Shown one piece after another: positions 1 to 64,000 of a stretch of 64,000 bases of DNA. Within the stretch, counting starts at the first letter, position 1, and each line of letters begins with the position of its first letter. The translations under genes and the position numbers were made by a program. The notes beneath the pieces are model-generated. The model ran no database searches. It saw only the letters and a program-made list of their open reading frames with translations, and was not told where the DNA came from. The DNA comes from Bacteroidia bacterium (GTDB lineage: Bacteria > Bacteroidota > Bacteroidia > J057): assembly GCA_033391075.1 (NCBI GenBank), contig JAWPMV010000001.1, forward strand, positions 992,001-1,056,000. Direction: 5' to 3'.

Positions 1-99
1 AAGACTGAATACGCACTGTATGACCTATTCAGGATGTATTTTTGTCCGTTCAACTGTCATATATTAAGCCTGTTAGCTTTTTGAATAATTTGCGAATGG

Positions 100-125
100 A
101 AAAAGTAGATTTAGCTCTACTTTTT
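100..125. terminator. Hairpin terminator at the left edge
   Basis: Two perfectly complementary 10-base arms (100-109 and 116-125) enclose a 6-base loop, TTTAGC. The right arm ends in TTTTT and the left begins AAAAA, so it could act in either direction. It probably ends a gene lying left of the window. The rest of 1-226 shows no convincing gene. Confidence 0.55.
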
Positions 126-226
126 GGATAAGAAACAATCGGTCTTTTGGACCGAAAATTGATATTAGGTAGGAATTAGAAGTAATCCTTTTAGAAAAAT
201 TCAAATAACAGAGATTTTCATCCTTT

Positions 227-2089
227 ATGTGTGGAATACTAGGCGCAATCCCTAAACAAGACGAAACCACTTTTCTTCATGCTCTGAATTTAATGGAACA
301 CAGGGGACCAGATGGTTTTGGGACCTGGCACGATGAATCCAATCAGGTAAGTTTGGGCCATAGACGTCTGTCCATCCTTGACCTCTCGGAAAATGGGAAA
401 CAACCCATGTTTTATGATCGCTTTGTGATCACCTTCAATGGAGAGGTATTCAACTTTACAGAAATAAAGATCGAACTGGAAAGCAAAGGCTACCAGTTTC
501 GCTCTGATTCAGATACAGAGGTAATTCTGGCTGCCTACATGGAGTGGGGAGCAGATTGTCAGCAAAAGTTCAACGGTATGTGGGCTTTTGCGATCTGGGA
601 TAGAGAAAGAAGAGAACTTTTCCTTTCCAGAGACAGATTCGGGATCAAACCTCTTTATTATGCAATTATAGGACAGCAATTGGTATTTGCTTCCGAAATG
701 AAATCGATTTTTCCTTTTCTTCCTCAATTGCGGGTATCAAAGGACTTTGAATTCTGTAAGAGCAATATGTTTGATTATGAAACCACGGATAAATGCCTGG
801 TAGAAGGAATCAAACGCTTCCCTGCAGGACACTTTGCAAAAGTTTCTTTGGACAATGTGAGTTCATTGGAGCCGGTGCGTTGGTGGAATACCCTGGATAG
901 TATTTATGAAGTAGGGGATAATTATGAAGAGCACGTAGAGCGCTTTAGAGAACTTTTCTTTGACGCGATAAAAATACGGATGCGTTCTGATGTACGTATT
1001 GGTACAGCTTTGAGTGGAGGAGTAGATTCCAGCGCTGTGATCTGTGCGATGGCCAATATCAATCGTGCCGGAGATAGCCGGGTTGCCAATGATTGGCAGA
1101 ATGCATTTTGCGCCACTTTCCCCAATACCATGCTGGATGAAAGTCGCTATGCCAAAATGGTAACCGATCACCTGGGGATCAATGCCGTTTTCAAGGAAAT
1201 CAATCCAGTGAAAGGTCTCGACAATCTGGAAGAATATCTATGGTTGTTTGAAGAAATGTACCTCACCAGCCCGATTCCCATGATCGAGATCTATAAGACG
1301 ATCAAGGAAAATGGCGTAACGGTAAGTATCGATGGACATGGGGCGGATGAATTGATCGCTGGATATGGAGGAAATATGTTTGATGCGGTGATGGATTCGC
1401 CTTTCAATTTCTCCAAGATCCAGAATCTGGTCAATACCTTTGTGGATTACATGGATTTCGAAGAAGAAGGAACCCTGTCCAAAAAAATGGAATTGTATCA
1501 GCGAGGCTATAAGCAAGTCGCTGTAAGATATAGAAACCTCTTCCTGAGAGATGGAAATAAAAGTGGAGATCCTCAAAGAGATAAGTTGGGTCATTTCAAC
1601 AAGTATCTCTATGCTGAATTTCACGAAAAAGTATTACCTACTCTCCTGAGAAACTATGACCGCTACTCTATGGCGGCAAGTGTTGAGATTCGTATGCCAT
1701 TTATGGATCACAGACTCGTTAGCTACTGTTTCTCATTGCCCTGGCATAGCAAGCTAAAAGGAGGATATACGAAATCTGTTCTTCGTCAGGCCATGGATCC
1801 ATATGTGCCTCAGGAGGTCATTTGGAGAAAGAGCAAGATTGGTTTCAATACACCTTTCGCCGAATGGATGAAAGGATCATGGAAGGAATATCTGCTCGAT
1901 ATGGTTGCTTCTTCAGATTTTAGCAATTCTGATGTTGTGGATTCTGCAGCTGTAAGAAAGCAAATCGAAGGAGTTATCCTCGGAAATGCAGTACAATATA
2001 ATGCAGGCAAGGACGCTTGGGTCTCCTTGATGCCTTACCTCTGGGAAAAATCGGTATTGAAAGCATATCGTAAGCCAGCCGTTCTTTAG
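227..2089 (+). CDS. asnB: Asparagine synthase (glutamine-hydrolysing) type amidotransferase of a polysaccharide locus
   Basis: This 620-residue protein has the standard two-domain layout. The N-terminal class II glutamine amidotransferase domain starts MCGI, so Cys2 is the nucleophile once Met is removed, and EHRGPDG lies at 24-30. The C-terminal synthetase domain carries the pyrophosphatase P-loop SGGVDSS at 263-269. The family moves ammonia from glutamine to an adenylylated carboxylate, classically aspartate. It is followed by flippase, glycosyltransferase and polymerase genes on the same strand, so it may instead amidate a sugar acid in the surface glycan, as AsnB-like proteins in O-antigen clusters are thought to do. 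The start is fixed by the catalytic Cys. The family is certain; the substrate is inferred from context. Confidence 0.9.
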   Translation: MCGILGAIPKQDETTFLHALNLMEHRGPDGFGTWHDESNQVSLGHRRLSILDLSENGKQPMFYDRFVITFNGEVFNFTEIKIELESKGYQFRSDSDTEVILAAYMEWGADCQQKFNGMWAFAIWDRERRELFLSRDRFGIKPLYYAIIGQQLVFASEMKSIFPFLPQLRVSKDFEFCKSNMFDYETTDKCLVEGIKRFPAGHFAKVSLDNVSSLEPVRWWNTLDSIYEVGDNYEEHVERFRELFFDAIKIRMRSDVRIGTALSGGVDSSAVICAMANINRAGDSRVANDWQNAFCATFPNTMLDESRYAKMVTDHLGINAVFKEINPVKGLDNLEEYLWLFEEMYLTSPIPMIEIYKTIKENGVTVSIDGHGADELIAGYGGNMFDAVMDSPFNFSKIQNLVNTFVDYMDFEEEGTLSKKMELYQRGYKQVAVRYRNLFLRDGNKSGDPQRDKLGHFNKYLYAEFHEKVLPTLLRNYDRYSMAASVEIRMPFMDHRLVSYCFSLPWHSKLKGGYTKSVLRQAMDPYVPQEVIWRKSKIGFNTPFAEWMKGSWKEYLLDMVASSDFSNSDVVDSAAVRKQIEGVILGNAVQYNAGKDAWVSLMPYLWEKSVLKAYRKPAVL

Positions 2090-2177
2090 CAACATACCTA
2101 CCTGTTTTTGGGGTATAAAGGTAATGATGCTACATCATTTGAATTTGTGTGGATTGTATGAATAAGCGGAAAATGTC

Positions 2178-3512
2178 TTGGCTAAGTTAATCGGAGAATT
2201 AAACAAGTTTGTAAGCTCAGAAGGCTTCAAACGGTATTTTAGGAACACTTCCTGGCTCTTTTGGGGAAAGATCATCCAAATGGGAATGACCTTTCTCATA
2301 ACAGCCTATGTGGCCAGATATCTGGAGGATGATGGCTTTGGTCTACTCAATTATGCTGAGAGACTGGGGACTTTCTTTGTCATGTTTGCGGCACTAGGTA
2401 TGCAAAGTATTCTTGTCCGTAATCTGGTCAAGGATAAGGAGAAAAAAGGGAAAATTATCGGAACGGCTATCATCATGCGGATGATAGCTTCTTCGGTAGG
2501 CATAGTGGGGTATTTCCTCGCATTACCCTGGATTCCCCACGATTACCAAACCAATGTACTGGTCATCCTCGTCATAACTGGAACGATCTTCCAGTCATTT
2601 GATGTCTTTGACTATTATTATCAAAGTGAAGTAAAATCTCAGTATACCGTTCAGGTTCGAATCGCCTCTGTCCTTTGTATGGCGGCCTTTCAATTGGTCC
2701 TGATTTATATGGAAGCTCCCCTCTTATGGTTTGGAGTTGCGATTTTGCTGAGAACTACCTTGATGGGTATTGGGCTTGCAGGTATCTACTTCGCACAATT
2801 TGGTAGCCTCAAGGATTTGAGTGTTGATCCCAAATATGCCCTCGGTTTATTGAAAGATTCCTGGCCACTGATCTTCTCGGATTTGGTAGTGATCTTGTAT
2901 ATGACCGTGGATACCATCATGTTGAAATTCATGTTGGGAGATTCTGCAGTAGGGCAATATTCTGCTGCGCTGCGCTTTTCCTCTGTATGGTACTTCATTG
3001 GTCCCATTTTGACGGGTTCCTTATTCCCTGCCATCATCAATGCGCAGAAGAAGGATCCGGAATTATATAAGAATCGACTTCAAAACTATTATAATCTGAT
3101 GGTTTGGGCCGCTTTGGCCATCACCATCCCGATGGTGATTTTTGGACCCTGGGTACTTACCCTTCCCTTCTTATTTGGGGAGAAGTATGCTGAGGCAGGA
3201 CCCGTTCTGGTGATTCATATCTGGACCCTGGTATTTGTATTTCTGGGAACGGCCAGTAGCCGACACCTGGTAGCAGAGAACCAGCAAAGAATGGAACTTA
3301 ATCGTACCTTGGTAGGGGCTGGGTTTAATGTCATTGCCAACTATTTTTTAATACCCAGATACGGGATCATAGGAGCTGCTTATGCAACTCTGGCTTCACA
3401 AGCAGTGGCCTCTTATCTGGCGTATATGTTCTTTCCAAAATTTTGGTATGTGTTCCGTATGCAAACTCGGGCCATATTATTAGTTGATATTTTTAAGAAG
3501 CTCAAAAGATAG
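2178..3512 (+). CDS. Polysaccharide flippase (Wzx/MATE-like, MOP superfamily)
   Basis: This 444-residue integral membrane protein has about 12 hydrophobic segments along its whole length. It opens with the family pattern of a short amphipathic stretch, then NTSWLFWGK and ARYLEDDGFGLLNYA, typical of Wzx-like flippases that carry undecaprenyl-linked glycan across the inner membrane. The only start that keeps the conserved N-terminus is TTG at 2178; the ATG at 2173 is in another frame and stops after five codons. The gene lies 88 bases after the asparagine synthase gene and 11 bases before the glycosyltransferase gene, so they are probably cotranscribed. Confidence 0.85.
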   Translation: MAKLIGELNKFVSSEGFKRYFRNTSWLFWGKIIQMGMTFLITAYVARYLEDDGFGLLNYAERLGTFFVMFAALGMQSILVRNLVKDKEKKGKIIGTAIIMRMIASSVGIVGYFLALPWIPHDYQTNVLVILVITGTIFQSFDVFDYYYQSEVKSQYTVQVRIASVLCMAAFQLVLIYMEAPLLWFGVAILLRTTLMGIGLAGIYFAQFGSLKDLSVDPKYALGLLKDSWPLIFSDLVVILYMTVDTIMLKFMLGDSAVGQYSAALRFSSVWYFIGPILTGSLFPAIINAQKKDPELYKNRLQNYYNLMVWAALAITIPMVIFGPWVLTLPFLFGEKYAEAGPVLVIHIWTLVFVFLGTASSRHLVAENQQRMELNRTLVGAGFNVIANYFLIPRYGIIGAAYATLASQAVASYLAYMFFPKFWYVFRMQTRAILLVDIFKKLKR

Positions 3513-3523
3513 ACCCGAACAAC

Positions 3524-4690
3524 ATGCAGGAAACTGCGTCATATACACCTGCTTTGGTGATTGTAGCTTATGATCGCCCCAGATCCCTGGAAAGACTTCT
3601 GGGATCCGTTAGTCGTGCTTTCTATGAAGGAGAAGTACCGATGGTGATAAGTATTGACAATGGAGGAGATCCGGAGGTACTGGCTATCGCTGAGCAATTT
3701 CAGTGGGAACATGGTCCCAAAGAAGTCATTTATCGCGAGGAAAACCTTGGACTGAAAAATCACATACGTACCTGTGGAGATTTGAGTGAAAAATTCGGTT
3801 CCATCATCATGTTGGAGGACGATCTATTTGTTTCTCCCTGGTATTATGAATTTAGTCGTAAGGCCTTAAATTTTTACGGAGAAAGTGAGCATGTTGCAGG
3901 TATAGCCCTGTACAAAGCTCGTTTGAATAATAATGCACAGAAACTTCCCTTCTTCAGTCTGCAAGATGGAAATGATGTGTATTTCAGCCGCATGGTTTGC
4001 TCCTGGGGACAGGCGTGGACTGCGGAGATGTGGAAGGGTTTCAGAGCCTGGGATAAGCATTATACAGGTGTCCGGACAGACCTTCCTTTGCCCCAGAGCA
4101 TCATCAATTGGAAAGATTCTTCCTGGGTGAAAATCTTTACCCAATACCTCATTGAGACCAATAAGTTCTTTGTATATCCTCAGCTTTCCTATACAACCAA
4201 TTTTGGAGAAGCCGGGGAAAACTTCACGCAACTAGAGACCTATTTTCAGGTGAATATGCAAATGGGCCGCATTGAGCCCAGATTCTGCACATTTGAAGAC
4301 TCTCTGAGCGTGTACGATATATTTTATGATATTCTACCCGACCGATTGAAGCGCATGGCGCCCCAATTGGATCAATATGATTTTGTGGTGGATCTGTATG
4401 GAATCAAACCTTTGGAACAATACTCCTCGGACTATGTCCTCACACAGGTTCCTGTAGAAAATCCCATCATGAGTTTTGGCAGGAGCCTGGTCCCCTTTGA
4501 AATGAATGTGGTGCATCAGGTAGCAGGTAGAGATATCCACTTGGCTAAGAGAACAGATGTCATGCAAATGGCAGGGAGCTGGGATCCTATTTACAATTTC
4601 TATTATTCCCATATTCCCCTGAAACCTCTTACCAAACTTGCCAGTCAAAAGCTGAAAGAGAAAAAACCTTTTAATCTGATTTTCGACTAA
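3524..4690 (+). CDS. Glycosyltransferase, GT-A fold, GNT-I-like
   Basis: The 388-residue protein opens with a GT-A nucleotide-sugar binding pattern (ALVIVAYDRPRSLERLLGS, about residues 10-28). An acidic metal-binding motif, LEDDL, follows at about residue 97, in the layout of the GNT-I/sugar transferase group. No signal peptide or membrane span is seen, so it should act on the cytoplasmic face, adding a sugar to a lipid-linked glycan before flipping. It lies between the flippase and polymerase genes, which supports a role in one surface polysaccharide. Donor and acceptor cannot be read from sequence. Confidence 0.8.
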   Translation: MQETASYTPALVIVAYDRPRSLERLLGSVSRAFYEGEVPMVISIDNGGDPEVLAIAEQFQWEHGPKEVIYREENLGLKNHIRTCGDLSEKFGSIIMLEDDLFVSPWYYEFSRKALNFYGESEHVAGIALYKARLNNNAQKLPFFSLQDGNDVYFSRMVCSWGQAWTAEMWKGFRAWDKHYTGVRTDLPLPQSIINWKDSSWVKIFTQYLIETNKFFVYPQLSYTTNFGEAGENFTQLETYFQVNMQMGRIEPRFCTFEDSLSVYDIFYDILPDRLKRMAPQLDQYDFVVDLYGIKPLEQYSSDYVLTQVPVENPIMSFGRSLVPFEMNVVHQVAGRDIHLAKRTDVMQMAGSWDPIYNFYYSHIPLKPLTKLASQKLKEKKPFNLIFD

Positions 4691-4708
4691 GATTATCCAA
4701 TAGGCCCT

Positions 4709-6076
4709 ATGGTTTATGTTTTAATATATTTCTTTCTGATCAATCTGAGGCCTCTTGTAGGTGCCAGTGGGACAGGGGTAATACTGAAATTCCTGCCCAA
4801 TGCCATCCTGCTGTATGGTGCTTTAAGGTATTTTGTGATCGGGAAAGGAAAACTCTTTTTCCCTAAAGTATTCAAAGAATCGCATTTTCATTCCTGGATG
4901 CTGTTCCTTACCATTTTTGTGATAAGCTTACTCCGAACAGCTTATCCCTCAGCAACGGCTATAGGAACCTTCAATGACTTCGTATCCATCTTTCTGATCA
5001 ACCTGTTGGTCTTTGGATATGTGGGGAGTCAGGTGCGGAAAACGGGAGATTTTGAGAAAGTATTGAATTCAACGGCCATATGGATCATTGCGATACCTGC
5101 TTCGGTCATATTATGGTATGTAATCATCTATGCCATAGGCTACAATCATCCTTCTGCCATGCTGCAAAGAGGGGGTGAATTGGCAGTAGTATTAAAGTTG
5201 GTAGGAATAAAATTTATCAAAAAGGCGGTTCCCTATACCTGGGGGATGCACCCCAATACCATAGGTATTTTTGCCGGAGCCACCTTTACTATGGGAGCGG
5301 TACTCTTTTATCTGACCAAACAGAAAGGGAAAACTCGTACCCTGGTTATTGCAATTATTCTTGTTTGTTTGGCTTTTATGCTGGTCGCTGACTCACGGGG
5401 TACCTTTCTGATGGTTTTCTTTGGGGGAGCGTTTTCGGTCATGGCCTATCATTTCAAAATGACAGGATTCCTGCGAGCTTTCGTCTTAACCGTTCCCTTA
5501 TTACCCTTCGCTTTTGTTAGCTTGATGGGAGTAGTAGGAACTTCGGATGCTGCTGCCGAAATGTCCCGTACTGGTAATGCGGATAATGTGGCAACTATGT
5601 CTGCACGGACCCTTATCTGGGATGAATGTATGAAAGAGGTTGCAAAGCCTAAACCGGTACACCTGGTAGGTTGGGGTGAACATGGGGAATCTCCCTCAGG
5701 GGTTGCAGCGCGTTACGCACCTATTTTTGGATCGGGATATCCGGAAGGCTATACCCTGATCGTTACCCATAATCTATTTTTCCAGTGTTTCTTTGATATT
5801 GGATATCTGGGGATTATTATTTTCCTGGGCTCCCTTTTATTAGCTATGAACAATGGTTTATTCCTCTATAAACGAGGCTATAAGGTAGGCCTGGTCTTTG
5901 TCTCCCTCATCCTCTATTACGTATTGTCGGGGATTCTGGAATCCAATTTCGGCAACCACAACCGATCCTATAATGAGGTCATGATGATAACGGTAATGGC
6001 TGTTATTGCATTGAAAAACGAATACATCAGGCTTCAAAGAATCTATGAAATAGAACAGGAAGAATTCTTCTTGTAA
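4709..6076 (+). CDS. O-antigen polymerase/ligase-like membrane protein (Wzy/WaaL-type)
   Basis: The 455-residue protein has roughly 10-12 hydrophobic segments and a large polar loop around residues 280-345, between the central and last membrane segments. This topology and the 'SRGTFL' segment after a membrane helix (about residue 230) match the O-antigen ligase/polymerase family, which joins glycan repeats on the periplasmic side. It lies 18 bases after the glycosyltransferase gene and is the last gene of the locus; a strong terminator follows at 6091. Polymerase and ligase members cannot be told apart from sequence alone. Confidence 0.75.
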   Translation: MVYVLIYFFLINLRPLVGASGTGVILKFLPNAILLYGALRYFVIGKGKLFFPKVFKESHFHSWMLFLTIFVISLLRTAYPSATAIGTFNDFVSIFLINLLVFGYVGSQVRKTGDFEKVLNSTAIWIIAIPASVILWYVIIYAIGYNHPSAMLQRGGELAVVLKLVGIKFIKKAVPYTWGMHPNTIGIFAGATFTMGAVLFYLTKQKGKTRTLVIAIILVCLAFMLVADSRGTFLMVFFGGAFSVMAYHFKMTGFLRAFVLTVPLLPFAFVSLMGVVGTSDAAAEMSRTGNADNVATMSARTLIWDECMKEVAKPKPVHLVGWGEHGESPSGVAARYAPIFGSGYPEGYTLIVTHNLFFQCFFDIGYLGIIIFLGSLLLAMNNGLFLYKRGYKVGLVFVSLILYYVLSGILESNFGNHNRSYNEVMMITVMAVIALKNEYIRLQRIYEIEQEEFFL

Positions 6077-6090
6077 AAATAGTTCAAATG

Positions 6091-6129
6091 AAAAGCCGGG
6101 GCTTGATTCAATCAGGTCCCGGCTTTTTG
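6091..6129 (+). terminator. Rho-independent terminator of the polysaccharide operon
   Basis: The arms AAAAGCCGGG and CCCGGCTTTTTG pair almost perfectly around a 17-base loop, and the right arm runs into a T tract. It lies 14 bases after the polymerase stop codon. The A tract on the left arm would let it work on the opposite strand too, for the convergent gene ending at 6189. Confidence 0.85.
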
Positions 6130-6139
6130 TATGAACAAA

Positions 6140-6159
6140 GGTCGGCCAGATGGCCGACC
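6140..6159. repeat. Intergenic palindrome GGTCGGCC-AGAT-GGCCGACC
   Basis: A perfect 8-base-pair stem with a 4-base loop, richer in GC than its surroundings, sits between two convergent genes just after a separate terminator. It has no T tract of its own. It may be an interspersed palindrome or a second stop signal for the minus-strand gene. Confidence 0.5.
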
Positions 6160-6188
6160 CTCTATGCGAAATTCAGATGTTTATATAC

Positions 6189-7469
6189 TTATTTCATGAA
6201 TTTGCGGTACTGAAGCATGCCATTTGTACTGTTCAATCTGATCAAATACATGCCCGCAGACAAATGACTAAGCGAGATTTGTAAATTTTCGCTTGCTAAG
6301 CCTGGAGTTCCTGCCTGAAAGAAAAGCTGCTGACCATTGAGAGACAGAATTTCCATACTATAGGCTGTGTTCTCAGGGTTTGAGATTGATATCCTCAGCT
6401 GATCTTCCCGGGGAAAATACTGACTGCTGAATGTCAACATGCCATCAGCTTCAAAACTGATCTCTACGGTTTGGAAGATTTCAAAAGCTCCATTAAAATC
6501 GACCTGACGAAGTCGGTAAAAGTTGCTCCCTTCCAGAGGATTTTCGTCAATAAACTGATAATCGAGCCTATTGCTGCTATTTCCTGCTCCGGATATCTGA
6601 CCGATGGGTAGAAATGATAAGTCAGACCCGGCTCTTTCGATCTGGAAATAGTCATTGTTTATTTCCGTGTCAGTAGTCCAATCCAGGATTGCATTTCCTC
6701 CCTGGAGGCTCACGCTGAAATGACTCAACTCAACGGGAAATACAGTTACTGAAAAAGAGGAAATACTGGCAGTATACCTGGGGTTGTTTCTCCCAGTCCA
6801 ATTTGCTTGATTTCCAATGGCCGCCAATATCGTAGATTTCGCTCCAGAAGTGGTAGAGAAATCAAAGCTAATGTTGTCGTATTCATCCTCATTTCCACTT
6901 CCTGAGCCAAAGGCAATGGCATGTGTGCCATTGGTTAGACCCGAAGGCAGTCCTGAACGATTGGGATCATTTGCTGCCCCACCCGTCTGCCAGACCGTAC
7001 TGTTTGTTTGTGCAGCATAAATGAAGTCAGGATTGGTATCGAGTCCCTGATATACAAGTACCTGATCACCATTTCCAGCAAGAGCCATGCCCGTATCAAA
7101 TACACTTATGCTACCTGGACTTCCTGATCCATCACCCAAGGTTACAACCCAAGTGTCTGTGCCCGTTCTGGTAAAACTTAAAACAGTTCCAGCTGCATAT
7201 GGCCCATCATCTGCTGTCCAGGAGAAAGAACCTTCTCCAGACCGCAACATTGAAGTGTTGGGTAACCAACCTCGATCAGTAAAATTTATTATCGTATTGA
7301 GTTCAATTGCCGTCAGCAAGACAATCGTGAATTCGTCATTATTGTCCGTGTTGATTCTGACTACAGCAACATCTCCGGCAGTAAGCGCGGTTTGGGCAAA
7401 AATAGAATTGCTAAGGTTTGAAAGTAAGCTAAAGATGAGCAATAAAAATACTAGGTAAAGTTTTTTCAT
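6189..7469 (-). CDS. Secreted protein with T9SS type A sorting domain
   Basis: This 426-residue protein has a signal peptide ending near FAQ (about residue 26). The first half (about 30-240) is a beta-rich domain with AGDVAVVRINTDNNDEF and a GSG-rich central part. About residues 245-340 resemble a common extracellular beta-sandwich (FPVELSHFSV ... EINNDYFQIERA). The last 80 residues look like a T9SS sorting domain, with MEILSLNGQ and a final GMYLIRL ... YRKFMK. Such cargo is exported to the cell surface or medium by the Por/Gld system. No catalytic motif is seen; the role is unknown. Confidence 0.75.
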   Translation of the reverse strand: MKKLYLVFLLLIFSLLSNLSNSIFAQTALTAGDVAVVRINTDNNDEFTIVLLTAIELNTIINFTDRGWLPNTSMLRSGEGSFSWTADDGPYAAGTVLSFTRTGTDTWVVTLGDGSGSPGSISVFDTGMALAGNGDQVLVYQGLDTNPDFIYAAQTNSTVWQTGGAANDPNRSGLPSGLTNGTHAIAFGSGSGNEDEYDNISFDFSTTSGAKSTILAAIGNQANWTGRNNPRYTASISSFSVTVFPVELSHFSVSLQGGNAILDWTTDTEINNDYFQIERAGSDLSFLPIGQISGAGNSSNRLDYQFIDENPLEGSNFYRLRQVDFNGAFEIFQTVEISFEADGMLTFSSQYFPREDQLRISISNPENTAYSMEILSLNGQQLFFQAGTPGLASENLQISLSHLSAGMYLIRLNSTNGMLQYRKFMK

Positions 7470-7678
7470 GCGTTAGATAAGTAAGTAAAGTGTTTCTAAA
7501 TATAGTAAATTATTTTATTTGTATAATAATGTTTATGTATTAAATGTGCTTATTTTAGTAATAATCCAGCGAAAACAGGCCTATACTTATTTAAAGGACT
7601 AATTTTTCCCTGATATTTTGTATGTTAGTCAAGCGAACCATAAGACCTTAGATTTTTACGCTTTAATACTGACACCAC

Positions 7679-8743
7679 ATGTCTACTAATTCTCGCAGAG
7701 CTTTCCTGAAAAAAGCAGGAACAGGTTTAGCTGCGGCTACCTTTATTCCATCTACATTTACCATCCTCAAAGCCAAACCTCAATTGTCAGAGGAGATCAT
7801 CGGCCATGGTAAATACCGATACCGGGTTCACAAAGCCTGGGGAGATCTGAATCCCTCCAATACTCCGGTAAATAATTGCCACGAAATGGTCATGGACTCC
7901 AAGGGAAGGTTGATCATGGTTACGGATGAAACCAAGAACAATATTTTGGTCTATGATAAATCCGGAAAACTTCTGGATTCCTGGGGACATGAATATCCGG
8001 GAGGACATGGATTGACTCTTTGGGATGAAGGAGGCGAAGATCGTCTCTTTATTTGTGATCCGGGTCTGGACAAGGTGTTTAAGACCAGCATCGATGGAAA
8101 AGTGCTCCTGACCATTGAACATCCCAAAACCATCGGAGAGTACGAAGATGATTGGGCCTTCAGCCCGACAGAGACAGCGATTGGTCCCAATGGAGATATA
8201 TATGTTGCTGATGGATATGGCTCCCAGTACATCCTTCAATACAACAGCAAGGGAGAATTTATCCGCAAGTTTGGGGGTAGGGGAGATAAGGATGAGCAAT
8301 TTGCCACGGCCCATGGCGTTACCCTGGATACCCGCGATTCTAATAATCCGACCCTTCTGTGCACCTCACGGGCTCATAATGCATTCAAAAGATTTAGCCT
8401 GGATGGAAAATATCTCAGCACAATCTTCCTGCCCGGAGCTTTTGTATGTCGCGCCGTGATCGACGATGACAATCTCTATGCAGGAGTTTGCTGGTCGAGA
8501 AAGAGATATTATAACCGGACACCTGATAGTGGATTTGTCACCATCCTGAATGGGGAGAATAAAGTAATTTCAAATCCCGGAGGTAGCAAGCCCAAGTATC
8601 GTAAAGGTGAGCTACAGATGATGGTTCAGGAACAAAATATTTTCAATCACTGCCATGATGTTTGTATCGATGAGGATAAAAACATTTATGTATGTCAGTG
8701 GAATGCAAATAAGACCTATCCCATCAAATTGGAAAGAGTATAA
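7679..8743 (+). CDS. Tat-exported NHL-type six-bladed beta-propeller protein
   Basis: The 354-residue protein begins with a twin-arginine signal (SRRAFLKKAG, residues 5-14, then a mild hydrophobic stretch), so it is probably exported folded. The mature part consists of repeated blades of the NHL/6-bladed type, with phrases such as GPNGDIYVADGYGSQYI and EDKNIYVCQWN. These propellers bind ligands or act as lyases or lactonases; no family-defining catalytic set is clear here. It is the first gene of the carbohydrate cluster, 47 bases before the GH36 gene, which suggests a link to sugar metabolism. A 209-base gap upstream probably holds the promoter. Confidence 0.75.
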   Translation: MSTNSRRAFLKKAGTGLAAATFIPSTFTILKAKPQLSEEIIGHGKYRYRVHKAWGDLNPSNTPVNNCHEMVMDSKGRLIMVTDETKNNILVYDKSGKLLDSWGHEYPGGHGLTLWDEGGEDRLFICDPGLDKVFKTSIDGKVLLTIEHPKTIGEYEDDWAFSPTETAIGPNGDIYVADGYGSQYILQYNSKGEFIRKFGGRGDKDEQFATAHGVTLDTRDSNNPTLLCTSRAHNAFKRFSLDGKYLSTIFLPGAFVCRAVIDDDNLYAGVCWSRKRYYNRTPDSGFVTILNGENKVISNPGGSKPKYRKGELQMMVQEQNIFNHCHDVCIDEDKNIYVCQWNANKTYPIKLERV

Positions 8744-8790
8744 GGTGATTGTAAAGAGTTTGAGTACCCTAAGCTCAGCTCCCTGTTTAT

Positions 8791-10569
8791 ATGGATAGAA
8801 CTATAGCAATAAGTGAGTTCCCGGAATTGATGCAATTCGGGGATACCGGCCCTTTTGAATTATCAATCAATAAAAGGGAAGAAGAAAAGGACCTTCTCAT
8901 TTACAGCATTTCTTTAAAAACGGATAGGAAAAGTTCCCCACAGCCCATTACACTCAGGTGGAAATTGCCCTCCAGGCACGTAAATGGTGTTTGGAAACCC
9001 GGGGGATTGCATGATAAACGTTTGCAATATGACTGGGAGTTGGAGCATGTCAAATCCCGTATTTCGGTAAATGCGCCGGTAGTATCTGTTTTTGGGCATG
9101 ATGATCGCAATGTGATCACATTCGCTTGCTCGGATGCTATCAATCTTTTGGAAATGAATGCGCTGCTGAGAGAAGAAGATCAGCATTTATATTGTCATCT
9201 GGCTTTGTTTACAGAAAGGCATCCCGAGATATTCGAGTATTCTGCAGAGTTGCGAATAGATGTCAGGGAGCAAAGCTTCCATCAGAGTTTGAAAGATTGC
9301 TCACAATGGTGGGAAAGTTTTGAAGCTTCACGACCTGCTCCTGTACCTCCTCTTGCTAAACTTCCTCTTTATTCTACCTGGTATAACTTTCATCAGGATT
9401 TGGAAGAAGAGATTTTGTTGGAAGAGTGCCGGATCGCCAAAGAGATGGGCTATGATTTGATCATCCTGGACGATGGATGGCAAACCATGGATACCAATCG
9501 TGGATATGACTATACCGGAGACTGGCAGCCAGATCGTTTTCCGGATATGGCAAGTTTTGTGGAAAAGGTCCATGAAACAGGCATGAAAATCGGGATTTGG
9601 TATTCGGTTCCTTTTTGTGGAAAGAAGTCAAAAGCTTATCAAAAGTTCAAAGGTAAATTTCTAACTGAAAATCACCGCTGGGCTCCCGTTTTTGATCCTC
9701 GCTATCCCGAGGTCCGGGAGCACCTGATCGGCTTATATACCCATGCGGTAAAACATTGGAAGCTGGATGCATTGAAACTGGATTTTATTGATGATTTCCA
9801 GGTATATCCGGAAACCGTATTGACTTCAGAGGATGGTAGGGATTATGCCAATGTAAATGAAGGAGTGGATCGCCTGCTGGAAGATGCCATAAAAGCCCTT
9901 ACAGAAATACGGCCGGATATAGCCATAGAATTTCGTCAGCAATATATAGGGCCTGTTATGCGAAAGTTTGGCAATATGTTTCGCGCATTTGATTGTCCCA
10001 TAGATCCAGTCTCCAATCGGATCAGAATCACAGATGTCAAACTGCTTTGTGGAGATTCTGCTGTTCATTCAGATATGCTTATCTGGCATCCGGAGGAGGA
10101 AGTTGAAGTAGCAGCCCTTCAGTTGCTCAATGCTTTTTTTGGAGTACCTCAAATGTCTGTTCATCTCAGGAATACCTCTGAGCAGTATTTACAAATGATC
10201 CGTCACTACACTTCATTTTGGAAACAGCATGCTGATCTGATTATGCATGGGAATTTTATCCCACACAATCCTCTGGGTAACTATCCTTTGCTGGAAGTTG
10301 AGAAAGACGGCCATCGCATCATTGGGGTATATGATGAAATGCTTGCCCCTATAGGCGATGCTAGGATCAATGATCTGCTCAATGCAAAGAGCTCAGCGAA
10401 TCTTGCCATCCGATATGATGGACCGGAAAGTATATTTTTAGTCCGAAGCTGGGATTGTAAAGGGCATCTAAAGTTGAGTAAGGAATTGAATTTGGGGAAA
10501 GGCCTCTTCGAATTGAGTGTTCCGCCAGCCGGAAGGCTTCGTCTGGAGAAAGTACAACAAAGCATGTAA
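8791..10569 (+). CDS. GH36-type glycoside hydrolase (alpha-galactosidase or raffinose-synthase-like)
   Basis: The 592-residue protein has a beta-rich N-terminal region (1-170), then a TIM-barrel with the clan GH-D signatures LILDDGWQ (about 224-231) and LKLDFIDDF (328-336). Asp331 is the expected nucleophile. Asp401 or Asp405 in the FDCPID segment is the likely acid/base region. No signal peptide is seen, so it should act in the cytoplasm on sugars brought in by the GPH carrier encoded downstream. Family members include alpha-galactosidases and plant-type raffinose/stachyose enzymes; the neighbouring xylanase suggests galactosyl-decorated hemicellulose fragments. Substrate is inferred. Confidence 0.75.
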   Translation: MDRTIAISEFPELMQFGDTGPFELSINKREEEKDLLIYSISLKTDRKSSPQPITLRWKLPSRHVNGVWKPGGLHDKRLQYDWELEHVKSRISVNAPVVSVFGHDDRNVITFACSDAINLLEMNALLREEDQHLYCHLALFTERHPEIFEYSAELRIDVREQSFHQSLKDCSQWWESFEASRPAPVPPLAKLPLYSTWYNFHQDLEEEILLEECRIAKEMGYDLIILDDGWQTMDTNRGYDYTGDWQPDRFPDMASFVEKVHETGMKIGIWYSVPFCGKKSKAYQKFKGKFLTENHRWAPVFDPRYPEVREHLIGLYTHAVKHWKLDALKLDFIDDFQVYPETVLTSEDGRDYANVNEGVDRLLEDAIKALTEIRPDIAIEFRQQYIGPVMRKFGNMFRAFDCPIDPVSNRIRITDVKLLCGDSAVHSDMLIWHPEEEVEVAALQLLNAFFGVPQMSVHLRNTSEQYLQMIRHYTSFWKQHADLIMHGNFIPHNPLGNYPLLEVEKDGHRIIGVYDEMLAPIGDARINDLLNAKSSANLAIRYDGPESIFLVRSWDCKGHLKLSKELNLGKGLFELSVPPAGRLRLEKVQQSM

Positions 10570-10658
10570 TCATATGATTTATAGGAGCTTTTCTGGAGAT
10601 TAGGATTTGTCAATACTTATTGTCATTTTTACCATTAGTCTCTTGAAATCTTTTTTTG

Positions 10659-11786
10659 ATGAAAGCTCAAACTACCCTACTACTAATGGTTCTGCTATCA
10701 GCATGGATAGCAGGATGTTCCCCCAAAGTCACTGAATCCCGAGAGGTCCTTCCCCAAGGAATGGATGATTTCTATGCCGAGGACTTCCATATTGGTGCGG
10801 CAATCAATCGTGCCCAGATCTTGCAGACTGATAGCATGGCTGCTCAATTATTGAAGCAGGAGTTTAACAGCATTACACCGGAGAATATCATGAAATGGAT
10901 GTATATCCATCCCGGTCCCGATAGTTTCAATTTCGACATGGCAGATCGCTTTATCAACTTAGGGGAGTCCCAGGATAAGTTTATAGTGGGACACACCCTT
11001 GTCTGGCACAGTCAATTGGCTCCCTGGGTCGAAAGTATTATAGATGATAAAATATTCGAAGCTTCTTTCGACACACATATCCAGGAAATTGCGGGTCGAT
11101 ATGCCGGGAAGATTGATGCCTGGGATGTTGTGAATGAGGCTTTGAATGAAGACGGAAGTCTACGGAAGTCGATCTTTCTGGAAAAGATGGGAGAGGATTA
11201 TTTAAGCCGGGCTTTTAAGCAGGCTGCAGGAGCAGACCCCAATGCGGAACTTTATTACAATGACTATAATCTTTGTCAGGAGAAGAAGCGGGCTGGAGCG
11301 ATAGCCTTGATTAAGCAATTGCAGGAAGATGGCTGTAAAGTTGATGGAGTTGGCATTCAGGCTCATTGGAGCCTTTTAGGACCTTCTATTGAGGAGATAG
11401 AGGAAAGTATTCTTGAATATTCTGCCCTGGGAATAAAAGTTATGTTTACTGAACTGGATGTTACGGTGCTTCCGAATCCCTGGGATTTGCAGGGAGCGGA
11501 GGTCAGTCAGAATTATGAAGGCAGCCCTTTTATGAATCCCTATCCGGAAGCATTGCCGGATTCTGTTCAGGAAGCATTGGCAAAGAGATATGAAGATATC
11601 TTTATGTTATTCCTGAAACATAAGGATAAAATAAGCCGGGTGACTTTCTGGGGCGTACATGATGGCCAATCCTGGCTCAATGGATGGCCGATAAAAGGTC
11701 GTACAAATTATCCCTTGATCTTTGATCGGAATTATCAGCCCAAAAAAGCGTATGAAATTCTCAGAATATTAAAAATACCCTCCTGA
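10659..11786 (+). CDS. GH10 endo-1,4-beta-xylanase, lipoprotein
   Basis: The start is taken at ATG 10659; a TTG directly before it is less likely. A short hydrophobic stretch ends in a lipobox with Cys20 (WIAGC), so the mature enzyme is a membrane-anchored lipoprotein. The GH10 barrel has all the hallmarks: ITPENIMKW (72-80), HTLVWHSQ (112-119), acid/base Glu160 in DVVNEAL, and nucleophile Glu265 in FTELDV. It should cut internal beta-1,4 bonds in xylan outside the cytoplasm. At 375 residues it is a single-domain enzyme with no carbohydrate-binding module. The GPH transporter gene follows after 27 bases. Confidence 0.92.
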   Translation: MKAQTTLLLMVLLSAWIAGCSPKVTESREVLPQGMDDFYAEDFHIGAAINRAQILQTDSMAAQLLKQEFNSITPENIMKWMYIHPGPDSFNFDMADRFINLGESQDKFIVGHTLVWHSQLAPWVESIIDDKIFEASFDTHIQEIAGRYAGKIDAWDVVNEALNEDGSLRKSIFLEKMGEDYLSRAFKQAAGADPNAELYYNDYNLCQEKKRAGAIALIKQLQEDGCKVDGVGIQAHWSLLGPSIEEIEESILEYSALGIKVMFTELDVTVLPNPWDLQGAEVSQNYEGSPFMNPYPEALPDSVQEALAKRYEDIFMLFLKHKDKISRVTFWGVHDGQSWLNGWPIKGRTNYPLIFDRNYQPKKAYEILRILKIPS

Positions 11787-11813
11787 TCAGTATATAATCT
11801 TATTACTTCTACT

Positions 11814-13286
11814 ATGGAAGCGACTACTTCTATCTCGCACAAACTTTCAGTTAAGGAGAAGATTGGATATGCGCTGGGCGATCTCTCAGCCAATTTGATT
11901 TTCCAAACCCTGATGACTTTCCTGGCATTCTTTTATACAGATGTATATAAGATTCCCTCTGAAACGGCAGGTGTTATCATCTTTCTGGGTGGATTTGTAG
12001 GAGCCTTTTTCAATGTGATTATGGGAGCGATTGCCGATCGAACCCATACGCGTTGGGGGAAATTCCGACCCTGGATTTTATGGACAGCTGTACCCTTTGG
12101 GGTGATCGCTATGTTGGCCTTTAGTACACCTGATTTTGGTCCAAATGGAAAGGTGGTTTATGCTCTCATCACGTATTTCTTATTGGTTATTGTTTATTCC
12201 GCCAATAATCTTCCTTACTCTGCCTTGAGTGGTGTACTGACAGGAGATATGGCTGAACGAAATAGTCTTTCCTCCTACCGCTTTGTTGCGGTAATGGTTG
12301 CACAATTTATTATTCAGGTGCTCCTGCTTCCTCTGGTATTGATCCTTGGAGATGGAGATCAGGCCGCAGGTTTTAAAGATACCATGACCATTTTTGCAGT
12401 TGTCGGAGTTATCTTTCTTCTCATCACTTTCCTTACTACCAAAGAACGGATCATTCCTGCACCCGAGCAAAAGTCCAGCATTTTGCAAGACCTGAAAGAC
12501 CTCAGCAAAAATAAACCCTGGGTAGCCATGCTGGTAATGACCATATTGATATTCATTACCCTGGCACTCAAAGGGGGAATGTACATTTATTATTTTCAGA
12601 ACTACCTAAGCGAAGCTCACATGCTCAGTTTTCTGGCTGACATCGGCTTTAACGGCTTCATCGATAGTTTAAACGGACTGCTAAACAGCATGGGTCTGAG
12701 CAACTTTCAATGGCCAGAAGATGCTCCTACTTCCGCCTTCAGTTTATTCAATGCTGGTGGGATCATTTTTATGATTGTTGGAATCATGTTTTCCAAGCCT
12801 TTGGCAGATAAATATGGAAAAAGGGACGTTTTTGGGATCGGCCTTTTATTTTCCGCACTTTTTCTCATTCTCTTTTATTTCTACTCACCTAGCTCTATTG
12901 GACTGGTTTTTATAACGCAAATTCTGCACGGATTTGCCTATGGAATCACGATCCCTTTACTCTGGGCTATGATAGCAGATGTAGCAGACTACTCTGAATG
13001 GAAGAATGATCGCCGCGCCACAGCGATCATCTTTTCTGCCATGATCTTCGGACTGAAAGCAGGTTTAAGTATTGGGGGAAGTTTGGTCGCCTGGTTATTG
13101 GCAGGATATGGATATGAAGTAGAAGCAGCCACTCAAAGTGCCAGTGCCATAAATGGGATAAACCTTTCTATCAGCATTTATCCAGGCCTCATCTTTATCA
13201 TGGCGGTAGCTTGCCTTTTCTTTTATGAAATCAACAAAAAGATGGAACTCCAGATAGAGGAAGAACTGAAAAAACGTAGAACGTAA
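11814..13286 (+). CDS. GPH-family sugar:cation symporter (MFS)
   Basis: This 490-residue, about 12-helix carrier opens with KIGYALGDLSANLIFQTL and has the GPH signature regions AIADRTHTRWGKFRPW (near residues 73-88) and a second-half ADVADYSEWKNDRRATA. The family moves glycosides (melibiose, xylosides, glucuronides) in with Na+ or H+. An extra loop of about 50 residues around 270-305 separates the halves and is longer than usual. Lying between a secreted xylanase and a cytoplasmic GH43 enzyme, it probably imports short xylo-oligosaccharides. Confidence 0.85.
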   Translation: MEATTSISHKLSVKEKIGYALGDLSANLIFQTLMTFLAFFYTDVYKIPSETAGVIIFLGGFVGAFFNVIMGAIADRTHTRWGKFRPWILWTAVPFGVIAMLAFSTPDFGPNGKVVYALITYFLLVIVYSANNLPYSALSGVLTGDMAERNSLSSYRFVAVMVAQFIIQVLLLPLVLILGDGDQAAGFKDTMTIFAVVGVIFLLITFLTTKERIIPAPEQKSSILQDLKDLSKNKPWVAMLVMTILIFITLALKGGMYIYYFQNYLSEAHMLSFLADIGFNGFIDSLNGLLNSMGLSNFQWPEDAPTSAFSLFNAGGIIFMIVGIMFSKPLADKYGKRDVFGIGLLFSALFLILFYFYSPSSIGLVFITQILHGFAYGITIPLLWAMIADVADYSEWKNDRRATAIIFSAMIFGLKAGLSIGGSLVAWLLAGYGYEVEAATQSASAINGINLSISIYPGLIFIMAVACLFFYEINKKMELQIEEELKKRRT

Positions 13287-13297
13287 TTTCTTTTTAT

Positions 13298-14314
13298 ATG
13301 CCAGAAGATAGCATAGACCATATTGATTTTGATGAACTGGATCGCAAAGCGATATCAGCCCCTTTGGTTGACCACCTTTTTACAGCCGATCCCTCTGCCC
13401 ATGTATTTCAGGGGCGGATTTATATTTATCCTTCTCATGATATAGATGCGGGAATCCCATTCAATGATAATGGAGATCACTTTGGGATGCGGGACTATCA
13501 CGTATTTTCTATGGATAGCCCAGGCTCCGGTCTTATTGATCATGGAGTTGCCCTGGATGTACAAGATGTTCCCTGGGCAGAAAGACAAATGTGGGCGCCG
13601 GATGCAGCTGAGAAGGGCGGCAAGTACTATCTCTATTTCCCTGCAAAAAGAGCCGATGGCATTTTTCAAATTGGAGTGGCCATAGCTGATCACCCGGCTG
13701 GTCCTTTTATAGCAGAAGCAGAGGCTATAAAGGGTAGTTATTCGATAGATCCTGCGGTTTTTGAGGATGAAGGGAGTTACTACCTTTATTTTGGCGGAAT
13801 TTGGGGAGGACAGCTTCAAAAATATCGGAACAATCGCTATGAGGAGGATAATGAGGAGCCTAAGCCCCATGAAGCTGCTTTAGGACCTATTATGGCCCGA
13901 CTAAGGGCTGATATGAAAGAAATGGTAGAAGAGCCTCGAGAGTTGCAAATTCTGGATGAAGATGGAGAGCCTTTATTAGCCGGAGACAATGATCGGAGAT
14001 TCTTTGAAGCTCCCTGGGTCCATAAATATAAAGGGAAGTACTATTTTTCCTATTCTACGGGAGATACCCATTTTATTTGTTATGCCATTGGAGATAATCC
14101 TTATGGACCCTTTACCTATGCTGGCAGGATTTTAAACCCGGTAGTCGGATGGACCAGTCATCATTCAATTTGCGAAGTGGAAGGCAAATGGTACCTCTTT
14201 TATCACGACTCCAGTCTGTCGAAAGGAATAACTCATTTACGCTCCATGAAGATGACTGAGATTCACTATGATGATCAGGGCTATATCCAGACGATTGATC
14301 CCTATGTAGAGTAA
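13298..14314 (+). CDS. GH43-family glycosidase (beta-xylosidase/alpha-arabinofuranosidase type)
   Basis: The 338-residue single-domain five-bladed propeller enzyme has the three GH43 acidic residues in context: Asp31 (HLFTADPSAH, base), Asp151 (SYSIDPAVF, pKa modulator) and Glu237 (RFFEAPWVHK, acid). No signal peptide is visible, so it should act in the cytoplasm on imported oligosaccharides, releasing xylose or arabinose. It starts 11 bases after the transporter gene and ends the carbohydrate cluster. Exact specificity cannot be read; GH43 is broad. Confidence 0.85.
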   Translation: MPEDSIDHIDFDELDRKAISAPLVDHLFTADPSAHVFQGRIYIYPSHDIDAGIPFNDNGDHFGMRDYHVFSMDSPGSGLIDHGVALDVQDVPWAERQMWAPDAAEKGGKYYLYFPAKRADGIFQIGVAIADHPAGPFIAEAEAIKGSYSIDPAVFEDEGSYYLYFGGIWGGQLQKYRNNRYEEDNEEPKPHEAALGPIMARLRADMKEMVEEPRELQILDEDGEPLLAGDNDRRFFEAPWVHKYKGKYYFSYSTGDTHFICYAIGDNPYGPFTYAGRILNPVVGWTSHHSICEVEGKWYLFYHDSSLSKGITHLRSMKMTEIHYDDQGYIQTIDPYVE

Positions 14315-14399
14315 TTAAAGGTAGAAGGAGGAATAAGAAATGTAGAAATGAGGAATCCTCCTCGACCCCCAATATCTAAAACCCAAATTTCCCAATACT

Positions 14400-16295
14400 T
14401 TACTCCTGAACCCATAATTTTTTGAACTCCTGTCCGTCAAACTGTAACAGATAAATGCCCGCTTCTTCTGGACCAGGGAAGGTTCTGACTGTTGTCAGAC
14501 TTTCATAAATCAATTTTGCCCGTAGATCATAGATGCGGACATAAGCTTCTTTATTTATGCGAATTTGCTGATTTATCTGAACAGGATTAGGGCCAAATAA
14601 GATGCGATCCGATGGCTGACTTCTCATAGTCCTGCTACCGCTATAGGTGATTTGTCCATTTTGATCTATCATCTTTAGGCGAAAGAAGAGTTCCTCCGCT
14701 GGCCATTCTTTTTCTTCGTAGACATCCAAAGCTTTTTTATCAAAAAAATATATCTCCTGTACTTCTTCGAATGCCTGATTGTCTAGAGAGCGTTCGAGGA
14801 AAGCCCGTTCATTGTCAAATTCAGAGATGAGGTTCCAATAGATCTTATTTCCCCTCACTTCAAAATTCAGAATTTCGATAGGAAAGATTAGATCCAAGCC
14901 CTCCCACCAGCTCACAGCCAGACTTCTCCCATTGCCATACACATTGGCGATGGGGTAGTAAGGAGTCCCATTGGTTTTAAAAACCTGCTGACCAACAAAA
15001 ATGATGTCATCCGGCCTAGAGTTAAAGTTAAGGCGGATTTCATTTCCATTATGCAAGCTTACCTGGTTGGCAACGATGATCGTACCATTACTGGTTCTCC
15101 CATAAAAAGCTCGATTGGGTGTACCTTTTCTAAATACAACAACATCGCTGAGGGTGAGCCTTGCCTGACTTTGGATGGCATCCCAACTGATAGATTGAAT
15201 TCGGATGGGTTCAAGTAAAGTTGACTGCCCAAGATAATGGGCGCGGAGGCTTTGGCCTAGTCTGGGAGCAAAATCCAGAATAGCTTCACTTTCCCAATGC
15301 CTGAGGTCATCCTGCATTTTTCCCAATTGTGTAGAACTGATGTATTTAGCCTTTGGACCTTTTTGAGCAGGGAGTTCTTCGATGATTTTGGCATTGAGGG
15401 CCACCCAATCAATATTCTGCATACCCAGCTCCTGTTCTCCAGCTGGAAAATTATCTGCAAAGTAGAGCTGATCGGCTTCCGGAAAAGCCGAAAGAATATG
15501 ATCATACAACATACTGTAATCGCTACTCATTTCAGTCTCCAATTGTGCCCGGGTCTTATTGCCAATCGCTACAGCTATATCATTCCCTCCTGTCCATACC
15601 ATGATCCAGCTTGGAGAAAAATTGGGGATAGCTGCTAATTGATTGATTTGTCCTACGCAATCTTGTATTAAACTAGAGGAAACTGCCTTATTATTAAGCA
15701 GGATATTGGCATTTAGCGAATCGGCCGCTGCTATAGCCAGAAGAAGACCCGTCCCTCCAATGTAACCGGGAGCAGAAGAATTATTCGCTTGAGCAGGAAC
15801 ATAAGTCCAATTACCCAGATTATTTAAATGAGAGACCCATACTTTATCCTGAACTATGCTGGTATCATTTCCTGCACCTGCCATCAGAGAGTGTCCCACT
15901 GCTCCCAGATGAATACCAACACTCAGATTGTCTATTTCAATTTCCTCTGTAGGAGTTTTTACCTTGAGTGAATAAGTCGCATAGGGATTTGCCATAAACT
16001 GGGGAATCTCCACTTCCAAATCATGAATACCTGTGGAAATACTATGAAAAGTAGTATCCTGATAGCCATTACCCGATATAATCATCTCAATGCTGACGAG
16101 ATTGCTGGTCTGATTGTCTATCCTGCTTTCGCCTACTCCATAGCGAACACTTCCCAAATCTGAATCAATAGGAAAAATGTAACCTTCCGTAGGTGCACTC
16201 AGGATATTTACCTGATTTTGGGCAAAAAGTTGAGGAGATGATAAACAGAGAAAAAGACCTAGGTAAAGGCGTATCATAGAGGTCTGAGCAAGCAT
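14400..16295 (-). CDS. Secreted SGNH-hydrolase-like protein with C-terminal sorting-like domain
   Basis: The 631-residue protein has an N-terminal signal peptide ending near FAQ; a second Met at residue 7 (16277) is an equally good start. After a beta-domain (about 30-125) comes an SGNH/GDSL-like region: GHSLMAGAGND (block I position, Ser in GHS) and WTGGNDIAVA (block III, Asn). A candidate late His motif is DDLRHWESEA. The rest is beta-rich, and the last 70 residues resemble a T9SS sorting domain (FGPNPVQINQ ... GIYLLQFDG). It may be a surface esterase, for example deacetylating glycans, which would fit beside the xylan cluster, but it lies on the other strand and this link is only inferred. 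Confidence 0.65.
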   Translation of the reverse strand: MLAQTSMIRLYLGLFLCLSSPQLFAQNQVNILSAPTEGYIFPIDSDLGSVRYGVGESRIDNQTSNLVSIEMIISGNGYQDTTFHSISTGIHDLEVEIPQFMANPYATYSLKVKTPTEEIEIDNLSVGIHLGAVGHSLMAGAGNDTSIVQDKVWVSHLNNLGNWTYVPAQANNSSAPGYIGGTGLLLAIAAADSLNANILLNNKAVSSSLIQDCVGQINQLAAIPNFSPSWIMVWTGGNDIAVAIGNKTRAQLETEMSSDYSMLYDHILSAFPEADQLYFADNFPAGEQELGMQNIDWVALNAKIIEELPAQKGPKAKYISSTQLGKMQDDLRHWESEAILDFAPRLGQSLRAHYLGQSTLLEPIRIQSISWDAIQSQARLTLSDVVVFRKGTPNRAFYGRTSNGTIIVANQVSLHNGNEIRLNFNSRPDDIIFVGQQVFKTNGTPYYPIANVYGNGRSLAVSWWEGLDLIFPIEILNFEVRGNKIYWNLISEFDNERAFLERSLDNQAFEEVQEIYFFDKKALDVYEEKEWPAEELFFRLKMIDQNGQITYSGSRTMRSQPSDRILFGPNPVQINQQIRINKEAYVRIYDLRAKLIYESLTTVRTFPGPEEAGIYLLQFDGQEFKKLWVQE

Positions 16296-16801
16296 GAGCG
16301 GTTTGTGTTAAGTCTGAGCTAAATTTTGTTACTCTGTCCGGAAACGGCAAAAATCAAAACTCGATCTGGATAGAATTTATAGACTTCTATCCTTGCTATT
16401 CGATGTGTTGGAATTAGTATTCTTAAGTAGAGAAATGAGTTCCGAAGGAAACCTGAACAAAGCTAAAATTGAAAGAATACCTGAATAAAAGCAAAGCTTG
16501 AATTAAAATCAATTTTTGTCTGCTTGATTTTACCAAAAGCTGAAATTTTACCATTTGCGAAGGAGATATTGCGGAACAATTGCTTATTTCTACCAAATAT
16601 GCCTTGACTATTTCTATCTATTGATTTACTTCCTAATTTCGTATTACTATTGCCTCCCAATATTGCTATCCTCTACTAATTCATAGACATTTTTTAAGGG
16701 TCTGAGTGAATCGAGTATTTATCCTTAGGGCTCGAATTCAATTTCAGACTGATGAGACACAGTATACAGTAAAATATTTTATCAGCAATCTCATTATTGA
16801 T
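16296..16801. other. Intergenic stretch of 506 bases without a supported gene
   Basis: The DNA is AT-rich and lies upstream of the secreted SGNH protein gene and downstream of the flavoprotein gene, both on the minus strand. A 65-codon open frame at 16463-16660 has no ribosome-binding site or recognisable sequence. It must hold the promoter of the 14400-16295 gene. I see no RNA gene or strong hairpin. Confidence 0.5.
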
Positions 16802-17947
16802 TCAGGAGGGGAGTCTTTCGGGGCTCAACTCCTGGATTTTTTGCACGACAATTTCTGAATCTGTAAAAATGGTTCCCAGGATTCCGCCCAATTTGTAGTT
16901 GTCAAAACCAACGAAATACAATCCTTGATGAAAGCTATCTGAAATGGCTTGTTTCGGGCAGCCATATTTATCCAGAAGCTCAGCCCCTTTTTCTACAAAA
17001 TCTTCCACATTCGCCGAATAGCCTGTAGCGAGAATGACAGCATCAAAATCATGATACTCCCCCTTTTTGAACTGAAGGCCTGTTGATGTAAAATGATCAA
17101 TTTCTCCTAAGACCTTGATTTTTCCCTCCTTGATAGCCTGAATCGTCCCGATATCTACTACCGGAGTTTTACCTGTTTCACGTAGCTGGACAGCCGGATG
17201 CATTTTGGAGGATTCCAGATTGTATTTACTGAGATTGCCGAAATAGATTTTTCTAATCTGGGTTCCCAACCAATCACCAAAGCCAAAAGGCAACTTGGCC
17301 AATTGCTTGGAGGTAACTTGTACGGGCCGGCCGTTGAGGTCGCGAGGAACTACCGAAATAGGACTGCGAACTGATATATAGGTTTCTACTTCATGTTCAG
17401 CGAGATCCAGGGCAATTTCGGCTCCTGTATTTCCCATACCAACCACCAAAACCTTTTTTCCCAGAAATGGCTGAGGATTTTTATAAACTTTGCTATGGCT
17501 AATCTCTCCCTGGAATGATTCCTGTCCTTCCCATTTCGGTACATTGGGTACGCGATTGACACCTGTAGCGACGATCACATGTTTGGTCTGAAAACTTTGA
17601 CCACTTTGAGTCTGTACTTCCCATAGCCCTTCGCCAGCTTTATTGATGGATCGTACTTCCTGCCCGAACTGAGGCTTGATCTCAAACTTTCGGGCATATT
17701 GTTCAAAATAATCCAGCAGTTTTTGTCGGGAAACATATCGAGGATAGTCCTCCGGAAATTCCAAATGGGGTAAATGAGAAAGTTCCTTTACGGTATGCAG
17801 ATGCAGTCTGTCATAGTGATTGTGCCAGGCATGGCCGAGTTGATCACTTTTCTCCAGGAGGGTATAAGGGATTCCAGCCTTCGAAAGCCTTCCTGCACAG
17901 GCCAGTCCTGCCGGACCTGCTCCAATGATGATAGTACTAGTAGTCAA
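16802..17947 (-). CDS. Flavin-containing monooxygenase / FAD-NAD(P)-binding oxidoreductase
   Basis: The 381-residue protein has two Rossmann motifs: GAGPAGLACAGRL at 8-20 for FAD, and VVGMGNTGAEIALDLAE at about 168-184 for NAD(P)H. VILATGYSANV near 305 is the ATG motif common to flavin monooxygenases and YUCCA-like enzymes. Members oxidise nitrogen or sulfur in small molecules, or convert indole-3-pyruvate to auxin in plants. It lies 59 bases after a minus-strand envelope gene, so cotranscription is possible but the functions seem unrelated. Substrate unknown. Confidence 0.8.
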   Translation of the reverse strand: MTTSTIIIGAGPAGLACAGRLSKAGIPYTLLEKSDQLGHAWHNHYDRLHLHTVKELSHLPHLEFPEDYPRYVSRQKLLDYFEQYARKFEIKPQFGQEVRSINKAGEGLWEVQTQSGQSFQTKHVIVATGVNRVPNVPKWEGQESFQGEISHSKVYKNPQPFLGKKVLVVGMGNTGAEIALDLAEHEVETYISVRSPISVVPRDLNGRPVQVTSKQLAKLPFGFGDWLGTQIRKIYFGNLSKYNLESSKMHPAVQLRETGKTPVVDIGTIQAIKEGKIKVLGEIDHFTSTGLQFKKGEYHDFDAVILATGYSANVEDFVEKGAELLDKYGCPKQAISDSFHQGLYFVGFDNYKLGGILGTIFTDSEIVVQKIQELSPERLPS

Positions 17948-18006
17948 AATCTTAATTTTTCTGAGCTTAATTTAAGGAAAAACTTTGCCCTTTAGCTTAT
18001 CCAGGT

Positions 18007-19053
18007 TTAAGGAACGTGTCTGTCAATGAAATTATCGGAAGTCTGGTTCCAGCGTTTGATCAGGATGCTCCTTTCTTTATTCAGAAAATCATTGGTAGAG
18101 TTGAATTCGTTGACCGCCGCATTGTATTCTGCTACAGCTTTATTGTAGGTGTTCACATCTTCTTCGGTCCGTTCTCCCTGCTTTTTCCCATCGATCACCT
18201 TTTTTATGCGCTGAAAACTGTCTTTTTTTAAGTAAAAATCCGTCACGACAGGAAGTTTCTCTTTTGCTTCTATCACATAGAACTGAAGCATTTGTCTTGA
18301 GATTTCGATCATGCTTTTATCTGCATTATACAGGCGAAAAGTATCCAGCTTGTTCAGGCCTTCTTCAGAATACTTCAGAAGGGCATTTTGGCTTTGAACG
18401 AGAGCATTGAGGTCATTGCTTTTAATAGCCTCCATGACATAACTCTCCTGAATATTGCTTTTAAAGAAAATCAGATAGATTTCATTATAGTATTGATAGA
18501 CTTCTCCAGCGGTAGCCAGGTTTTGATCCGTTTTCGCATTCTTTCCCCTGACCAGATTTACCCGATGATTCTGGGCAAATACATCCTGTTGTTCGGAAAG
18601 CATTTTTGAAGCAATGTCCATTTTGTTATTTGCAGCCTCTTTGGTCAAAATATAAGCTTCCATAAGGTCATAGGACTGTTCGGCAATTTCTTCCATGTCC
18701 ACGATTTTGGCATAATCATCATTGAGTACATGATAAATCAGACTTAAGTAAGAAGAGGCAGAATCTCGCAAACTGGCATCTCCCTCAAAATCTGGCATAG
18801 TCTGGATTCTTTTCTGGACAATGCGGGTGGTTCCCAGAAGTGTCTTTCTTTTGCTTTCAATTACTTTGGCATTTCTTCCATGGGCACTGGCTTTTATATA
18901 GTTCCAAAGTTCTTTATTGAAAGAAGCATATTGTTCTGAGATATGGGTCATATAAGCCCCGGCATGCTCGAAGGTTTGTGCTTCGACTGAGGGGGGATTC
19001 ATGAAAAAAAGGGTGAAGCTTATTAGCGCATACAGGTAGTAGATTTTCTTCAT
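18007..19053 (-). CDS. LIC11966-like putative surface protein
   Basis: The 348-residue protein has a clear signal peptide (hydrophobic residues 5-18, cleavage near VEAQ). The mature protein is almost all alpha-helical, with long charged helices and no membrane span. Its N-terminal third (AGAYMTHIS, LWNYIKASAHGR, YHVLNDDYAKIVDMEEIAEQSYD) matches my recollection of the LIC11966 surface-protein family, whose function is unknown. It starts only 11 bases after the Prc-like protease gene, so the two are probably cotranscribed. It could be a substrate or partner of that protease. Confidence 0.6.
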   Translation of the reverse strand: MKKIYYLYALISFTLFFMNPPSVEAQTFEHAGAYMTHISEQYASFNKELWNYIKASAHGRNAKVIESKRKTLLGTTRIVQKRIQTMPDFEGDASLRDSASSYLSLIYHVLNDDYAKIVDMEEIAEQSYDLMEAYILTKEAANNKMDIASKMLSEQQDVFAQNHRVNLVRGKNAKTDQNLATAGEVYQYYNEIYLIFFKSNIQESYVMEAIKSNDLNALVQSQNALLKYSEEGLNKLDTFRLYNADKSMIEISRQMLQFYVIEAKEKLPVVTDFYLKKDSFQRIKKVIDGKKQGERTEEDVNTYNKAVAEYNAAVNEFNSTNDFLNKERSILIKRWNQTSDNFIDRHVP

Positions 19054-19064
19054 GGTAAAGATGA

Positions 19065-21125
19065 TTAAGGTTTTTCTTTTTGAATCAGATCACTGAGGAT
19101 GAAATAGGCTTCTTCGATGTACATATCCCGGTGGATCTTATCTTTTTGTTCCTTGTTTAAGTTGATTTTATCCGGCTCCAATTTAAGCAAGGATTCAACA
19201 AATCGATTATTCCGGACAACAAAGGCCTCTGTTTTTTTCTGGGGACTGTTACTTAGCAATTGAAAGACCTCCATTTGTTGGGTCCATGCTTTTTTAAATT
19301 CTTGGGGAGCGAGGATGAAAGACAGGCCTTTATCCTGATAGGCGCGTAGTTTGTCCAGTAAGTTATTGAGTGATCGGAACCCTTCATGGTCGTCAATCCG
19401 ACTTTCACTTTGTCCTTCAAGATAGGCGTAGGGGAGGGAACCTGATTTTTCGTAGAAGGTTTTTTTCTCGATTTTTTTATGGGTTAATGGACTGAGATAG
19501 TCGCGCTCCTTTTGTCCCAATACCTGATCGATAGTAGGTAATACTACATCCGGGGCTACTCCATTTAGTTGATAGCTCTCCCCATTGATTCGGTAGTATT
19601 TCTGAATACTCACTTTGGCCATGCCCAAACCTGAACCTACTACAGGAAGCATGATTTGTCCGGAAGATTTACCAAAACTCTGACTGCCGACTATGACAGC
19701 TCGTTCGTAATCCTGCAGAGCTGAGGCCAGAATTTCAGAAGCAGAAGCACTATGCCCATTGATCAAAACCACCAGGGGACCTTCATAAAAACTTCCCCGA
19801 TTCATGTCTCTGAGTAAGGTGGCATCCTCCTCTCTGGACTCAAAAATTGCCATAGGCCCTCGATCGATAAAAATTCCGGCCAGGTCTATGGCCTCTTTCA
19901 TCGAACCCCCTCCATTGAATCTCAGGTCCAGAATCAGGCCGGAAATTCCTTCCGCCTGAAGTCGCAGGAGCTCTCGGGCAACATCCTCCGCGCAGCCTTT
20001 GGAAATCTCATCTTCGGAATCCATATAAAAGGCTGGTAAATAAATATAGCCTAGCTTCTTATCGCCATCCAGCAAAAAGCTGTTGATGATATTTTCCTCC
20101 AGTTGGAGTATTTCTTTCTGTAAGCTCAATTTTCTGATCTCTCCGTTTTGCTTCTTGATCTTCAAGGCCATCGAGCGAGAACGAGAGTCTTTGAGTTGTT
20201 TGGCAATCTGAGATATGCTCAGGCAATTCAGGTCTAATGGACTGCCTTTGGGATATTCCAATTCGAGAATCTCATCTCCTTTATGTAGGAGTTGGGATTT
20301 CCAGGCTGGTCCCCCAGGGTTTAGTTTGGATACCTGGAGTTGCCCTTGCCGACTTTTCTCGAACTCCAACCCAAAACTGAAGGATTCGGTAGAAAGGGCA
20401 AGGTCCCAAAGTTCTTTTTCGCTTAGAGAAAAATAGGCACTATGAGGATCATAAGAAGCACTTATGGCATCCATAAATTTCCCCAGAAAATAGGCCTCAA
20501 ATCCATTCTCACTTTCCTGAATCTGTTCTATTTCACAACGGGCTCTGCGGATTTCTCTGACCTGGAGTTCAAAATGGTCTTGTCTGAAATCCAGGGAGCG
20601 ACTTCCCATTTCTGATTCCGCGATACTAAAGAGGACCAGGTATTTGAGCCGGTTTTGCCAGGCCAATTTGAGGGAAGTAAAATCAAAGGGGCGATAAGCT
20701 TTTTCTCCGGGCACCCAACTGATGGTATCTTTTGAGCTGTATACAAAGGCTTTCTTTTCCCATTCCTGCATACTCTCATTCAATGCTGTGAGCCGTTGAT
20801 TGAAGAGTCCTTTAAGTTCCTCCAGATAATTGCAGCTATTGTTCTCAATGTCCAGGATCAGAACCTTATTTAGCTTCCTGATTTTCTGTTCATCTTTCTG
20901 GCTCAGGTAAAGGGATCTCGGATCAAGGCCTTCGATAAGGAGCGCACTCAATCTATCCGCCCAGGCCAAATTTTTTTCCGGGGGATCGACGTGATTTTTA
21001 TCCAGAATTTCCAGGAACTCATAGACGATCTGGCAATCACTTTCTGAAACAGGTTCAGGTAAAGGGGAAGCAGAAAGGCTGATATTCAATAAGAATACCT
21101 GCCAGATTAAGAATAAGCAACGCAT
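19065..21125 (-). CDS. Prc/Tsp-like S41 carboxy-terminal processing protease
   Basis: The 686-residue protein has an N-terminal signal sequence and a helical N-terminal region of about 230 residues. A PDZ domain follows (about 245-335; LNPGGPAWKSQLLHKGDEIL). The S41 core (about 350-530) carries the Ser-Lys dyad, with Ser461 in SASASEIL and Lys486 in SFGKSSGQ, at the 25-residue spacing seen in E. coli Prc. Length and layout are close to Prc (682 residues), which trims or degrades periplasmic proteins from their C-termini. The conserved YDPHSAYFS segment at 225-233 belongs to this family. It lies in a minus-strand run with envelope proteins of unknown role. Confidence 0.88.
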   Translation of the reverse strand: MRCLFLIWQVFLLNISLSASPLPEPVSESDCQIVYEFLEILDKNHVDPPEKNLAWADRLSALLIEGLDPRSLYLSQKDEQKIRKLNKVLILDIENNSCNYLEELKGLFNQRLTALNESMQEWEKKAFVYSSKDTISWVPGEKAYRPFDFTSLKLAWQNRLKYLVLFSIAESEMGSRSLDFRQDHFELQVREIRRARCEIEQIQESENGFEAYFLGKFMDAISASYDPHSAYFSLSEKELWDLALSTESFSFGLEFEKSRQGQLQVSKLNPGGPAWKSQLLHKGDEILELEYPKGSPLDLNCLSISQIAKQLKDSRSRSMALKIKKQNGEIRKLSLQKEILQLEENIINSFLLDGDKKLGYIYLPAFYMDSEDEISKGCAEDVARELLRLQAEGISGLILDLRFNGGGSMKEAIDLAGIFIDRGPMAIFESREEDATLLRDMNRGSFYEGPLVVLINGHSASASEILASALQDYERAVIVGSQSFGKSSGQIMLPVVGSGLGMAKVSIQKYYRINGESYQLNGVAPDVVLPTIDQVLGQKERDYLSPLTHKKIEKKTFYEKSGSLPYAYLEGQSESRIDDHEGFRSLNNLLDKLRAYQDKGLSFILAPQEFKKAWTQQMEVFQLLSNSPQKKTEAFVVRNNRFVESLLKLEPDKINLNKEQKDKIHRDMYIEEAYFILSDLIQKEKP

Positions 21126-21173
21126 AGAGAATTATGTGTTGTGGAGCAGCTATTTACAAAATACGGATTTTCG

Positions 21174-21866
21174 CTACTCTACACAATTGCTGGGGATGCC
21201 ATTTAGCAATTGGGACCACCATTGTGAATAGGACTTGCTGAGTAATTTCCCTACTTCAGATCTATCAGCGTAAAGGTCGAAATATTTGGCATTGGTGGTG
21301 GATTTTTGCGCATCGAAGCAAACTTCTGTCTGGGTCATTTTTCCCTCATTTTCCAGATCGATCACTCCGATATTGAAAGAAAGCATCATGATGGGGATGT
21401 ATTCGGTATACATCTTATTGCTGCGGATATAGACCGAACGGTGTTTCCGCATGTCGATGTCAAAGGAATTCAGAACGTAAATCTTTTTCAGTCCATCCAG
21501 ATCAGGAGAGGCATTTGAATATCTCAGGCTCTCAAAATTATAGGAATCGAGGAAGGCGCGTCCCAATGCAGGTTCCGCATTGAGGAAAAATAAAGTGTCA
21601 GCCTTTTGAAGTTTCTGTATTTGTTCCTGTAGCATCCATCCCATGCGAATGATGAATTCCTGTTTCATTTGACCTACCCAGGATCTATCATCATCTATGG
21701 TAAGAAATTGGCTGATCTCTTTATAGAATTCCTCCGAATAGCTGAAATTCTTACTACTGATAAATAAGCCATAATTACTTTTGCTTTTGTCTATTTCCTG
21801 GGCATTGACTTTTGAAATACCTATGCTCAAAAAGACTACTAGCAAACATAGTATAGATCGGTACAT
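21174..21866 (-). CDS. Unknown exported protein
   Basis: I do not recognise this 230-residue protein. It has a good signal peptide (about 22 residues, ending VNAQ) and no later membrane span. The mature part mixes helices and strands, with no repeats or catalytic motif I can name. It ends 48 bases before the Prc-like protease gene on the same strand. Placement suggests an envelope function shared with the protease and the LIC11966-like protein. Confidence 0.55.
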   Translation of the reverse strand: MYRSILCLLVVFLSIGISKVNAQEIDKSKSNYGLFISSKNFSYSEEFYKEISQFLTIDDDRSWVGQMKQEFIIRMGWMLQEQIQKLQKADTLFFLNAEPALGRAFLDSYNFESLRYSNASPDLDGLKKIYVLNSFDIDMRKHRSVYIRSNKMYTEYIPIMMLSFNIGVIDLENEGKMTQTEVCFDAQKSTTNAKYFDLYADRSEVGKLLSKSYSQWWSQLLNGIPSNCVE

Positions 21867-21964
21867 ACAGAAGGGATTAAATGATAGCGAACAATATTCA
21901 CATTATGCTTTCCTGTAAAGAAACGTCAATTGTGAGGGAAAAGGAACCCTTCCAGGAAAAAAAA

Positions 21965-22678
21965 TTAATTATGCTCGACAATCTCTTCCAGGTAAACACG
22001 GCTTTCATCCGGATTGAATTCCTCTCCCGGAGGGCCATCATTTACAATGGTATTGATGTATTTTTTGATCAGGCCGACATTGGGAGCATAAATCTCATAC
22101 TTGAGAGACTTTCGAATTAGGCCATCCACATTTTCCTGCATGACCATTACACAATTTTCGAAGGTTTTTCCCTGAACACTTACTGTGGTATCCACATTGG
22201 CATAATAATATTCCTCTGTGCCTTCAGTATTGAACTGGTTTCCATTCCAACTTATATTGGTGAAGACGGGAAATTTCAGTACAAGGATGCGTTGGTTCTC
22301 TTCTATTCTTTCTGCAAAAAAACTGTCTTCTTCTTCGGCAGGAGTATATTGGAACCAAACCCTGGTAGGTGCAAAATCAAAATCGGTTCCTCTATCGAAA
22401 TCCGATCTTTCCACCTGCAAAAGGGTTACTTCCCGTCCAAGTAGATCCTCCTCTTTCTTGCCATTGATTTCCTTTTTATAATAAGCCTCTGTTGAAGGAT
22501 TGTTGATCCCTGCCGTGGTAAAAGTTGTATCATAGATCACACTGATCCTGAATTTTCCTTCTTCCAGGGGGAAAATAAGTTCTGTATGAGGCAGTATATT
22601 TTCTTTGACCCTTTCACATTGAAGGAAAAAGAGCGCAGAAAAGATTAAGAGCAGGTAAGAAAAACGGATTGATTTCAA
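21965..22678 (-). CDS. Unknown lipoprotein
   Basis: The open frame extends to 22750, but residues before 22678 do not look like a signal peptide. Starting at TTG 22678 gives KSIRFSYLLLIFSALFFLQC, a textbook lipoprotein signal with the lipobox Cys (FLQC). An ATG at 22720 preceded by AGAGGA is the main alternative. The mature protein of about 215 residues is beta-rich and ends with a GLIKKYINTI segment. I cannot assign a family. It is first in the minus-strand run that includes the S41 protease. Confidence 0.6.
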   Translation of the reverse strand: MKSIRFSYLLLIFSALFFLQCERVKENILPHTELIFPLEEGKFRISVIYDTTFTTAGINNPSTEAYYKKEINGKKEEDLLGREVTLLQVERSDFDRGTDFDFAPTRVWFQYTPAEEEDSFFAERIEENQRILVLKFPVFTNISWNGNQFNTEGTEEYYYANVDTTVSVQGKTFENCVMVMQENVDGLIRKSLKYEIYAPNVGLIKKYINTIVNDGPPGEEFNPDESRVYLEEIVEHN

Positions 22679-22902
22679 ATCAGCACAATTAAAAGAATTG
22701 TGATTACAAGTTTGGGACATTCCTCTGAAATCACAAATCAAAAACCACAATTATTCTATGTGGTAAGTCGGGACAGAAAAAGAATTATTTTCATTTTCCC
22801 AAACTCAATATATAAACGTAAAAGAAGGGAAATTCGTGCCTAAGAGGCCATGATAAATAAGGGTAAAAATTTAGGGACAATACAAACCCCTTTTTCGCAG
22901 CT

Positions 22903-22994
22903 GCCATTGCGAGTCCTTATTAAGGACGAAGCAATCTCCTTCGCTCCAGAAACTATTTGAATCAAGGGGATTGCTTCGGTTCCCTCGCAATGAC
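22903..22994. repeat. Structured interspersed repeat, copy A (with a half copy at 23021-23033)
   Basis: The outer arms GCCATTGCGAG and CTCGCAATGAC pair, as do the inner arms GCAATCTCC and GGGGATTGC. Between the left outer and inner arms lies a 15-base palindrome at 22913-22927 (GTCCTTATTAAGGAC). A lone arm, GTCATTGCGTGCC, follows at 23021. A second copy lies at 47549-47650. Together with this element, the gap 22751-23062 contains nothing else I recognise, apart from whatever promoter serves speD. Confidence 0.8.
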
Positions 22995-23062
22995 AAGGGA
23001 CTCTTGGATATACAAACCGTGTCATTGCGTGCCCTAACTTCGGTTGAAGAAATGACTACGAT

Positions 23063-23491
23063 TTGAATGATTTAATTTTACAGGCAAAAAGCATTGCTGA
23101 AAAGGGGGAGATGCTTCCTATATTTGCAGGCATGATCCAGCCCATTGGAAGACATTTGATCGTGGAGTATTATGCCTGTCCGGGAGAAATTCTTGATGAT
23201 ACCCAACTGATAGAAGAATTGATGAAGCAGGCCGCCCTTGCATCCGGAGCTCACATCCGTTCCAGTAATTTTCACAAATTTGATCCTATCGGCGTTTCCG
23301 GAGTGATCATCATACAGGAAAGCCATTTGACCATCCATACCTGGCCGGATCAGGGCTATGCTGCGGTAGATATCTTTACCTGTGGAGATGGGGTAGACCC
23401 CTGGAAGGCCTATGAATCCTTAAAGCTAAGTCTGAAGTGTACAGATTCCCGTACGAAGGAAATGTTTAGAGGGGCAGAAATTCAACAATGA
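23063..23491 (+). CDS. speD: S-adenosylmethionine decarboxylase proenzyme
   Basis: The enzyme decarboxylates S-adenosylmethionine to supply aminopropyl groups for spermidine synthesis. The self-cleavage site is at Glu86-Ser87 in QESHLTIHTWP, with Ser87 becoming the pyruvoyl group. The expected His92 and Cys107 lie 5 and 20 residues later, as in the small bacterial SpeD class. The length of 142 residues fits with a TTG start at 23063. An ATG at 23111 after GGGGG is an alternative giving 126 residues, close to the usual N-terminus before IGRHLIVEYY. It ends 1 base before a convergent gene. No speE is nearby. Confidence 0.9.
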   Translation: MNDLILQAKSIAEKGEMLPIFAGMIQPIGRHLIVEYYACPGEILDDTQLIEELMKQAALASGAHIRSSNFHKFDPIGVSGVIIIQESHLTIHTWPDQGYAAVDIFTCGDGVDPWKAYESLKLSLKCTDSRTKEMFRGAEIQQ

Positions 23492-23492
23492 A

Positions 23493-23996
23493 TTACCGGA
23501 AGACCGTTATAAAATCTGTGTAAATGGAATTATCCGGATTGTCGGTAATTGGGGTTGCCAAATTTCCTTCACGGTCCCACATTTTGATCTGAAAACGGAT
23601 GTCTTCTTCCTGGGCGAGAGGATCCACTACAATGGTAAACGGAATATTTACAGTGATTTCTCCCTGAATAGAAGGTTTTCTAGCATCGGGAGTAAGGTTG
23701 GGAATGCTATATCTTGAAATGGCCTTGTCAGGTGTAAGGCTACTATTTATTCTGGAATCAATGATTTCGAGATTGATATCTGTTGAGTCGAGGGCACCCA
23801 GATTACCATCTCCGTCCTGAAATCGGAACGTAATTTGTATAGGTTGGTCTAAATCAAGAGATTGTACTCGTTTGGGTGTGATGTCAACAAACTCGATTTG
23901 AGGCTCAATAGGAAAAACCGGTTCATTATCGCATCCTGCAAAACTGATCAGGATCAATGCGGAGAGCAGGTATGTGAAAATCTTAGACATCGCCAT
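23493..23996 (-). CDS. Unknown lipoprotein
   Basis: The 167-residue protein has a lipoprotein signal with Cys22 in the lipobox (SFAGC). A second Met at residue 3 is an alternative start. The mature part is beta-rich, with an Asp-rich segment RFQDGDGNLGALDSTD that resembles the calcium-binding loops of extracellular beta-sandwich proteins common in Bacteroidota. No enzyme motif is seen. The family is not known to me by function. It is a single gene between two plus-strand genes. Confidence 0.6.
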   Translation of the reverse strand: MAMSKIFTYLLSALILISFAGCDNEPVFPIEPQIEFVDITPKRVQSLDLDQPIQITFRFQDGDGNLGALDSTDINLEIIDSRINSSLTPDKAISRYSIPNLTPDARKPSIQGEITVNIPFTIVVDPLAQEEDIRFQIKMWDREGNLATPITDNPDNSIYTDFITVFR

Positions 23997-24165
23997 ATTC
24001 TTCTATTAACATAAATTACTCACATCTGTTTTAAATCACAACCCAATCTCAAACAAATCCCTCTGTAGGTAAGGAATTGATAAAAGCTACAATTCTTTTT
24101 CGTCGGCATATTCGGAAATTAGAAAAACAGACTGATACAGACGTTTTTTGGTCAATTTGCACCCT

Positions 24166-25119
24166 ATGACCCTTACTAAGTATATATTACTAATATTTCT
24201 TGTTTTAGTTTATTCCCTAAGGGCAATTGCACAAATAAAGCCTCCAGGTAATACTACTAATTCGGAAAAGCTGGGTATGTCAGAAAGGGTACAAATTGAT
24301 AAAATTAAGGCGCAAAGGCCATTCCTAAAGAGAAAAGGTAGCCGTCCTATGCCTCCAAATCCAGAACTTTTTAAAAGAGGAGAAATCGATTTGGACTTAA
24401 ATGAAGTAGCAGTGCAAAGTCCGGAAGCAGTAGAAGAAGCCAGAAATCTGGTATCCAGTTGGCGAGTGTTGACCCTGGGATTTACGGCTACGGGATATGT
24501 TGGCGATCTTAATTTTGACCGTACATCTGGAGGAAGCGTCACCCAATTCGCTTTACACCCCGGATTTGACCTGAGTTTTCGAAAGGATGCTTCTAAACCT
24601 CTTTTGCCGGTCTTTCGATTGGGCTATGGGAAATATTCTGCCCAGAGTGATGGCATTGATCCGGTGTCCTATGAATACGAGGGGAATCTGAGTGTCATTA
24701 CCCCAAATTCTTATGCAGAAAGCGTACTGATATATGGAGAGATTGGATTGCGATTTTCTCCTTTTCCTAAAAGTTTACGGCTAAAACCTTTTCTGGAAGC
24801 CGGAATCGGAGGCCAAAGTTTTTTCCCGCGCGCTCAGGACGGAATACTCCTTTTTAGAAAAAGATCTACCCGAGCGCCAGATGAACTGGAGTACGGTTCT
24901 TTTATGCTATACTTTCCCTTGTCGGGAGGGATTGATTTCCAATTGAGTACCTCCATCAATCTGCAAATAAGCTATACCCTCAAAACCCTGGGTACGGATT
25001 ATCTCGATAATATTGGAAATCTGGGTACCAAAATTGGTAATGACCAGCTGCATGTATTCCGAATTGGCCTTGGTTTTCGCTTCGAAGATTACAAAAAGGG
25101 ACGTAAGGCTTATCAATAA
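24166..25119 (+). CDS. Unknown envelope protein, probable outer-membrane beta-barrel
   Basis: The frame opens at TTG 24148, but ATG 24166 gives a clean signal peptide of about 23 residues ending IAQ. The mature N-terminal 80 residues are basic and Pro-rich. From about residue 100 the sequence alternates short amphipathic strands with Gly and aromatic residues (LGFTATGYVGDLNFD, LRLKPFLEAGIGGQSFFP) and ends HVFRIGLGFRF, aromatic-ended like an outer-membrane barrel. No pathway can be assigned. It precedes pyruvate carboxylase by 97 bases, but that gene probably has its own promoter. Confidence 0.6.
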   Translation: MTLTKYILLIFLVLVYSLRAIAQIKPPGNTTNSEKLGMSERVQIDKIKAQRPFLKRKGSRPMPPNPELFKRGEIDLDLNEVAVQSPEAVEEARNLVSSWRVLTLGFTATGYVGDLNFDRTSGGSVTQFALHPGFDLSFRKDASKPLLPVFRLGYGKYSAQSDGIDPVSYEYEGNLSVITPNSYAESVLIYGEIGLRFSPFPKSLRLKPFLEAGIGGQSFFPRAQDGILLFRKRSTRAPDELEYGSFMLYFPLSGGIDFQLSTSINLQISYTLKTLGTDYLDNIGNLGTKIGNDQLHVFRIGLGFRFEDYKKGRKAYQ

Positions 25120-25216
25120 TCCTCTTGCAAGCTTTTCAAGATATTTGCGAACTTGGTTTTTACCTTGATCGACGAATTATTACATTCGCGGCTGAACCAA
25201 CCTAACATATGCAATC

Positions 25217-28200
25217 ATGCCCGCTCAAATCAGAAAATTCACCAAGATTTTAGTAGCTAACCGAGGAGAGATTGCTATTCGCGTACTAAGAGCTCTCTCA
25301 GAGCTGAGAATTCAGACTGTTGCGATTTACTCCTATGAGGATCGCTATTCACTACACCGTTATAAGGCGGATGAAGCCTATATGATCGGCGGCAAGGATG
25401 AACCCTTGAAGCCTTATCTGGATATTGATGTTATCATCAATATTGCAAAACGAAAGGGAGTGGAGGCTATTCACCCCGGCTATGGCTTTTTATCGGAAAA
25501 CGTAGAGTTTGCCCGTAAATGTGCAGAAAATGGGATTGTTTTTATTGGTCCCAGACCTGAGGCTATGGATGCTCTCGGTGATAAGGTAGCTGCAAAAGAA
25601 GTTGCCGATGCTGTAGATGTACCCCTTATTCCAGACAGCGATGTAAATCTGGACAAACTTTCTCAGGCTGTTACAGAAGCGGATCGGATCGGATACCCCA
25701 TCATGCTCAAAGCTGCTTTTGGAGGTGGAGGAAGAGGGATGCGTGTAGTAAGATCTGAAGAAGAACTCAGCAAAGCCTTTTTCGAAGCAAAAAATGAAGC
25801 CCTGACAGCATTTGGCAATGATACGGTCTTCATTGAGAAGTTTATTGCCAATCCCAAGCACATCGAAGTACAGATTCTTGGGGACAATTATGGCAATATC
25901 GTTCACTTGTATGAGCGAGATTGTTCGGTCCAAAGGCGCTTCCAGAAGGTGGTCGAAATGGCACCTTCCACTTTGCCACAGGAAACCCGGGAAAAACTCT
26001 ACAAATATGCCCTGGCGATAGCCAGGCATGTCAACTACAACAATGCTGGTACTGTAGAGTTCCTGGTGGATGACGATGGCTCAATCTATTTCATAGAGGT
26101 CAACCCTCGTGTGCAGGTTGAGCATACGGTTACGGAGGAGGTTACGGGCATTGATATTGTCCGTTCGCAAATCCTGATCGCCGCCGGAGCGAAACTGACA
26201 GATCCGCAAATCTATATCCACAAACAGGAAGATGTAAAAGTCAATGGATTTGCAGTGCAGTGTCGAATTACGACAGAAGATCCGGAAGCAGGATTTAAAC
26301 CGGATTATGGAGAGATTATTGCCTATCGTAGTGCTTCTGGCTTTGGGATAAGGCTGGATGCAGGTAATGCCTATGTCGGCTCTCAAATTTCGCCATTTTT
26401 CGACTCCATGCTGGTAAAGATTACCGGTTGGGGCAGGACTTTGAAAGGAGCAACCCAGCGGATAGACAGGGCTTTGCGGGAATTTCGGGTTAGAGGAGTG
26501 AAGACAAATATTGCCTTTCTCCAAAATGTAGTCAGACACCCCAGTTTCCAGGCAGGAGAAGTTACGGTCAACTTTATCAAAGACAATCCTGACCTTCTGC
26601 AAACCTCAACCGGGCTGGACCGGGGTACCAAAACAGTCAAATACCTCGCAAACGTCCTGGTAAATGGAAATCCGGATGTCAAGTATATAGACAAGCGTAA
26701 ACTTTTCCGCGAGCCGATAGTCCCTTCCTTTGACCGGAGAGTGCCTTATCCTAAAGGGAGTAAGGACCTTCTGAACGAAATGGGCAGGGAAAAATTCACT
26801 ACCTGGCTGAAAGGACAGAAAAGTATACAATACACAGATACGACTTTCCGCGATGCCCATCAATCTTTGATGGCCACTCGTATGCGGACCATCGATATGT
26901 TTGCGGTAGCAGAATCTTTCGCCCGCAATCATCCCAATCTCTTTTCTATGGAAGTATGGGGAGGAGCAACTTTTGATGTGTGCATGCGCTTCCTCAAAGA
27001 AAGTCCCTGGGAAAGACTCAGACTTTTTCGCCAGAAAATCCCCAATATTCTGCTTCAAATGCTATTGAGGGGATCAAATGCCGTAGGCTATAAAGCTTAT
27101 CCGGACAATCTGGTAGAGAAATTTATTGAGAAAGCCTGGGAAACGGGTATCGATGTATTTCGAATTTTCGACTCCCTCAATTGGCTGGAAGCCATGAAGG
27201 TGAGTATCAATACGGTAAGAGAAAGAACCGAAGCTTTGGCTGAGGTATGTATATGCTATACCGGTGATATCAGCAATCCGAACCTCAAGAAGTATGATCT
27301 CCAATATTATCTGGACCTCGCAAGGAGTCTGGAGGACGCTGGAGCCCATATCCTGGCCATCAAGGATATGGCAGGCCTTCTCAAACCGAGAGCAGCTGAA
27401 ATCTTGATTACGGAGCTTAAAAAGGCGGTGGATATTCCCATTCATCTGCATACACATGATACTTCTTCCAACCAGTTGACCACTTATTTCAAAGCTGTAG
27501 AAGCGGGAATAGATGTAATTGATCTGGCTATGGCTTCTATGTCGGGACTGACCTCGCAGCCCAATTTCAATTCTTTCGTCGCAATGATGGAAGGACATAA
27601 GCGAGAATTACCGATTGATCTTGAAAGCCTGAATTCCTACTCAACCTATTGGGAGATCATGAGGGAGTATTACTATCCGTTCGAATCCGAATTGCGCGCA
27701 GGTACCGCTGAGGTATATAAGCACGAAATTCCCGGAGGGCAGTATTCAAATCTTCTGCCGCAAGCCAGATCTTTGGGACTGGAAGATAAATTTGAATTGA
27801 TCAAAGACAATTATACCAAGGTCAATCATATGTTTGGAAATATTGTCAAGGTTACGCCTTCTTCCAAAGTTGTGGGAGATATGGCCTTGTTCATGACCTC
27901 CAATGATTTGAGTCCAGAGGATGTATTGGAAAGAGGAGAAGACCTTGCTTTCCCTGAATCGGTAAAAAGCTTTTTCAGAGGAGATTTGGGACAGCCATAT
28001 AAAGGTTTCCCTGAGCGTCTTCAAAAAATTATTCTGGGAGCAGAAGTCCCTTATACCGATAGACCTAATGCTCATTTAGCACCCGTGGACTTTGAGCGGG
28101 AGTTTGAGCAGTTTAAAAAGGAGTATCCGGATGAACGCATGGACTTCCTGGATTTCATTTCTTCCAAACTTTATCCCAAAGTTTTTGACTCTTATTATAC

Positions 28201-28666
28201 CCATTTGCAGACCTACGATGAGGTCATGAAGATTCCGACATCGGCATTCTTCTATCCGATGGAGTCTAATGAGGAAATCCTGGTTCGAATTGCACCCGGA
28301 AAGAAACTGCTGATTCAGTATATGTACAAATCAGAGGCAGATGAGGATGGAAATCGACTGGTTTATTTCAAGATCAACGGTCAAACTCGATCGATTCTGA
28401 TCCGAGATAAATCCATAAAAGTGGATAAAGTCGTTCACCAAAAAGCGGAGTCCGAAAATGAGATTGGATGTCCACTTCAGGGTCGTCTTACCAAAATCAA
28501 AGTGGCAGAGGGAGATGAGATCAAAAAGAATCAGCCTCTATTTGTGATTGAAGCGATGAAGATGGAATCAACCGTTACCTCACCTGTAGAAGGAAAGGTA
28601 AAACGCATCCACCTCAAGGAAGGCGTGATGGTTGAACAGGATGATTTGGTAGTGGAGATGGAATAA
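25217..28666 (+). CDS. pyc: Pyruvate carboxylase
   Basis: This 1149-residue biotin enzyme converts pyruvate, bicarbonate and ATP to oxaloacetate to refill the citric acid cycle. The domains are in the usual order. Biotin carboxylase covers about 1-460 (ILVANRGEIAIRVLRA, FGGGGRGMRVV, FIEVNPRVQVEHTVTE). The carboxyltransferase barrel covers about 535-810 (YTDTTFRDAHQSLMATRMRT, metal-site HLHTHDT). A tetramerisation region follows. The C-terminal biotinyl domain has EAMKM with biotin on Lys1115. Length matches single-chain pyruvate carboxylases, so nothing is missing. A near-consensus promoter (TTTT, 20 bases, TACATTCG) lies about 20 bases upstream of the ATG. Confidence 0.96.
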   Translation: MPAQIRKFTKILVANRGEIAIRVLRALSELRIQTVAIYSYEDRYSLHRYKADEAYMIGGKDEPLKPYLDIDVIINIAKRKGVEAIHPGYGFLSENVEFARKCAENGIVFIGPRPEAMDALGDKVAAKEVADAVDVPLIPDSDVNLDKLSQAVTEADRIGYPIMLKAAFGGGGRGMRVVRSEEELSKAFFEAKNEALTAFGNDTVFIEKFIANPKHIEVQILGDNYGNIVHLYERDCSVQRRFQKVVEMAPSTLPQETREKLYKYALAIARHVNYNNAGTVEFLVDDDGSIYFIEVNPRVQVEHTVTEEVTGIDIVRSQILIAAGAKLTDPQIYIHKQEDVKVNGFAVQCRITTEDPEAGFKPDYGEIIAYRSASGFGIRLDAGNAYVGSQISPFFDSMLVKITGWGRTLKGATQRIDRALREFRVRGVKTNIAFLQNVVRHPSFQAGEVTVNFIKDNPDLLQTSTGLDRGTKTVKYLANVLVNGNPDVKYIDKRKLFREPIVPSFDRRVPYPKGSKDLLNEMGREKFTTWLKGQKSIQYTDTTFRDAHQSLMATRMRTIDMFAVAESFARNHPNLFSMEVWGGATFDVCMRFLKESPWERLRLFRQKIPNILLQMLLRGSNAVGYKAYPDNLVEKFIEKAWETGIDVFRIFDSLNWLEAMKVSINTVRERTEALAEVCICYTGDISNPNLKKYDLQYYLDLARSLEDAGAHILAIKDMAGLLKPRAAEILITELKKAVDIPIHLHTHDTSSNQLTTYFKAVEAGIDVIDLAMASMSGLTSQPNFNSFVAMMEGHKRELPIDLESLNSYSTYWEIMREYYYPFESELRAGTAEVYKHEIPGGQYSNLLPQARSLGLEDKFELIKDNYTKVNHMFGNIVKVTPSSKVVGDMALFMTSNDLSPEDVLERGEDLAFPESVKSFFRGDLGQPYKGFPERLQKIILGAEVPYTDRPNAHLAPVDFEREFEQFKKEYPDERMDFLDFISSKLYPKVFDSYYTHLQTYDEVMKIPTSAFFYPMESNEEILVRIAPGKKLLIQYMYKSEADEDGNRLVYFKINGQTRSILIRDKSIKVDKVVHQKAESENEIGCPLQGRLTKIKVAEGDEIKKNQPLFVIEAMKMESTVTSPVEGKVKRIHLKEGVMVEQDDLVVEME

Positions 28667-28682
28667 GCCGAAAGCTTAACAT

Positions 28683-28758
28683 GGTGTTCAGGTGTTCTAG
28701 TATTCTGGCTTATTTTTCCAGAACACTAGAACACGTGAACACCTGAACACCTGAACAC
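28683..28758. repeat. Imperfect long palindrome between convergent genes
   Basis: The left arm at 28683-28708 is answered by a right arm at 28718-28751 made of the same GTGTTCAGGTGTTC-type units in reverse complement. The right side carries one extra unit, and the GAACACCT unit is repeated. It lies between pyruvate carboxylase and the convergent PorT-like gene and may end transcription from both sides. Confidence 0.7.
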
Positions 28759-28765
28759 GTCTTTT

Positions 28766-29479
28766 CTACTCAAAATTCACAATCAGCGTCAATACCTGAC
28801 TATGCAAAGTTGAAATGGCATTGGCATGTGAGGTGTAGAGGGGCTCATACACATTGAAAAAGCCAGCGGTGTATTTGAGCTCAGGAGAGAGTTTTACCCT
28901 TTCTCCATAAATATTCAGGCCTACCCCAAGCACAAGACTTACGTCCTGAGAAGTAATCTTGAGGAGGTTTTTATCATCTCTTACTTTTTTACTGGGATTC
29001 AGGTTGATTCCTGCTTGTACACCCGTAAGAATATACAAACGGGTTCGCTTCCAATATTTGGTTTTCCACTGCAGCATGAGCGGGACATTGAAATAGGAAG
29101 ATTCAATTTTCCGCTGAACGAGGGAATCCCCTTCCAGACCTGCAAAATTGTAGTTGAAATCTCTTTGTTCCAATGATACGCCAGGTACGGCTCGCAAACT
29201 CAGAAAATCTGCCAAACGAAGATTGGCGATCATGCCCAATCTTAAGCCCAGTTTGGGGATCACCTCAATATTATTCACACAGGAACCATCTTCACAGATG
29301 TTTATCTGTTCCTTGAGATTATACATATTGTAGTTTAGTCCGATTTGGAAACCGAGATTGAATGGTTTCTTTTTCGAATCAAATGGATGTATGCCGTACT
29401 TTTGAGCAAAGACGGAACTCATACAAAAAGAGGAGATCAAACAAAATAAAGCGAAAACTTTGAATTGATTCAGAGACAT
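28766..29479 (-). CDS. porT: PorT-like outer-membrane protein (type IX secretion component candidate)
   Basis: The 237-residue protein has a signal peptide ending near VFAQ and a predicted eight-stranded-type barrel. Typical PorT-like features are KPFNLGFQIGLNYN early, ESSYFNVPLMLQWKTKYW in the middle, and a strand-rich end with LSPELKYTAG and a final LTLIVNFE. PorT is an outer-membrane protein needed for type IX secretion in Porphyromonas and Flavobacterium. The neighbouring ubiE and engB genes match an arrangement I recall for porT in other Bacteroidota. T9SS cargo proteins occur in this window, so a working system is expected. The barrel family is clear; equivalence to the essential PorT is less so. 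Confidence 0.7.
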   Translation of the reverse strand: MSLNQFKVFALFCLISSFCMSSVFAQKYGIHPFDSKKKPFNLGFQIGLNYNMYNLKEQINICEDGSCVNNIEVIPKLGLRLGMIANLRLADFLSLRAVPGVSLEQRDFNYNFAGLEGDSLVQRKIESSYFNVPLMLQWKTKYWKRTRLYILTGVQAGINLNPSKKVRDDKNLLKITSQDVSLVLGVGLNIYGERVKLSPELKYTAGFFNVYEPLYTSHANAISTLHSQVLTLIVNFE

Positions 29480-29673
29480 AGATCGATCCTACCTTAGATA
29501 ATTTAATTAACCCTAGATTTTTGGATAAGCTATTTAATAAAGTAATTCGAATTAAATAACTCAATATCTTTCAATTCTAAACATAAATAGATTTTCCCTA
29601 TTCAGGAGAGAAAAATACATCTCCTGGGTCGGCATGATCATTACGTAAAGAGGTAGAATTTTTTCAGAGTATA

Positions 29674-30402
29674 TTATTTTTCTAAAAGGTATAAGGAACA
29701 AATTCCAAATGTCAGTGGCTTATATAATACTTTCTTGAAGCCAACTTCCCTACAAATATCAGTAAATTCTTTTCCATTTGGAAAGGCTTTTACACTTTCG
29801 GGCAAATAGGTATAGGCAGCATTGTCTCCAGAGATCAGTTTGCCTATAAAAGGAGTTATATAACGAAAATGAATATGGAATAATTGCTTGAGGGGGAAAC
29901 GAGTGGGGTAGGAGGGTTCAAGAATGGCTACGGCTCCTCCTGGGCGAAGAATTCTCAGGATTTCTCCCAGACCTTTTTTGAGGTTTTCAAAGTTTCTGAC
30001 CCCAAATCCCACTGTAACAGCATCTATACAGCCTGTGTCGATGTCAAGCGCTTCAGAATCGCCTACACGCATCTCAATTAGTTCGTCCAGGCCTTTCTTT
30101 TTCATCTTTTCCCTACCGACTTCCAGCATTTTCGGCGAAATATCGATTCCGATGATTTTATTGGGCTCGAGTTTTGAAGCTTCAACCGCAAAGTCACCTG
30201 TCCCGGTAGCAATATCAACTACGGTTTTAGGATTGTACTCTCCGAGCATTTTGACGGCCTTTCTCCTCCAAAGGATATCAATACCCAGAGAGAGCGAATG
30301 GTTTAGCAGATCATACTTTGGAGCGATGTTGTCAAACATCTCCGTAACCTGTGCCTTTTTTGAGGCTTCTTTGTCCTGATAAGGAGTTATGTGATCGTGC
30401 AA
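29674..30402 (-). CDS. ubiE: Demethylmenaquinone methyltransferase
   Basis: The 242-residue class I methyltransferase has the UbiE/MenG hallmarks: YDLLNHSLSLGIDILWRR (about 30-47), motif I DIATGTGDFAVEA (about 62-74) and AVTVGFGVRNFENL (about 127-140). It adds the last methyl group in menaquinone synthesis, the quinone of respiratory Bacteroidota. It is divergent from engB with 65 bases between them, and its promoter candidate (30441-30474) reaches into the engB start. It lies 194 bases upstream of the PorT-like gene on the same strand. Confidence 0.93.
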   Translation of the reverse strand: MHDHITPYQDKEASKKAQVTEMFDNIAPKYDLLNHSLSLGIDILWRRKAVKMLGEYNPKTVVDIATGTGDFAVEASKLEPNKIIGIDISPKMLEVGREKMKKKGLDELIEMRVGDSEALDIDTGCIDAVTVGFGVRNFENLKKGLGEILRILRPGGAVAILEPSYPTRFPLKQLFHIHFRYITPFIGKLISGDNAAYTYLPESVKAFPNGKEFTDICREVGFKKVLYKPLTFGICSLYLLEK

Positions 30403-30440
30403 TGAATCGGTTTTAAGTGAGAATTCCGTAATTTCGCCCT

Positions 30441-30474
30441 CAAACTTACATTTTTCTTTTCTTACCTATGCAAA
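30441..30474 (-). promoter_or_regulatory. Candidate Bacteroidota promoter of ubiE
   Basis: On the minus strand TTTG (30474-30471) is followed after 22 bases by TAAGTTTG (30448-30441), an exact match to the TAnnTTTG -7 box. The -33 box overlaps the first codons of the divergent engB, so the two genes may interfere. Confidence 0.5.
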
Positions 30475-31076
30475 TTAATACGGCTGAATTTGTCAAAAGC
30501 AGTCATACAATGGCTCAACTACCTCCTGATAACTATCCGGAGTATGCTTTTGTTGGACGGTCCAATGTAGGTAAGTCCTCTTTGATCAATAAACTCTGTG
30601 GGAGAAAGAGTTTGGCCAAAACCAGTTCCACTCCCGGAAAAACACAATTGATCAATCATTTTCTAATAAATGAGTCCTGGTATTTGGTAGACCTTCCCGG
30701 TTATGGCTATGCTTCTGTTTCCAAAAAGAAAAGAGCCAATTTCGGAGATATGATCTTTGATTATCTCATGACCCGTCGGAATATGATGTGCGTCTTTGTA
30801 CTTATCGATAGTCGGATCAAACCTCAGGCCAATGATTTAGAGTTTCTGGAGTTTCTCGGAGTAAAGGGTATCCCATTTAGCATCCTCTTTACCAAAATCG
30901 ATAAACTCAATCAAAAGGAGTTTTCCCGTAACCTCAAAAACTACAAGCATGTTTTGTTGGAGACCTGGGAAGAATTGCCCCACACTATCTATACCTCAGC
31001 AGTAAATGGTAGAGGGATGAAAGAACTGGGAAACTACATCGAAGGAATCAATCCTCTATTTAAGCAGCCGACTTAA
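30468..31076 (+). CDS. engB: Ribosome-biogenesis GTPase EngB/YsxC
   Basis: The 202-residue protein is a compact TrmE-Era-EngA-EngB-Septin GTPase. G1 is GRSNVGKSS (30-38), G2 TPGKTQ, G3 DLPGYG, G4 TKIDKL and G5 a TSA near residue 172. The AEFVKSSHTMAQLPP lead and PEYAFVGRSNVGKSS are typical of EngB. It helps assemble the large ribosomal subunit and is essential in many bacteria. Divergent from ubiE; its length is normal and the ATG at 30468 is the only good start. Confidence 0.95.
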   Translation: MQINTAEFVKSSHTMAQLPPDNYPEYAFVGRSNVGKSSLINKLCGRKSLAKTSSTPGKTQLINHFLINESWYLVDLPGYGYASVSKKKRANFGDMIFDYLMTRRNMMCVFVLIDSRIKPQANDLEFLEFLGVKGIPFSILFTKIDKLNQKEFSRNLKNYKHVLLETWEELPHTIYTSAVNGRGMKELGNYIEGINPLFKQPT

Positions 31077-31104
31077 GTAGGTTGCCTGATCCTAATCCGA
31101 TAGC

Positions 31105-31181
31105 TTGTCACCCTGACCAGAGTTGCCTGTATTCTTCTAAGATTAATAATTGAGGTCCCTCGGCAGAGCTCGGGATGACAA
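31105..31181. repeat. Degenerate short inverted repeat
   Basis: TTGTCACCCTGA at the left and CTCGGGATGACAA at the right are imperfect inverted ends about 77 bases apart, in the gap between engB and a convergent gene. The ends resemble the GTCATCCCGAG ends of small interspersed elements seen in many genomes, but the interior shows no strong structure. Confidence 0.4.
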
Positions 31182-31223
31182 TTATTTTAGCCCGAATGTC
31201 AGCTTTTTTTAGCCTTCTTTCCC

Positions 31224-31736
31224 CTAGTCCAAATTCATCCCAATGCTAAAGCCGGGTTGGAAACCAAAGGCGATGTTACTTAACTCCAGTCCTCTGGGGG
31301 TAGGATCCAAACGTCCAAAAGGATAGAGCCCAAAAGTAACAAAATAGGAGCCTCTGTAAGGTTGGTAGCGGTAGGCAAGCCCTGTGTTGATTTTGATGGT
31401 AATGTCTGAACGGCTTCTGTCCCAAAAACGGATTCCATCCGAGCGGAGGGTAATGCCTGTACTCAGTTCAAAGAAATGAGAACGGCTTCCTTTGAGGAAA
31501 ATAATACCGGCAGGAACGATCAATCGATTTTCCTCTATTGCTGCTCCAATCCTGAGATAGGATTTGGAATTGTGATTATCTGAGAGTTGAAGCCCCAGGT
31601 TTGCAGAATAGGATTTACTAAATCCTCCCAACTCCAGAAAGAGTTGATGCTGGGCAGATAAACTATTTACGAATAAAGAGGACAACAAAAACAAGCCAAG
31701 ATACAGGAGGGTTCTAAGAACGCTTGCTTGAAACAT
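31224..31736 (-). CDS. Unknown exported protein, small beta-barrel-like
   Basis: The 170-residue protein starts with a signal peptide (hydrophobic 9-25, ending near LSAQ). The rest alternates polar and hydrophobic residues with many Gly and aromatics (FLELGGFSKSYSANLGLQL, SHFFELSTGITLRSDGI, YFVTFGLYPFGR), as in small outer-membrane barrels. I do not recognise a named family. It lies 46 bases after aat on the same strand, so it may be cotranscribed with the N-degron genes, but no functional link is visible. Confidence 0.55.
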   Translation of the reverse strand: MFQASVLRTLLYLGLFLLSSLFVNSLSAQHQLFLELGGFSKSYSANLGLQLSDNHNSKSYLRIGAAIEENRLIVPAGIIFLKGSRSHFFELSTGITLRSDGIRFWDRSRSDITIKINTGLAYRYQPYRGSYFVTFGLYPFGRLDPTPRGLELSNIAFGFQPGFSIGMNLD

Positions 31737-31782
31737 GTACCGAAATTAGAGAAAATTCGATTTTTGAAAGAGTTTTTTTGCC

Positions 31783-32478
31783 TCAGCTGTCAGATAATAA
31801 GACTGACCAGTCACCTTTCAAGCTTGGTTCTTTTAGCCCCTCTTCCAATTGCTTGAGGAATAGCTCGCGGGGGATATGTTGAGCTCCCAGGCTTTCCAAA
31901 TGTGGAGTATGAACCTGACAATCGATCAATTCAAAGCCCTTTTCCTCCAATTTCCTGATTAGACTTATAAATCCTGTTTTGGAGGCATTGCTGGCTTTAC
32001 TAAACATGGATTCTCCGAAAAAACACCGTCCCAGGGAAATTCCATAGAGTCCTCCAACCAGCTGATCTTCCTGCCAGACTTCTACTGAATGAGCAAGTCC
32101 CAATTCATGTAAGTGACAATATGCATCCATCATCTCTCCGGTGATCCAGGTTCCATCCTGACCGGGCCTGAAGATCTTTTGACAGTTTGATACCACTTCA
32201 GAGAATGCCTCATCAAAACTGACCCGAAAACGCTTGCCATTTACATAAGGCCGCATGCTTTTTGAAACACGGAGGTCAGAAGGGTAGAGAACAAAGCGGG
32301 GATCCGGGGACCACCAGATAATAGGTTCATCAGGAGAATACCAGGGGAAAATACCCATCTCATATGCCAGCAGAAGTCTTTCAGGGCGAAGATCGCCTCC
32401 TACAGCCAATATCCCATCCGGATTTGCCAGATAAGGAGGCGGAAAAAAAATCTCTTCATTTAAGGCAAAAATAGGCAT
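31783..32478 (-). CDS. aat: Leucyl/phenylalanyl-tRNA--protein transferase
   Basis: The 231-residue enzyme moves Leu or Phe from tRNA onto proteins with N-terminal Lys or Arg, creating an N-degron. The family blocks are all present: [26 protein letters not shown] (about 53-61), [24 protein letters not shown] and [11 protein letters not shown]. Length matches E. coli Aat (234). It follows clpS, which encodes the adaptor that recognises such degrons, by 62 bases on the same strand, so the degron writer and reader are linked here. Confidence 0.95.
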
Positions 32479-32540
32479 GTCCCAGCGGATACGGGAAATA
32501 GAATGTTGCCTGAAATAGGCAATAATTATAAAGGATTAGT

Positions 32541-32843
32541 TTAAACCTTCTCTTCAACAGTTGCTCCAATCCCTCTGTCTACCAGGGCCTGACGCATATG
32601 GTTGATTTTTTTCTTGGGACCATGCTTGACCGCATACTTCCCTTTGGTGTGGATGATCCAGGCACATTGCTCGGCCTGGTCATGTTTATGCTCGCAAATC
32701 TCAACCAGAGATTGAATGACCCACTCGAAGGTGTTTACATTATCATTCCAGACAACTAGTACGGATGGTTTGTCTGTGTCTATGTTTTCTTTGACAAGCT
32801 CGGCTTCCTTGATTAGAATATTATTCCAAATCAACTCTTTCAT
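32541..32843 (-). CDS. clpS: ATP-dependent Clp protease adaptor ClpS
   Basis: The frame runs to 32876, but ATG 32843 gives the usual length (100 residues). The ClpS core is seen as VLVVWNDNVNTFEWVIQSL (28-46) and QAEQCAWIIHTKGK (56-69). Asn33, Asp34 and His65 correspond to the pocket residues that hold the N-terminal amino group of substrates. The residue after Asp34 is Asn35, where many ClpS proteins have a second Asp. ClpS hands N-degron proteins to ClpAP or ClpCP. aat follows directly downstream. Confidence 0.9.
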   Translation of the reverse strand: MKELIWNNILIKEAELVKENIDTDKPSVLVVWNDNVNTFEWVIQSLVEICEHKHDQAEQCAWIIHTKGKYAVKHGPKKKINHMRQALVDRGIGATVEEKV

Positions 32844-32973
32844 GAGTCTTTTACTTGTTTGTATTATTGAGTGCAAATATAAGAAAATCTCGGGAGAGCT
32901 GTATTAAGAATGTTTAATCGTCATAATTATTGCCTGTTTGGAGAAAAACTTGCGAGTCGTTTAAAGCTGAAAT

Positions 32974-33300
32974 TTATGCTGCAGAATTGCTTTTGGCCAA
33001 TCGATGAACTCCTACAACGCTTAGCAAATATAGCCCGCATAAATAGCCGAATGTTGCATTCGTGTTCAAAACAGCTGCCCCAATGAGCCCTGCTATAATC
33101 CAGATAACCAATGCGGTGGGGGATTTTCCGTAGAGGAAAAAGCTGAAAACCCCCGTAAAAAATGCGATACAAAAAATGATGGTGGAAAGTGCTTCGCTTT
33201 TATCCAGCGGACTTGCATGGTATAAGGGATCTGCGGCCAGGATTCCCAACACAAAAATGCCGATCAGGAATAGAAGGGTGAAGAGTAGTTTGTTTCTCAT
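32974..33300 (-). CDS. Small inner-membrane protein of unknown function
   Basis: The 108-residue protein has about four hydrophobic segments (residues 5-22, 40-60, 64-82 and 84-100) and a basic C-terminus. It has no enzyme motif I know. It is a single gene upstream of clpS on the same strand; the 130-base gap makes cotranscription uncertain. Confidence 0.55.
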   Translation of the reverse strand: MRNKLLFTLLFLIGIFVLGILAADPLYHASPLDKSEALSTIIFCIAFFTGVFSFFLYGKSPTALVIWIIAGLIGAAVLNTNATFGYLCGLYLLSVVGVHRLAKSNSAA

Positions 33301-33484
33301 GTTTCTTTTATTGAAAATATAAGGTATAACAGCATGCTGCCTACTTGAAGAAGAACTTCACTATCATGGGACGCAATTGTTTCGCTAATCTAAATTTTTT
33401 AGAATTGGGTGGGGAAAGGATACTCAAATTTGATTTTCTCCGTTAAAAAAATGAAGCAATTTTCTGCCGTAATTCTGAAGATAC

Positions 33485-34588
33485 ATGAAAAGGTTCTTAC
33501 CACTTTTCCTCCTCCTGATCTTTCTCCCGCAAACCTTTGTTTTTTCCTGGGGCTTTTGGGCACATCAGCGGATCAATCGATTGGCTGTTTTTACCTTGCC
33601 CGAAGAAATGTTGGTTTTATATAAAACCCATTTAGACTTCATCACAGAGCATGCGGTTGACCCGGATAAGCGGAGATATGCGGTAGATGGAGAAGCTGCC
33701 AGGCATTTCATTGATATCGATCATTTTGGGGAATTGCCTTTTTCTAATGTACCCCGCAGATGGCAAACAGCAGTAGAAAAATTTGGGAAGGATACCTTGA
33801 TGGCTTATGGCAATCTGCCCTATCATCTTCCGGAGGATATTTTTCGACTGAAAAAGGCATTTGAAGATCAAAACCTCCTCCAAATTCTGAAAATCTCTTC
33901 TGATATCGGGCATTATGTGGGAGACGCACATGTACCTCTACATACAACAGAGAATTACAATGGCCAGATGACGGGGCAAAAGGGCATACATGGATTTTGG
34001 GAATCGCGTTTGCCGGAACTTTTTGCCAGGGAGTATGATTTTCTGGTGGGAAGGGCCTATTTCATTGAGGATATTTTGCAAGAGGGCTGGGATGCCGTTC
34101 TGGAAAGTCATACAGCTCTTGATTCCGTCTTGAATTTTGAAGCCTCTTTAAATGACAAATTTCCCAGCGATAAAAAATATGGCTACGAAAGCAGGAACGA
34201 TATCGTAATCCGGGCATATTCCCGTGAATATTCAAAAGCTTATCATCTGATGTTGGATGGTATGGTGGAAAGGCGGATGAAAAAATCCATTTTACGGACA
34301 GGAGCCTATTGGTATACTGCCTGGAAACTGGCGGGCTCTCCTGATCTGAGTCCCCTTTTGAAACAGAGCCTTAAGTACAAACGCCCAAAATCCTATGAGA
34401 AGCTGTTGAAGATAATCGATCGGGAAGCGGGAGGTTTGGGCTTCCTATTACCAGTTCAGGAGGATCATTCGGACAAAATGTGTTTGCACCATTCCGGGCA
34501 GCCTGAGTGGATCCCCTTTTTAAGTTTGCCCTCGAAAAATGACTCGGAAGATTATCTCCCAAAAATCTTTTCAAGCTTTGGAAGCTAG
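33485..34588 (+). CDS. Zinc-dependent phospholipase C / S1-P1 nuclease-like exported protein
   Basis: The 367-residue protein has a signal peptide ending just before WGFWAH. In this metalloenzyme fold the N-terminal Trp of the mature protein is a zinc ligand, so the cleavage site fits function. More metal ligands are visible as FWAHQRINRLA, HFIDIDHFG, SDIGHYVGDAHVPLH and GIHGFWESRLPE, the last matching the HxxxE-type pattern. Enzymes of this fold cut phospholipids or single-stranded nucleic acids; which applies here is open. The C-terminal 60 residues are polar and low in conservation. The gene stands alone. Confidence 0.75.
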   Translation: MKRFLPLFLLLIFLPQTFVFSWGFWAHQRINRLAVFTLPEEMLVLYKTHLDFITEHAVDPDKRRYAVDGEAARHFIDIDHFGELPFSNVPRRWQTAVEKFGKDTLMAYGNLPYHLPEDIFRLKKAFEDQNLLQILKISSDIGHYVGDAHVPLHTTENYNGQMTGQKGIHGFWESRLPELFAREYDFLVGRAYFIEDILQEGWDAVLESHTALDSVLNFEASLNDKFPSDKKYGYESRNDIVIRAYSREYSKAYHLMLDGMVERRMKKSILRTGAYWYTAWKLAGSPDLSPLLKQSLKYKRPKSYEKLLKIIDREAGGLGFLLPVQEDHSDKMCLHHSGQPEWIPFLSLPSKNDSEDYLPKIFSSFGS

Positions 34589-34678
34589 ATAATCAGCCTG
34601 TTTCCTGACTAATGGGACGTAAAAGGACTATCTATGCATTTTTAATGGCAGCTAGAGAAAGCTTCCTGCTGAGATAAG

Positions 34679-34713
34679 TTTGTTTTCATATTTAGGAAAT
34701 AGTCTTAAATTTG
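34679..34713 (+). promoter_or_regulatory. Candidate Bacteroidota promoter upstream of the alpha-oxoamine synthase gene
   Basis: TTTG (34679-34682) and TAAATTTG (34706-34713) are separated by 23 bases. The -7 box is an exact TAnnTTTG; the spacing is at the long end. The leader to the TTG start at 34849 would be about 130 bases. The 260-base gap 34589-34848 holds nothing else I recognise. Confidence 0.45.
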
Positions 34714-34848
34714 CCCTCTGGTGAATGAAGATGCATGAGTACCAGAGCGTAAAAGCAAAAAGTTCTTTATCATATTTGTCTATATCCTTTTTCACTCTGG
34801 ATAATCTACTCTGCCTCAAACCACTACTTACAACTAAAAACTAAGAGT

Positions 34849-36102
34849 TTGGATATTTTTGACAAAATCGACCGCAACATGCAGACTGACCTTGGACAGT
34901 TTGCTGCAATTGGCCACGGATATGTAGCTTTCCCTAAATTGGAAGGAGACGTTGGCCCATGGATGAAGTATCGTGGAAAAGACGTACTCGTGTGGTCCCT
35001 GAATTCCTACCTTGGACTCGCTAATCATCCGGAGATTAGAGAAATTGATCGTCAGGCAGCTGGCGATTATGGACTGGCCTATCCTATGGGCTCCCGGATG
35101 CTCACCGGTAACTCTGATAATCACGAACATTTTGAAGCTCAAGCGGCTGAATTCATGCAAAAGGAGGATTCCTTCTTGATGAATTTCGGTTACCAGGGCT
35201 GTGTATCTATTGTGCAAACCCTCACGGACAGGAGAGATGTGATCGTTTATGATCAATTGTCTCATGCCTGTATCATGGATGGTATGAACCTGAGTCTTGC
35301 AAAAAGATTGGTTTACAAGCACAATGATATGGAGCAGCTCGAAGCTCGTTTGAAGAGAGCTAAGAAAATGGTTGAGAAAAGCGGAGGAGGAATCCTGATC
35401 ATCACAGAAGGAGTATTCGGTATGACCGGAACCCTTGGAAAACTGGATGAAGTCTGTGCTTTGAAAGAAAAGTATGGTGCAAGATTGTTTGTTGATGATG
35501 CGCATGGCTTCGGTGTTATGGGAGCTACGGGTATCGGAACCGGCGAACATTTTGGTGTACAGGATAAAATTGATGTACTCTTCAATACCTTTGCCAAGTC
35601 AATGGCTGGATTTGGAGCTTTTGTATGTGGAGATGAAAAGGTGATTACCTATCTCAAGTATAATATGAGAAGCCAGATCTATGCAAAATCTCTTTGCATG
35701 CCGATGACAGTTGGTGCAATCAAGCGTCTTGAGATGCTGCGTACAATGCCTGAACTTAGGAGCAATTTGTGGAAGATTGTCAATGCGCTGCAAAACGGCT
35801 TGAAAGAAAGAGGATTTAGTATCGGAAATACCCAATCTCCCGTTACGCCTGTATATCTTTCAGGAGAACCTCAGGAAGCTATCGGAATCATGGTAGACCT
35901 TCGCGAGAATCATAAGATTTTTGCATCAGGAGTTGCCTATCCGGTTGTGGAAAGAGGAGTCGTTTTATTGCGCCTGATCCCAACAGCAGCTCACCGTATG
36001 GAAGATGTTGAGTATACCCTGGAGGCTTTCGAAAAAATCCGTGAAAATTTGGATAGAGGAGCCTACAGAGACGTGACTCCTTATGCTGCGCAGATGCGAT
36101 AA
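34849..36102 (+). CDS. PLP-dependent alpha-oxoamine synthase family (sphingolipid/sulfonolipid-type acyltransferase candidate)
   Basis: The 417-residue fold-type I PLP enzyme has the alpha-oxoamine synthase landmarks: LNSYLGLANHP (about 50-60), YGLAYPMGSRMLTGN, IVYDQLSHACIMDG, FVDDAHGFGVMG with the PLP-ring Asp/His, and the lysine motif TFAKSMAGFGAF (about 247-258). Family members condense an amino acid with acyl-CoA: serine palmitoyltransferase, glycine C-acetyltransferase, BioF, and the cysteate acyltransferases of sulfonolipid synthesis. This subgroup is common in Bacteroidota that make sphingolipids or capnine-like lipids, so that is the favoured role. The TTG start keeps the conserved MDIFDKI N-terminus; no in-frame ATG does. 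Confidence 0.8.
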   Translation: MDIFDKIDRNMQTDLGQFAAIGHGYVAFPKLEGDVGPWMKYRGKDVLVWSLNSYLGLANHPEIREIDRQAAGDYGLAYPMGSRMLTGNSDNHEHFEAQAAEFMQKEDSFLMNFGYQGCVSIVQTLTDRRDVIVYDQLSHACIMDGMNLSLAKRLVYKHNDMEQLEARLKRAKKMVEKSGGGILIITEGVFGMTGTLGKLDEVCALKEKYGARLFVDDAHGFGVMGATGIGTGEHFGVQDKIDVLFNTFAKSMAGFGAFVCGDEKVITYLKYNMRSQIYAKSLCMPMTVGAIKRLEMLRTMPELRSNLWKIVNALQNGLKERGFSIGNTQSPVTPVYLSGEPQEAIGIMVDLRENHKIFASGVAYPVVERGVVLLRLIPTAAHRMEDVEYTLEAFEKIRENLDRGAYRDVTPYAAQMR

Positions 36103-36192
36103 AATGCTTTTGAATGCGTTAAAATGGGCTTTCTTGTTGACAATGAACGTTTTTTGTTGTAACATTGCCTCTATATTCAAAAAGTAAACAAA

Positions 36193-36363
36193 ATGGATAA
36201 ATACGCAAAACTAAAAAGCCTTGTCATCGGAATCGAAGATGATTTCTCAAAGTTTTATGACAAAGGCAACAAGGCTGCCGGAACCCGCGCTCGCAAAGCA
36301 ATGCAGGAACTGAAAGTTCTCGCGCAGGAGATTCGGAAGGATATTCAGGCTTCTAAGACCTGA
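36193..36363 (+). CDS. Hc1-type histone-like protein
   Basis: This 56-codon gene reads MDKYAKLKSLVIGIEDDF at the N-terminus, then a basic middle with NKAAGTRARKAMQELK, and ends in QASKT. The pattern resembles the short histone H1/Hc1-like proteins annotated in many Bacteroidota, thought to bind DNA or act in the nucleoid. It has 11 Lys and 4 Arg but is less basic than chlamydial Hc1. It lies 90 bases after the alpha-oxoamine synthase gene and is followed by its own terminator, which supports a real, well-expressed gene. Confidence 0.75.
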   Translation: MDKYAKLKSLVIGIEDDFSKFYDKGNKAAGTRARKAMQELKVLAQEIRKDIQASKT

Positions 36364-36383
36364 TAAACCCAGACCAAGAAATA

Positions 36384-36420
36384 ATTAAAGCCGATACCTT
36401 AGGGTGTCGGCTTTAATTTT
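36384..36420 (+). terminator. Terminator after the histone-like gene
   Basis: The arms TTAAAGCCGATACC and GGTGTCGGCTTTAA pair with one mismatch around a short loop and run into TTTT. It lies about 20 bases after the stop codon. Confidence 0.85.
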
Positions 36421-36474
36421 TTGTATACATTTCTGTGCTTTAGCTAAGGGGAATTCAGACCTAATAGAAAAGAT

Positions 36475-37200
36475 TCACAAATTACTTATGATTATTTTTT
36501 GGTAAATATTCCCCCTATCTGTTTGTAATTCAAGTAGATACAAACCATTTGCTAATTTAGGAAGTGATAAATAATTCAATCCTCTGTCTGGTTTTTGCCT
36601 AAGAACTAAGCTTCCTCTTGCATTGCGCAAGCTCAAAAACCAGCTTTCCTCCCCTGGAAAAGTCATTCCTGTCAGATCGACAAAGAAGTAACTATCCGCT
36701 GGATTTGGATAAACTTTGAAATCGGAGGCCCAGGCTGGCATTTCTCTTAAATTTGTCAAACACGAAAGAGGGCCACCGCTGCTGTCAAGTTGGACCTTCA
36801 ATTCATACCTCAGTTGAGGGTTTTCTTCTAACGCATAGACCCTGACATAATAAATTCCTCTCTCACAAACTTCCGTGTCCATCTGAAGGTCCTGTCCGAA
36901 CAGACCATTTTTGAAGTTTATTTCAGAGAAGCTTGAATCATATAATTTTAGGCGAATCAGTACATCTTCAGGGACATTATTTACCTGGATGCTAACTAAG
37001 CCTTTTTGGGTTAGTGGGATTTGGTAATAATCATCATCATTATTGGGAAAGAGCAGGCCCTGTATAGTACTGTCAAGCGACAAAGAATCTGCCGACGAAA
37101 AGGAATTATTTGGCTCAGATTCTAGTAATACCTGTGCGTTAAGAGAAAAAGGATAAAAGAGGCATAGGAATACCAAAGGCTTCAATTGAATATACTGCAT
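36475..37200 (-). CDS. Secreted protein with pre-peptidase-type domain and T9SS sorting-like end
   Basis: The 241-residue protein has a signal peptide ending near LNAQ. A PPC-like beta-sandwich follows (about 25-135), opening ESEPNNSFSSADSL and with DDDYYQIPLTQKGLVSIQV, the usual signature of pre-peptidase C-terminal domains. The last 80 residues look like a T9SS sorting domain: FKVYPNPADSYFFVDLTG, LRNARGSLVL and NGLYLLELQTDRG. No protease domain is present, so it is a stand-alone PPC protein, probably surface-exposed. Function unknown. Confidence 0.75.
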   Translation of the reverse strand: MQYIQLKPLVFLCLFYPFSLNAQVLLESEPNNSFSSADSLSLDSTIQGLLFPNNDDDYYQIPLTQKGLVSIQVNNVPEDVLIRLKLYDSSFSEINFKNGLFGQDLQMDTEVCERGIYYVRVYALEENPQLRYELKVQLDSSGGPLSCLTNLREMPAWASDFKVYPNPADSYFFVDLTGMTFPGEESWFLSLRNARGSLVLRQKPDRGLNYLSLPKLANGLYLLELQTDRGNIYQKIIISNL

Positions 37201-37317
37201 AAAACATTAATCTAATTGAGCTAATTTCCTTTATTCTCAGGGTATTCGATTAGAATATCAGGCCAAATATTGGGAATATTTGGCCAATGTTAAGCTGGAA
37301 TCTGGAAGTAAATGCTA

Positions 37318-38196
37318 TTATGCAGGACTTAGTTCAGCCTGCATCTTGTTGACTAGATCTTGCGTAGCTTTAACCAGAGGCAATCTCACATCAGACTTAC
37401 AAACGCCCAGTAAATTCATCAGAGATTTGACTCCTACAGGGTTTCCTTCGGCAAAATTTAGTTTGGTCAGGGGCAGCATTTCAAAATGAAGCTTTCTCGC
37501 AAAATCCCAATTTCCCGAAAGAGACGCTCTTACCATTTCACTAAATTTAGCAGGGAAAGCATTAGCGGTAACCGAGATAATTCCATCGCCTCCCAATGAA
37601 ACATAGGGTAGGACCAAATGGTCATCTCCGGAGAGTAGGCTGAAACCTTCCGGTCTTCCGGCTATGATTTTCATTACCTGATCAATGTCTCCCGAGGCTT
37701 CTTTCATCGCTACCACATTTTCAATATCATGAGCCAATCTCAGACAAGTTTCGGCACTGACATTGGAGGCTGTTCTTCCCGGTACATTATAAAGAATAAT
37801 GGATGCATCTGTTGAGGATGCGAGGGCTTTATAGTGCTGGTATATTCCTTCTTGTGAGGGTTTATTATAGTAAGGGCTGACCGAAAGGACAGCCGAGGGT
37901 TTATATTGTTTACTCCATGCTTCTGCCTTTTTACAGACAGCAGCAGTATTGTTTCCTCCTATACCTAAAACGATGGGCAATTCGCCATCATTTTCTTCCA
38001 GGATTGTTTCAATAACGAGCTTTTGTTCTTCTGCGGTCAAGGTGGCAGACTCACCGGTTGTACCCAAAATAACCAGGGAATCTATATTCCCTTGAATCAT
38101 ATTTCGGGTAATGCGACGAAGAGCAGGTATATCTACCTGTAAATCTTCTGTAAAAGGAGTTATAAGGGCAACTCCCGTACCACTAAAAGGATTCAT
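37318..38196 (-). CDS. dapA: 4-hydroxy-tetrahydrodipicolinate synthase
   Basis: The 292-residue TIM-barrel enzyme condenses pyruvate with aspartate semialdehyde, the first committed step to diaminopimelate and lysine. Lys165 in VVAMKEASGD is the Schiff-base lysine. GTTGES (45-50) and Tyr136 in LYNVPGRT are the other active-site parts. Length is standard. It starts 18 bases after the DUF6913-type gene and lies in the ligA run on the minus strand. It is the last gene there; the T9SS gene downstream is 117 bases away. Confidence 0.95.
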   Translation of the reverse strand: MNPFSGTGVALITPFTEDLQVDIPALRRITRNMIQGNIDSLVILGTTGESATLTAEEQKLVIETILEENDGELPIVLGIGGNNTAAVCKKAEAWSKQYKPSAVLSVSPYYNKPSQEGIYQHYKALASSTDASIILYNVPGRTASNVSAETCLRLAHDIENVVAMKEASGDIDQVMKIIAGRPEGFSLLSGDDHLVLPYVSLGGDGIISVTANAFPAKFSEMVRASLSGNWDFARKLHFEMLPLTKLNFAEGNPVGVKSLMNLLGVCKSDVRLPLVKATQDLVNKMQAELSPA

Positions 38197-38214
38197 GATG
38201 CTTAGAGCTTGGTT

Positions 38215-40783
<2,569 letters not shown>

Positions 40784-40811
40784 CTATCGTGTTAATCTCT
40801 CTTGTATATCC

Positions 40812-41552
40812 CTATCTTTTGATCAGGTCTGAAACAAATATGAATTCTTCCAATGCTTTATTTTTGGAATAAAGAATCTCTTTATTGGTTCCTTCCCATT
40901 CTTTCTTTCCATGGTACAAGAACATAATCTTATCGCCAATATTCATGACAGAATTCATGTCATGCGATACAACGATGGTCGTCATTTCAAATTCTACCGT
41001 CAACTCCTGGATCAATTTATCAACGACAGATGCTGTCAGAGGATCCAAACCGGAATTGGGTTCATCCACAAAAAGATATTTAGGATTCAGCGCGATGGCT
41101 CTTGCAATACCTACCCTTTTTTGCATCCCGCCCGAAAGTTCTGAAGGATAAAGTTGGTTGGAATCTACCAGATTGACCCTTTCCAGGCAAAAATTTACGC
41201 GCTCTTTGATCTCTTCAGGAGATTGGGAGGTAAACATTTTCAGGGGAAAGCTTACGTTTTCCTCTACATTCATGGAGTCAAATAAGGCTGAGCTTTGGAA
41301 GAGCATGCCGATATTTTTCCGGATATCTTTTTGGTCTTTGGGATTTTTGCTGTGGAAATCCTGGTCGTCATAGAGTACCAGGCCTTCATCAGGTTTGTGG
41401 AGTCCTACGATGGATTTGAGCATGACACTCTTCCCACTTCCACTCGCTCCTATGATCATATTAACTTTCCCCTGCTCAAACTCAAAGCTGACCCCTTTCA
41501 ATACTTGCTTCTCTCCGAAAGCCTTCTTGATATCGCGTATTTCTATACCCAT
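40812..41552 (-). CDS. ABC transporter ATPase, MlaF type
   Basis: The 246-residue ATPase has Walker A GASGSGKSVML (about 33-43), signature LSGGMQKRVGIARAI (about 139-153), Walker B FVDEPNSGLDP and the switch His in VVSHDMN. The GKSVMLKSIVGL sequence is typical of MlaF, the ATPase that moves phospholipids between membranes with MlaE and MlaD. Neither MlaE nor MlaD lies next to it: upstream is a substrate-binding protein, downstream ligA. Partners must be elsewhere, or it serves another permease. Confidence 0.82.
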   Translation of the reverse strand: MGIEIRDIKKAFGEKQVLKGVSFEFEQGKVNMIIGASGSGKSVMLKSIVGLHKPDEGLVLYDDQDFHSKNPKDQKDIRKNIGMLFQSSALFDSMNVEENVSFPLKMFTSQSPEEIKERVNFCLERVNLVDSNQLYPSELSGGMQKRVGIARAIALNPKYLFVDEPNSGLDPLTASVVDKLIQELTVEFEMTTIVVSHDMNSVMNIGDKIMFLYHGKKEWEGTNKEILYSKNKALEEFIFVSDLIKR

Positions 41553-41662
41553 TTCTCTGCCTGATTAAGAGGAAATCTTAGGTTCGTCCTGAAATATAAC
41601 TCTTGTAAAAGCGGGAATATTATACAGGATTTTTGAATGCACCTGAAAATACGGAAATGAAT

Positions 41663-42526
41663 CTATCCAACAAAACAGAGCTTGTTGAGCTTCATTTTTT
41701 TCTCAATGATGCCCGCATTGAGCAAAGCTTCCTGGGTCTTTAATAAAGACTGAGTCGGGATGGAAAGATCTGTACTCCATTTGGTCAAGTCAAACCAGAT
41801 AGCTACCTGTTCTGGCTCGAGATCATAGCGACTTGCAATAGTTTTTACGGCATCAGGATCTCTCATCAATTCTTTACATTTTCGATTGATGACATCCAGC
41901 AATTTTTGCAAGTCTTTCGACCGTTTTTCATAAACTTCTTCTCGTACAGCGATCATAAATGACGGCCAGGGAGTGGGGATTTCCCCTATCCTGCGAAAGA
42001 TTCCATCATCCACAAAGGGCTGGGTAGAAAATCTTTCCCATAGGAAAACATCAGCTTTATTGTCGGGGAGGGCTTCTATCGCACCCTCAAGGTTACCTAC
42101 TTTTTCGAAAAGTAGATGCTCATAATCCCATCCTCTTTGCATGGCATCAACGATTGCCATAAGGTGAGAACCCGATCCAAAGCGACTGATAGCAAAGCGT
42201 TTGCCTTCCATATCCTCTTCTTCCTGAAGCTTTCCATTGGCTGCTACATGAATGCCCCAGATCAAGGGAGAGTCTATATAACTTTTGATGATGCGAGATG
42301 GATTTCCCTGATGGATGGCAGAAATTATTCCTTCTGTAAGCACTATGGCCAGATCAAGCTCTCCGGATGCCAGGGCCCTCGACATCGCTCCGGTGCCTCC
42401 CGGGTAGTCCTTGTATTCTACGGATACTCCTGCCTGTTCAAAGTCCCCGTCTTCTCCTGCCAAATGCCAGGGAAGATTAAAATGCTCAGGAACTCCTCCA
42501 ACCTTAAAAACCGATCTGCTTTCCAT
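41663..42526 (-). CDS. Substrate-binding-like protein without signal peptide
   Basis: The sequence fits the NMT1/SsuA-like periplasmic binding fold: GVPEHFNLPWHLAGEDGDFEQAGV, then GTGAMSRALASGELDLAIVLTEG, and a second lobe with VFLWERFSTQPFVDDG. Binding proteins of ABC importers normally carry a signal peptide or lipobox; none is seen from ATG 42526 or from the alternative GTG 42547, which lies inside a hairpin. It may work in the cytoplasm as an enzyme (the THI5/NMT1 fold includes pyrimidine synthases) or as a solute sensor. The CCCFC thiamine-precursor motif of THI5 is not seen. It lies 110 bases before an Mla-type ATPase gene. Confidence 0.65.
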   Translation of the reverse strand: MESRSVFKVGGVPEHFNLPWHLAGEDGDFEQAGVSVEYKDYPGGTGAMSRALASGELDLAIVLTEGIISAIHQGNPSRIIKSYIDSPLIWGIHVAANGKLQEEEDMEGKRFAISRFGSGSHLMAIVDAMQRGWDYEHLLFEKVGNLEGAIEALPDNKADVFLWERFSTQPFVDDGIFRRIGEIPTPWPSFMIAVREEVYEKRSKDLQKLLDVINRKCKELMRDPDAVKTIASRYDLEPEQVAIWFDLTKWSTDLSIPTQSLLKTQEALLNAGIIEKKMKLNKLCFVG

Positions 42527-42545
42527 AAGGACTTTTGTTAATGAC

Positions 42546-42579
42546 ACAGGGATAAGGAGTGATGAGTCCTTATCCCTGT
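42546..42579. terminator. Perfect hairpin between fabF and the binding-protein gene
   Basis: Thirteen-base arms (42546-42558 and 42567-42579; ACAGGGATAAGGA and its complement) enclose an 8-base loop. There is no T tract, so it may be a weak terminator, an attenuator or an mRNA-stability element in the leader of the binding-protein gene. Confidence 0.6.
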
Positions 42580-42602
42580 TATAATAGATCTGATTTATCT
42601 AC

Positions 42603-43859
42603 TTATTCTGCGTATTTCTTGAAAATAGCAATTGCATTATGTCCTCCAAAGCCAAAAGTATTTGACATGGCAATATTTACTTCGGCTTTGATACTCTTAT
42701 TTGGGGTAAGATTCAGCCTTTTACTGATTCTCTCATCCCTGTCTTCGAGATTGATGGTTGGAGGAATAATTCCTTTGTTAATCGCAAGTAAAGCTGCGAT
42801 AGATTCAATGGCTCCAGCAGCACCCAGGAGGTGTCCGGTCATGGATTTAGTAGCACTGATATGGAGATTGTCCACATGCTCTCCGAAAAACTCCTCAATA
42901 GCTTTGGCTTCACTTATATCTCCTACCGGAGTGGATGTCGCATGAACATTGAGGTAGTCAATGTCTTCTTTATTTAAACCGGCATCTTCCAGCGCATTTT
43001 GCATCGCCAGCATAGCTCCCAATCCTTCAGGATGAGTAGCTGTGATATGGTGAGCATCAGCAGCCAGACCAGATCCTACCACTTCTCCATAGATTTTGGC
43101 GCCTCTTGCTTTTGCATGCTCCAATTCTTCCAACATCAAAGCTCCTGCTCCTTCTCCTAATACAAATCCATCACGATTTGCATCAAAAGGCCTAGAAGCC
43201 CCACTTGCATTCTCATTATTTTGAGATAAGGCTTTCATGGCATTGAATCCTCCAACACCTGAATGCGTGATACTTGCTTCAGAGCCACCGGTCAGGATCA
43301 TATTGGCTTTACCCAGTCTGAGGTAGTTGAAAGCATCAGCGATTGCATTGGTTGAAGAAGCACAGGCAGATACGGTTGCAAAGTTAGGACCTCTGAAACC
43401 ATATTTTATAGAGATGTGCCCTGCAGCGATATCTGCAATCATTTTGGGAATGAAAAAGGGATTGAATCTGGGAACCTGATTATTTTCGGAGAAATTAATC
43501 ACCTCGGCCTCAAGGCTACCAAGGCCCCCTATACCGGATGCCCAGATAACTCCAATGCGATTTTTATCTACAGATTCTAAATCAATACCCGTATCTCCAA
43601 TACATTCTTCTACACAAGACATTGCCATTTGTGCAAAGCGGTCCATCTTACGGGCTTCTTTTCTGCCGAAGATCTCCTGAGCATCAAAACCTTTTACTTC
43701 ACAGGCAAACTGCGTTTTATGATGAGTAGCATCGAATAAAGAAATGGGACCTGCTCCACTTTTTCCCTCTTCCAGACCTTTCCAGTACTCTTCGAGGGTA
43801 TTTCCAATGGGGGTAAGGGCTCCCAATCCAGTGATAACAACACGTTTTAGTTCTTTCAT
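42603..43859 (-). CDS. fabF: 3-oxoacyl-ACP synthase II
   Basis: The frame runs on to 43943, but ATG 43859 gives the standard start (MKELKRVVITGLGALTP). The protein of 418 residues has the KAS II triad Cys166 (TVSACASST), His306 (NVHATSTPVGD) and His343 (KSMTGHLLGAAGA). It lengthens acyl chains on ACP during fatty-acid synthesis. In many genomes acpP precedes fabF; here the upstream neighbour is a sugar symporter, so this may be a separate fabF copy. A GGGHNAIAIFKK end is typical. Confidence 0.94.
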   Translation of the reverse strand: MKELKRVVITGLGALTPIGNTLEEYWKGLEEGKSGAGPISLFDATHHKTQFACEVKGFDAQEIFGRKEARKMDRFAQMAMSCVEECIGDTGIDLESVDKNRIGVIWASGIGGLGSLEAEVINFSENNQVPRFNPFFIPKMIADIAAGHISIKYGFRGPNFATVSACASSTNAIADAFNYLRLGKANMILTGGSEASITHSGVGGFNAMKALSQNNENASGASRPFDANRDGFVLGEGAGALMLEELEHAKARGAKIYGEVVGSGLAADAHHITATHPEGLGAMLAMQNALEDAGLNKEDIDYLNVHATSTPVGDISEAKAIEEFFGEHVDNLHISATKSMTGHLLGAAGAIESIAALLAINKGIIPPTINLEDRDERISKRLNLTPNKSIKAEVNIAMSNTFGFGGHNAIAIFKKYAE

Positions 43860-43910
43860 AGGATGAAATTTGGGCACAAGATTACGAAAAAAATCTGGCG
43901 TGAAAAAAAA

Positions 43911-43943
43911 TTGTGGGGAAAGCTGGACATGCTTTCCCCACAA
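43911..43943 (-). terminator. Terminator of the sodium/sugar symporter gene
   Basis: Thirteen-base perfect arms (TTGTGGGGAAAGC and its complement) surround a 7-base loop. On the minus strand the hairpin is followed by eight T (43910-43903). It lies 22 bases after the symporter stop, so it separates that gene from fabF. Confidence 0.92.
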
Positions 43944-43965
43944 GGATTCTTATAAGCTTATTTTT

Positions 43966-45579
43966 CTAGGAAAAATAGAACATTACATATGCAACGATTG
44001 TAACTACAAAGAGAGAGGCTGCAACGTCCCACATGTTGAAGCTCTGGCGATTCAATATTTTTTGTTCTTCTGATACGGTATCAAGGGTAAGGCCTTGAAT
44101 ATCTTCCTCTGCCTGGGCAGGAGTAAGTAAAGAAACTACTACGGTGATAAGTACTGCAAAGACGAAAAACCAGGTGGAGAAAATGAGGAAGTTGGTGTCT
44201 CCCAGCATATGCAAAAAGCTTCCGGTTTCAAAGCTGTCTTTCGTAAGCTCTAAAATTATTCTGATAGCGGCGATAACTATACCTGAAGCCAAAGCAGCCA
44301 TTGCTCCTCTTGAATTGATGCGCTTGGAGAAAATTCCGAGCAAGAATATTGCAGTAATTGGAGGGGCAATATATGACTGGACAGATTGGAGGTATTCATA
44401 TAATACGGTAGAGATGTTCTGCATGATCGGAATCCAGGCGATACCGGCTAATACAATGATTCCTGTGGCAAATCTTCCGATTCGCAGCAATTCTGCTTCA
44501 CTTTTATTTGGATTCAGCTTTTGATAGATGTCAACGGTGAAGAGGGTTGAACAGGAATTAAAGACGGAGGCTAAAGAGGACATCAAAGCAGCCAGCAGAC
44601 CTGCAGCTACCAGACCTCTCAGTCCAGGAGGTAATACATGGCTCAACAAAGCCGGGAAGGCCTGATCCGGACTATCCCATTCCAATTGACCCTTCATTTT
44701 CAGCGCCAAAGCTATTACGCCTGGGATCAGGAAGATAAATACAGGAAGCAGTTTGAGGAATCCCCCCCAAATAGCTCCTCTACGTCCTTCCTGGACGTTC
44801 TTAGCGGTCAATACCCTTTGAACGATATATTGATCCGTACACCAATACCATATCCCTACAATCGTACTGGAAATGACAAGGAAGGTCCAGGGGAAATCGG
44901 GATCTGAATTGGGACGCCACATATTCATATACTCCGGACCTACAGTGCTTTGAAGTTCAGTCCATCCTCCCACTGCATCCAGTCCAAAAACGGTGAGAAA
45001 AATTGCTCCAAGGATGAGGACAACCGTTTGCAAGGCTTCTGTATAAACTACTGCTCGCATGCCTCCCAAAATTGTGTAGACACCAGTTAATATGACTGTG
45101 GCAAGGGCGCCCGTCCAGAATTCTATATTCAGGAGGGTTGAAATTACTATTCCCCCCGCATAAACTGTCACAGAAACTTTCGTCAGAACATAGGCAATCA
45201 GAGAAAAAATAGATAAAAACCAACGAGCACTTGGACTAAACCTTTTTTCCAAAAACTCTGGAGTGGTAAAGACCCCGGCTCTATGGTAGAAAGGAAGAAA
45301 TAACCAACCCAACATCAAGACAATCCAGGCATGCAATTCATAAATCAAGAGCGGAAATTTGTCTGAAGCTCCTGAACCCGCCAGGCCCACTACATGTTCG
45401 GAACCGATATTTGAGGCAAAAATGGAGGCACCTACGATAAACCAGCCCATATTTCGTCCGGCCAAAAAGTAGTCTTCCGTATTTTTTTGTTTTTGTCGGA
45501 TCACCCATCCAGCGATTCCTGCTAAAATCAGGAAATATATGCTGACTATGACCCAATCGAGGGTAGCAAATTCGTTCAT
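43966..45579 (-). CDS. Sodium/solute symporter, SglT-like (SSS family)
   Basis: The 537-residue protein has about 14 hydrophobic segments and SSS landmarks: DYFLAGRNMGWFIVGASIFASNIGSEHVVGLAG early (cited in parts: DYFLAGRNMGW, GSEHVVGLAGSG), WYWCTDQYIVQRVLTAK in the middle, and ASVFNSCSTLFTVDIY with the Na2-site Ser/Thr residues. The GSEHVVGLAGSGA and WCTDQYIVQ phrases are typical of sodium/glucose cotransporters. It probably imports a hexose with Na+. A lipoprotein aldose epimerase is divergent from it, supporting a sugar substrate. Confidence 0.88.
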   Translation of the reverse strand: MNEFATLDWVIVSIYFLILAGIAGWVIRQKQKNTEDYFLAGRNMGWFIVGASIFASNIGSEHVVGLAGSGASDKFPLLIYELHAWIVLMLGWLFLPFYHRAGVFTTPEFLEKRFSPSARWFLSIFSLIAYVLTKVSVTVYAGGIVISTLLNIEFWTGALATVILTGVYTILGGMRAVVYTEALQTVVLILGAIFLTVFGLDAVGGWTELQSTVGPEYMNMWRPNSDPDFPWTFLVISSTIVGIWYWCTDQYIVQRVLTAKNVQEGRRGAIWGGFLKLLPVFIFLIPGVIALALKMKGQLEWDSPDQAFPALLSHVLPPGLRGLVAAGLLAALMSSLASVFNSCSTLFTVDIYQKLNPNKSEAELLRIGRFATGIIVLAGIAWIPIMQNISTVLYEYLQSVQSYIAPPITAIFLLGIFSKRINSRGAMAALASGIVIAAIRIILELTKDSFETGSFLHMLGDTNFLIFSTWFFVFAVLITVVVSLLTPAQAEEDIQGLTLDTVSEEQKILNRQSFNMWDVAASLFVVTIVAYVMFYFS

Positions 45580-45694
45580 AGTAGTTTCGTTTCAATTGTA
45601 GTCCGTATCTCTGTTTTGCCCGTTTGGATAGCTTTTTTGGTCAGAGATAAAGTTTTTGGCTAAATTCCCCCGCATGTTAGCAAATAATCTTTCA

Positions 45695-46858
45695 ATGAAA
45701 AAATTACTACTACCTATAATTATGGTTTTTTTGACCATAAGTGCTTGCCAGGAAGAAAAAAAGGAGCAAAAAGCAGATTCTTCTTCTGCTCTCGATAAAA
45801 TAAGCTTACCGGCAAAGGCTGATTTTCAGGCAGAAATGGATGGGAAAAAGGTCGAACTCTATCATCTACGCTCAGCTGGAATACGAGCTGCTATCACCAA
45901 TTACGGAGGAAGGCTCGTCAGCCTTTGGGTAGAAGATTCTACGGCTAAGCCTGTTGATATTGTATTGGGATTTAATACACTGACGGAGTACAGCGATGGT
46001 AGCAATGAGAAATATCATGGAGCTACGATCGGAAGATATGCCAATAGAATCGCCAAAGGGAAATTTAGCCTGAATGGAGAAGACTATACCCTGGCTGTCA
46101 ATAATGATCCTAACCATTTGCATGGGGGAGATAAGGGATTTGAATCTGTGGTTTGGGATGCTGTGCAGGAAAATGATTCAACCCTAAAACTGAGTTATTT
46201 ATCCAAAGATGGAGAAGAGGGTTATCCGGGAAATTTGGAGGTAGTCCAATATTATAAGATGAGCGGGAATCAAATGGAAATCAGCTTCGAAGCGAAAACT
46301 GACAAAGCTACTCCCGTAAATCTCTGCAATCACGCTTTCTTTAACCTAAATGGAGAGGGGAGTGGTACTGTTCACAAACATTGGATTACGATAGCGGCAG
46401 ATAATTTTACGCCCGTTGATGAGAGCCTGATTCCGACGGGCGAAATAAAAGCGGTGGACGAAAGCGTATTTGATTTTCGTGAGCCTGCTCGTATTCATGA
46501 CAGGATTGAAGCACTGGATGAGCAATTGCTGACCGGAAATGGATACGACCACAACTTCGTGCTGGCCATGGAACCCAAAGCATCTCCGGAATTTATGGCA
46601 AGAGTAAAAGGAGATCGAAGTGGAATCATTATGGAAATGCATTCTACCGAGCCAGGGGTACAGTTTTATGGCGGAAACTTTATGAATGGATCAAATATCG
46701 GGAAAACAGGCAATGCCTATCATTATCGAACGGCCTTCTGCCTCGAACCCCAGCATTTCCCGGATTCACCCAATAAAGACAATTTCCCCAGCAGTATTCT
46801 TCAGCCTGAGGATATCTATCAAACCAAGACCCTCTACTCCTTTTCGAAGGCTAAATAA
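45695..46858 (+). CDS. galM: Aldose 1-epimerase, lipoprotein
   Basis: The frame opens at TTG 45656, but ATG 45695 gives a lipoprotein signal with Cys18 (FLTISACQ), so the enzyme is exported and membrane-anchored. The 387-residue protein has the GalM features: ATIGRYANRIAKGKFSL, NNDPNHLHGGDKGF with the catalytic His region, CNHAFFNLNG, and a late EMHSTEPGVQFYGGNF with the base Glu. It interconverts alpha and beta anomers of hexoses. Export lets it prepare the anomer taken up by the divergent SSS symporter gene 115 bases away. Confidence 0.92.
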   Translation: MKKLLLPIIMVFLTISACQEEKKEQKADSSSALDKISLPAKADFQAEMDGKKVELYHLRSAGIRAAITNYGGRLVSLWVEDSTAKPVDIVLGFNTLTEYSDGSNEKYHGATIGRYANRIAKGKFSLNGEDYTLAVNNDPNHLHGGDKGFESVVWDAVQENDSTLKLSYLSKDGEEGYPGNLEVVQYYKMSGNQMEISFEAKTDKATPVNLCNHAFFNLNGEGSGTVHKHWITIAADNFTPVDESLIPTGEIKAVDESVFDFREPARIHDRIEALDEQLLTGNGYDHNFVLAMEPKASPEFMARVKGDRSGIIMEMHSTEPGVQFYGGNFMNGSNIGKTGNAYHYRTAFCLEPQHFPDSPNKDNFPSSILQPEDIYQTKTLYSFSKAK

Positions 46859-46899
46859 GCACCCGGGAATTTCACAGCAGATCATTAGCGTAAACCAAT

Positions 46900-47427
46900 A
46901 TGTTGAACTCAAAGGAAGCAATTATACAGGGAGCGAAGGCCGGTTTGATTCAGGTGGAGGAGTGGATATATGCCCAGGATGATGAAAAGTTTAATATGGG
47001 ACCCAAAGGCAAGTGGACCACTGCCCAACATCTCGATCATTTGATCATTGTAAATAAGCAGCTGAAAAAAGGATTGGGGATTCCTAAAGTATTTCTCCGA
47101 TACAAATTTGGTAAGCCAAATAGACCAGCAAGGGCTTATGATACGATTGTAAGTAAGTATAAGGAAAAACTCGCCGCACTGCCAGCAGACTTTACAAATC
47201 CGAGCACTGAACTCAGCAATCTGGCCGCAAATAAACAGGAATACTTGCAATCTTATAAGAAATCATCTGAAACTTTCCTGAAAAAACTGTCGAAGTGGAA
47301 AGACAAAGATTTGGATCGCTACCTCTTGCCCCATCCTTTAATGGGTAGAATGTTGGTTCGTGAATTTATGCTTTGGTCTGTATACCATACCCAGCATCAT
47401 CTTAAGAATCTGAAAGAGAATTATTGA
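46900..47427 (+). CDS. DinB/YfiT-fold protein
   Basis: The 175-residue four-helix protein has the fold's metal-site pattern: His in TAQHLDHLII (about 42-51) and the late VYHTQHHLKNL. Members are often thiol- or metal-dependent transferases, such as bacillithiol S-transferases, or damage-inducible proteins of unknown role. No signal peptide is seen. It follows galM by 41 bases on the same strand; no functional tie is visible. The substrate cannot be inferred. Confidence 0.7.
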   Translation: MLNSKEAIIQGAKAGLIQVEEWIYAQDDEKFNMGPKGKWTTAQHLDHLIIVNKQLKKGLGIPKVFLRYKFGKPNRPARAYDTIVSKYKEKLAALPADFTNPSTELSNLAANKQEYLQSYKKSSETFLKKLSKWKDKDLDRYLLPHPLMGRMLVREFMLWSVYHTQHHLKNLKENY

Positions 47428-47548
47428 AATTTGTTAGCTTTTTGAGCTGCATTTACCCTTGGAATTGGGTTAAGATAAGTTCAAGTGCAAGTACAGATTT
47501 AGGGTTTGTATTTGCTTTTGAGTGTTAGGAAACTGCGACACCAAGCGT

Positions 47549-47650
47549 GTCATTGCGAGCCTGTATGACAGGCGAAGCAATCTCCTTGATACTAAATAGC
47601 AATCAGAAGCCCAGGAGATTGCTGCGCTCAACATTTGAGCTCGCAATGAC
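47549..47650. repeat. Structured interspersed repeat, copy B
   Basis: The outer arms GTCATTGCGAG and CTCGCAATGAC are perfect, and the inner arms AGCAATCTCCT and AGGAGATTGCT pair perfectly. Between left outer and inner arms lies a small hairpin (GCCTG-TATGA-CAGGC, 47559-47573). Between the right inner and outer arms is another (GCTCA-ACATT-TGAGC). The whole would fold into a cloverleaf-like junction. It matches copy A at 22903-22994 in the arms but not in the side hairpins. Confidence 0.85.
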
Positions 47651-47662
47651 AGTCTGCCTGGC

Positions 47663-48346
47663 TTATCTCTTCACCGAAAAAATAAAGCCCTTTCCATGCA
47701 CATTTTCGATTTTGATGGAAGCATCTGCGGAAAGGTATTTTCTGAGATGAGAAACGAAAACATCCATACTCTTTCGACTAAACTCATCCGTCTCTCCCCA
47801 AATTTCCTGTAGGGCTTTTTTTCTGTCTAAAAGCCGGCCTTCATGCTCGCAAAACATCTGCAAGAGCTCATTCTCTCTTTGCGTGAGTTTTTGGACATGA
47901 TCTTCTCGTTTCAATTGAAAAAGATCCGGATGAAAGCTATAGCTGCCCAATTCGTAGCTCGAAGGCGTATTTAACTTTGAGGTCTGTCCGATCAGGGCCC
48001 GTATTTTGGCCACTAGCAATTCTTCATCTACCGGCTTTGTGATATAATCATAAGCGCCCAGTTTAAAGCCTTTCAACTGATCTATGCGGAGAGATTTGGC
48101 ACTGAGGAAAATGAAAGGAATGTCTTTGTGTTGCTTTTTGATATGACCTGCGATCTCAAAGCCATCGATTCCGGGAAGCATGATATCCAGAATAACAAGC
48201 TGATAGCTGTTTCGCTGCAACTTTTCCAGGGCTTCTTCCCCTGACTTTACCCACTCCACCTGAAAATCATGCATAGTCAGATACTCGGAAAGTATGTAGC
48301 CGAAACTCTGGTCATCTTCTGTCAGGAGGATTCTGTTCATGCTCAT
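47663..48346 (-). CDS. Two-component response regulator, OmpR family
   Basis: The 227-residue protein has a receiver domain with phosphorylated Asp54 in VILDIMLPGIDG, Ser82 in FLSAKS and Lys103 in YITKPVD. A winged-helix DNA-binding domain follows (about 130-227; TQRENELLQMFCEHEG, DVFVSHLRKYL). It overlaps the end of the kinase gene by 4 bases (ATGA), so kinase and regulator are translationally coupled. Its targets are unknown; the divergent gene at 49868 is the nearest candidate. Confidence 0.93.
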   Translation of the reverse strand: MSMNRILLTEDDQSFGYILSEYLTMHDFQVEWVKSGEEALEKLQRNSYQLVILDIMLPGIDGFEIAGHIKKQHKDIPFIFLSAKSLRIDQLKGFKLGAYDYITKPVDEELLVAKIRALIGQTSKLNTPSSYELGSYSFHPDLFQLKREDHVQKLTQRENELLQMFCEHEGRLLDRKKALQEIWGETDEFSRKSMDVFVSHLRKYLSADASIKIENVHGKGFIFSVKR

Positions 48347-49704
48347 AGTTTGATGATAAATTCGCAGCCCTCTTTGTAGGCTTTGTTTAAGCGAATATTG
48401 CCTTTATGGGCTTCAATGATACTCTTTACATAACTTAGCCCTATCCCAAAGCCTTGTCCTTTATATTGATTATTATTTTGGGCGCGGAAAAAGCGATCAA
48501 AAATCTGATCCTGATACTCGTCTTTTATCCCCGGACCATTGTCTTTCACCCGGATAAAGACTTGCTTGCCATCTTGCAAGGTGGAAATTTCTACTTCGAC
48601 TCCTTGTTGTGAATATTTTAGACTATTCTCCACCAAATTACAGAAGCTATTAGAAAGGTGGGTCGCATCTCCTTTTACGAAAGCCAGACTTTCATCCAGA
48701 TTTACTTTCAAATGGGCCTTTTTCTCCTCTATCAGAACTTTGAGTCGTGCAGGTATTTCCCGAATCAATTGGTTTAGATCGATTTCCTGGTATTCAAATT
48801 CCAGTTCTTTATTATCCAGAAGGGAGAATTCCAGAAGTTTATCGATTTGCTGTTCCAAAAGCAGGCTTTCCTTTTCGATCAACTGGTGATAGGTCTTGTT
48901 TTTTTCCGGATCTTTGCTTTGCTGCAATACTTTCGAAGCCAAACGAATAGAACTAAGGGGTGTTTTGAATTCATGTGAGACATTGTTGAAAAAGTCATTC
49001 TTTACCTGGCTCAATTTTTTGTGTCGGGAAAGGGAGCGAAGTACATAGAAGAAGAGTCCCAGAAGGCAAAGCAGGAGCAGTAGGCTGAGGAGGAATATGT
49101 AAATCAGGGATTTTATTGCGGCGGAAAACTCATGGGGAGCATATAAGGCAAGCCAGAGTACATCATCCTCCGCCGATTTCAGGGAATTGATCGGGCTGTA
49201 ATATTGAAATTCGGATCGATCAAATAGCTGCTCTCGATACTCTTCTTCCTCTAGACTTCCCAAACCATTGGTGTCTTTCACCACAGAAAAGGATACAATG
49301 CAGGACATACAGGAGCGAATATCAGAATCCACTAAGTCTGCCTGTTTCGCCGGCATATTGCTCAAAAATATCCCATCTGGGGTTTCCTGGTAAAAGGCGA
49401 AATGAATATCCTGATCAATGTCATTCTCTTCCAATATCTTATCGATTCGATACTCTACTTCCAATAAATCCAGTCCTGTCAGATCAAGGAGGGTATCGTG
49501 GAAAAGGGAATGATCTATACGATTTATGTCGAGTGCTATATCAGGGATCAGTTTTTGCAATCGGGCATGGGTTTGCTCTCGCTGAAGATTTACCGCCCTA
49601 CTCAACCAACTTATTTGAATGAGTATAAGCAGGATCAGCAGGAGAAAAGCCAAGATGCTCAGCCGCTGATAAAAGCTCGAAGATGCATTTGTCGAATTTT
49701 TCAC
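48343..49704 (-). CDS. Sensor histidine kinase with periplasmic CxxC sensor
   Basis: The 453-residue kinase has two membrane helices (about 16-34 and 198-222) around a periplasmic sensor of about 160 residues. A HisKA domain carries His244 in SHEFKTPL, and a HATPase domain has DNGPGI and GQGFGIGLSYVK. The sensor holds a Cys pair, Cys132 and Cys135 in SCMSC, which could form a disulfide or bind a metal. It is transcribed first, then the response regulator. The signal it detects is unknown. Confidence 0.93.
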   Translation of the reverse strand: MKNSTNASSSFYQRLSILAFLLLILLILIQISWLSRAVNLQREQTHARLQKLIPDIALDINRIDHSLFHDTLLDLTGLDLLEVEYRIDKILEENDIDQDIHFAFYQETPDGIFLSNMPAKQADLVDSDIRSCMSCIVSFSVVKDTNGLGSLEEEEYREQLFDRSEFQYYSPINSLKSAEDDVLWLALYAPHEFSAAIKSLIYIFLLSLLLLLCLLGLFFYVLRSLSRHKKLSQVKNDFFNNVSHEFKTPLSSIRLASKVLQQSKDPEKNKTYHQLIEKESLLLEQQIDKLLEFSLLDNKELEFEYQEIDLNQLIREIPARLKVLIEEKKAHLKVNLDESLAFVKGDATHLSNSFCNLVENSLKYSQQGVEVEISTLQDGKQVFIRVKDNGPGIKDEYQDQIFDRFFRAQNNNQYKGQGFGIGLSYVKSIIEAHKGNIRLNKAYKEGCEFIIKL

Positions 49705-49867
49705 AAGTCCAAGATAAGGCGGATTTGGCGATGGATAAGGCTTTTTAAGTTTTCCTTAAGCTTTTTCGTTTTTGCTTAGGGCTTATTCGTTTTTGGATGG
49801 ATAAATGGATGAAAATAAGGCTGCTACTTGTGATCAAAACAAATAATCAATCTTTAATTCGAAAATT

Positions 49868-50608
49868 ATGAAGACTTTTGATCACCTCTACCATAGCCTC
49901 ATTGCCTACCTGATTGGCCAGTTTTTTATCCTGGGTTCGCTCATCGGTCAGGATTTTCAATTGAAAAAAGAAGTGAGTGAAGATGAAATTGCCTACTTGC
50001 AGGAAGTTATCCAGGAGATGTCTGAAACTGATCAGCAGTATCGAAACTACATCGCTAATGAAACCATGGACGATAAGATCATTGAACAAATGAATGCGGT
50101 CTATGATAAGGACGGGATCGAGGCTTACATGAAATACACCAAATCCCTGAATCTTTCCATGGATAAAGACTTAAAGGATTCCCTTTGGGTTCTCCAACAC
50201 CAAATCGATATCAAAAATCATCTGACCTTAAGGGGGATATTCGATACCTATGGATTTTTGCCGGAAGCGCTTTTGGGGAAAAATACCTACGTCCAATTAC
50301 TTTTGCTTATGCATCCTCCCAAAGATTGGGACCCTGCGGAATATCTGGAGGAGTATACCGTCATTTTTAAAGAGGAAGTTAAGGCCGAAAGAATGCCTCC
50401 CGAGACTTTCGCCAAATTTTACGACAACATCAAAGCCAAGATTCTCCGCGAACCCCAACTCTACGGCACCAATCAGCAGTTTGATATGAAAACCAATAAA
50501 GTGCTGCCTCCCATCATTGAGGATGTGAATAAGAGTAACAAAGCCAGAAAAGCCATTGGATTACCCTTGTTGGCAGAAGGTGAATACCGACTTTGGGGAG
50601 ATCAATAA
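49868..50608 (+). CDS. DUF6624-like protein with N-terminal hydrophobic segment
   Basis: The 246-residue protein begins with a hydrophobic stretch (about 10-26), a possible signal sequence or anchor. The rest is helical and charged. Near the C-terminus LYGTNQQF and PPIIEDVNKSNKARKAIGLP match the end of DUF6624 proteins as I recall them. Function is unknown. It is divergent from the histidine kinase gene with 163 bases between them, so both promoters lie there, and it could be a target of that two-component system. Confidence 0.65.
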   Translation: MKTFDHLYHSLIAYLIGQFFILGSLIGQDFQLKKEVSEDEIAYLQEVIQEMSETDQQYRNYIANETMDDKIIEQMNAVYDKDGIEAYMKYTKSLNLSMDKDLKDSLWVLQHQIDIKNHLTLRGIFDTYGFLPEALLGKNTYVQLLLLMHPPKDWDPAEYLEEYTVIFKEEVKAERMPPETFAKFYDNIKAKILREPQLYGTNQQFDMKTNKVLPPIIEDVNKSNKARKAIGLPLLAEGEYRLWGDQ

Positions 50609-50631
50609 AGAAATTGTTTAGATGGGATTTT

Positions 50632-50659
50632 GTAGGGGCAGCTCATGAGCTGCCCCTAC
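50632..50659. repeat. Perfect 28-base palindrome
   Basis: GTAGGGGCAGCTCA and its exact reverse complement meet with no loop. It lies between convergent genes and includes the stop codon of the minus-strand methyltransferase (TAG, 50658-50656). No T tract follows. It could serve as a shared transcription stop for both genes or be an interspersed palindrome. Confidence 0.8.
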
Positions 50660-51432
50660 TGCAATTTCGTCCAAATCGTTACCACCGGATCGGTGATGAA
50701 ACTGTACTGAGGATCTTCCTCGATTTCTTTCAAGCCTGCGATAAAGGCTTCTGTTTTATCTGGAGAAATTAGCTCTTTTTCGACCATATTATCCAAAATC
50801 CCTTCTGCAGTCATCCTTGTCAGCTTTTTGGATACTCCTTCTTGATGCCTGTGCATGAGAAAGGTGTCGCAGCGAACCTTAGGGATGGGCAATTCGCAAG
50901 CTTCAAAAAGGTGCGGCAATTTTCGTCCCATCTGAGGCTCTTCATAAAGTCGATGATAAGCATCAACCAGAAGATCGTATGCCCAGTGGGTGGGATATAG
51001 CCCTCCGCTTGTCGCCATATCTGGTTCCTGTGCTAAAATGATCCCTCCTTTTTTGCAGACCCTTTTCATTTCCTTCAATACGGCTAGAGGATCTGGAACA
51101 TGCATGAGTAGAAATCGCGTGAAGACCAAATCAAAGTAATCATCTGGAAAGGGGAGGGCAGTAGCATCGGCTTGTTGAAAGGCTATTCCTTGATCTCCGA
51201 GTTCTTTGGCATAATTCAGGAGTTTTTCATCCATATCCACTCCGACTATTTCAGCCTGTGGGAAAAGCCCTTTGTGCATCCGACTGGTTTCGCCTAAACC
51301 ACAAGCTAGGTCTAATACCTTATGAATATTTTCCTGAGGGAATTTCTTGAGGTATTTTTTTGAAATGCCGTTGAGGGCTACGGAAAGGAGTTGTTGCCTT
51401 TCGAGGTTTTTTTCACTGATTTGATAGGACAT
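50656..51432 (-). CDS. Class I SAM-dependent methyltransferase
   Basis: The 258-residue protein has motif I VLDLACGLGETSRM (about 39-52), an acidic motif II VGVDMDEKLL and motif IV YFDLVFTRFLLMHV, the Methyltransf_11/25 pattern. Length and layout suggest a small-molecule methyltransferase; the substrate is unknown. It is encoded 124 bases after adenosylhomocysteinase on the same strand, but a terminator lies between, so cotranscription is doubtful. Its stop codon is inside a perfect palindrome. Confidence 0.82.
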   Translation of the reverse strand: MSYQISEKNLERQQLLSVALNGISKKYLKKFPQENIHKVLDLACGLGETSRMHKGLFPQAEIVGVDMDEKLLNYAKELGDQGIAFQQADATALPFPDDYFDLVFTRFLLMHVPDPLAVLKEMKRVCKKGGIILAQEPDMATSGGLYPTHWAYDLLVDAYHRLYEEPQMGRKLPHLFEACELPIPKVRCDTFLMHRHQEGVSKKLTRMTAEGILDNMVEKELISPDKTEAFIAGLKEIEEDPQYSFITDPVVTIWTKLQ

Positions 51433-51492
51433 GGCAATATGCGATGAGTGAGGGGAAGATGGGGAAAAAGTGGATCAATGTAAAACCCCAAA

Positions 51493-51526
51493 TAGAAAAA
51501 GCCTATCCCTAAGGACAGGCTTTCTA
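51493..51526 (-). terminator. Terminator of adenosylhomocysteinase gene
   Basis: The arms TAGAAAAAGCCTATCC and GGACAGGCTTTCTA pair with one bulge and one mismatch around a CTAA loop. On the minus strand it follows the ahcY stop by about 30 bases, with a T-rich arm. Confidence 0.75.
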
Positions 51527-51556
51527 TTTATGCGTTTGATAATAATATCCGAGATC

Positions 51557-52873
51557 CTAGTAACGATAGTGTTCAGGCTTATATGGGCCTTCAACCGTTA
51601 CGCCGATATAGTCAGCCTGATCAGGACGAAGCTCTTCAAGTACCACTCCAATTTTGGCGAGGTGTAAGCGAGCAACTTTTTCATCCAGATGCTTAGGCAA
51701 TGTGTATACCTGATTTTCGTAGTTATCACCATTGGTGTACAACTCGATTTGAGCCAATACCTGGTTAGTGAAAGAGTTTGACATTACGAAGGATGGGTGT
51801 CCGGTAGCACAGCCGAGGTTCACCAAACGGCCTTCAGCTAAGATGATTACATCTTTGCCATCAATGGTGTAAAGGTCAACTTGTGGTTTGATGGTAACTT
51901 TGGTATCTCCATAGTTATTGTTCAACCAGGCAATGTCGATCTCATTGTCAAAGTGGCCAATGTTACAAACGATGGCCTTGTCCTTCATATTTTTGAAGTG
52001 CTCACCCTGGATGATGTCTTTGTTACCAGTAGCAGTTACTACAATATCTGCTTCTTTAACGGCATCAGCCATTTTCTTCACTTCAAATCCGTCCATAGCT
52101 GCCTGAAGGGCACAGATCGGATCAATTTCTGTAACGATCACTCTCGCTCCAGCTCCTCTCAAAGAAGCAACAGAACCTTTACCTACGTCTCCGTATCCGG
52201 CTACTACTGCTACTTTACCAGCGATCATCACATCCGTTGCACGACGAATAGCATCAACCAAAGACTCTTTACATCCATATTTGTTATCAAATTTAGATTT
52301 GGTAACGGAGTCATTTACATTGATGGCCGGCATAGGAAGGGTACCGTTTTTCATACGCTCGTACAAGCGGTGAACACCGGTAGTTGTTTCTTCACTTAGC
52401 CCTCCAATGGCTTCTACTAACTCAGGGTATTTATCCAATACCATATTGGTGAGGTCTCCTCCATCATCGAGGATCATGTTCAGCGGTTGGCGATCTTCAC
52501 CGAAGAAAAGGGTCTGCTCGATACACCAATCAAATTCTTCTTCATTCATTCCCTTCCATGCATAAACAGGAATACCAGCCTCAGCAATCGCTGCAGCTGC
52601 ATGATCCTGTGTAGAGAAAATGTTACAGGAAGACCAGGTCACTTCAGCTCCTAATTCAACGAGAGTTTCGATCAGTACTGCCGTTTGAATAGTCATATGC
52701 AGACATCCGGCGATACGGGAACCTTTCAATGGCTTTTCTTTTCCGTACTCTTCACGAATTGACATAAGACCTGGCATTTCTGCCTCGGCAAGCTCTATCT
52801 CTTTTCTTCCCCATGCAGCAAGAGAGATGTCCTTTACTTTGTAAGGAAGGTATTGAGTTGTTACTTCTGACAT
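51557..52873 (-). CDS. ahcY: Adenosylhomocysteinase
   Basis: The 438-residue enzyme splits S-adenosylhomocysteine into adenosine and homocysteine, removing the product of methyltransferases. It shows [20 protein letters not shown] (about 56-75), [17 protein letters not shown] with the active-site Lys and Asp, the NAD motif GYGDVGKGS (about 220-228), and the C-terminal YKPEHYRY end that reaches into the neighbouring subunit. All family blocks are present. A promoter candidate lies 32 bases upstream. Confidence 0.97.
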
Positions 52874-52904
52874 GAATTATTTTTGGTTAAATATATATTG
52901 CCCA

Positions 52905-52936
52905 CAAAAATAGGCATATTGACAAAATATTGGAAA
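52905..52936 (-). promoter_or_regulatory. Candidate promoter of ahcY
   Basis: On the minus strand TTTC (52936-52933) and TATTTTTG (52912-52905) are 20 bases apart. The -7 box is an exact TAnnTTTG; the -33 box has one mismatch. The start codon is 32 bases away. Confidence 0.45.
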
Positions 52937-53018
52937 CGGTAAATACAAGGGATTTAACCGACCGGGACGCAATTTGGTTTAGATATCCCGAATTTTCACA
53001 ACATTCTCGCAAGATTTC

Positions 53019-53996
53019 TTATTTCAGCTTACGAATTAAGTCGGGCAGCTTACGAATAGCCGCAATTTCTCTCAATTTTTGTCGAGCTTCTACGGCGACC
53101 ATTCCCAAATAGGTTTTTCCGCCTTCCAGGTCTGACATTACGCCGGTTTTTCCATACAATTGAGCACCCTTTCCGATGGTCAGGTCCTTGTTTACCCCCA
53201 CTTGTCCCCAAAGAACCACCTCATCTTCAACTGTAACCACTCCTGCTATCCCTACCTGGGAGGCGATCAGACATTTTTTCCCTACCTGGGTGTCATGTCC
53301 GATTTGGATTAAATTGTCCAGCTTGGTCCATGCGCCTATACGTGTATCTCCGCTTACTCCCCGATCTATAGTACAATTAGCACCTATGTCTACATGGTCC
53401 TCAATAACGACCCTTCCTTTGGTCAACATTTTATCCCGGCCATAAGGACGAGCTTTAAAATAAAAAGCTTCCCCCCCAATGACAGTGCCCGAATTGATGC
53501 ATACCTCTTTTCCTATTTCACAATTATCGTAGATGGTAACATTGGCATGGATCAGGCTGCCCGCACCGATCCTGACATGAGAGCCTATTACGCAATTGTG
53601 TCCGATCTCTACTCCTTCCTCAAGGATGACCCCTTCTCCAAAAACGACATGGGTGCCGATTTTGACACCTGCTCCTTTTTGCGGTTCCCCTTTCGTGTCC
53701 AATGGTTTTCTGGCTTGAAAATGTTCGGTCAGGATATTGTAATCTCTGAAGGGATCTTCACTGATCAAGAGGCCTTTACCGGCGGGTGCTTCTACTTTCT
53801 TATTGATCAGGATAGTAGTCGCAGCGCTATTCAAGGCCTTATCGTAGTATTTTTCTACATCAACAAAAGTAAGATCACCGGTTTCAACCATGTGAATCTC
53901 ATTTATACCCAGAACTTTATGATTTTCGGGACCTACAAATTCGATTCCGAGGAGTTCTGCTAAAGATTTAAGGCTTTTTGCCTCTTTAAGTTTCAT
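53019..53996 (-). CDS. lpxD: UDP-3-O-acylglucosamine N-acyltransferase
   Basis: The frame opens further upstream (54047), but ATG 53996 gives MKLKEAKSLKSLAELLG, the normal LpxD start. The protein of 325 residues has a uridine-binding N-terminal domain and then hexapeptide repeats (about 110-290) forming a left-handed beta-helix. The catalytic His is His234 in LIQIGHDTQVG. It adds the second acyl chain in lipid A synthesis from acyl-ACP. The short C-terminal helix is rich in Lys/Arg, as expected. No lpxA or lpxC lies next to it, so it may be an additional LpxD copy. Confidence 0.9.
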   Translation of the reverse strand: MKLKEAKSLKSLAELLGIEFVGPENHKVLGINEIHMVETGDLTFVDVEKYYDKALNSAATTILINKKVEAPAGKGLLISEDPFRDYNILTEHFQARKPLDTKGEPQKGAGVKIGTHVVFGEGVILEEGVEIGHNCVIGSHVRIGAGSLIHANVTIYDNCEIGKEVCINSGTVIGGEAFYFKARPYGRDKMLTKGRVVIEDHVDIGANCTIDRGVSGDTRIGAWTKLDNLIQIGHDTQVGKKCLIASQVGIAGVVTVEDEVVLWGQVGVNKDLTIGKGAQLYGKTGVMSDLEGGKTYLGMVAVEARQKLREIAAIRKLPDLIRKLK

Positions 53997-54003
53997 GCTT
54001 TGG

Positions 54004-54034
54004 TTTGTATTTACAGTCTTAAAGGCTAAATTTG
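54004..54034 (+). promoter_or_regulatory. Bacteroidota-type promoter of hppA
   Basis: TTTG (54004-54007), a 19-base spacer and TAAATTTG (54027-54034) match the Bacteroidota sigma-factor consensus at every position. The predicted transcript start is near 54041, giving a leader of about 50 bases before the ATG at 54090. Confidence 0.7.
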
Positions 54035-54089
54035 CACACTTTATCAATAAATAGAGTTATAGACTCAATCGCAACTTTACAAAAATTAC

Positions 54090-56462
54090 ATGGAATCATT
54101 AGTTTATTTCTTGCCAATTGCGGGTGTCCTGGGCCTGCTCTATACGTTTATACGTTCATCCTGGGTCTCCAAACAAGAAGTAGGTGATGAAAAGATGGCT
54201 ACTATTGCAAAAAACATTGCCGATGGAGCAATGGCTTTCCTCAAAGCAGAGTACAGGGTTTTGGCCTTCTTTGTGGCAGGGGTAGCTGTGTTGCTGGCTA
54301 TAAAAGGATCCAATGAAGCGGGTTCTAACTGGTGGGTAGCAGTTTCTTTCATCATCGGTGCTATTTGTTCAGCATTGGCTGGTTTTATCGGTATGCGTGT
54401 AGCTACCAAAGCCAACGTTCGTACTACAAACGCTGCCAGAAGCTCACTGGGCAAAGCACTTGAAGTTGCTTTCGCTGGTGGATCTGTAATGGGATTAGGT
54501 GTTGTAGGACTGGGGGTTCTTGGTCTCAGCATACTGTTTATTGCTTATCAGAGCATGGGTTTCCAGGCTGCTGATAACTCTGTTAATTCAATCACGATTG
54601 TACTGAATGTACTTTCCGGTTTCTCTCTGGGTGCTTCTTCTATTGCACTTTTCGCTCGTGTGGGTGGAGGTATTTATACCAAAGCTGCTGACGTAGGTGC
54701 TGACCTTGTAGGTAAAGTAGAAGCGGGTATTCCTGAAGACCATCCCCTGAACCCTGCTACTATCGCAGATAATGTTGGAGACAATGTGGGTGATGTTGCT
54801 GGTATGGGTGCTGACCTTTTTGAGTCTTATGTAGGTTCAATCATAGGTACAATGGTTTTAGGTAGTGCCTTTATCGCAGTACCAGAATTTGCCAGTCAGT
54901 TCGGCGGATTAGGAGCTATCTTGCTTCCTTTGACTCTGGCTGCTGTAGGGATCGTAGTATCTATCATCGGTACTTTCTTTGTTAGAGTAAGTGAAGGAGG
55001 AAGTCCTCATAAAGCCCTCAACACGGGTGAGTTTCTTTCTGGTGGTTTGATGCTTTTAGCTTCTTACATCATCATTGTTAATATGCTTCCTGAGAGTTGG
55101 TCTCACAATGGAACCGAGTATTCGGCTATGGGAGTATTCATTGCAGTTATTACCGGACTTCTTTCTGGATTGGCTGTAGGAAAAGTTACTGAGTATTATA
55201 CAGGAACCGGTACCAAGCCGGTTAATAGCATTGTTAAACAATCTCTGACGGGATCTGCAACCAATATCATTGCTGGATTAGGAGTAGGGATGATGTCCAC
55301 AGCTATTCCGATCTTATTGATCGCAGCTGCCATCATGATCTCTCACCACTTTGCAGGCTTGTACGGAATTGCAATTGCTGCTGTAGGAATGTTGGCCAAT
55401 ACAGGTATCCAACTTGCAGTTGATGCATACGGACCTATTTCTGATAATGCCGGAGGTATCGCGGAAATGGCTGAGCTTCCAAAAGAAGTTCGTCAACGCA
55501 CAGACAAACTGGATGCAGTAGGAAATACCACTGCGGCTATCGGAAAAGGATTTGCGATTGCTTCTGCAGCATTGACTGCTCTCGCACTTTTCGCTGCCTT
55601 TATGCAACAAGCAGGAATTACCACTATCGATATCGCTCAGCCTAAAGTAATGTCCGGTCTTTTGATTGGTGCTATGCTTCCTTTTGTTTTCTCTGCTTTG
55701 GCAATGAATGCAGTAGGTCGCGCAGCTATGGCCATGATTCAGGAAGTAAGACGTCAGTTTGACGCGATCCCTGAATTGAGAGCAGCATTGGATATTATGA
55801 AGAAATATGATTCCGACCTTACGAATGCTACTCCAGAAGACAGAGCTATTTTTGATGCTGCTGATGGAAAAGCTGAATATTCTAAGTGTGTGGAAATCTC
55901 AACTGCTGCTTCTATTAAAGAAATGGTTGTTCCTGGTGTATTGGCGATCGTAGTACCAGTACTTGTTGGATTTGCAGGTGGAGCTGAAATGTTAGGGGGT
56001 CTTCTGGCAGGGGTAACTTCTGCCGGGGTATTGATGGCGATCTTCCAGTCAAATGCTGGTGGTGCCTGGGACAATGCTAAAAAGATGTTTGAAGAAGGAG
56101 TTGATATCAATGGTGAAAAATACTACAAAGGTTCTGAGCCACATAAGGCTGCTGTTGTAGGTGATACCGTTGGTGATCCTTTCAAAGATACTTCTGGTCC
56201 TTCTCTCAATATCCTGCTAAAACTTATGTCTGTAGTTGCATTGGTAATTGCACCTACCCTAGCAAGTATGAATGGAGATGCAGAAGCTGAATTGATTCCT
56301 GCTAATAAAGTAGAAATTGTATTGCCAGCTGAAGCTGAGGAAGTGAGTGAAGAGGTGGTTTTAGAGAGCACTGAAGAAGGAAGAACTTTTGAAATTACTC
56401 AAGCTGTTCTTTCTAATCTCAATCTTATCGAAGAAAAGAATCTGAATACCAGCGACTGCTAG
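54090..56462 (+). CDS. hppA: Membrane-bound ion-pumping pyrophosphatase (K+-dependent type)
   Basis: The 790-residue, about 16-helix pump couples pyrophosphate hydrolysis to H+ or Na+ export. The substrate site is clear: [13 protein letters not shown] (201-213), [20 protein letters not shown] (221-240) and the late [12 protein letters not shown] and [16 protein letters not shown]. The stretch [10 protein letters not shown] has Ala482 and Gly485, the pattern of K+-dependent enzymes (K+-independent ones have Lys at the first). After the last membrane helix comes an unusual acidic tail of about 65 residues rich in Glu. A strong promoter and terminator flank the gene. Confidence 0.95.
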
Positions 56463-56483
56463 TATAGGATTTTAGAAATATTG

Positions 56484-56515
56484 AAAAGGGCCTTCCAATT
56501 TGGAAGGCCCTTTTT
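56484..56515 (+). terminator. Terminator of hppA
   Basis: Arms AAAAGGGCCTTCC and GGAAGGCCCTTTT pair perfectly around a 5-base loop and end in a T tract, 21 bases after the stop codon. The following gap to 56805 (about 290 bases) holds a short open frame but no supported gene. Confidence 0.95.
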
Positions 56516-56805
56516 GCTTAAGTAAGCAGAAAGGGGAAAATAGACTGGAAAAAGAGGATCTTTCTTTTATTTCAAGCAAAAAGGGGAAGATTATTTATCC
56601 ATTGCGCAATACTTGTTTATTGACGCATGTAAGAGAAATTCAGGAGCAAGTAAGCAGTGAAAAAGGGGACTACGTACTTTTAATGGCCTGCAATTTGGGG
56701 TAAGTCAGGAACATCTGCGAATGCAATTTTATCTAAAAGGCTTAGGAGAGGCTTTGCTTCTATTCCTATTTTTTTTACACGAACAAAACATTAAACAGTA
56801 GTCCT

Positions 56806-57750
56806 ATGCTTCGTTTCAGCATTACCTTCTCTCTCCTTATCTCTGCCCATTTTCTCCTGGCTCAAGGGATTGAAGGAGAAGCTAATGACGGTCCTGCCCT
56901 GAGGGTTTTTACCAATCTTATTTCACGCTATGCTCCCCCATTGATTCTTGCACATAATGAATCTTCCGATACCTTGGATTTCGTCCTGAGAAATGAGAAT
57001 AAAAGTACCTATGCTATTTATTTGCCCAATGGAGGAAGTACGCAATTGGAGGAGATTCGGGGATTCAATAATACGATCCGCTGGTACAATCCCCGAAACA
57101 GGGAAATGGGAGAAGAGGGCCTCTTAAAAGAAAATACCCTGCACGCACCAGACAAGAATGACTGGCTGGCAATAGTGAAAGTAGGAGTTAGCATTTTCCA
57201 TATTGAATGGTTGGAGCTGGGACTTGAGCAAACGGGTCGGCATAAGGTTCGCCTGGATTGGGCAACTACTTTTGAATTGAACAATGCATATTTCGAAATA
57301 GAACGGAGTACTGATGGATTGACTTTTGAAAAAATTGCCCAAATACCTGGAGCTGGTAATAGCGATAATCCGAGGCATTATACCTATATCGATGCCGGAG
57401 CTCGAGAAGAATTTTTCTATTACAGGCTCAGTCAAAAAGATTTGAAGGGAAATTATGTCCATTCTGACTTATTGTCACTTAATCTGGATAAAAGCCTCTC
57501 CCCAGAAATTCAATTATATCCCAGCCCTGTCCGAGACCTTGTGCATATCAGCCTGGATGAAGAAAAGGGGAAGATGTTTCAACTTACAGTCATGGATTTG
57601 CAAGGCAGTACGATATTTAGTCAGGAGTTTGAAATAAAAGCCCAGGATACTACCCTATATACGGGCAGTTTAACTCCCGGACAATATATGATGACCTTAA
57701 AAGACCAAAATAGAGAATACCAGATTTCTAAGGCCTTTCAAAAGGAATAG
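56806..57750 (+). CDS. Secreted protein with T9SS sorting-like domain
   Basis: The 314-residue protein has a signal peptide ending near LLAQ. After a short beta-domain it contains the phrase KVRLDWATTFELNNAYFEIERSTDG-type (cited in parts: RLDWATTFELNN, YFEIERSTDGLTF), the same extracellular beta-sandwich seen in the 6189-7469 protein. The last 80 residues resemble a T9SS sorting domain (IQLYPSPVRDLVHISL, LTVMDLQGS, LTPGQYMMTL). It has no enzyme motif. It is 9 bases ahead of the FGE-domain gene, so the two may be cotranscribed. Confidence 0.75.
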   Translation: MLRFSITFSLLISAHFLLAQGIEGEANDGPALRVFTNLISRYAPPLILAHNESSDTLDFVLRNENKSTYAIYLPNGGSTQLEEIRGFNNTIRWYNPRNREMGEEGLLKENTLHAPDKNDWLAIVKVGVSIFHIEWLELGLEQTGRHKVRLDWATTFELNNAYFEIERSTDGLTFEKIAQIPGAGNSDNPRHYTYIDAGAREEFFYYRLSQKDLKGNYVHSDLLSLNLDKSLSPEIQLYPSPVRDLVHISLDEEKGKMFQLTVMDLQGSTIFSQEFEIKAQDTTLYTGSLTPGQYMMTLKDQNREYQISKAFQKE

Positions 57751-57759
57751 TATTCCCAA

Positions 57760-58692
57760 ATGGGCTTTTTCGCCGACCTTTCTCTATATTCAAGCATGAA
57801 AAGCCGGCACATACAAACAGGGATCAGTCTCCTGATCCTTTTGTTTATCCTCATGCTGGCGTATAACTTTTTCCTAAAGCCCAGATCAGCAGCTGAGGAG
57901 GATTACTCAAGCATTGACACCCTTCTTCCAGATAAAGAATTCCTGAAACAAATCCCTGAATCTCTGGTTTTTGTCCAGGGAGGTCGCTATAAAATGGGGG
58001 GTATGGGAAGAGAAACTGAATACGATGAATTTCCCATACATCCGGTGATCCTCAATAATTTCCTTATGGGGAAACAAGAAGTAACATTTGAGGAATACGA
58101 CCAATTTTGTGAGGAGAACTCCCTTCCAAAAGTAAGAGATGCAGGATGGGGGAGGGGCAAGCATCCTGTGATTAATGTGAGCTGGTTTGATGCTATTCGC
58201 TACTGCAATTGGTTTAGTAAGAAAGAAGGTCTGGAAAGCGTTTATATAATGGGAGAAGGATATGGAGGAACCAATTTTCAGGCAAATGGATACCGACTTC
58301 CTACTGAGGCAGAATGGGAGTATGCGGCGAGTGAAGGTAAATTGGGGAAAAAGCAATTGTATTCCGGCTCTAAGCTTATGGCAGAAGTGGGATGGTATGA
58401 TATCAATTCAGGTAATACTACCAAAGAAGTCGCTCAGCTGAAGCCCAATAAGTTGGGAATCTACGATATGTCAGGAAATGTGCGTGAATGGTGTCATGAT
58501 TGGTACAAAGTCGATTATTATAAAGAATCTTCGCTCATAAACCCCAAAGGCAGCGATCTTTATAACAGTCGGATAATGCGAGGAGGTTCATGGATGGATA
58601 AAGAAAGCGATTGTCGCCTGACCAATAGAGACTATATGGATCCCAAGGTCGGGACTATAGTTGCGGGCTTTAGAATCCTAAGGAGATTATGA
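57760..58692 (+). CDS. FGE-sulfatase-domain membrane-anchored protein
   Basis: The 310-residue protein begins with a membrane anchor (about 20-40); ATG 57796 is an alternative start. The rest is a formylglycine-generating-enzyme fold: SLVFVQGGRYKMGGMG, GKQEVTFEEYDQFC, HPVINVSWFDAIRYCNW, YRLPTEAEWEYAA, GNVREWCHDWY and RIMRGGSWMD. True FGEs use two late cysteines to bind copper; only one Cys (DCRLTNRDY) is near the end, so it is unlikely to be an active FGE. The fold also occurs in gliding/T9SS proteins GldJ and GldK, but those are longer lipoproteins. It is likely a structural or binding protein at the membrane. Confidence 0.75.
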   Translation: MGFFADLSLYSSMKSRHIQTGISLLILLFILMLAYNFFLKPRSAAEEDYSSIDTLLPDKEFLKQIPESLVFVQGGRYKMGGMGRETEYDEFPIHPVILNNFLMGKQEVTFEEYDQFCEENSLPKVRDAGWGRGKHPVINVSWFDAIRYCNWFSKKEGLESVYIMGEGYGGTNFQANGYRLPTEAEWEYAASEGKLGKKQLYSGSKLMAEVGWYDINSGNTTKEVAQLKPNKLGIYDMSGNVREWCHDWYKVDYYKESSLINPKGSDLYNSRIMRGGSWMDKESDCRLTNRDYMDPKVGTIVAGFRILRRL

Positions 58693-58804
58693 GCAGGATC
58701 ACTAACATGACTTTTTCCCCATGTTTTCGTCTCAAAAGAAATGCCTAGAAAATCTGTTTGCTTTGAGTATTTTTAGGCTTCATTAACAGAACAGCGCCCA
58801 TACT

Positions 58805-60241
58805 ATGGATAATTTTCGTGCACTGACTACTCGGGAAAAAGCACTCAAGATCAATTTGAACCCTCATTGGTATGGTTCATTTGCCGAGATAGGTGCAGGA
58901 CAGGAGACCGCTGCCCACTTTTTTAAAGCTGGCGGGGCTTCTGGAACCATCGCAAAAACCATGTCTGCCTATGATATGAAGTTTAGCGATGCCATTTATG
59001 GGAAATCCAAGAGATATGTCAGTCGTACCCGTATGGAAAGCATGCTGGAGCATGAGTTCAGTTTGTTGGAAGAACGCCTGACAGAAATTGGAGATACCAC
59101 CTGTTTCTTTGCCATGGCCAATACCATCGAAGCCCTGAATTATAAAAAGACCAATCAGGGCCATGGTTGGATTGGTGTTCGCTTTCAGTTGAGTCCCGAG
59201 ACGCCTCCCAATAATGTGATCATGCATGTGGTGATGCGGGATAGCGAGACCCTTTGGCAGCAGGAAGCCGTTGGTATCATTGGAGTCAATCTTATCTACG
59301 CCTGCTACCATTATCCCCATGATACGGATGCTTTCCTGAGATGCCTGATGGAAGGCCTTTCTCCAGATCGTATTGATGTCGATATGTTCAGTCTGACTGG
59401 TCCTAATTTTGACTGGGTGGATAATCGTCTTCTTAGCCTGAAACTGGTGAAGAATAATATGACCAGAGCAGCGATGTTTGGAGCTGATGGGAACGTACTG
59501 CATGTGGCAGATGTCCTCTACAAAAAGAATATTCTTGTGCTGCGCGGGCGATTCAGACCGGCTACTCTGGTCAATCTGGATATGCTAAAATCTGCCAAGG
59601 CCCAGTTTCTAGAGGAAGAGGACGTAAAAGAAGAAGATACCCTTATCATCGCAGAACTAACCCTCAATAATCTCACGGCAGAAGGGAAAATCGATGATGA
59701 TGATTTCCTGGATCGAGTAGATATGCTGCGTTCTATGGGCATAATGGTCATGGTTTCCAGTTATCATGCGTATTACAAACTGGTTTCCTATTTCACCCAA
59801 TATACCCGCAAGAAGAAGATTGGAATTGCACTCGGTGTCTACAATCTCGAGCAGGTATTTGATGAGCATTACTACAGCAATCTGAAAGGGGGAATCCTCG
59901 AATCATTTGGAACCCTATTCGGAGCAAATATCAAAATGTATGTCTATCCAGCACTGGCCGATTACTCACAGGAGCTTTATACCTGTAAGAATTTTAAGTT
60001 GCCGAAAGAGGAATTGCATTACCTTTTCCAGTACATTTTCTCCAGCAATAAAGTAGAAGACATACGGGGAGTTGATCCCGACCTGCTACACATCACTTCT
60101 GATGCCGTCCTTTCCATGATCAAACAAGGAGAAGAAGGCTGGGAAAAAATGGTTCCTCCTGAAGTAGAAAGAGCCATTAAGGCAGAAGGACTATTCGGAT
60201 ACCAAAGCCCCGCAGGAGCCAAAAGCAGAGCCTTAAAATAA
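58805..60241 (+). CDS. Conserved cytosolic protein of unknown function
   Basis: The 478-residue protein has no signal peptide or membrane span. Its N-terminal part (LNPHWYGSFAEIGAGQETA, FKAGGASGTIAKTMSAYDM) and central phrases (GHGWIGVRFQLSPETPPN, GIIGVNLIYACYHY, YKKNILVLRGRFRPAT) recall a family I remember from cyanobacteria and other phyla, often misnamed TonB-dependent receptor or nicotinate-nucleotide adenylyltransferase. Neither name fits: there is no barrel or plug, and no HxGH adenylyltransferase motif. Strong conservation across phyla as remembered suggests an enzyme. It is convergent with ybbP, with 3 bases between. Confidence 0.7.
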   Translation: MDNFRALTTREKALKINLNPHWYGSFAEIGAGQETAAHFFKAGGASGTIAKTMSAYDMKFSDAIYGKSKRYVSRTRMESMLEHEFSLLEERLTEIGDTTCFFAMANTIEALNYKKTNQGHGWIGVRFQLSPETPPNNVIMHVVMRDSETLWQQEAVGIIGVNLIYACYHYPHDTDAFLRCLMEGLSPDRIDVDMFSLTGPNFDWVDNRLLSLKLVKNNMTRAAMFGADGNVLHVADVLYKKNILVLRGRFRPATLVNLDMLKSAKAQFLEEEDVKEEDTLIIAELTLNNLTAEGKIDDDDFLDRVDMLRSMGIMVMVSSYHAYYKLVSYFTQYTRKKKIGIALGVYNLEQVFDEHYYSNLKGGILESFGTLFGANIKMYVYPALADYSQELYTCKNFKLPKEELHYLFQYIFSSNKVEDIRGVDPDLLHITSDAVLSMIKQGEEGWEKMVPPEVERAIKAEGLFGYQSPAGAKSRALK

Positions 60242-60244
60242 AGT

Positions 60245-62812
60245 CTATACTTCTCTTCGCAATACCTCCAGCGGAGACTTACTCATGATTCCCTGGATAT
60301 TCAGCATGCCTATACCTACGGTTAGGACAATGATGCCTATCAGGATACCCACTGCTGGACCCAAATCGGGTGCATATTCGATCTCAAAACTGAACTTCGC
60401 CAATGCCCAACTAGCAGCCAAAGCCAACAAGATACCGGTAAGGGCAGCCAGAAATCCCAAAAAGATATATTCCCAGGCATTGATCATGAGAATTTTCCGC
60501 CGGCTTCCTCCCAGTGTCCTCAATAGCACAGACTCTCTGATCCGCTGGTATTTACTATTGATCACCGATCCTATCAGGACCAGCAAGCCAATGCTGATAC
60601 TAAAGAATCCCATAAACTGAATTACGAAGGAAACTTTCTCCAATATCTCTTTCCCCACTTTCAGAATCAGGGCCAAATCAATAACTGATACATCCGGATA
60701 ATTCTCGGCTAGTGCACGTTGAAATTTAGCCGAATTTTCATTCGAATTGGTTTTGGTAATAAGGACCCTGAATTGAGGGGCTTCCTCCAAAACTCCCTTT
60801 GGAAAGAGAACTATGAAATTGGTTTGTACTCGTTGGAAATCAACTTTGCGGAAACTTCCTATATAAGTCTTTAATTTTAGACCACTGACATCAAATACTA
60901 CCTCATCTCCTATATCGACTTTGAGGGATCTTTGAGCAAAACCTTCCTCAACCGAGATAAATATGCTGTCCCCGGGATTTTTTATTTCGCCTATCCATTT
61001 GCCTTTAACTACTTCCTCCGAGTCAATGATGCTATCTCTGAAGGTTACGCGATATTCTCTATTCAGGGTTCCACCTCTGGGAACTGTACGCGTAGTATCT
61101 TTCAATAATTCTCTCCTGCTTCTCCCTTTCCACTCTGCCAGCTGCATCGTCACTAAAGGAACATCCTGTACCACAGGAAAATCATAGGTCTCCATCAGCT
61201 TTGTAATCTCGGCTACATCTTCCGGACCTACATCATAAACAACCATATCCGGTCTTTGTCCCTGATCACTTAAGGCAATATTTTTGACCAGCATTCCCTG
61301 CATGAAAAAGAGGGTGGTGATCAAGGCAGTACCCATTCCGATAGCCACTACCATGATGAGGGTTTGGTTATTGGGGCGGAAAAGATTGGCAATACTTTGG
61401 CGGAAAACAAAACTCCAGTTTCTGGGGAAGAATCGCTTGAGCAAGAACATCACTGCATAAGCTGCTCCCGCGAGAATAAGAAAGCCCAAAGCCATAGCAC
61501 CGACAAAAACCAGGGATTCCTGAATTTCGCCGATCTGCAAATATGCAAATCCCCAAATGAAAAGACCGATTCCCAAAATTACCAACCAGTTCCAAATATC
61601 TCTTTTTCCAGAGCCGGAATCGCTGGAAGCTCGCAATGTCATCAAGGGAGAAACCCTTCTGATTGCTAGCAGAGGTAGCAGAGCAAAAAGTACCGCAATG
61701 CCCATACCCACGGCAATTCCTTCTCCCATAGCCGGAAGGGAAATATTACTGCTGGCACTAATAGGCAGGAATTCTCGCAGAATCATAGGGAGAATTACCT
61801 GCAAGGCACTTCCCAGTAAGGCTCCAAGTACAGAACCCACCAATCCCATAAAGAGTATTTGAATGAGGTACATGCTAAAAGTAGAGCCTCCTTCTGCACC
61901 CAAACATCTGAGGATAGCAACCGTGGAAAGTTTATCTTTTATATATACATGTACAGAATTCGCGACGCCAACACATCCCAAAAGCAGAGCTGCAAAGGCA
62001 ACCAGATTTAAGAATCGAGTCAGACCTTCGAATGCATCTCCAAAGTCCTCCCTTCTTTCTTCGACCGTATCATATCGTAATCGCAGTTCCCGAAATCTGG
62101 GACGCATCTCATTCAGGGCTTCTTCGCTCGGGGTATTTCCCCCTAAAGAAAAATAGCGCTTATAGGTAACTCTACTTCCTTTTTTGATCAAAGAAGTCTT
62201 GTCGAGGTATTGCATAGGGATGTAGACAGGAGCATATACCATGCTCATCATCTGCACCTGCCCCGGCACCTGCAACAGTTTGCCTGCGATTTCGAAGACT
62301 ACATTTCCAATCTTGATCGAATCCCCGACTTTGGCATTGTATTGCATCATCAGGGTTTGATCTACCAGGGCTTTCTTTTCCTCTCGGAACTCCTGACCTG
62401 CAGACTCTGGTACCGTTTCAAATTTTCCGAAAAAGGGGAAACCGTCTTCTATGGCTCTGACCTGAACGGCACGTGTATCTCCGGTTTTGGGAAAGAGTAC
62501 CATCGAACTGAAGGCGTATTCATCAGAACTCGGTCCTTCAAAATCCTCTAGGAGAATATTGGCGGAATCCGTAAAGGCCTGATTGCTTTGAATTACCAGA
62601 TCAGCTCCAAGAAGTTCTTTGGATTGCTCATTGATATCTTTTCGAAGATTATCTCCAAAAGTATTGATGGCAACCAGAGCTGCTACTCCGAGAATAATCG
62701 AACCGGTAAAAAGAATAAGTCGGGACCGACTTCTGCGGCTGTCCCGATAGGCCATCTTGAAGGCCCATGCGAGGCTATTTCTTTTGTTTTGTTGAGGAGA
62801 AAGATCGCTCAT
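60245..62812 (-). CDS. ABC transporter permease, YbbP-like (FtsX domains)
   Basis: The 855-residue permease has an N-terminal helix, a MacB-like periplasmic domain (about 50-260), two FtsX four-helix sets (about 270-480 and 730-855) and a second periplasmic domain between. FLNLVAFAALLLGCVGVANS and the final IQGIMSKSPLEVLRRE are typical. E. coli YbbP (804 residues) has this layout. It lies 27 bases after the ATPase gene, and with a TesA-like esterase divergent upstream it forms the ybbA-ybbP/tesA arrangement. What it moves is unknown; lipids or lipoproteins are likely for the family. Confidence 0.82.
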   Translation of the reverse strand: MSDLSPQQNKRNSLAWAFKMAYRDSRRSRSRLILFTGSIILGVAALVAINTFGDNLRKDINEQSKELLGADLVIQSNQAFTDSANILLEDFEGPSSDEYAFSSMVLFPKTGDTRAVQVRAIEDGFPFFGKFETVPESAGQEFREEKKALVDQTLMMQYNAKVGDSIKIGNVVFEIAGKLLQVPGQVQMMSMVYAPVYIPMQYLDKTSLIKKGSRVTYKRYFSLGGNTPSEEALNEMRPRFRELRLRYDTVEERREDFGDAFEGLTRFLNLVAFAALLLGCVGVANSVHVYIKDKLSTVAILRCLGAEGGSTFSMYLIQILFMGLVGSVLGALLGSALQVILPMILREFLPISASSNISLPAMGEGIAVGMGIAVLFALLPLLAIRRVSPLMTLRASSDSGSGKRDIWNWLVILGIGLFIWGFAYLQIGEIQESLVFVGAMALGFLILAGAAYAVMFLLKRFFPRNWSFVFRQSIANLFRPNNQTLIMVVAIGMGTALITTLFFMQGMLVKNIALSDQGQRPDMVVYDVGPEDVAEITKLMETYDFPVVQDVPLVTMQLAEWKGRSRRELLKDTTRTVPRGGTLNREYRVTFRDSIIDSEEVVKGKWIGEIKNPGDSIFISVEEGFAQRSLKVDIGDEVVFDVSGLKLKTYIGSFRKVDFQRVQTNFIVLFPKGVLEEAPQFRVLITKTNSNENSAKFQRALAENYPDVSVIDLALILKVGKEILEKVSFVIQFMGFFSISIGLLVLIGSVINSKYQRIRESVLLRTLGGSRRKILMINAWEYIFLGFLAALTGILLALAASWALAKFSFEIEYAPDLGPAVGILIGIIVLTVGIGMLNIQGIMSKSPLEVLRREV

Positions 62813-62839
62813 GTTTTGGGATAAAATTTGGGGCCGGAT

Positions 62840-63520
62840 TTAAGCTACACTATCTGAAACGATCTCTCCGCCTTTCAAACGGATGATGCGGTCGGTTTTT
62901 TCTGCTAATTCGGGATCATGGGTAACAATGATGAGGGTTGTACCGGCTTCCTGATTGAGTTCAAACATCAGGGCTTCTACCTGTGCAGAGGTTTCATCAT
63001 CGAGATTTCCTGTAGGTTCATCTGCAAAAAGGATGCGGGGCCGATTGGAAAAAGCTCTGGCAAGAGCTACTCTTTGTTGCTCACCACCCGAAAGCTGGCT
63101 GGGATAATGATGGTATCGATCCCCCAGACCTACCCGGGTCAATAATTCTCTTGCGACTTCTTCTGCTCCACTCTTCCCTTGCAATTCAAGTGGGACCATC
63201 ACATTTTCCAAAGCAGTCAGGGTAGGAATTAGCTGAAAATTTTGGAAAATGAAGCCTACATATTCATTCCGGATAGCTGCTCGCTGATCCTCATTCAAAC
63301 TTGCCAAAGAGGAGCCGTGCAATTGAATGTCGCCGGTACTTGCCTTATCGAGACCGGCACAGAGACCCAATAAAGTCGTTTTACCACTTCCAGAGGGCCC
63401 AACAATAGCCATTTTGCTACCGGGAGCTACGTCAAAATGAATGTTTTTTAGAACGGTTAGGAGTGAATCACCACTGGGATAGGATTTACTTAGGTTTTCT
63501 ACGCGTAAAATTGAATCCAT
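62840..63520 (-). CDS. ABC transporter ATPase, YbbA/LolD-like
   Basis: The 226-residue ATPase has Walker A GPSGSGKTTLLGL (about 39-51), signature LSGGEQQRVALARAF (about 140-154), Walker B ILFADEPTGNLD and the switch His in IVTHDPEL. It belongs to the MacB/LolD-type group that works with FtsX-like permeases, here encoded 27 bases downstream. The gene diverges from the TesA-like esterase, an arrangement also found in E. coli (ybbA and tesA). Confidence 0.9.
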   Translation of the reverse strand: MDSILRVENLSKSYPSGDSLLTVLKNIHFDVAPGSKMAIVGPSGSGKTTLLGLCAGLDKASTGDIQLHGSSLASLNEDQRAAIRNEYVGFIFQNFQLIPTLTALENVMVPLELQGKSGAEEVARELLTRVGLGDRYHHYPSQLSGGEQQRVALARAFSNRPRILFADEPTGNLDDETSAQVEALMFELNQEAGTTLIIVTHDPELAEKTDRIIRLKGGEIVSDSVA

Positions 63521-63655
63521 GAAACGATCGGATTATGTCTTTTAAATGGGATTAGTGTGAAGCATTAGAAGATAGACATCGGTATGAGGAAATTTATTCC
63601 AAATTAGTTCTATTTCTCTGATACTTAAACTGAAGGAATTCTTATAAGTTTCGTT

Positions 63656-63663
63656 TACCTTTG
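63656..63663 (+). promoter_or_regulatory. Candidate -7 box of the TesA-like gene
   Basis: TACCTTTG matches TAnnTTTG and lies 17 bases before the ATG at 63680. No good TTTG is found 19-23 bases upstream, so this is weak. Confidence 0.3.
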
Positions 63664-63679
63664 AAAAAAAGCAGATAAG

Positions 63680-64000
63680 ATGAAAAAATACGTCTTTTTT
63701 CCCATTTTAGTCCTAATCATGTGGGCTTGTGCCGGAAGTACAGACAATTCTCAAGCAAAAGAAGAGGAAACAGAAGATCAGACGATACGCATGAAGGAAT
63801 CTCAATCTACTCAAGAGGCTTCCGAGCAGGATGCAAAAAAGAAAATCCTCATTTTTGGCAATAGTTTGACCGCTGGATATGGCCTGGACAATCCTATGGA
63901 CGGATTCGCTGGCCTGATCCAGAGGAAGTTGGAAGAATTAGAATTGCCCTATGAGGTGATCAATGGAGGAATCAGTGGAGAAACCAGTTCAGATGGAAAA
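63680..64000 (+). CDS. TesA-like SGNH esterase/thioesterase, lipoprotein (cut by window end)
   Basis: The first 107 residues are present. A lipoprotein signal ends at Cys17 (LIMWACAGS), followed by a Glu/Gln-rich linker of about 40 residues. The SGNH hydrolase start reads ILIFGNSLTAGYGL, with the nucleophile Ser in GNSLTAG (block I; the usual motif is GDSL/GNSL), then NGGISGETS (block II, Gly). It matches the arylesterase/TesA group that cleaves acyl esters or thioesters in the periplasm. The gene continues beyond the window. It diverges from the ybbA-like gene. Confidence 0.85.
   Translation, partial: MKKYVFFPILVLIMWACAGSTDNSQAKEEETEDQTIRMKESQSTQEASEQDAKKKILIFGNSLTAGYGLDNPMDGFAGLIQRKLEELELPYEVINGGISGETSSDGK

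Follow-up and report, generated by a model that had tools for sequence, protein, structure and literature searches.

A probable relative of NAD-making enzymes with a new job, conserved in Bacteroidota and Verrucomicrobiota

What kind of protein is encoded at positions 58805..60241 (+ strand) of the window, the 64,000-nucleotide stretch of DNA analysed here, and does either of the names associated with its family fit it? An earlier, sequence-only reading had associated it with the labels TonB-dependent receptor and nicotinate-nucleotide adenylyltransferase, judged both to look wrong, and proposed instead an enzyme with an unknown reaction. The answer developed below is that the protein is in all probability related to NAD-making enzymes and has taken up a new job.

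The reading frame, from its ATG start through the stop codon, specifies 478 amino acids, and the protein is real and conserved. In the class and phylum samples, the best match in each other matching genome has an E value of 4e-95 or better, and the single match in the 9.49-Mb host genome is the gene itself. The protein matches no Pfam family up to E 5, and so has no match to PF02464; NCBIfam gave one chance match (E 0.11) and no family, PHROGs and PADLOC gave no match, and a PDB sequence search with the single protein gave chance matches only. A Pfam scan of 38 family members (alignment A2) returned scattered weak matches, each in one member.

A TonB-dependent receptor is built of plug and beta-barrel domains and carries a signal peptide. 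The protein has neither a signal peptide nor a membrane stretch (the 19-residue Kyte-Doolittle mean peaks at 0.94, and the N-terminus, at 0.09, is not hydrophobic), and its AlphaFold2 model, computed from the 38-row alignment A2, is an alpha/beta structure of two domains with no barrel (mean pLDDT 90.5, pTM 0.88). Together with the lack of any Pfam family, these results bear out the earlier view that there is no signal peptide and no barrel, and that the receptor name is unfit.

A Foldseek search of the PDB with the whole model placed NaMN/NMN adenylyltransferases at the top (8aih, E 1.2e-6) and CinA next (2a9s, E 1.7e-4); a second structural aligner, the source of the Z scores given here, re-examined the Foldseek matches only. 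Residues 5-175 align with CinA 6l19_A over 152 residues (Z 16.6, rmsd 2.9), and residues 240-466 with human NMNAT 1nup_A over 200 residues (Z 16.6, rmsd 3.4). The protein can accordingly be divided into an N-terminal domain with the CinA C-terminal/PncC NMN-deamidase fold (residues ~5-175, 58817..59329, +), a linker or middle segment barely covered by structural matches (residues ~176-239, 59330..59521, +), and a C-terminal domain with the NMN/NaMN adenylyltransferase (NadD/NMNAT) fold, in which the canonical motifs are lost (residues ~240-467, 59522..60205, +). As modelled, one chain combines the fold of NMN deamidase with that of NaMN adenylyltransferase, enzymes that act one after the other in the pyridine nucleotide cycle. 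The sequence-only reading had named a clear structural match to a characterised enzyme or receptor as what would refute it, and clear matches to two such enzymes were obtained. Its proposal of an enzyme with an unknown reaction stands in part, as regards the present reaction or ligand.

The N-terminal region (residues 1-242) was also folded alone, with a pLDDT of 88.3 and 2a9s as the best Foldseek match (E 2.3e-4). Ten CinA entries came at Z 16.4-14.3, followed by HcgF at 10.6 and then by YjjX at 7.5 and others below. With the PncC/CinA C-terminal domain (PF02464; 2a9s from A. tumefaciens, 4ct8 from T. thermophilus) the family shares the fold over ~150 residues (Z 14-16.6) and the spacing of the A-E, glycine-rich, G-S and Tyr positions: residues 27-61 (58883..58987, +) read AEIGAGQ...GGAS...SAYD...S, spaced as the AESCTGG...GSS...Y...K of CinA. 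At the offset that scores highest, 6 of the 12 invariant CinA positions are matched with exact spacing, namely A-E, G, G-S and Tyr; the same number is reached in 30 of 5000 shuffles, and 7 of the 12 CinA letters fall inside the motif that selected the CinA set. The CinA and NadD comparison sets were both selected by motif patterns, so that motif invariance within them comes partly from selection, and unselected loci were checked too. In sequence score the family differs from CinA, as hhalign found nothing significant between the two for the N-terminal domain (E 0.5) or the whole protein (E 0.4).

What has become of the deamidase site? The accessible text on A. tumefaciens CinA describes S31 and K63 as catalytic and R145, Y58 and S48 as binding phosphate; the S31A, K63A, Y58A and R145A mutants are inactive and S48A is still active (PMC5384747). 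For the T. thermophilus protein, the available sections of the source propose Lys-301 as general base, with Arg-377 and Tyr-296 binding phosphate (PMC4246079). In the family, by contrast, the catalytic Ser and Lys positions and the phosphate-binding Arg position read I, S and Q, with I29 in 144 of 145 members, S61 in all 145 and Q152 in 144. The phosphate-binding Tyr position is kept as Y56 in every member, and S46 at another phosphate-site position is found in 128, the other 17 having Ala. These equivalences come from the alignment register and not from coordinates, and that between R145 and Q152 is the most doubtful of them.

For the C-terminal domain, the likeness to NadD/NMNAT (TIGR00482; 8aih, 1nup) extends from the fold, over ~200 residues, to the profile level. 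An hhalign comparison of this domain with 16 NadD of the same class gives a probability of 92.5% and E 5e-7 (E 2.8e-6 for the whole protein), covering the GxxNL, YP and VPxxVxxxI stretches, and this supports homology of the domain with NadD. A PDB profile search gave weak phosphopantetheine adenylyltransferase matches at both motif regions (E 0.0013 and 0.003 for the whole sequence, with no single stretch significant), and weak NCBIfam NMN-adenylyltransferase matches were found in 4 of 38 members (best E 0.0065).

The canonical NadD motifs are HxGH and SSTxxR, and in the 16 NadD of the same class S157, I161 and R162 are invariant. Neither HxGH nor TxGH occurs anywhere in the protein, as the earlier reading had said of HxGH. 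At the position of the NadD GSFNPIHxGH, residues 248-259 (59546..59581, +) read GRFRPATLVNLD, with TxVN in place of HxGH. Across the 145 members this position reads TxV[N/H] in 107 (TxVN 82, TxVH 25) and IxVH in 13, with other forms in the rest; xxGH is found in none, and the second His in 41. In 4 of the 145, HxGH-like strings occur away from the place of the NadD motif, and these were put down to chance. Residues 430-437, ITSDAVLS (60092..60115, +), occupy the position of ISSTxxR, with L436 at the Arg position. That position is Leu in 138 of 145 members and Arg in none. At the Ser position 105 members keep Ser and 31 have Thr, and in 52 there is an Arg three residues ahead of the Arg position. 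The Trp of the NadD GxDN..HKWKN aligns to family position 354, which is Glu in 128 of 145. The canonical letters that do remain make nucleotide binding, or even some catalysis, possible in this domain. The name of adenylyltransferase, which the earlier reading had dismissed, thus fits the ancestry of the C-terminal half by fold and profile, and the dismissal holds for the activity, which is unlikely with HxGH and the SSTxxR Arg lost.

Which residues does the family hold constant? All 145 rows of the alignment agree at 36 positions: 29 in the N-terminal domain, 2 in the middle segment and 5 in the C-terminal domain; the placing of 29 of 36 within the 168-residue N-terminal domain has a binomial probability of 3e-8. 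No Cys is invariant. The conserved Gly-rich and aromatic motifs that had been pointed out earlier do hold across the 145 members, AEIGAGQ at 137-145/145 per position, SAYD at 145/145 and HGW at 135, 145 and 145 of 145. A dead N-terminal domain would not be expected to keep such a set, and its concentration there makes it likeliest that the site of the CinA-fold domain has been rebuilt and that the adenylyltransferase-fold domain is degenerate and plays a supporting part.

Relatives were found in Bacteroidota and Verrucomicrobiota, at 36-59% identity to the protein in the searches described next. They occur in 32 of the 149 genomes and 25 of the 100 genera of the class sample (the window's genome counted in both), in 56 of 296 genomes of the phylum sample, which overlaps with the class sample, and in 44 of 145 genomes from the phylum of the Spartobacteria genome behind locus L124. 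A scan of named genomes yielded at least 585 relatives, and the best 80 of these were examined; by record title, 11 of the 80 are Verrucomicrobiota and the remainder Bacteroidota. A tree built from P0001 and 78 of the best 80 relatives (79 rows) has a single branch, with support 100/100, that parts the two phyla. The plasmid and phage collections hold no record with a relative at E 1e-3, and a virus link for the family was rejected, there being two viral-contig loci, one of them partial. A diverged subgroup at 40-42% identity (L030 and matches in G040, G080, G145, G268 and G397) has a match that stops near residue 425, and so is without the segment corresponding to the end of the NadD domain. 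In 14 of the 44 matching genomes of the L124 phylum sample, and in G424, the match breaks in two around query residues 367-401, with a genomic gap of ~30-105 bases between the halves; this suggests that the C-terminal domain there has an insertion or a loop that has diverged.

Has the family protein taken over from CinA or NadD? In the window's genome, CinA is matched by a frame of 423 residues (G000:C1:7715283), and there is also a NadD whose HxGH is intact (G000:C1:6417630). Across the class sample, CinA and NadD each have a match in 146 of 149 genomes (NadD above the cut-off in 142), and all 32 family-bearing genomes have both. Replacement is therefore rejected, and the family protein is an addition. 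PnuC-family transporters are commoner in genomes with the family (29/32 against 71/117, Fisher p 0.0012, uncorrected for kinship or genome quality). Co-occurrence with MbnP is not significant (26/32 family-bearing and 78/117 other genomes, p 0.13), and COX1 as a marker of aerobic life, present in 144 of 149 genomes, cannot discriminate.

The neighbourhoods of 80 named loci, several of them with short flanks, yielded no partner gene shared across lineages. A metallo-beta-lactamase-fold gene on the opposite strand forms the most frequent neighbour cluster, at 12 of the 80, and the others occur at 10 or fewer (MbnP 9, CCP_MauG 9, WYL regulator 8, type III pantothenate kinase 6); these clusters look lineage-bound, and no function is drawn from them. 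At the nine loci with MbnP and a di-haem peroxidase (CCP_MauG) near the family gene (L070, L085, L092, L101, L104, L105, L110, L126 and L131), several of which are Crocinitomicaceae by title, CCP_MauG lies just upstream on the same strand in eight, and a WYL regulator starts within 200 bases downstream in five. In the window, the gene sits between an FGE-sulfatase-domain gene (57760-58692) and a converging FtsX-type permease gene, an arrangement that suggests no operon; the stretch 60245-63520 (-) encodes an FtsX/MacB-type permease and an ABC ATPase. Farther out are a protein with a secretion-system C-terminal sorting domain (PF18962; 56806-57750, +), which adjoins the FGE-sulfatase-domain protein, and a membrane H+-pyrophosphatase (54090-56462, +; PF03030, E 8e-265). 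Adjoining the permease and ATPase stretch is a lipoprotein-like gene with a divergent start at 63680 and a stretch, ILIFGNSLTAGYG, that is GDSL-like when read by eye.

How, then, is the protein to be understood? The N-terminal domain might be a convergent look-alike, a Maf/HcgF-like alpha/beta fold unrelated to CinA in a protein of some other pathway. The lack of a significant sequence link to CinA would fit, and HcgF and YjjX/Maf proteins (the latter at Z about 6-7.5) align with the domain too. CinA entries, however, fill the first ten places and HcgF follows well behind them, and the A-E..G..G-S..Y positions stand at the exact CinA spacing; we consider convergence improbable. HcgF of methanogens, which acts in [Fe]-hydrogenase cofactor biosynthesis, is the next-best fold match of the domain (3wvc) and was solved with guanylylpyridinol according to the entry title, and so this kind of fold occurs in other pyridine-nucleotide chemistry. 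A thioester via a cysteine thiolate is suggested for HcgF in the accessible part of its description (PMC9314073), and with no invariant Cys in the family this chemistry would not be common to both. At the other extreme, the protein could be an active NMN deamidase and NaMN adenylyltransferase that works with non-canonical residues and takes NMN through NaMN to NaAD within one chain. The two folds do correspond to consecutive steps of the cycle, and some adenylyltransferase letters are left (the second His and the SSTxxR Ser). Yet the family reads I, S and Q at the three positions, Ser31, Lys63 and Arg145, whose mutation abolishes A. tumefaciens CinA activity, and it lacks xxGH and the SSTxxR Arg throughout, which makes such bifunctionality very hard to credit.

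A less readily dismissed rival is that both domains are non-catalytic, binding nucleotides of the NAD pathway so as to sense them and to regulate NAD metabolism or a partner. The replacement of the deamidase Ser, Lys and Arg positions and of most of HxGH and SSTxxR would be expected of such a pseudoenzyme, and so would the retention of separate CinA and NadD in the same genomes; the uncorrected excess of PnuC-family transporters points the same way. Against it, polar invariant residues crowd into one domain in a manner that would suit a catalytic site better than a sensor, and no common partner gene accompanies the family across lineages. We regard this account as possible and rather doubtful; sensing without turnover is the first rival to conversion by the N-terminal domain.

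The explanation that we favour, tentatively and a little short of an even chance, is that of a fused and altered cytoplasmic protein of CinA/PncC type and NadD type, with a repurposed nucleotide site in the N-terminal domain and a degenerate adenylyltransferase module. The computed support for it consists of the two folds, the profile homology to NadD, the replaced catalytic positions and the strongly conserved new set of residues. A domain with the NMN deamidase fold would have been fused to one with the NaMN adenylyltransferase fold, and both would then have changed, with most canonical catalytic positions replaced. The kept phosphate-binding Tyr and part of the glycine-rich loop suggest that the N-terminal domain may still bind a mononucleotide-type ligand, in a pocket whose new fixed chemistry, judged from the alignment register, would include E28, Q33, Y56, D57, S61, T107, W122 and H141 among others; its most likely role would be to convert a pyridine-nucleotide-like compound. 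The C-terminal domain, being less conserved, would serve as a non-catalytic nucleotide-binding or structural module, and the whole would work in cells that have a separate CinA and NadD besides. A more specific form of the proposal, which we consider possible and rather doubtful, is a new family of NAD-related enzymes in Bacteroidota and Verrucomicrobiota. Its PncC-fold site would have been reshaped to act on a pyridine or purine mononucleotide, NMN-like or other, by a reaction that is not deamidation, and the tethered, degenerate adenylyltransferase would hand over or sense the nucleotide.

The fusion partner sets the family apart from CinA, which carries a COG1058/MocF domain where the family has its NadD-like one. 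The accessible text of a survey of NMN deamidases describes CinA alone, CinA with N-terminal tails and MocF-CinA, and notes occasional other fusions without analysing them; no NadD-like fusion is seen among the architectures in that text (PMC3855486). No paper on the family was recognised in the open-licence PMC text, which is weak evidence of absence.

For a conserved protein without a name in the family libraries searched, these results offer an identity that can be tested, and they suggest how an adenylyltransferase label could have come about. If the site is not active, the family would be a clear case of a double pseudoenzyme, and its annotation should not say enzyme. If it is active, the protein would represent an unrecognised step or control point in the pyridine-nucleotide metabolism of two large phyla.
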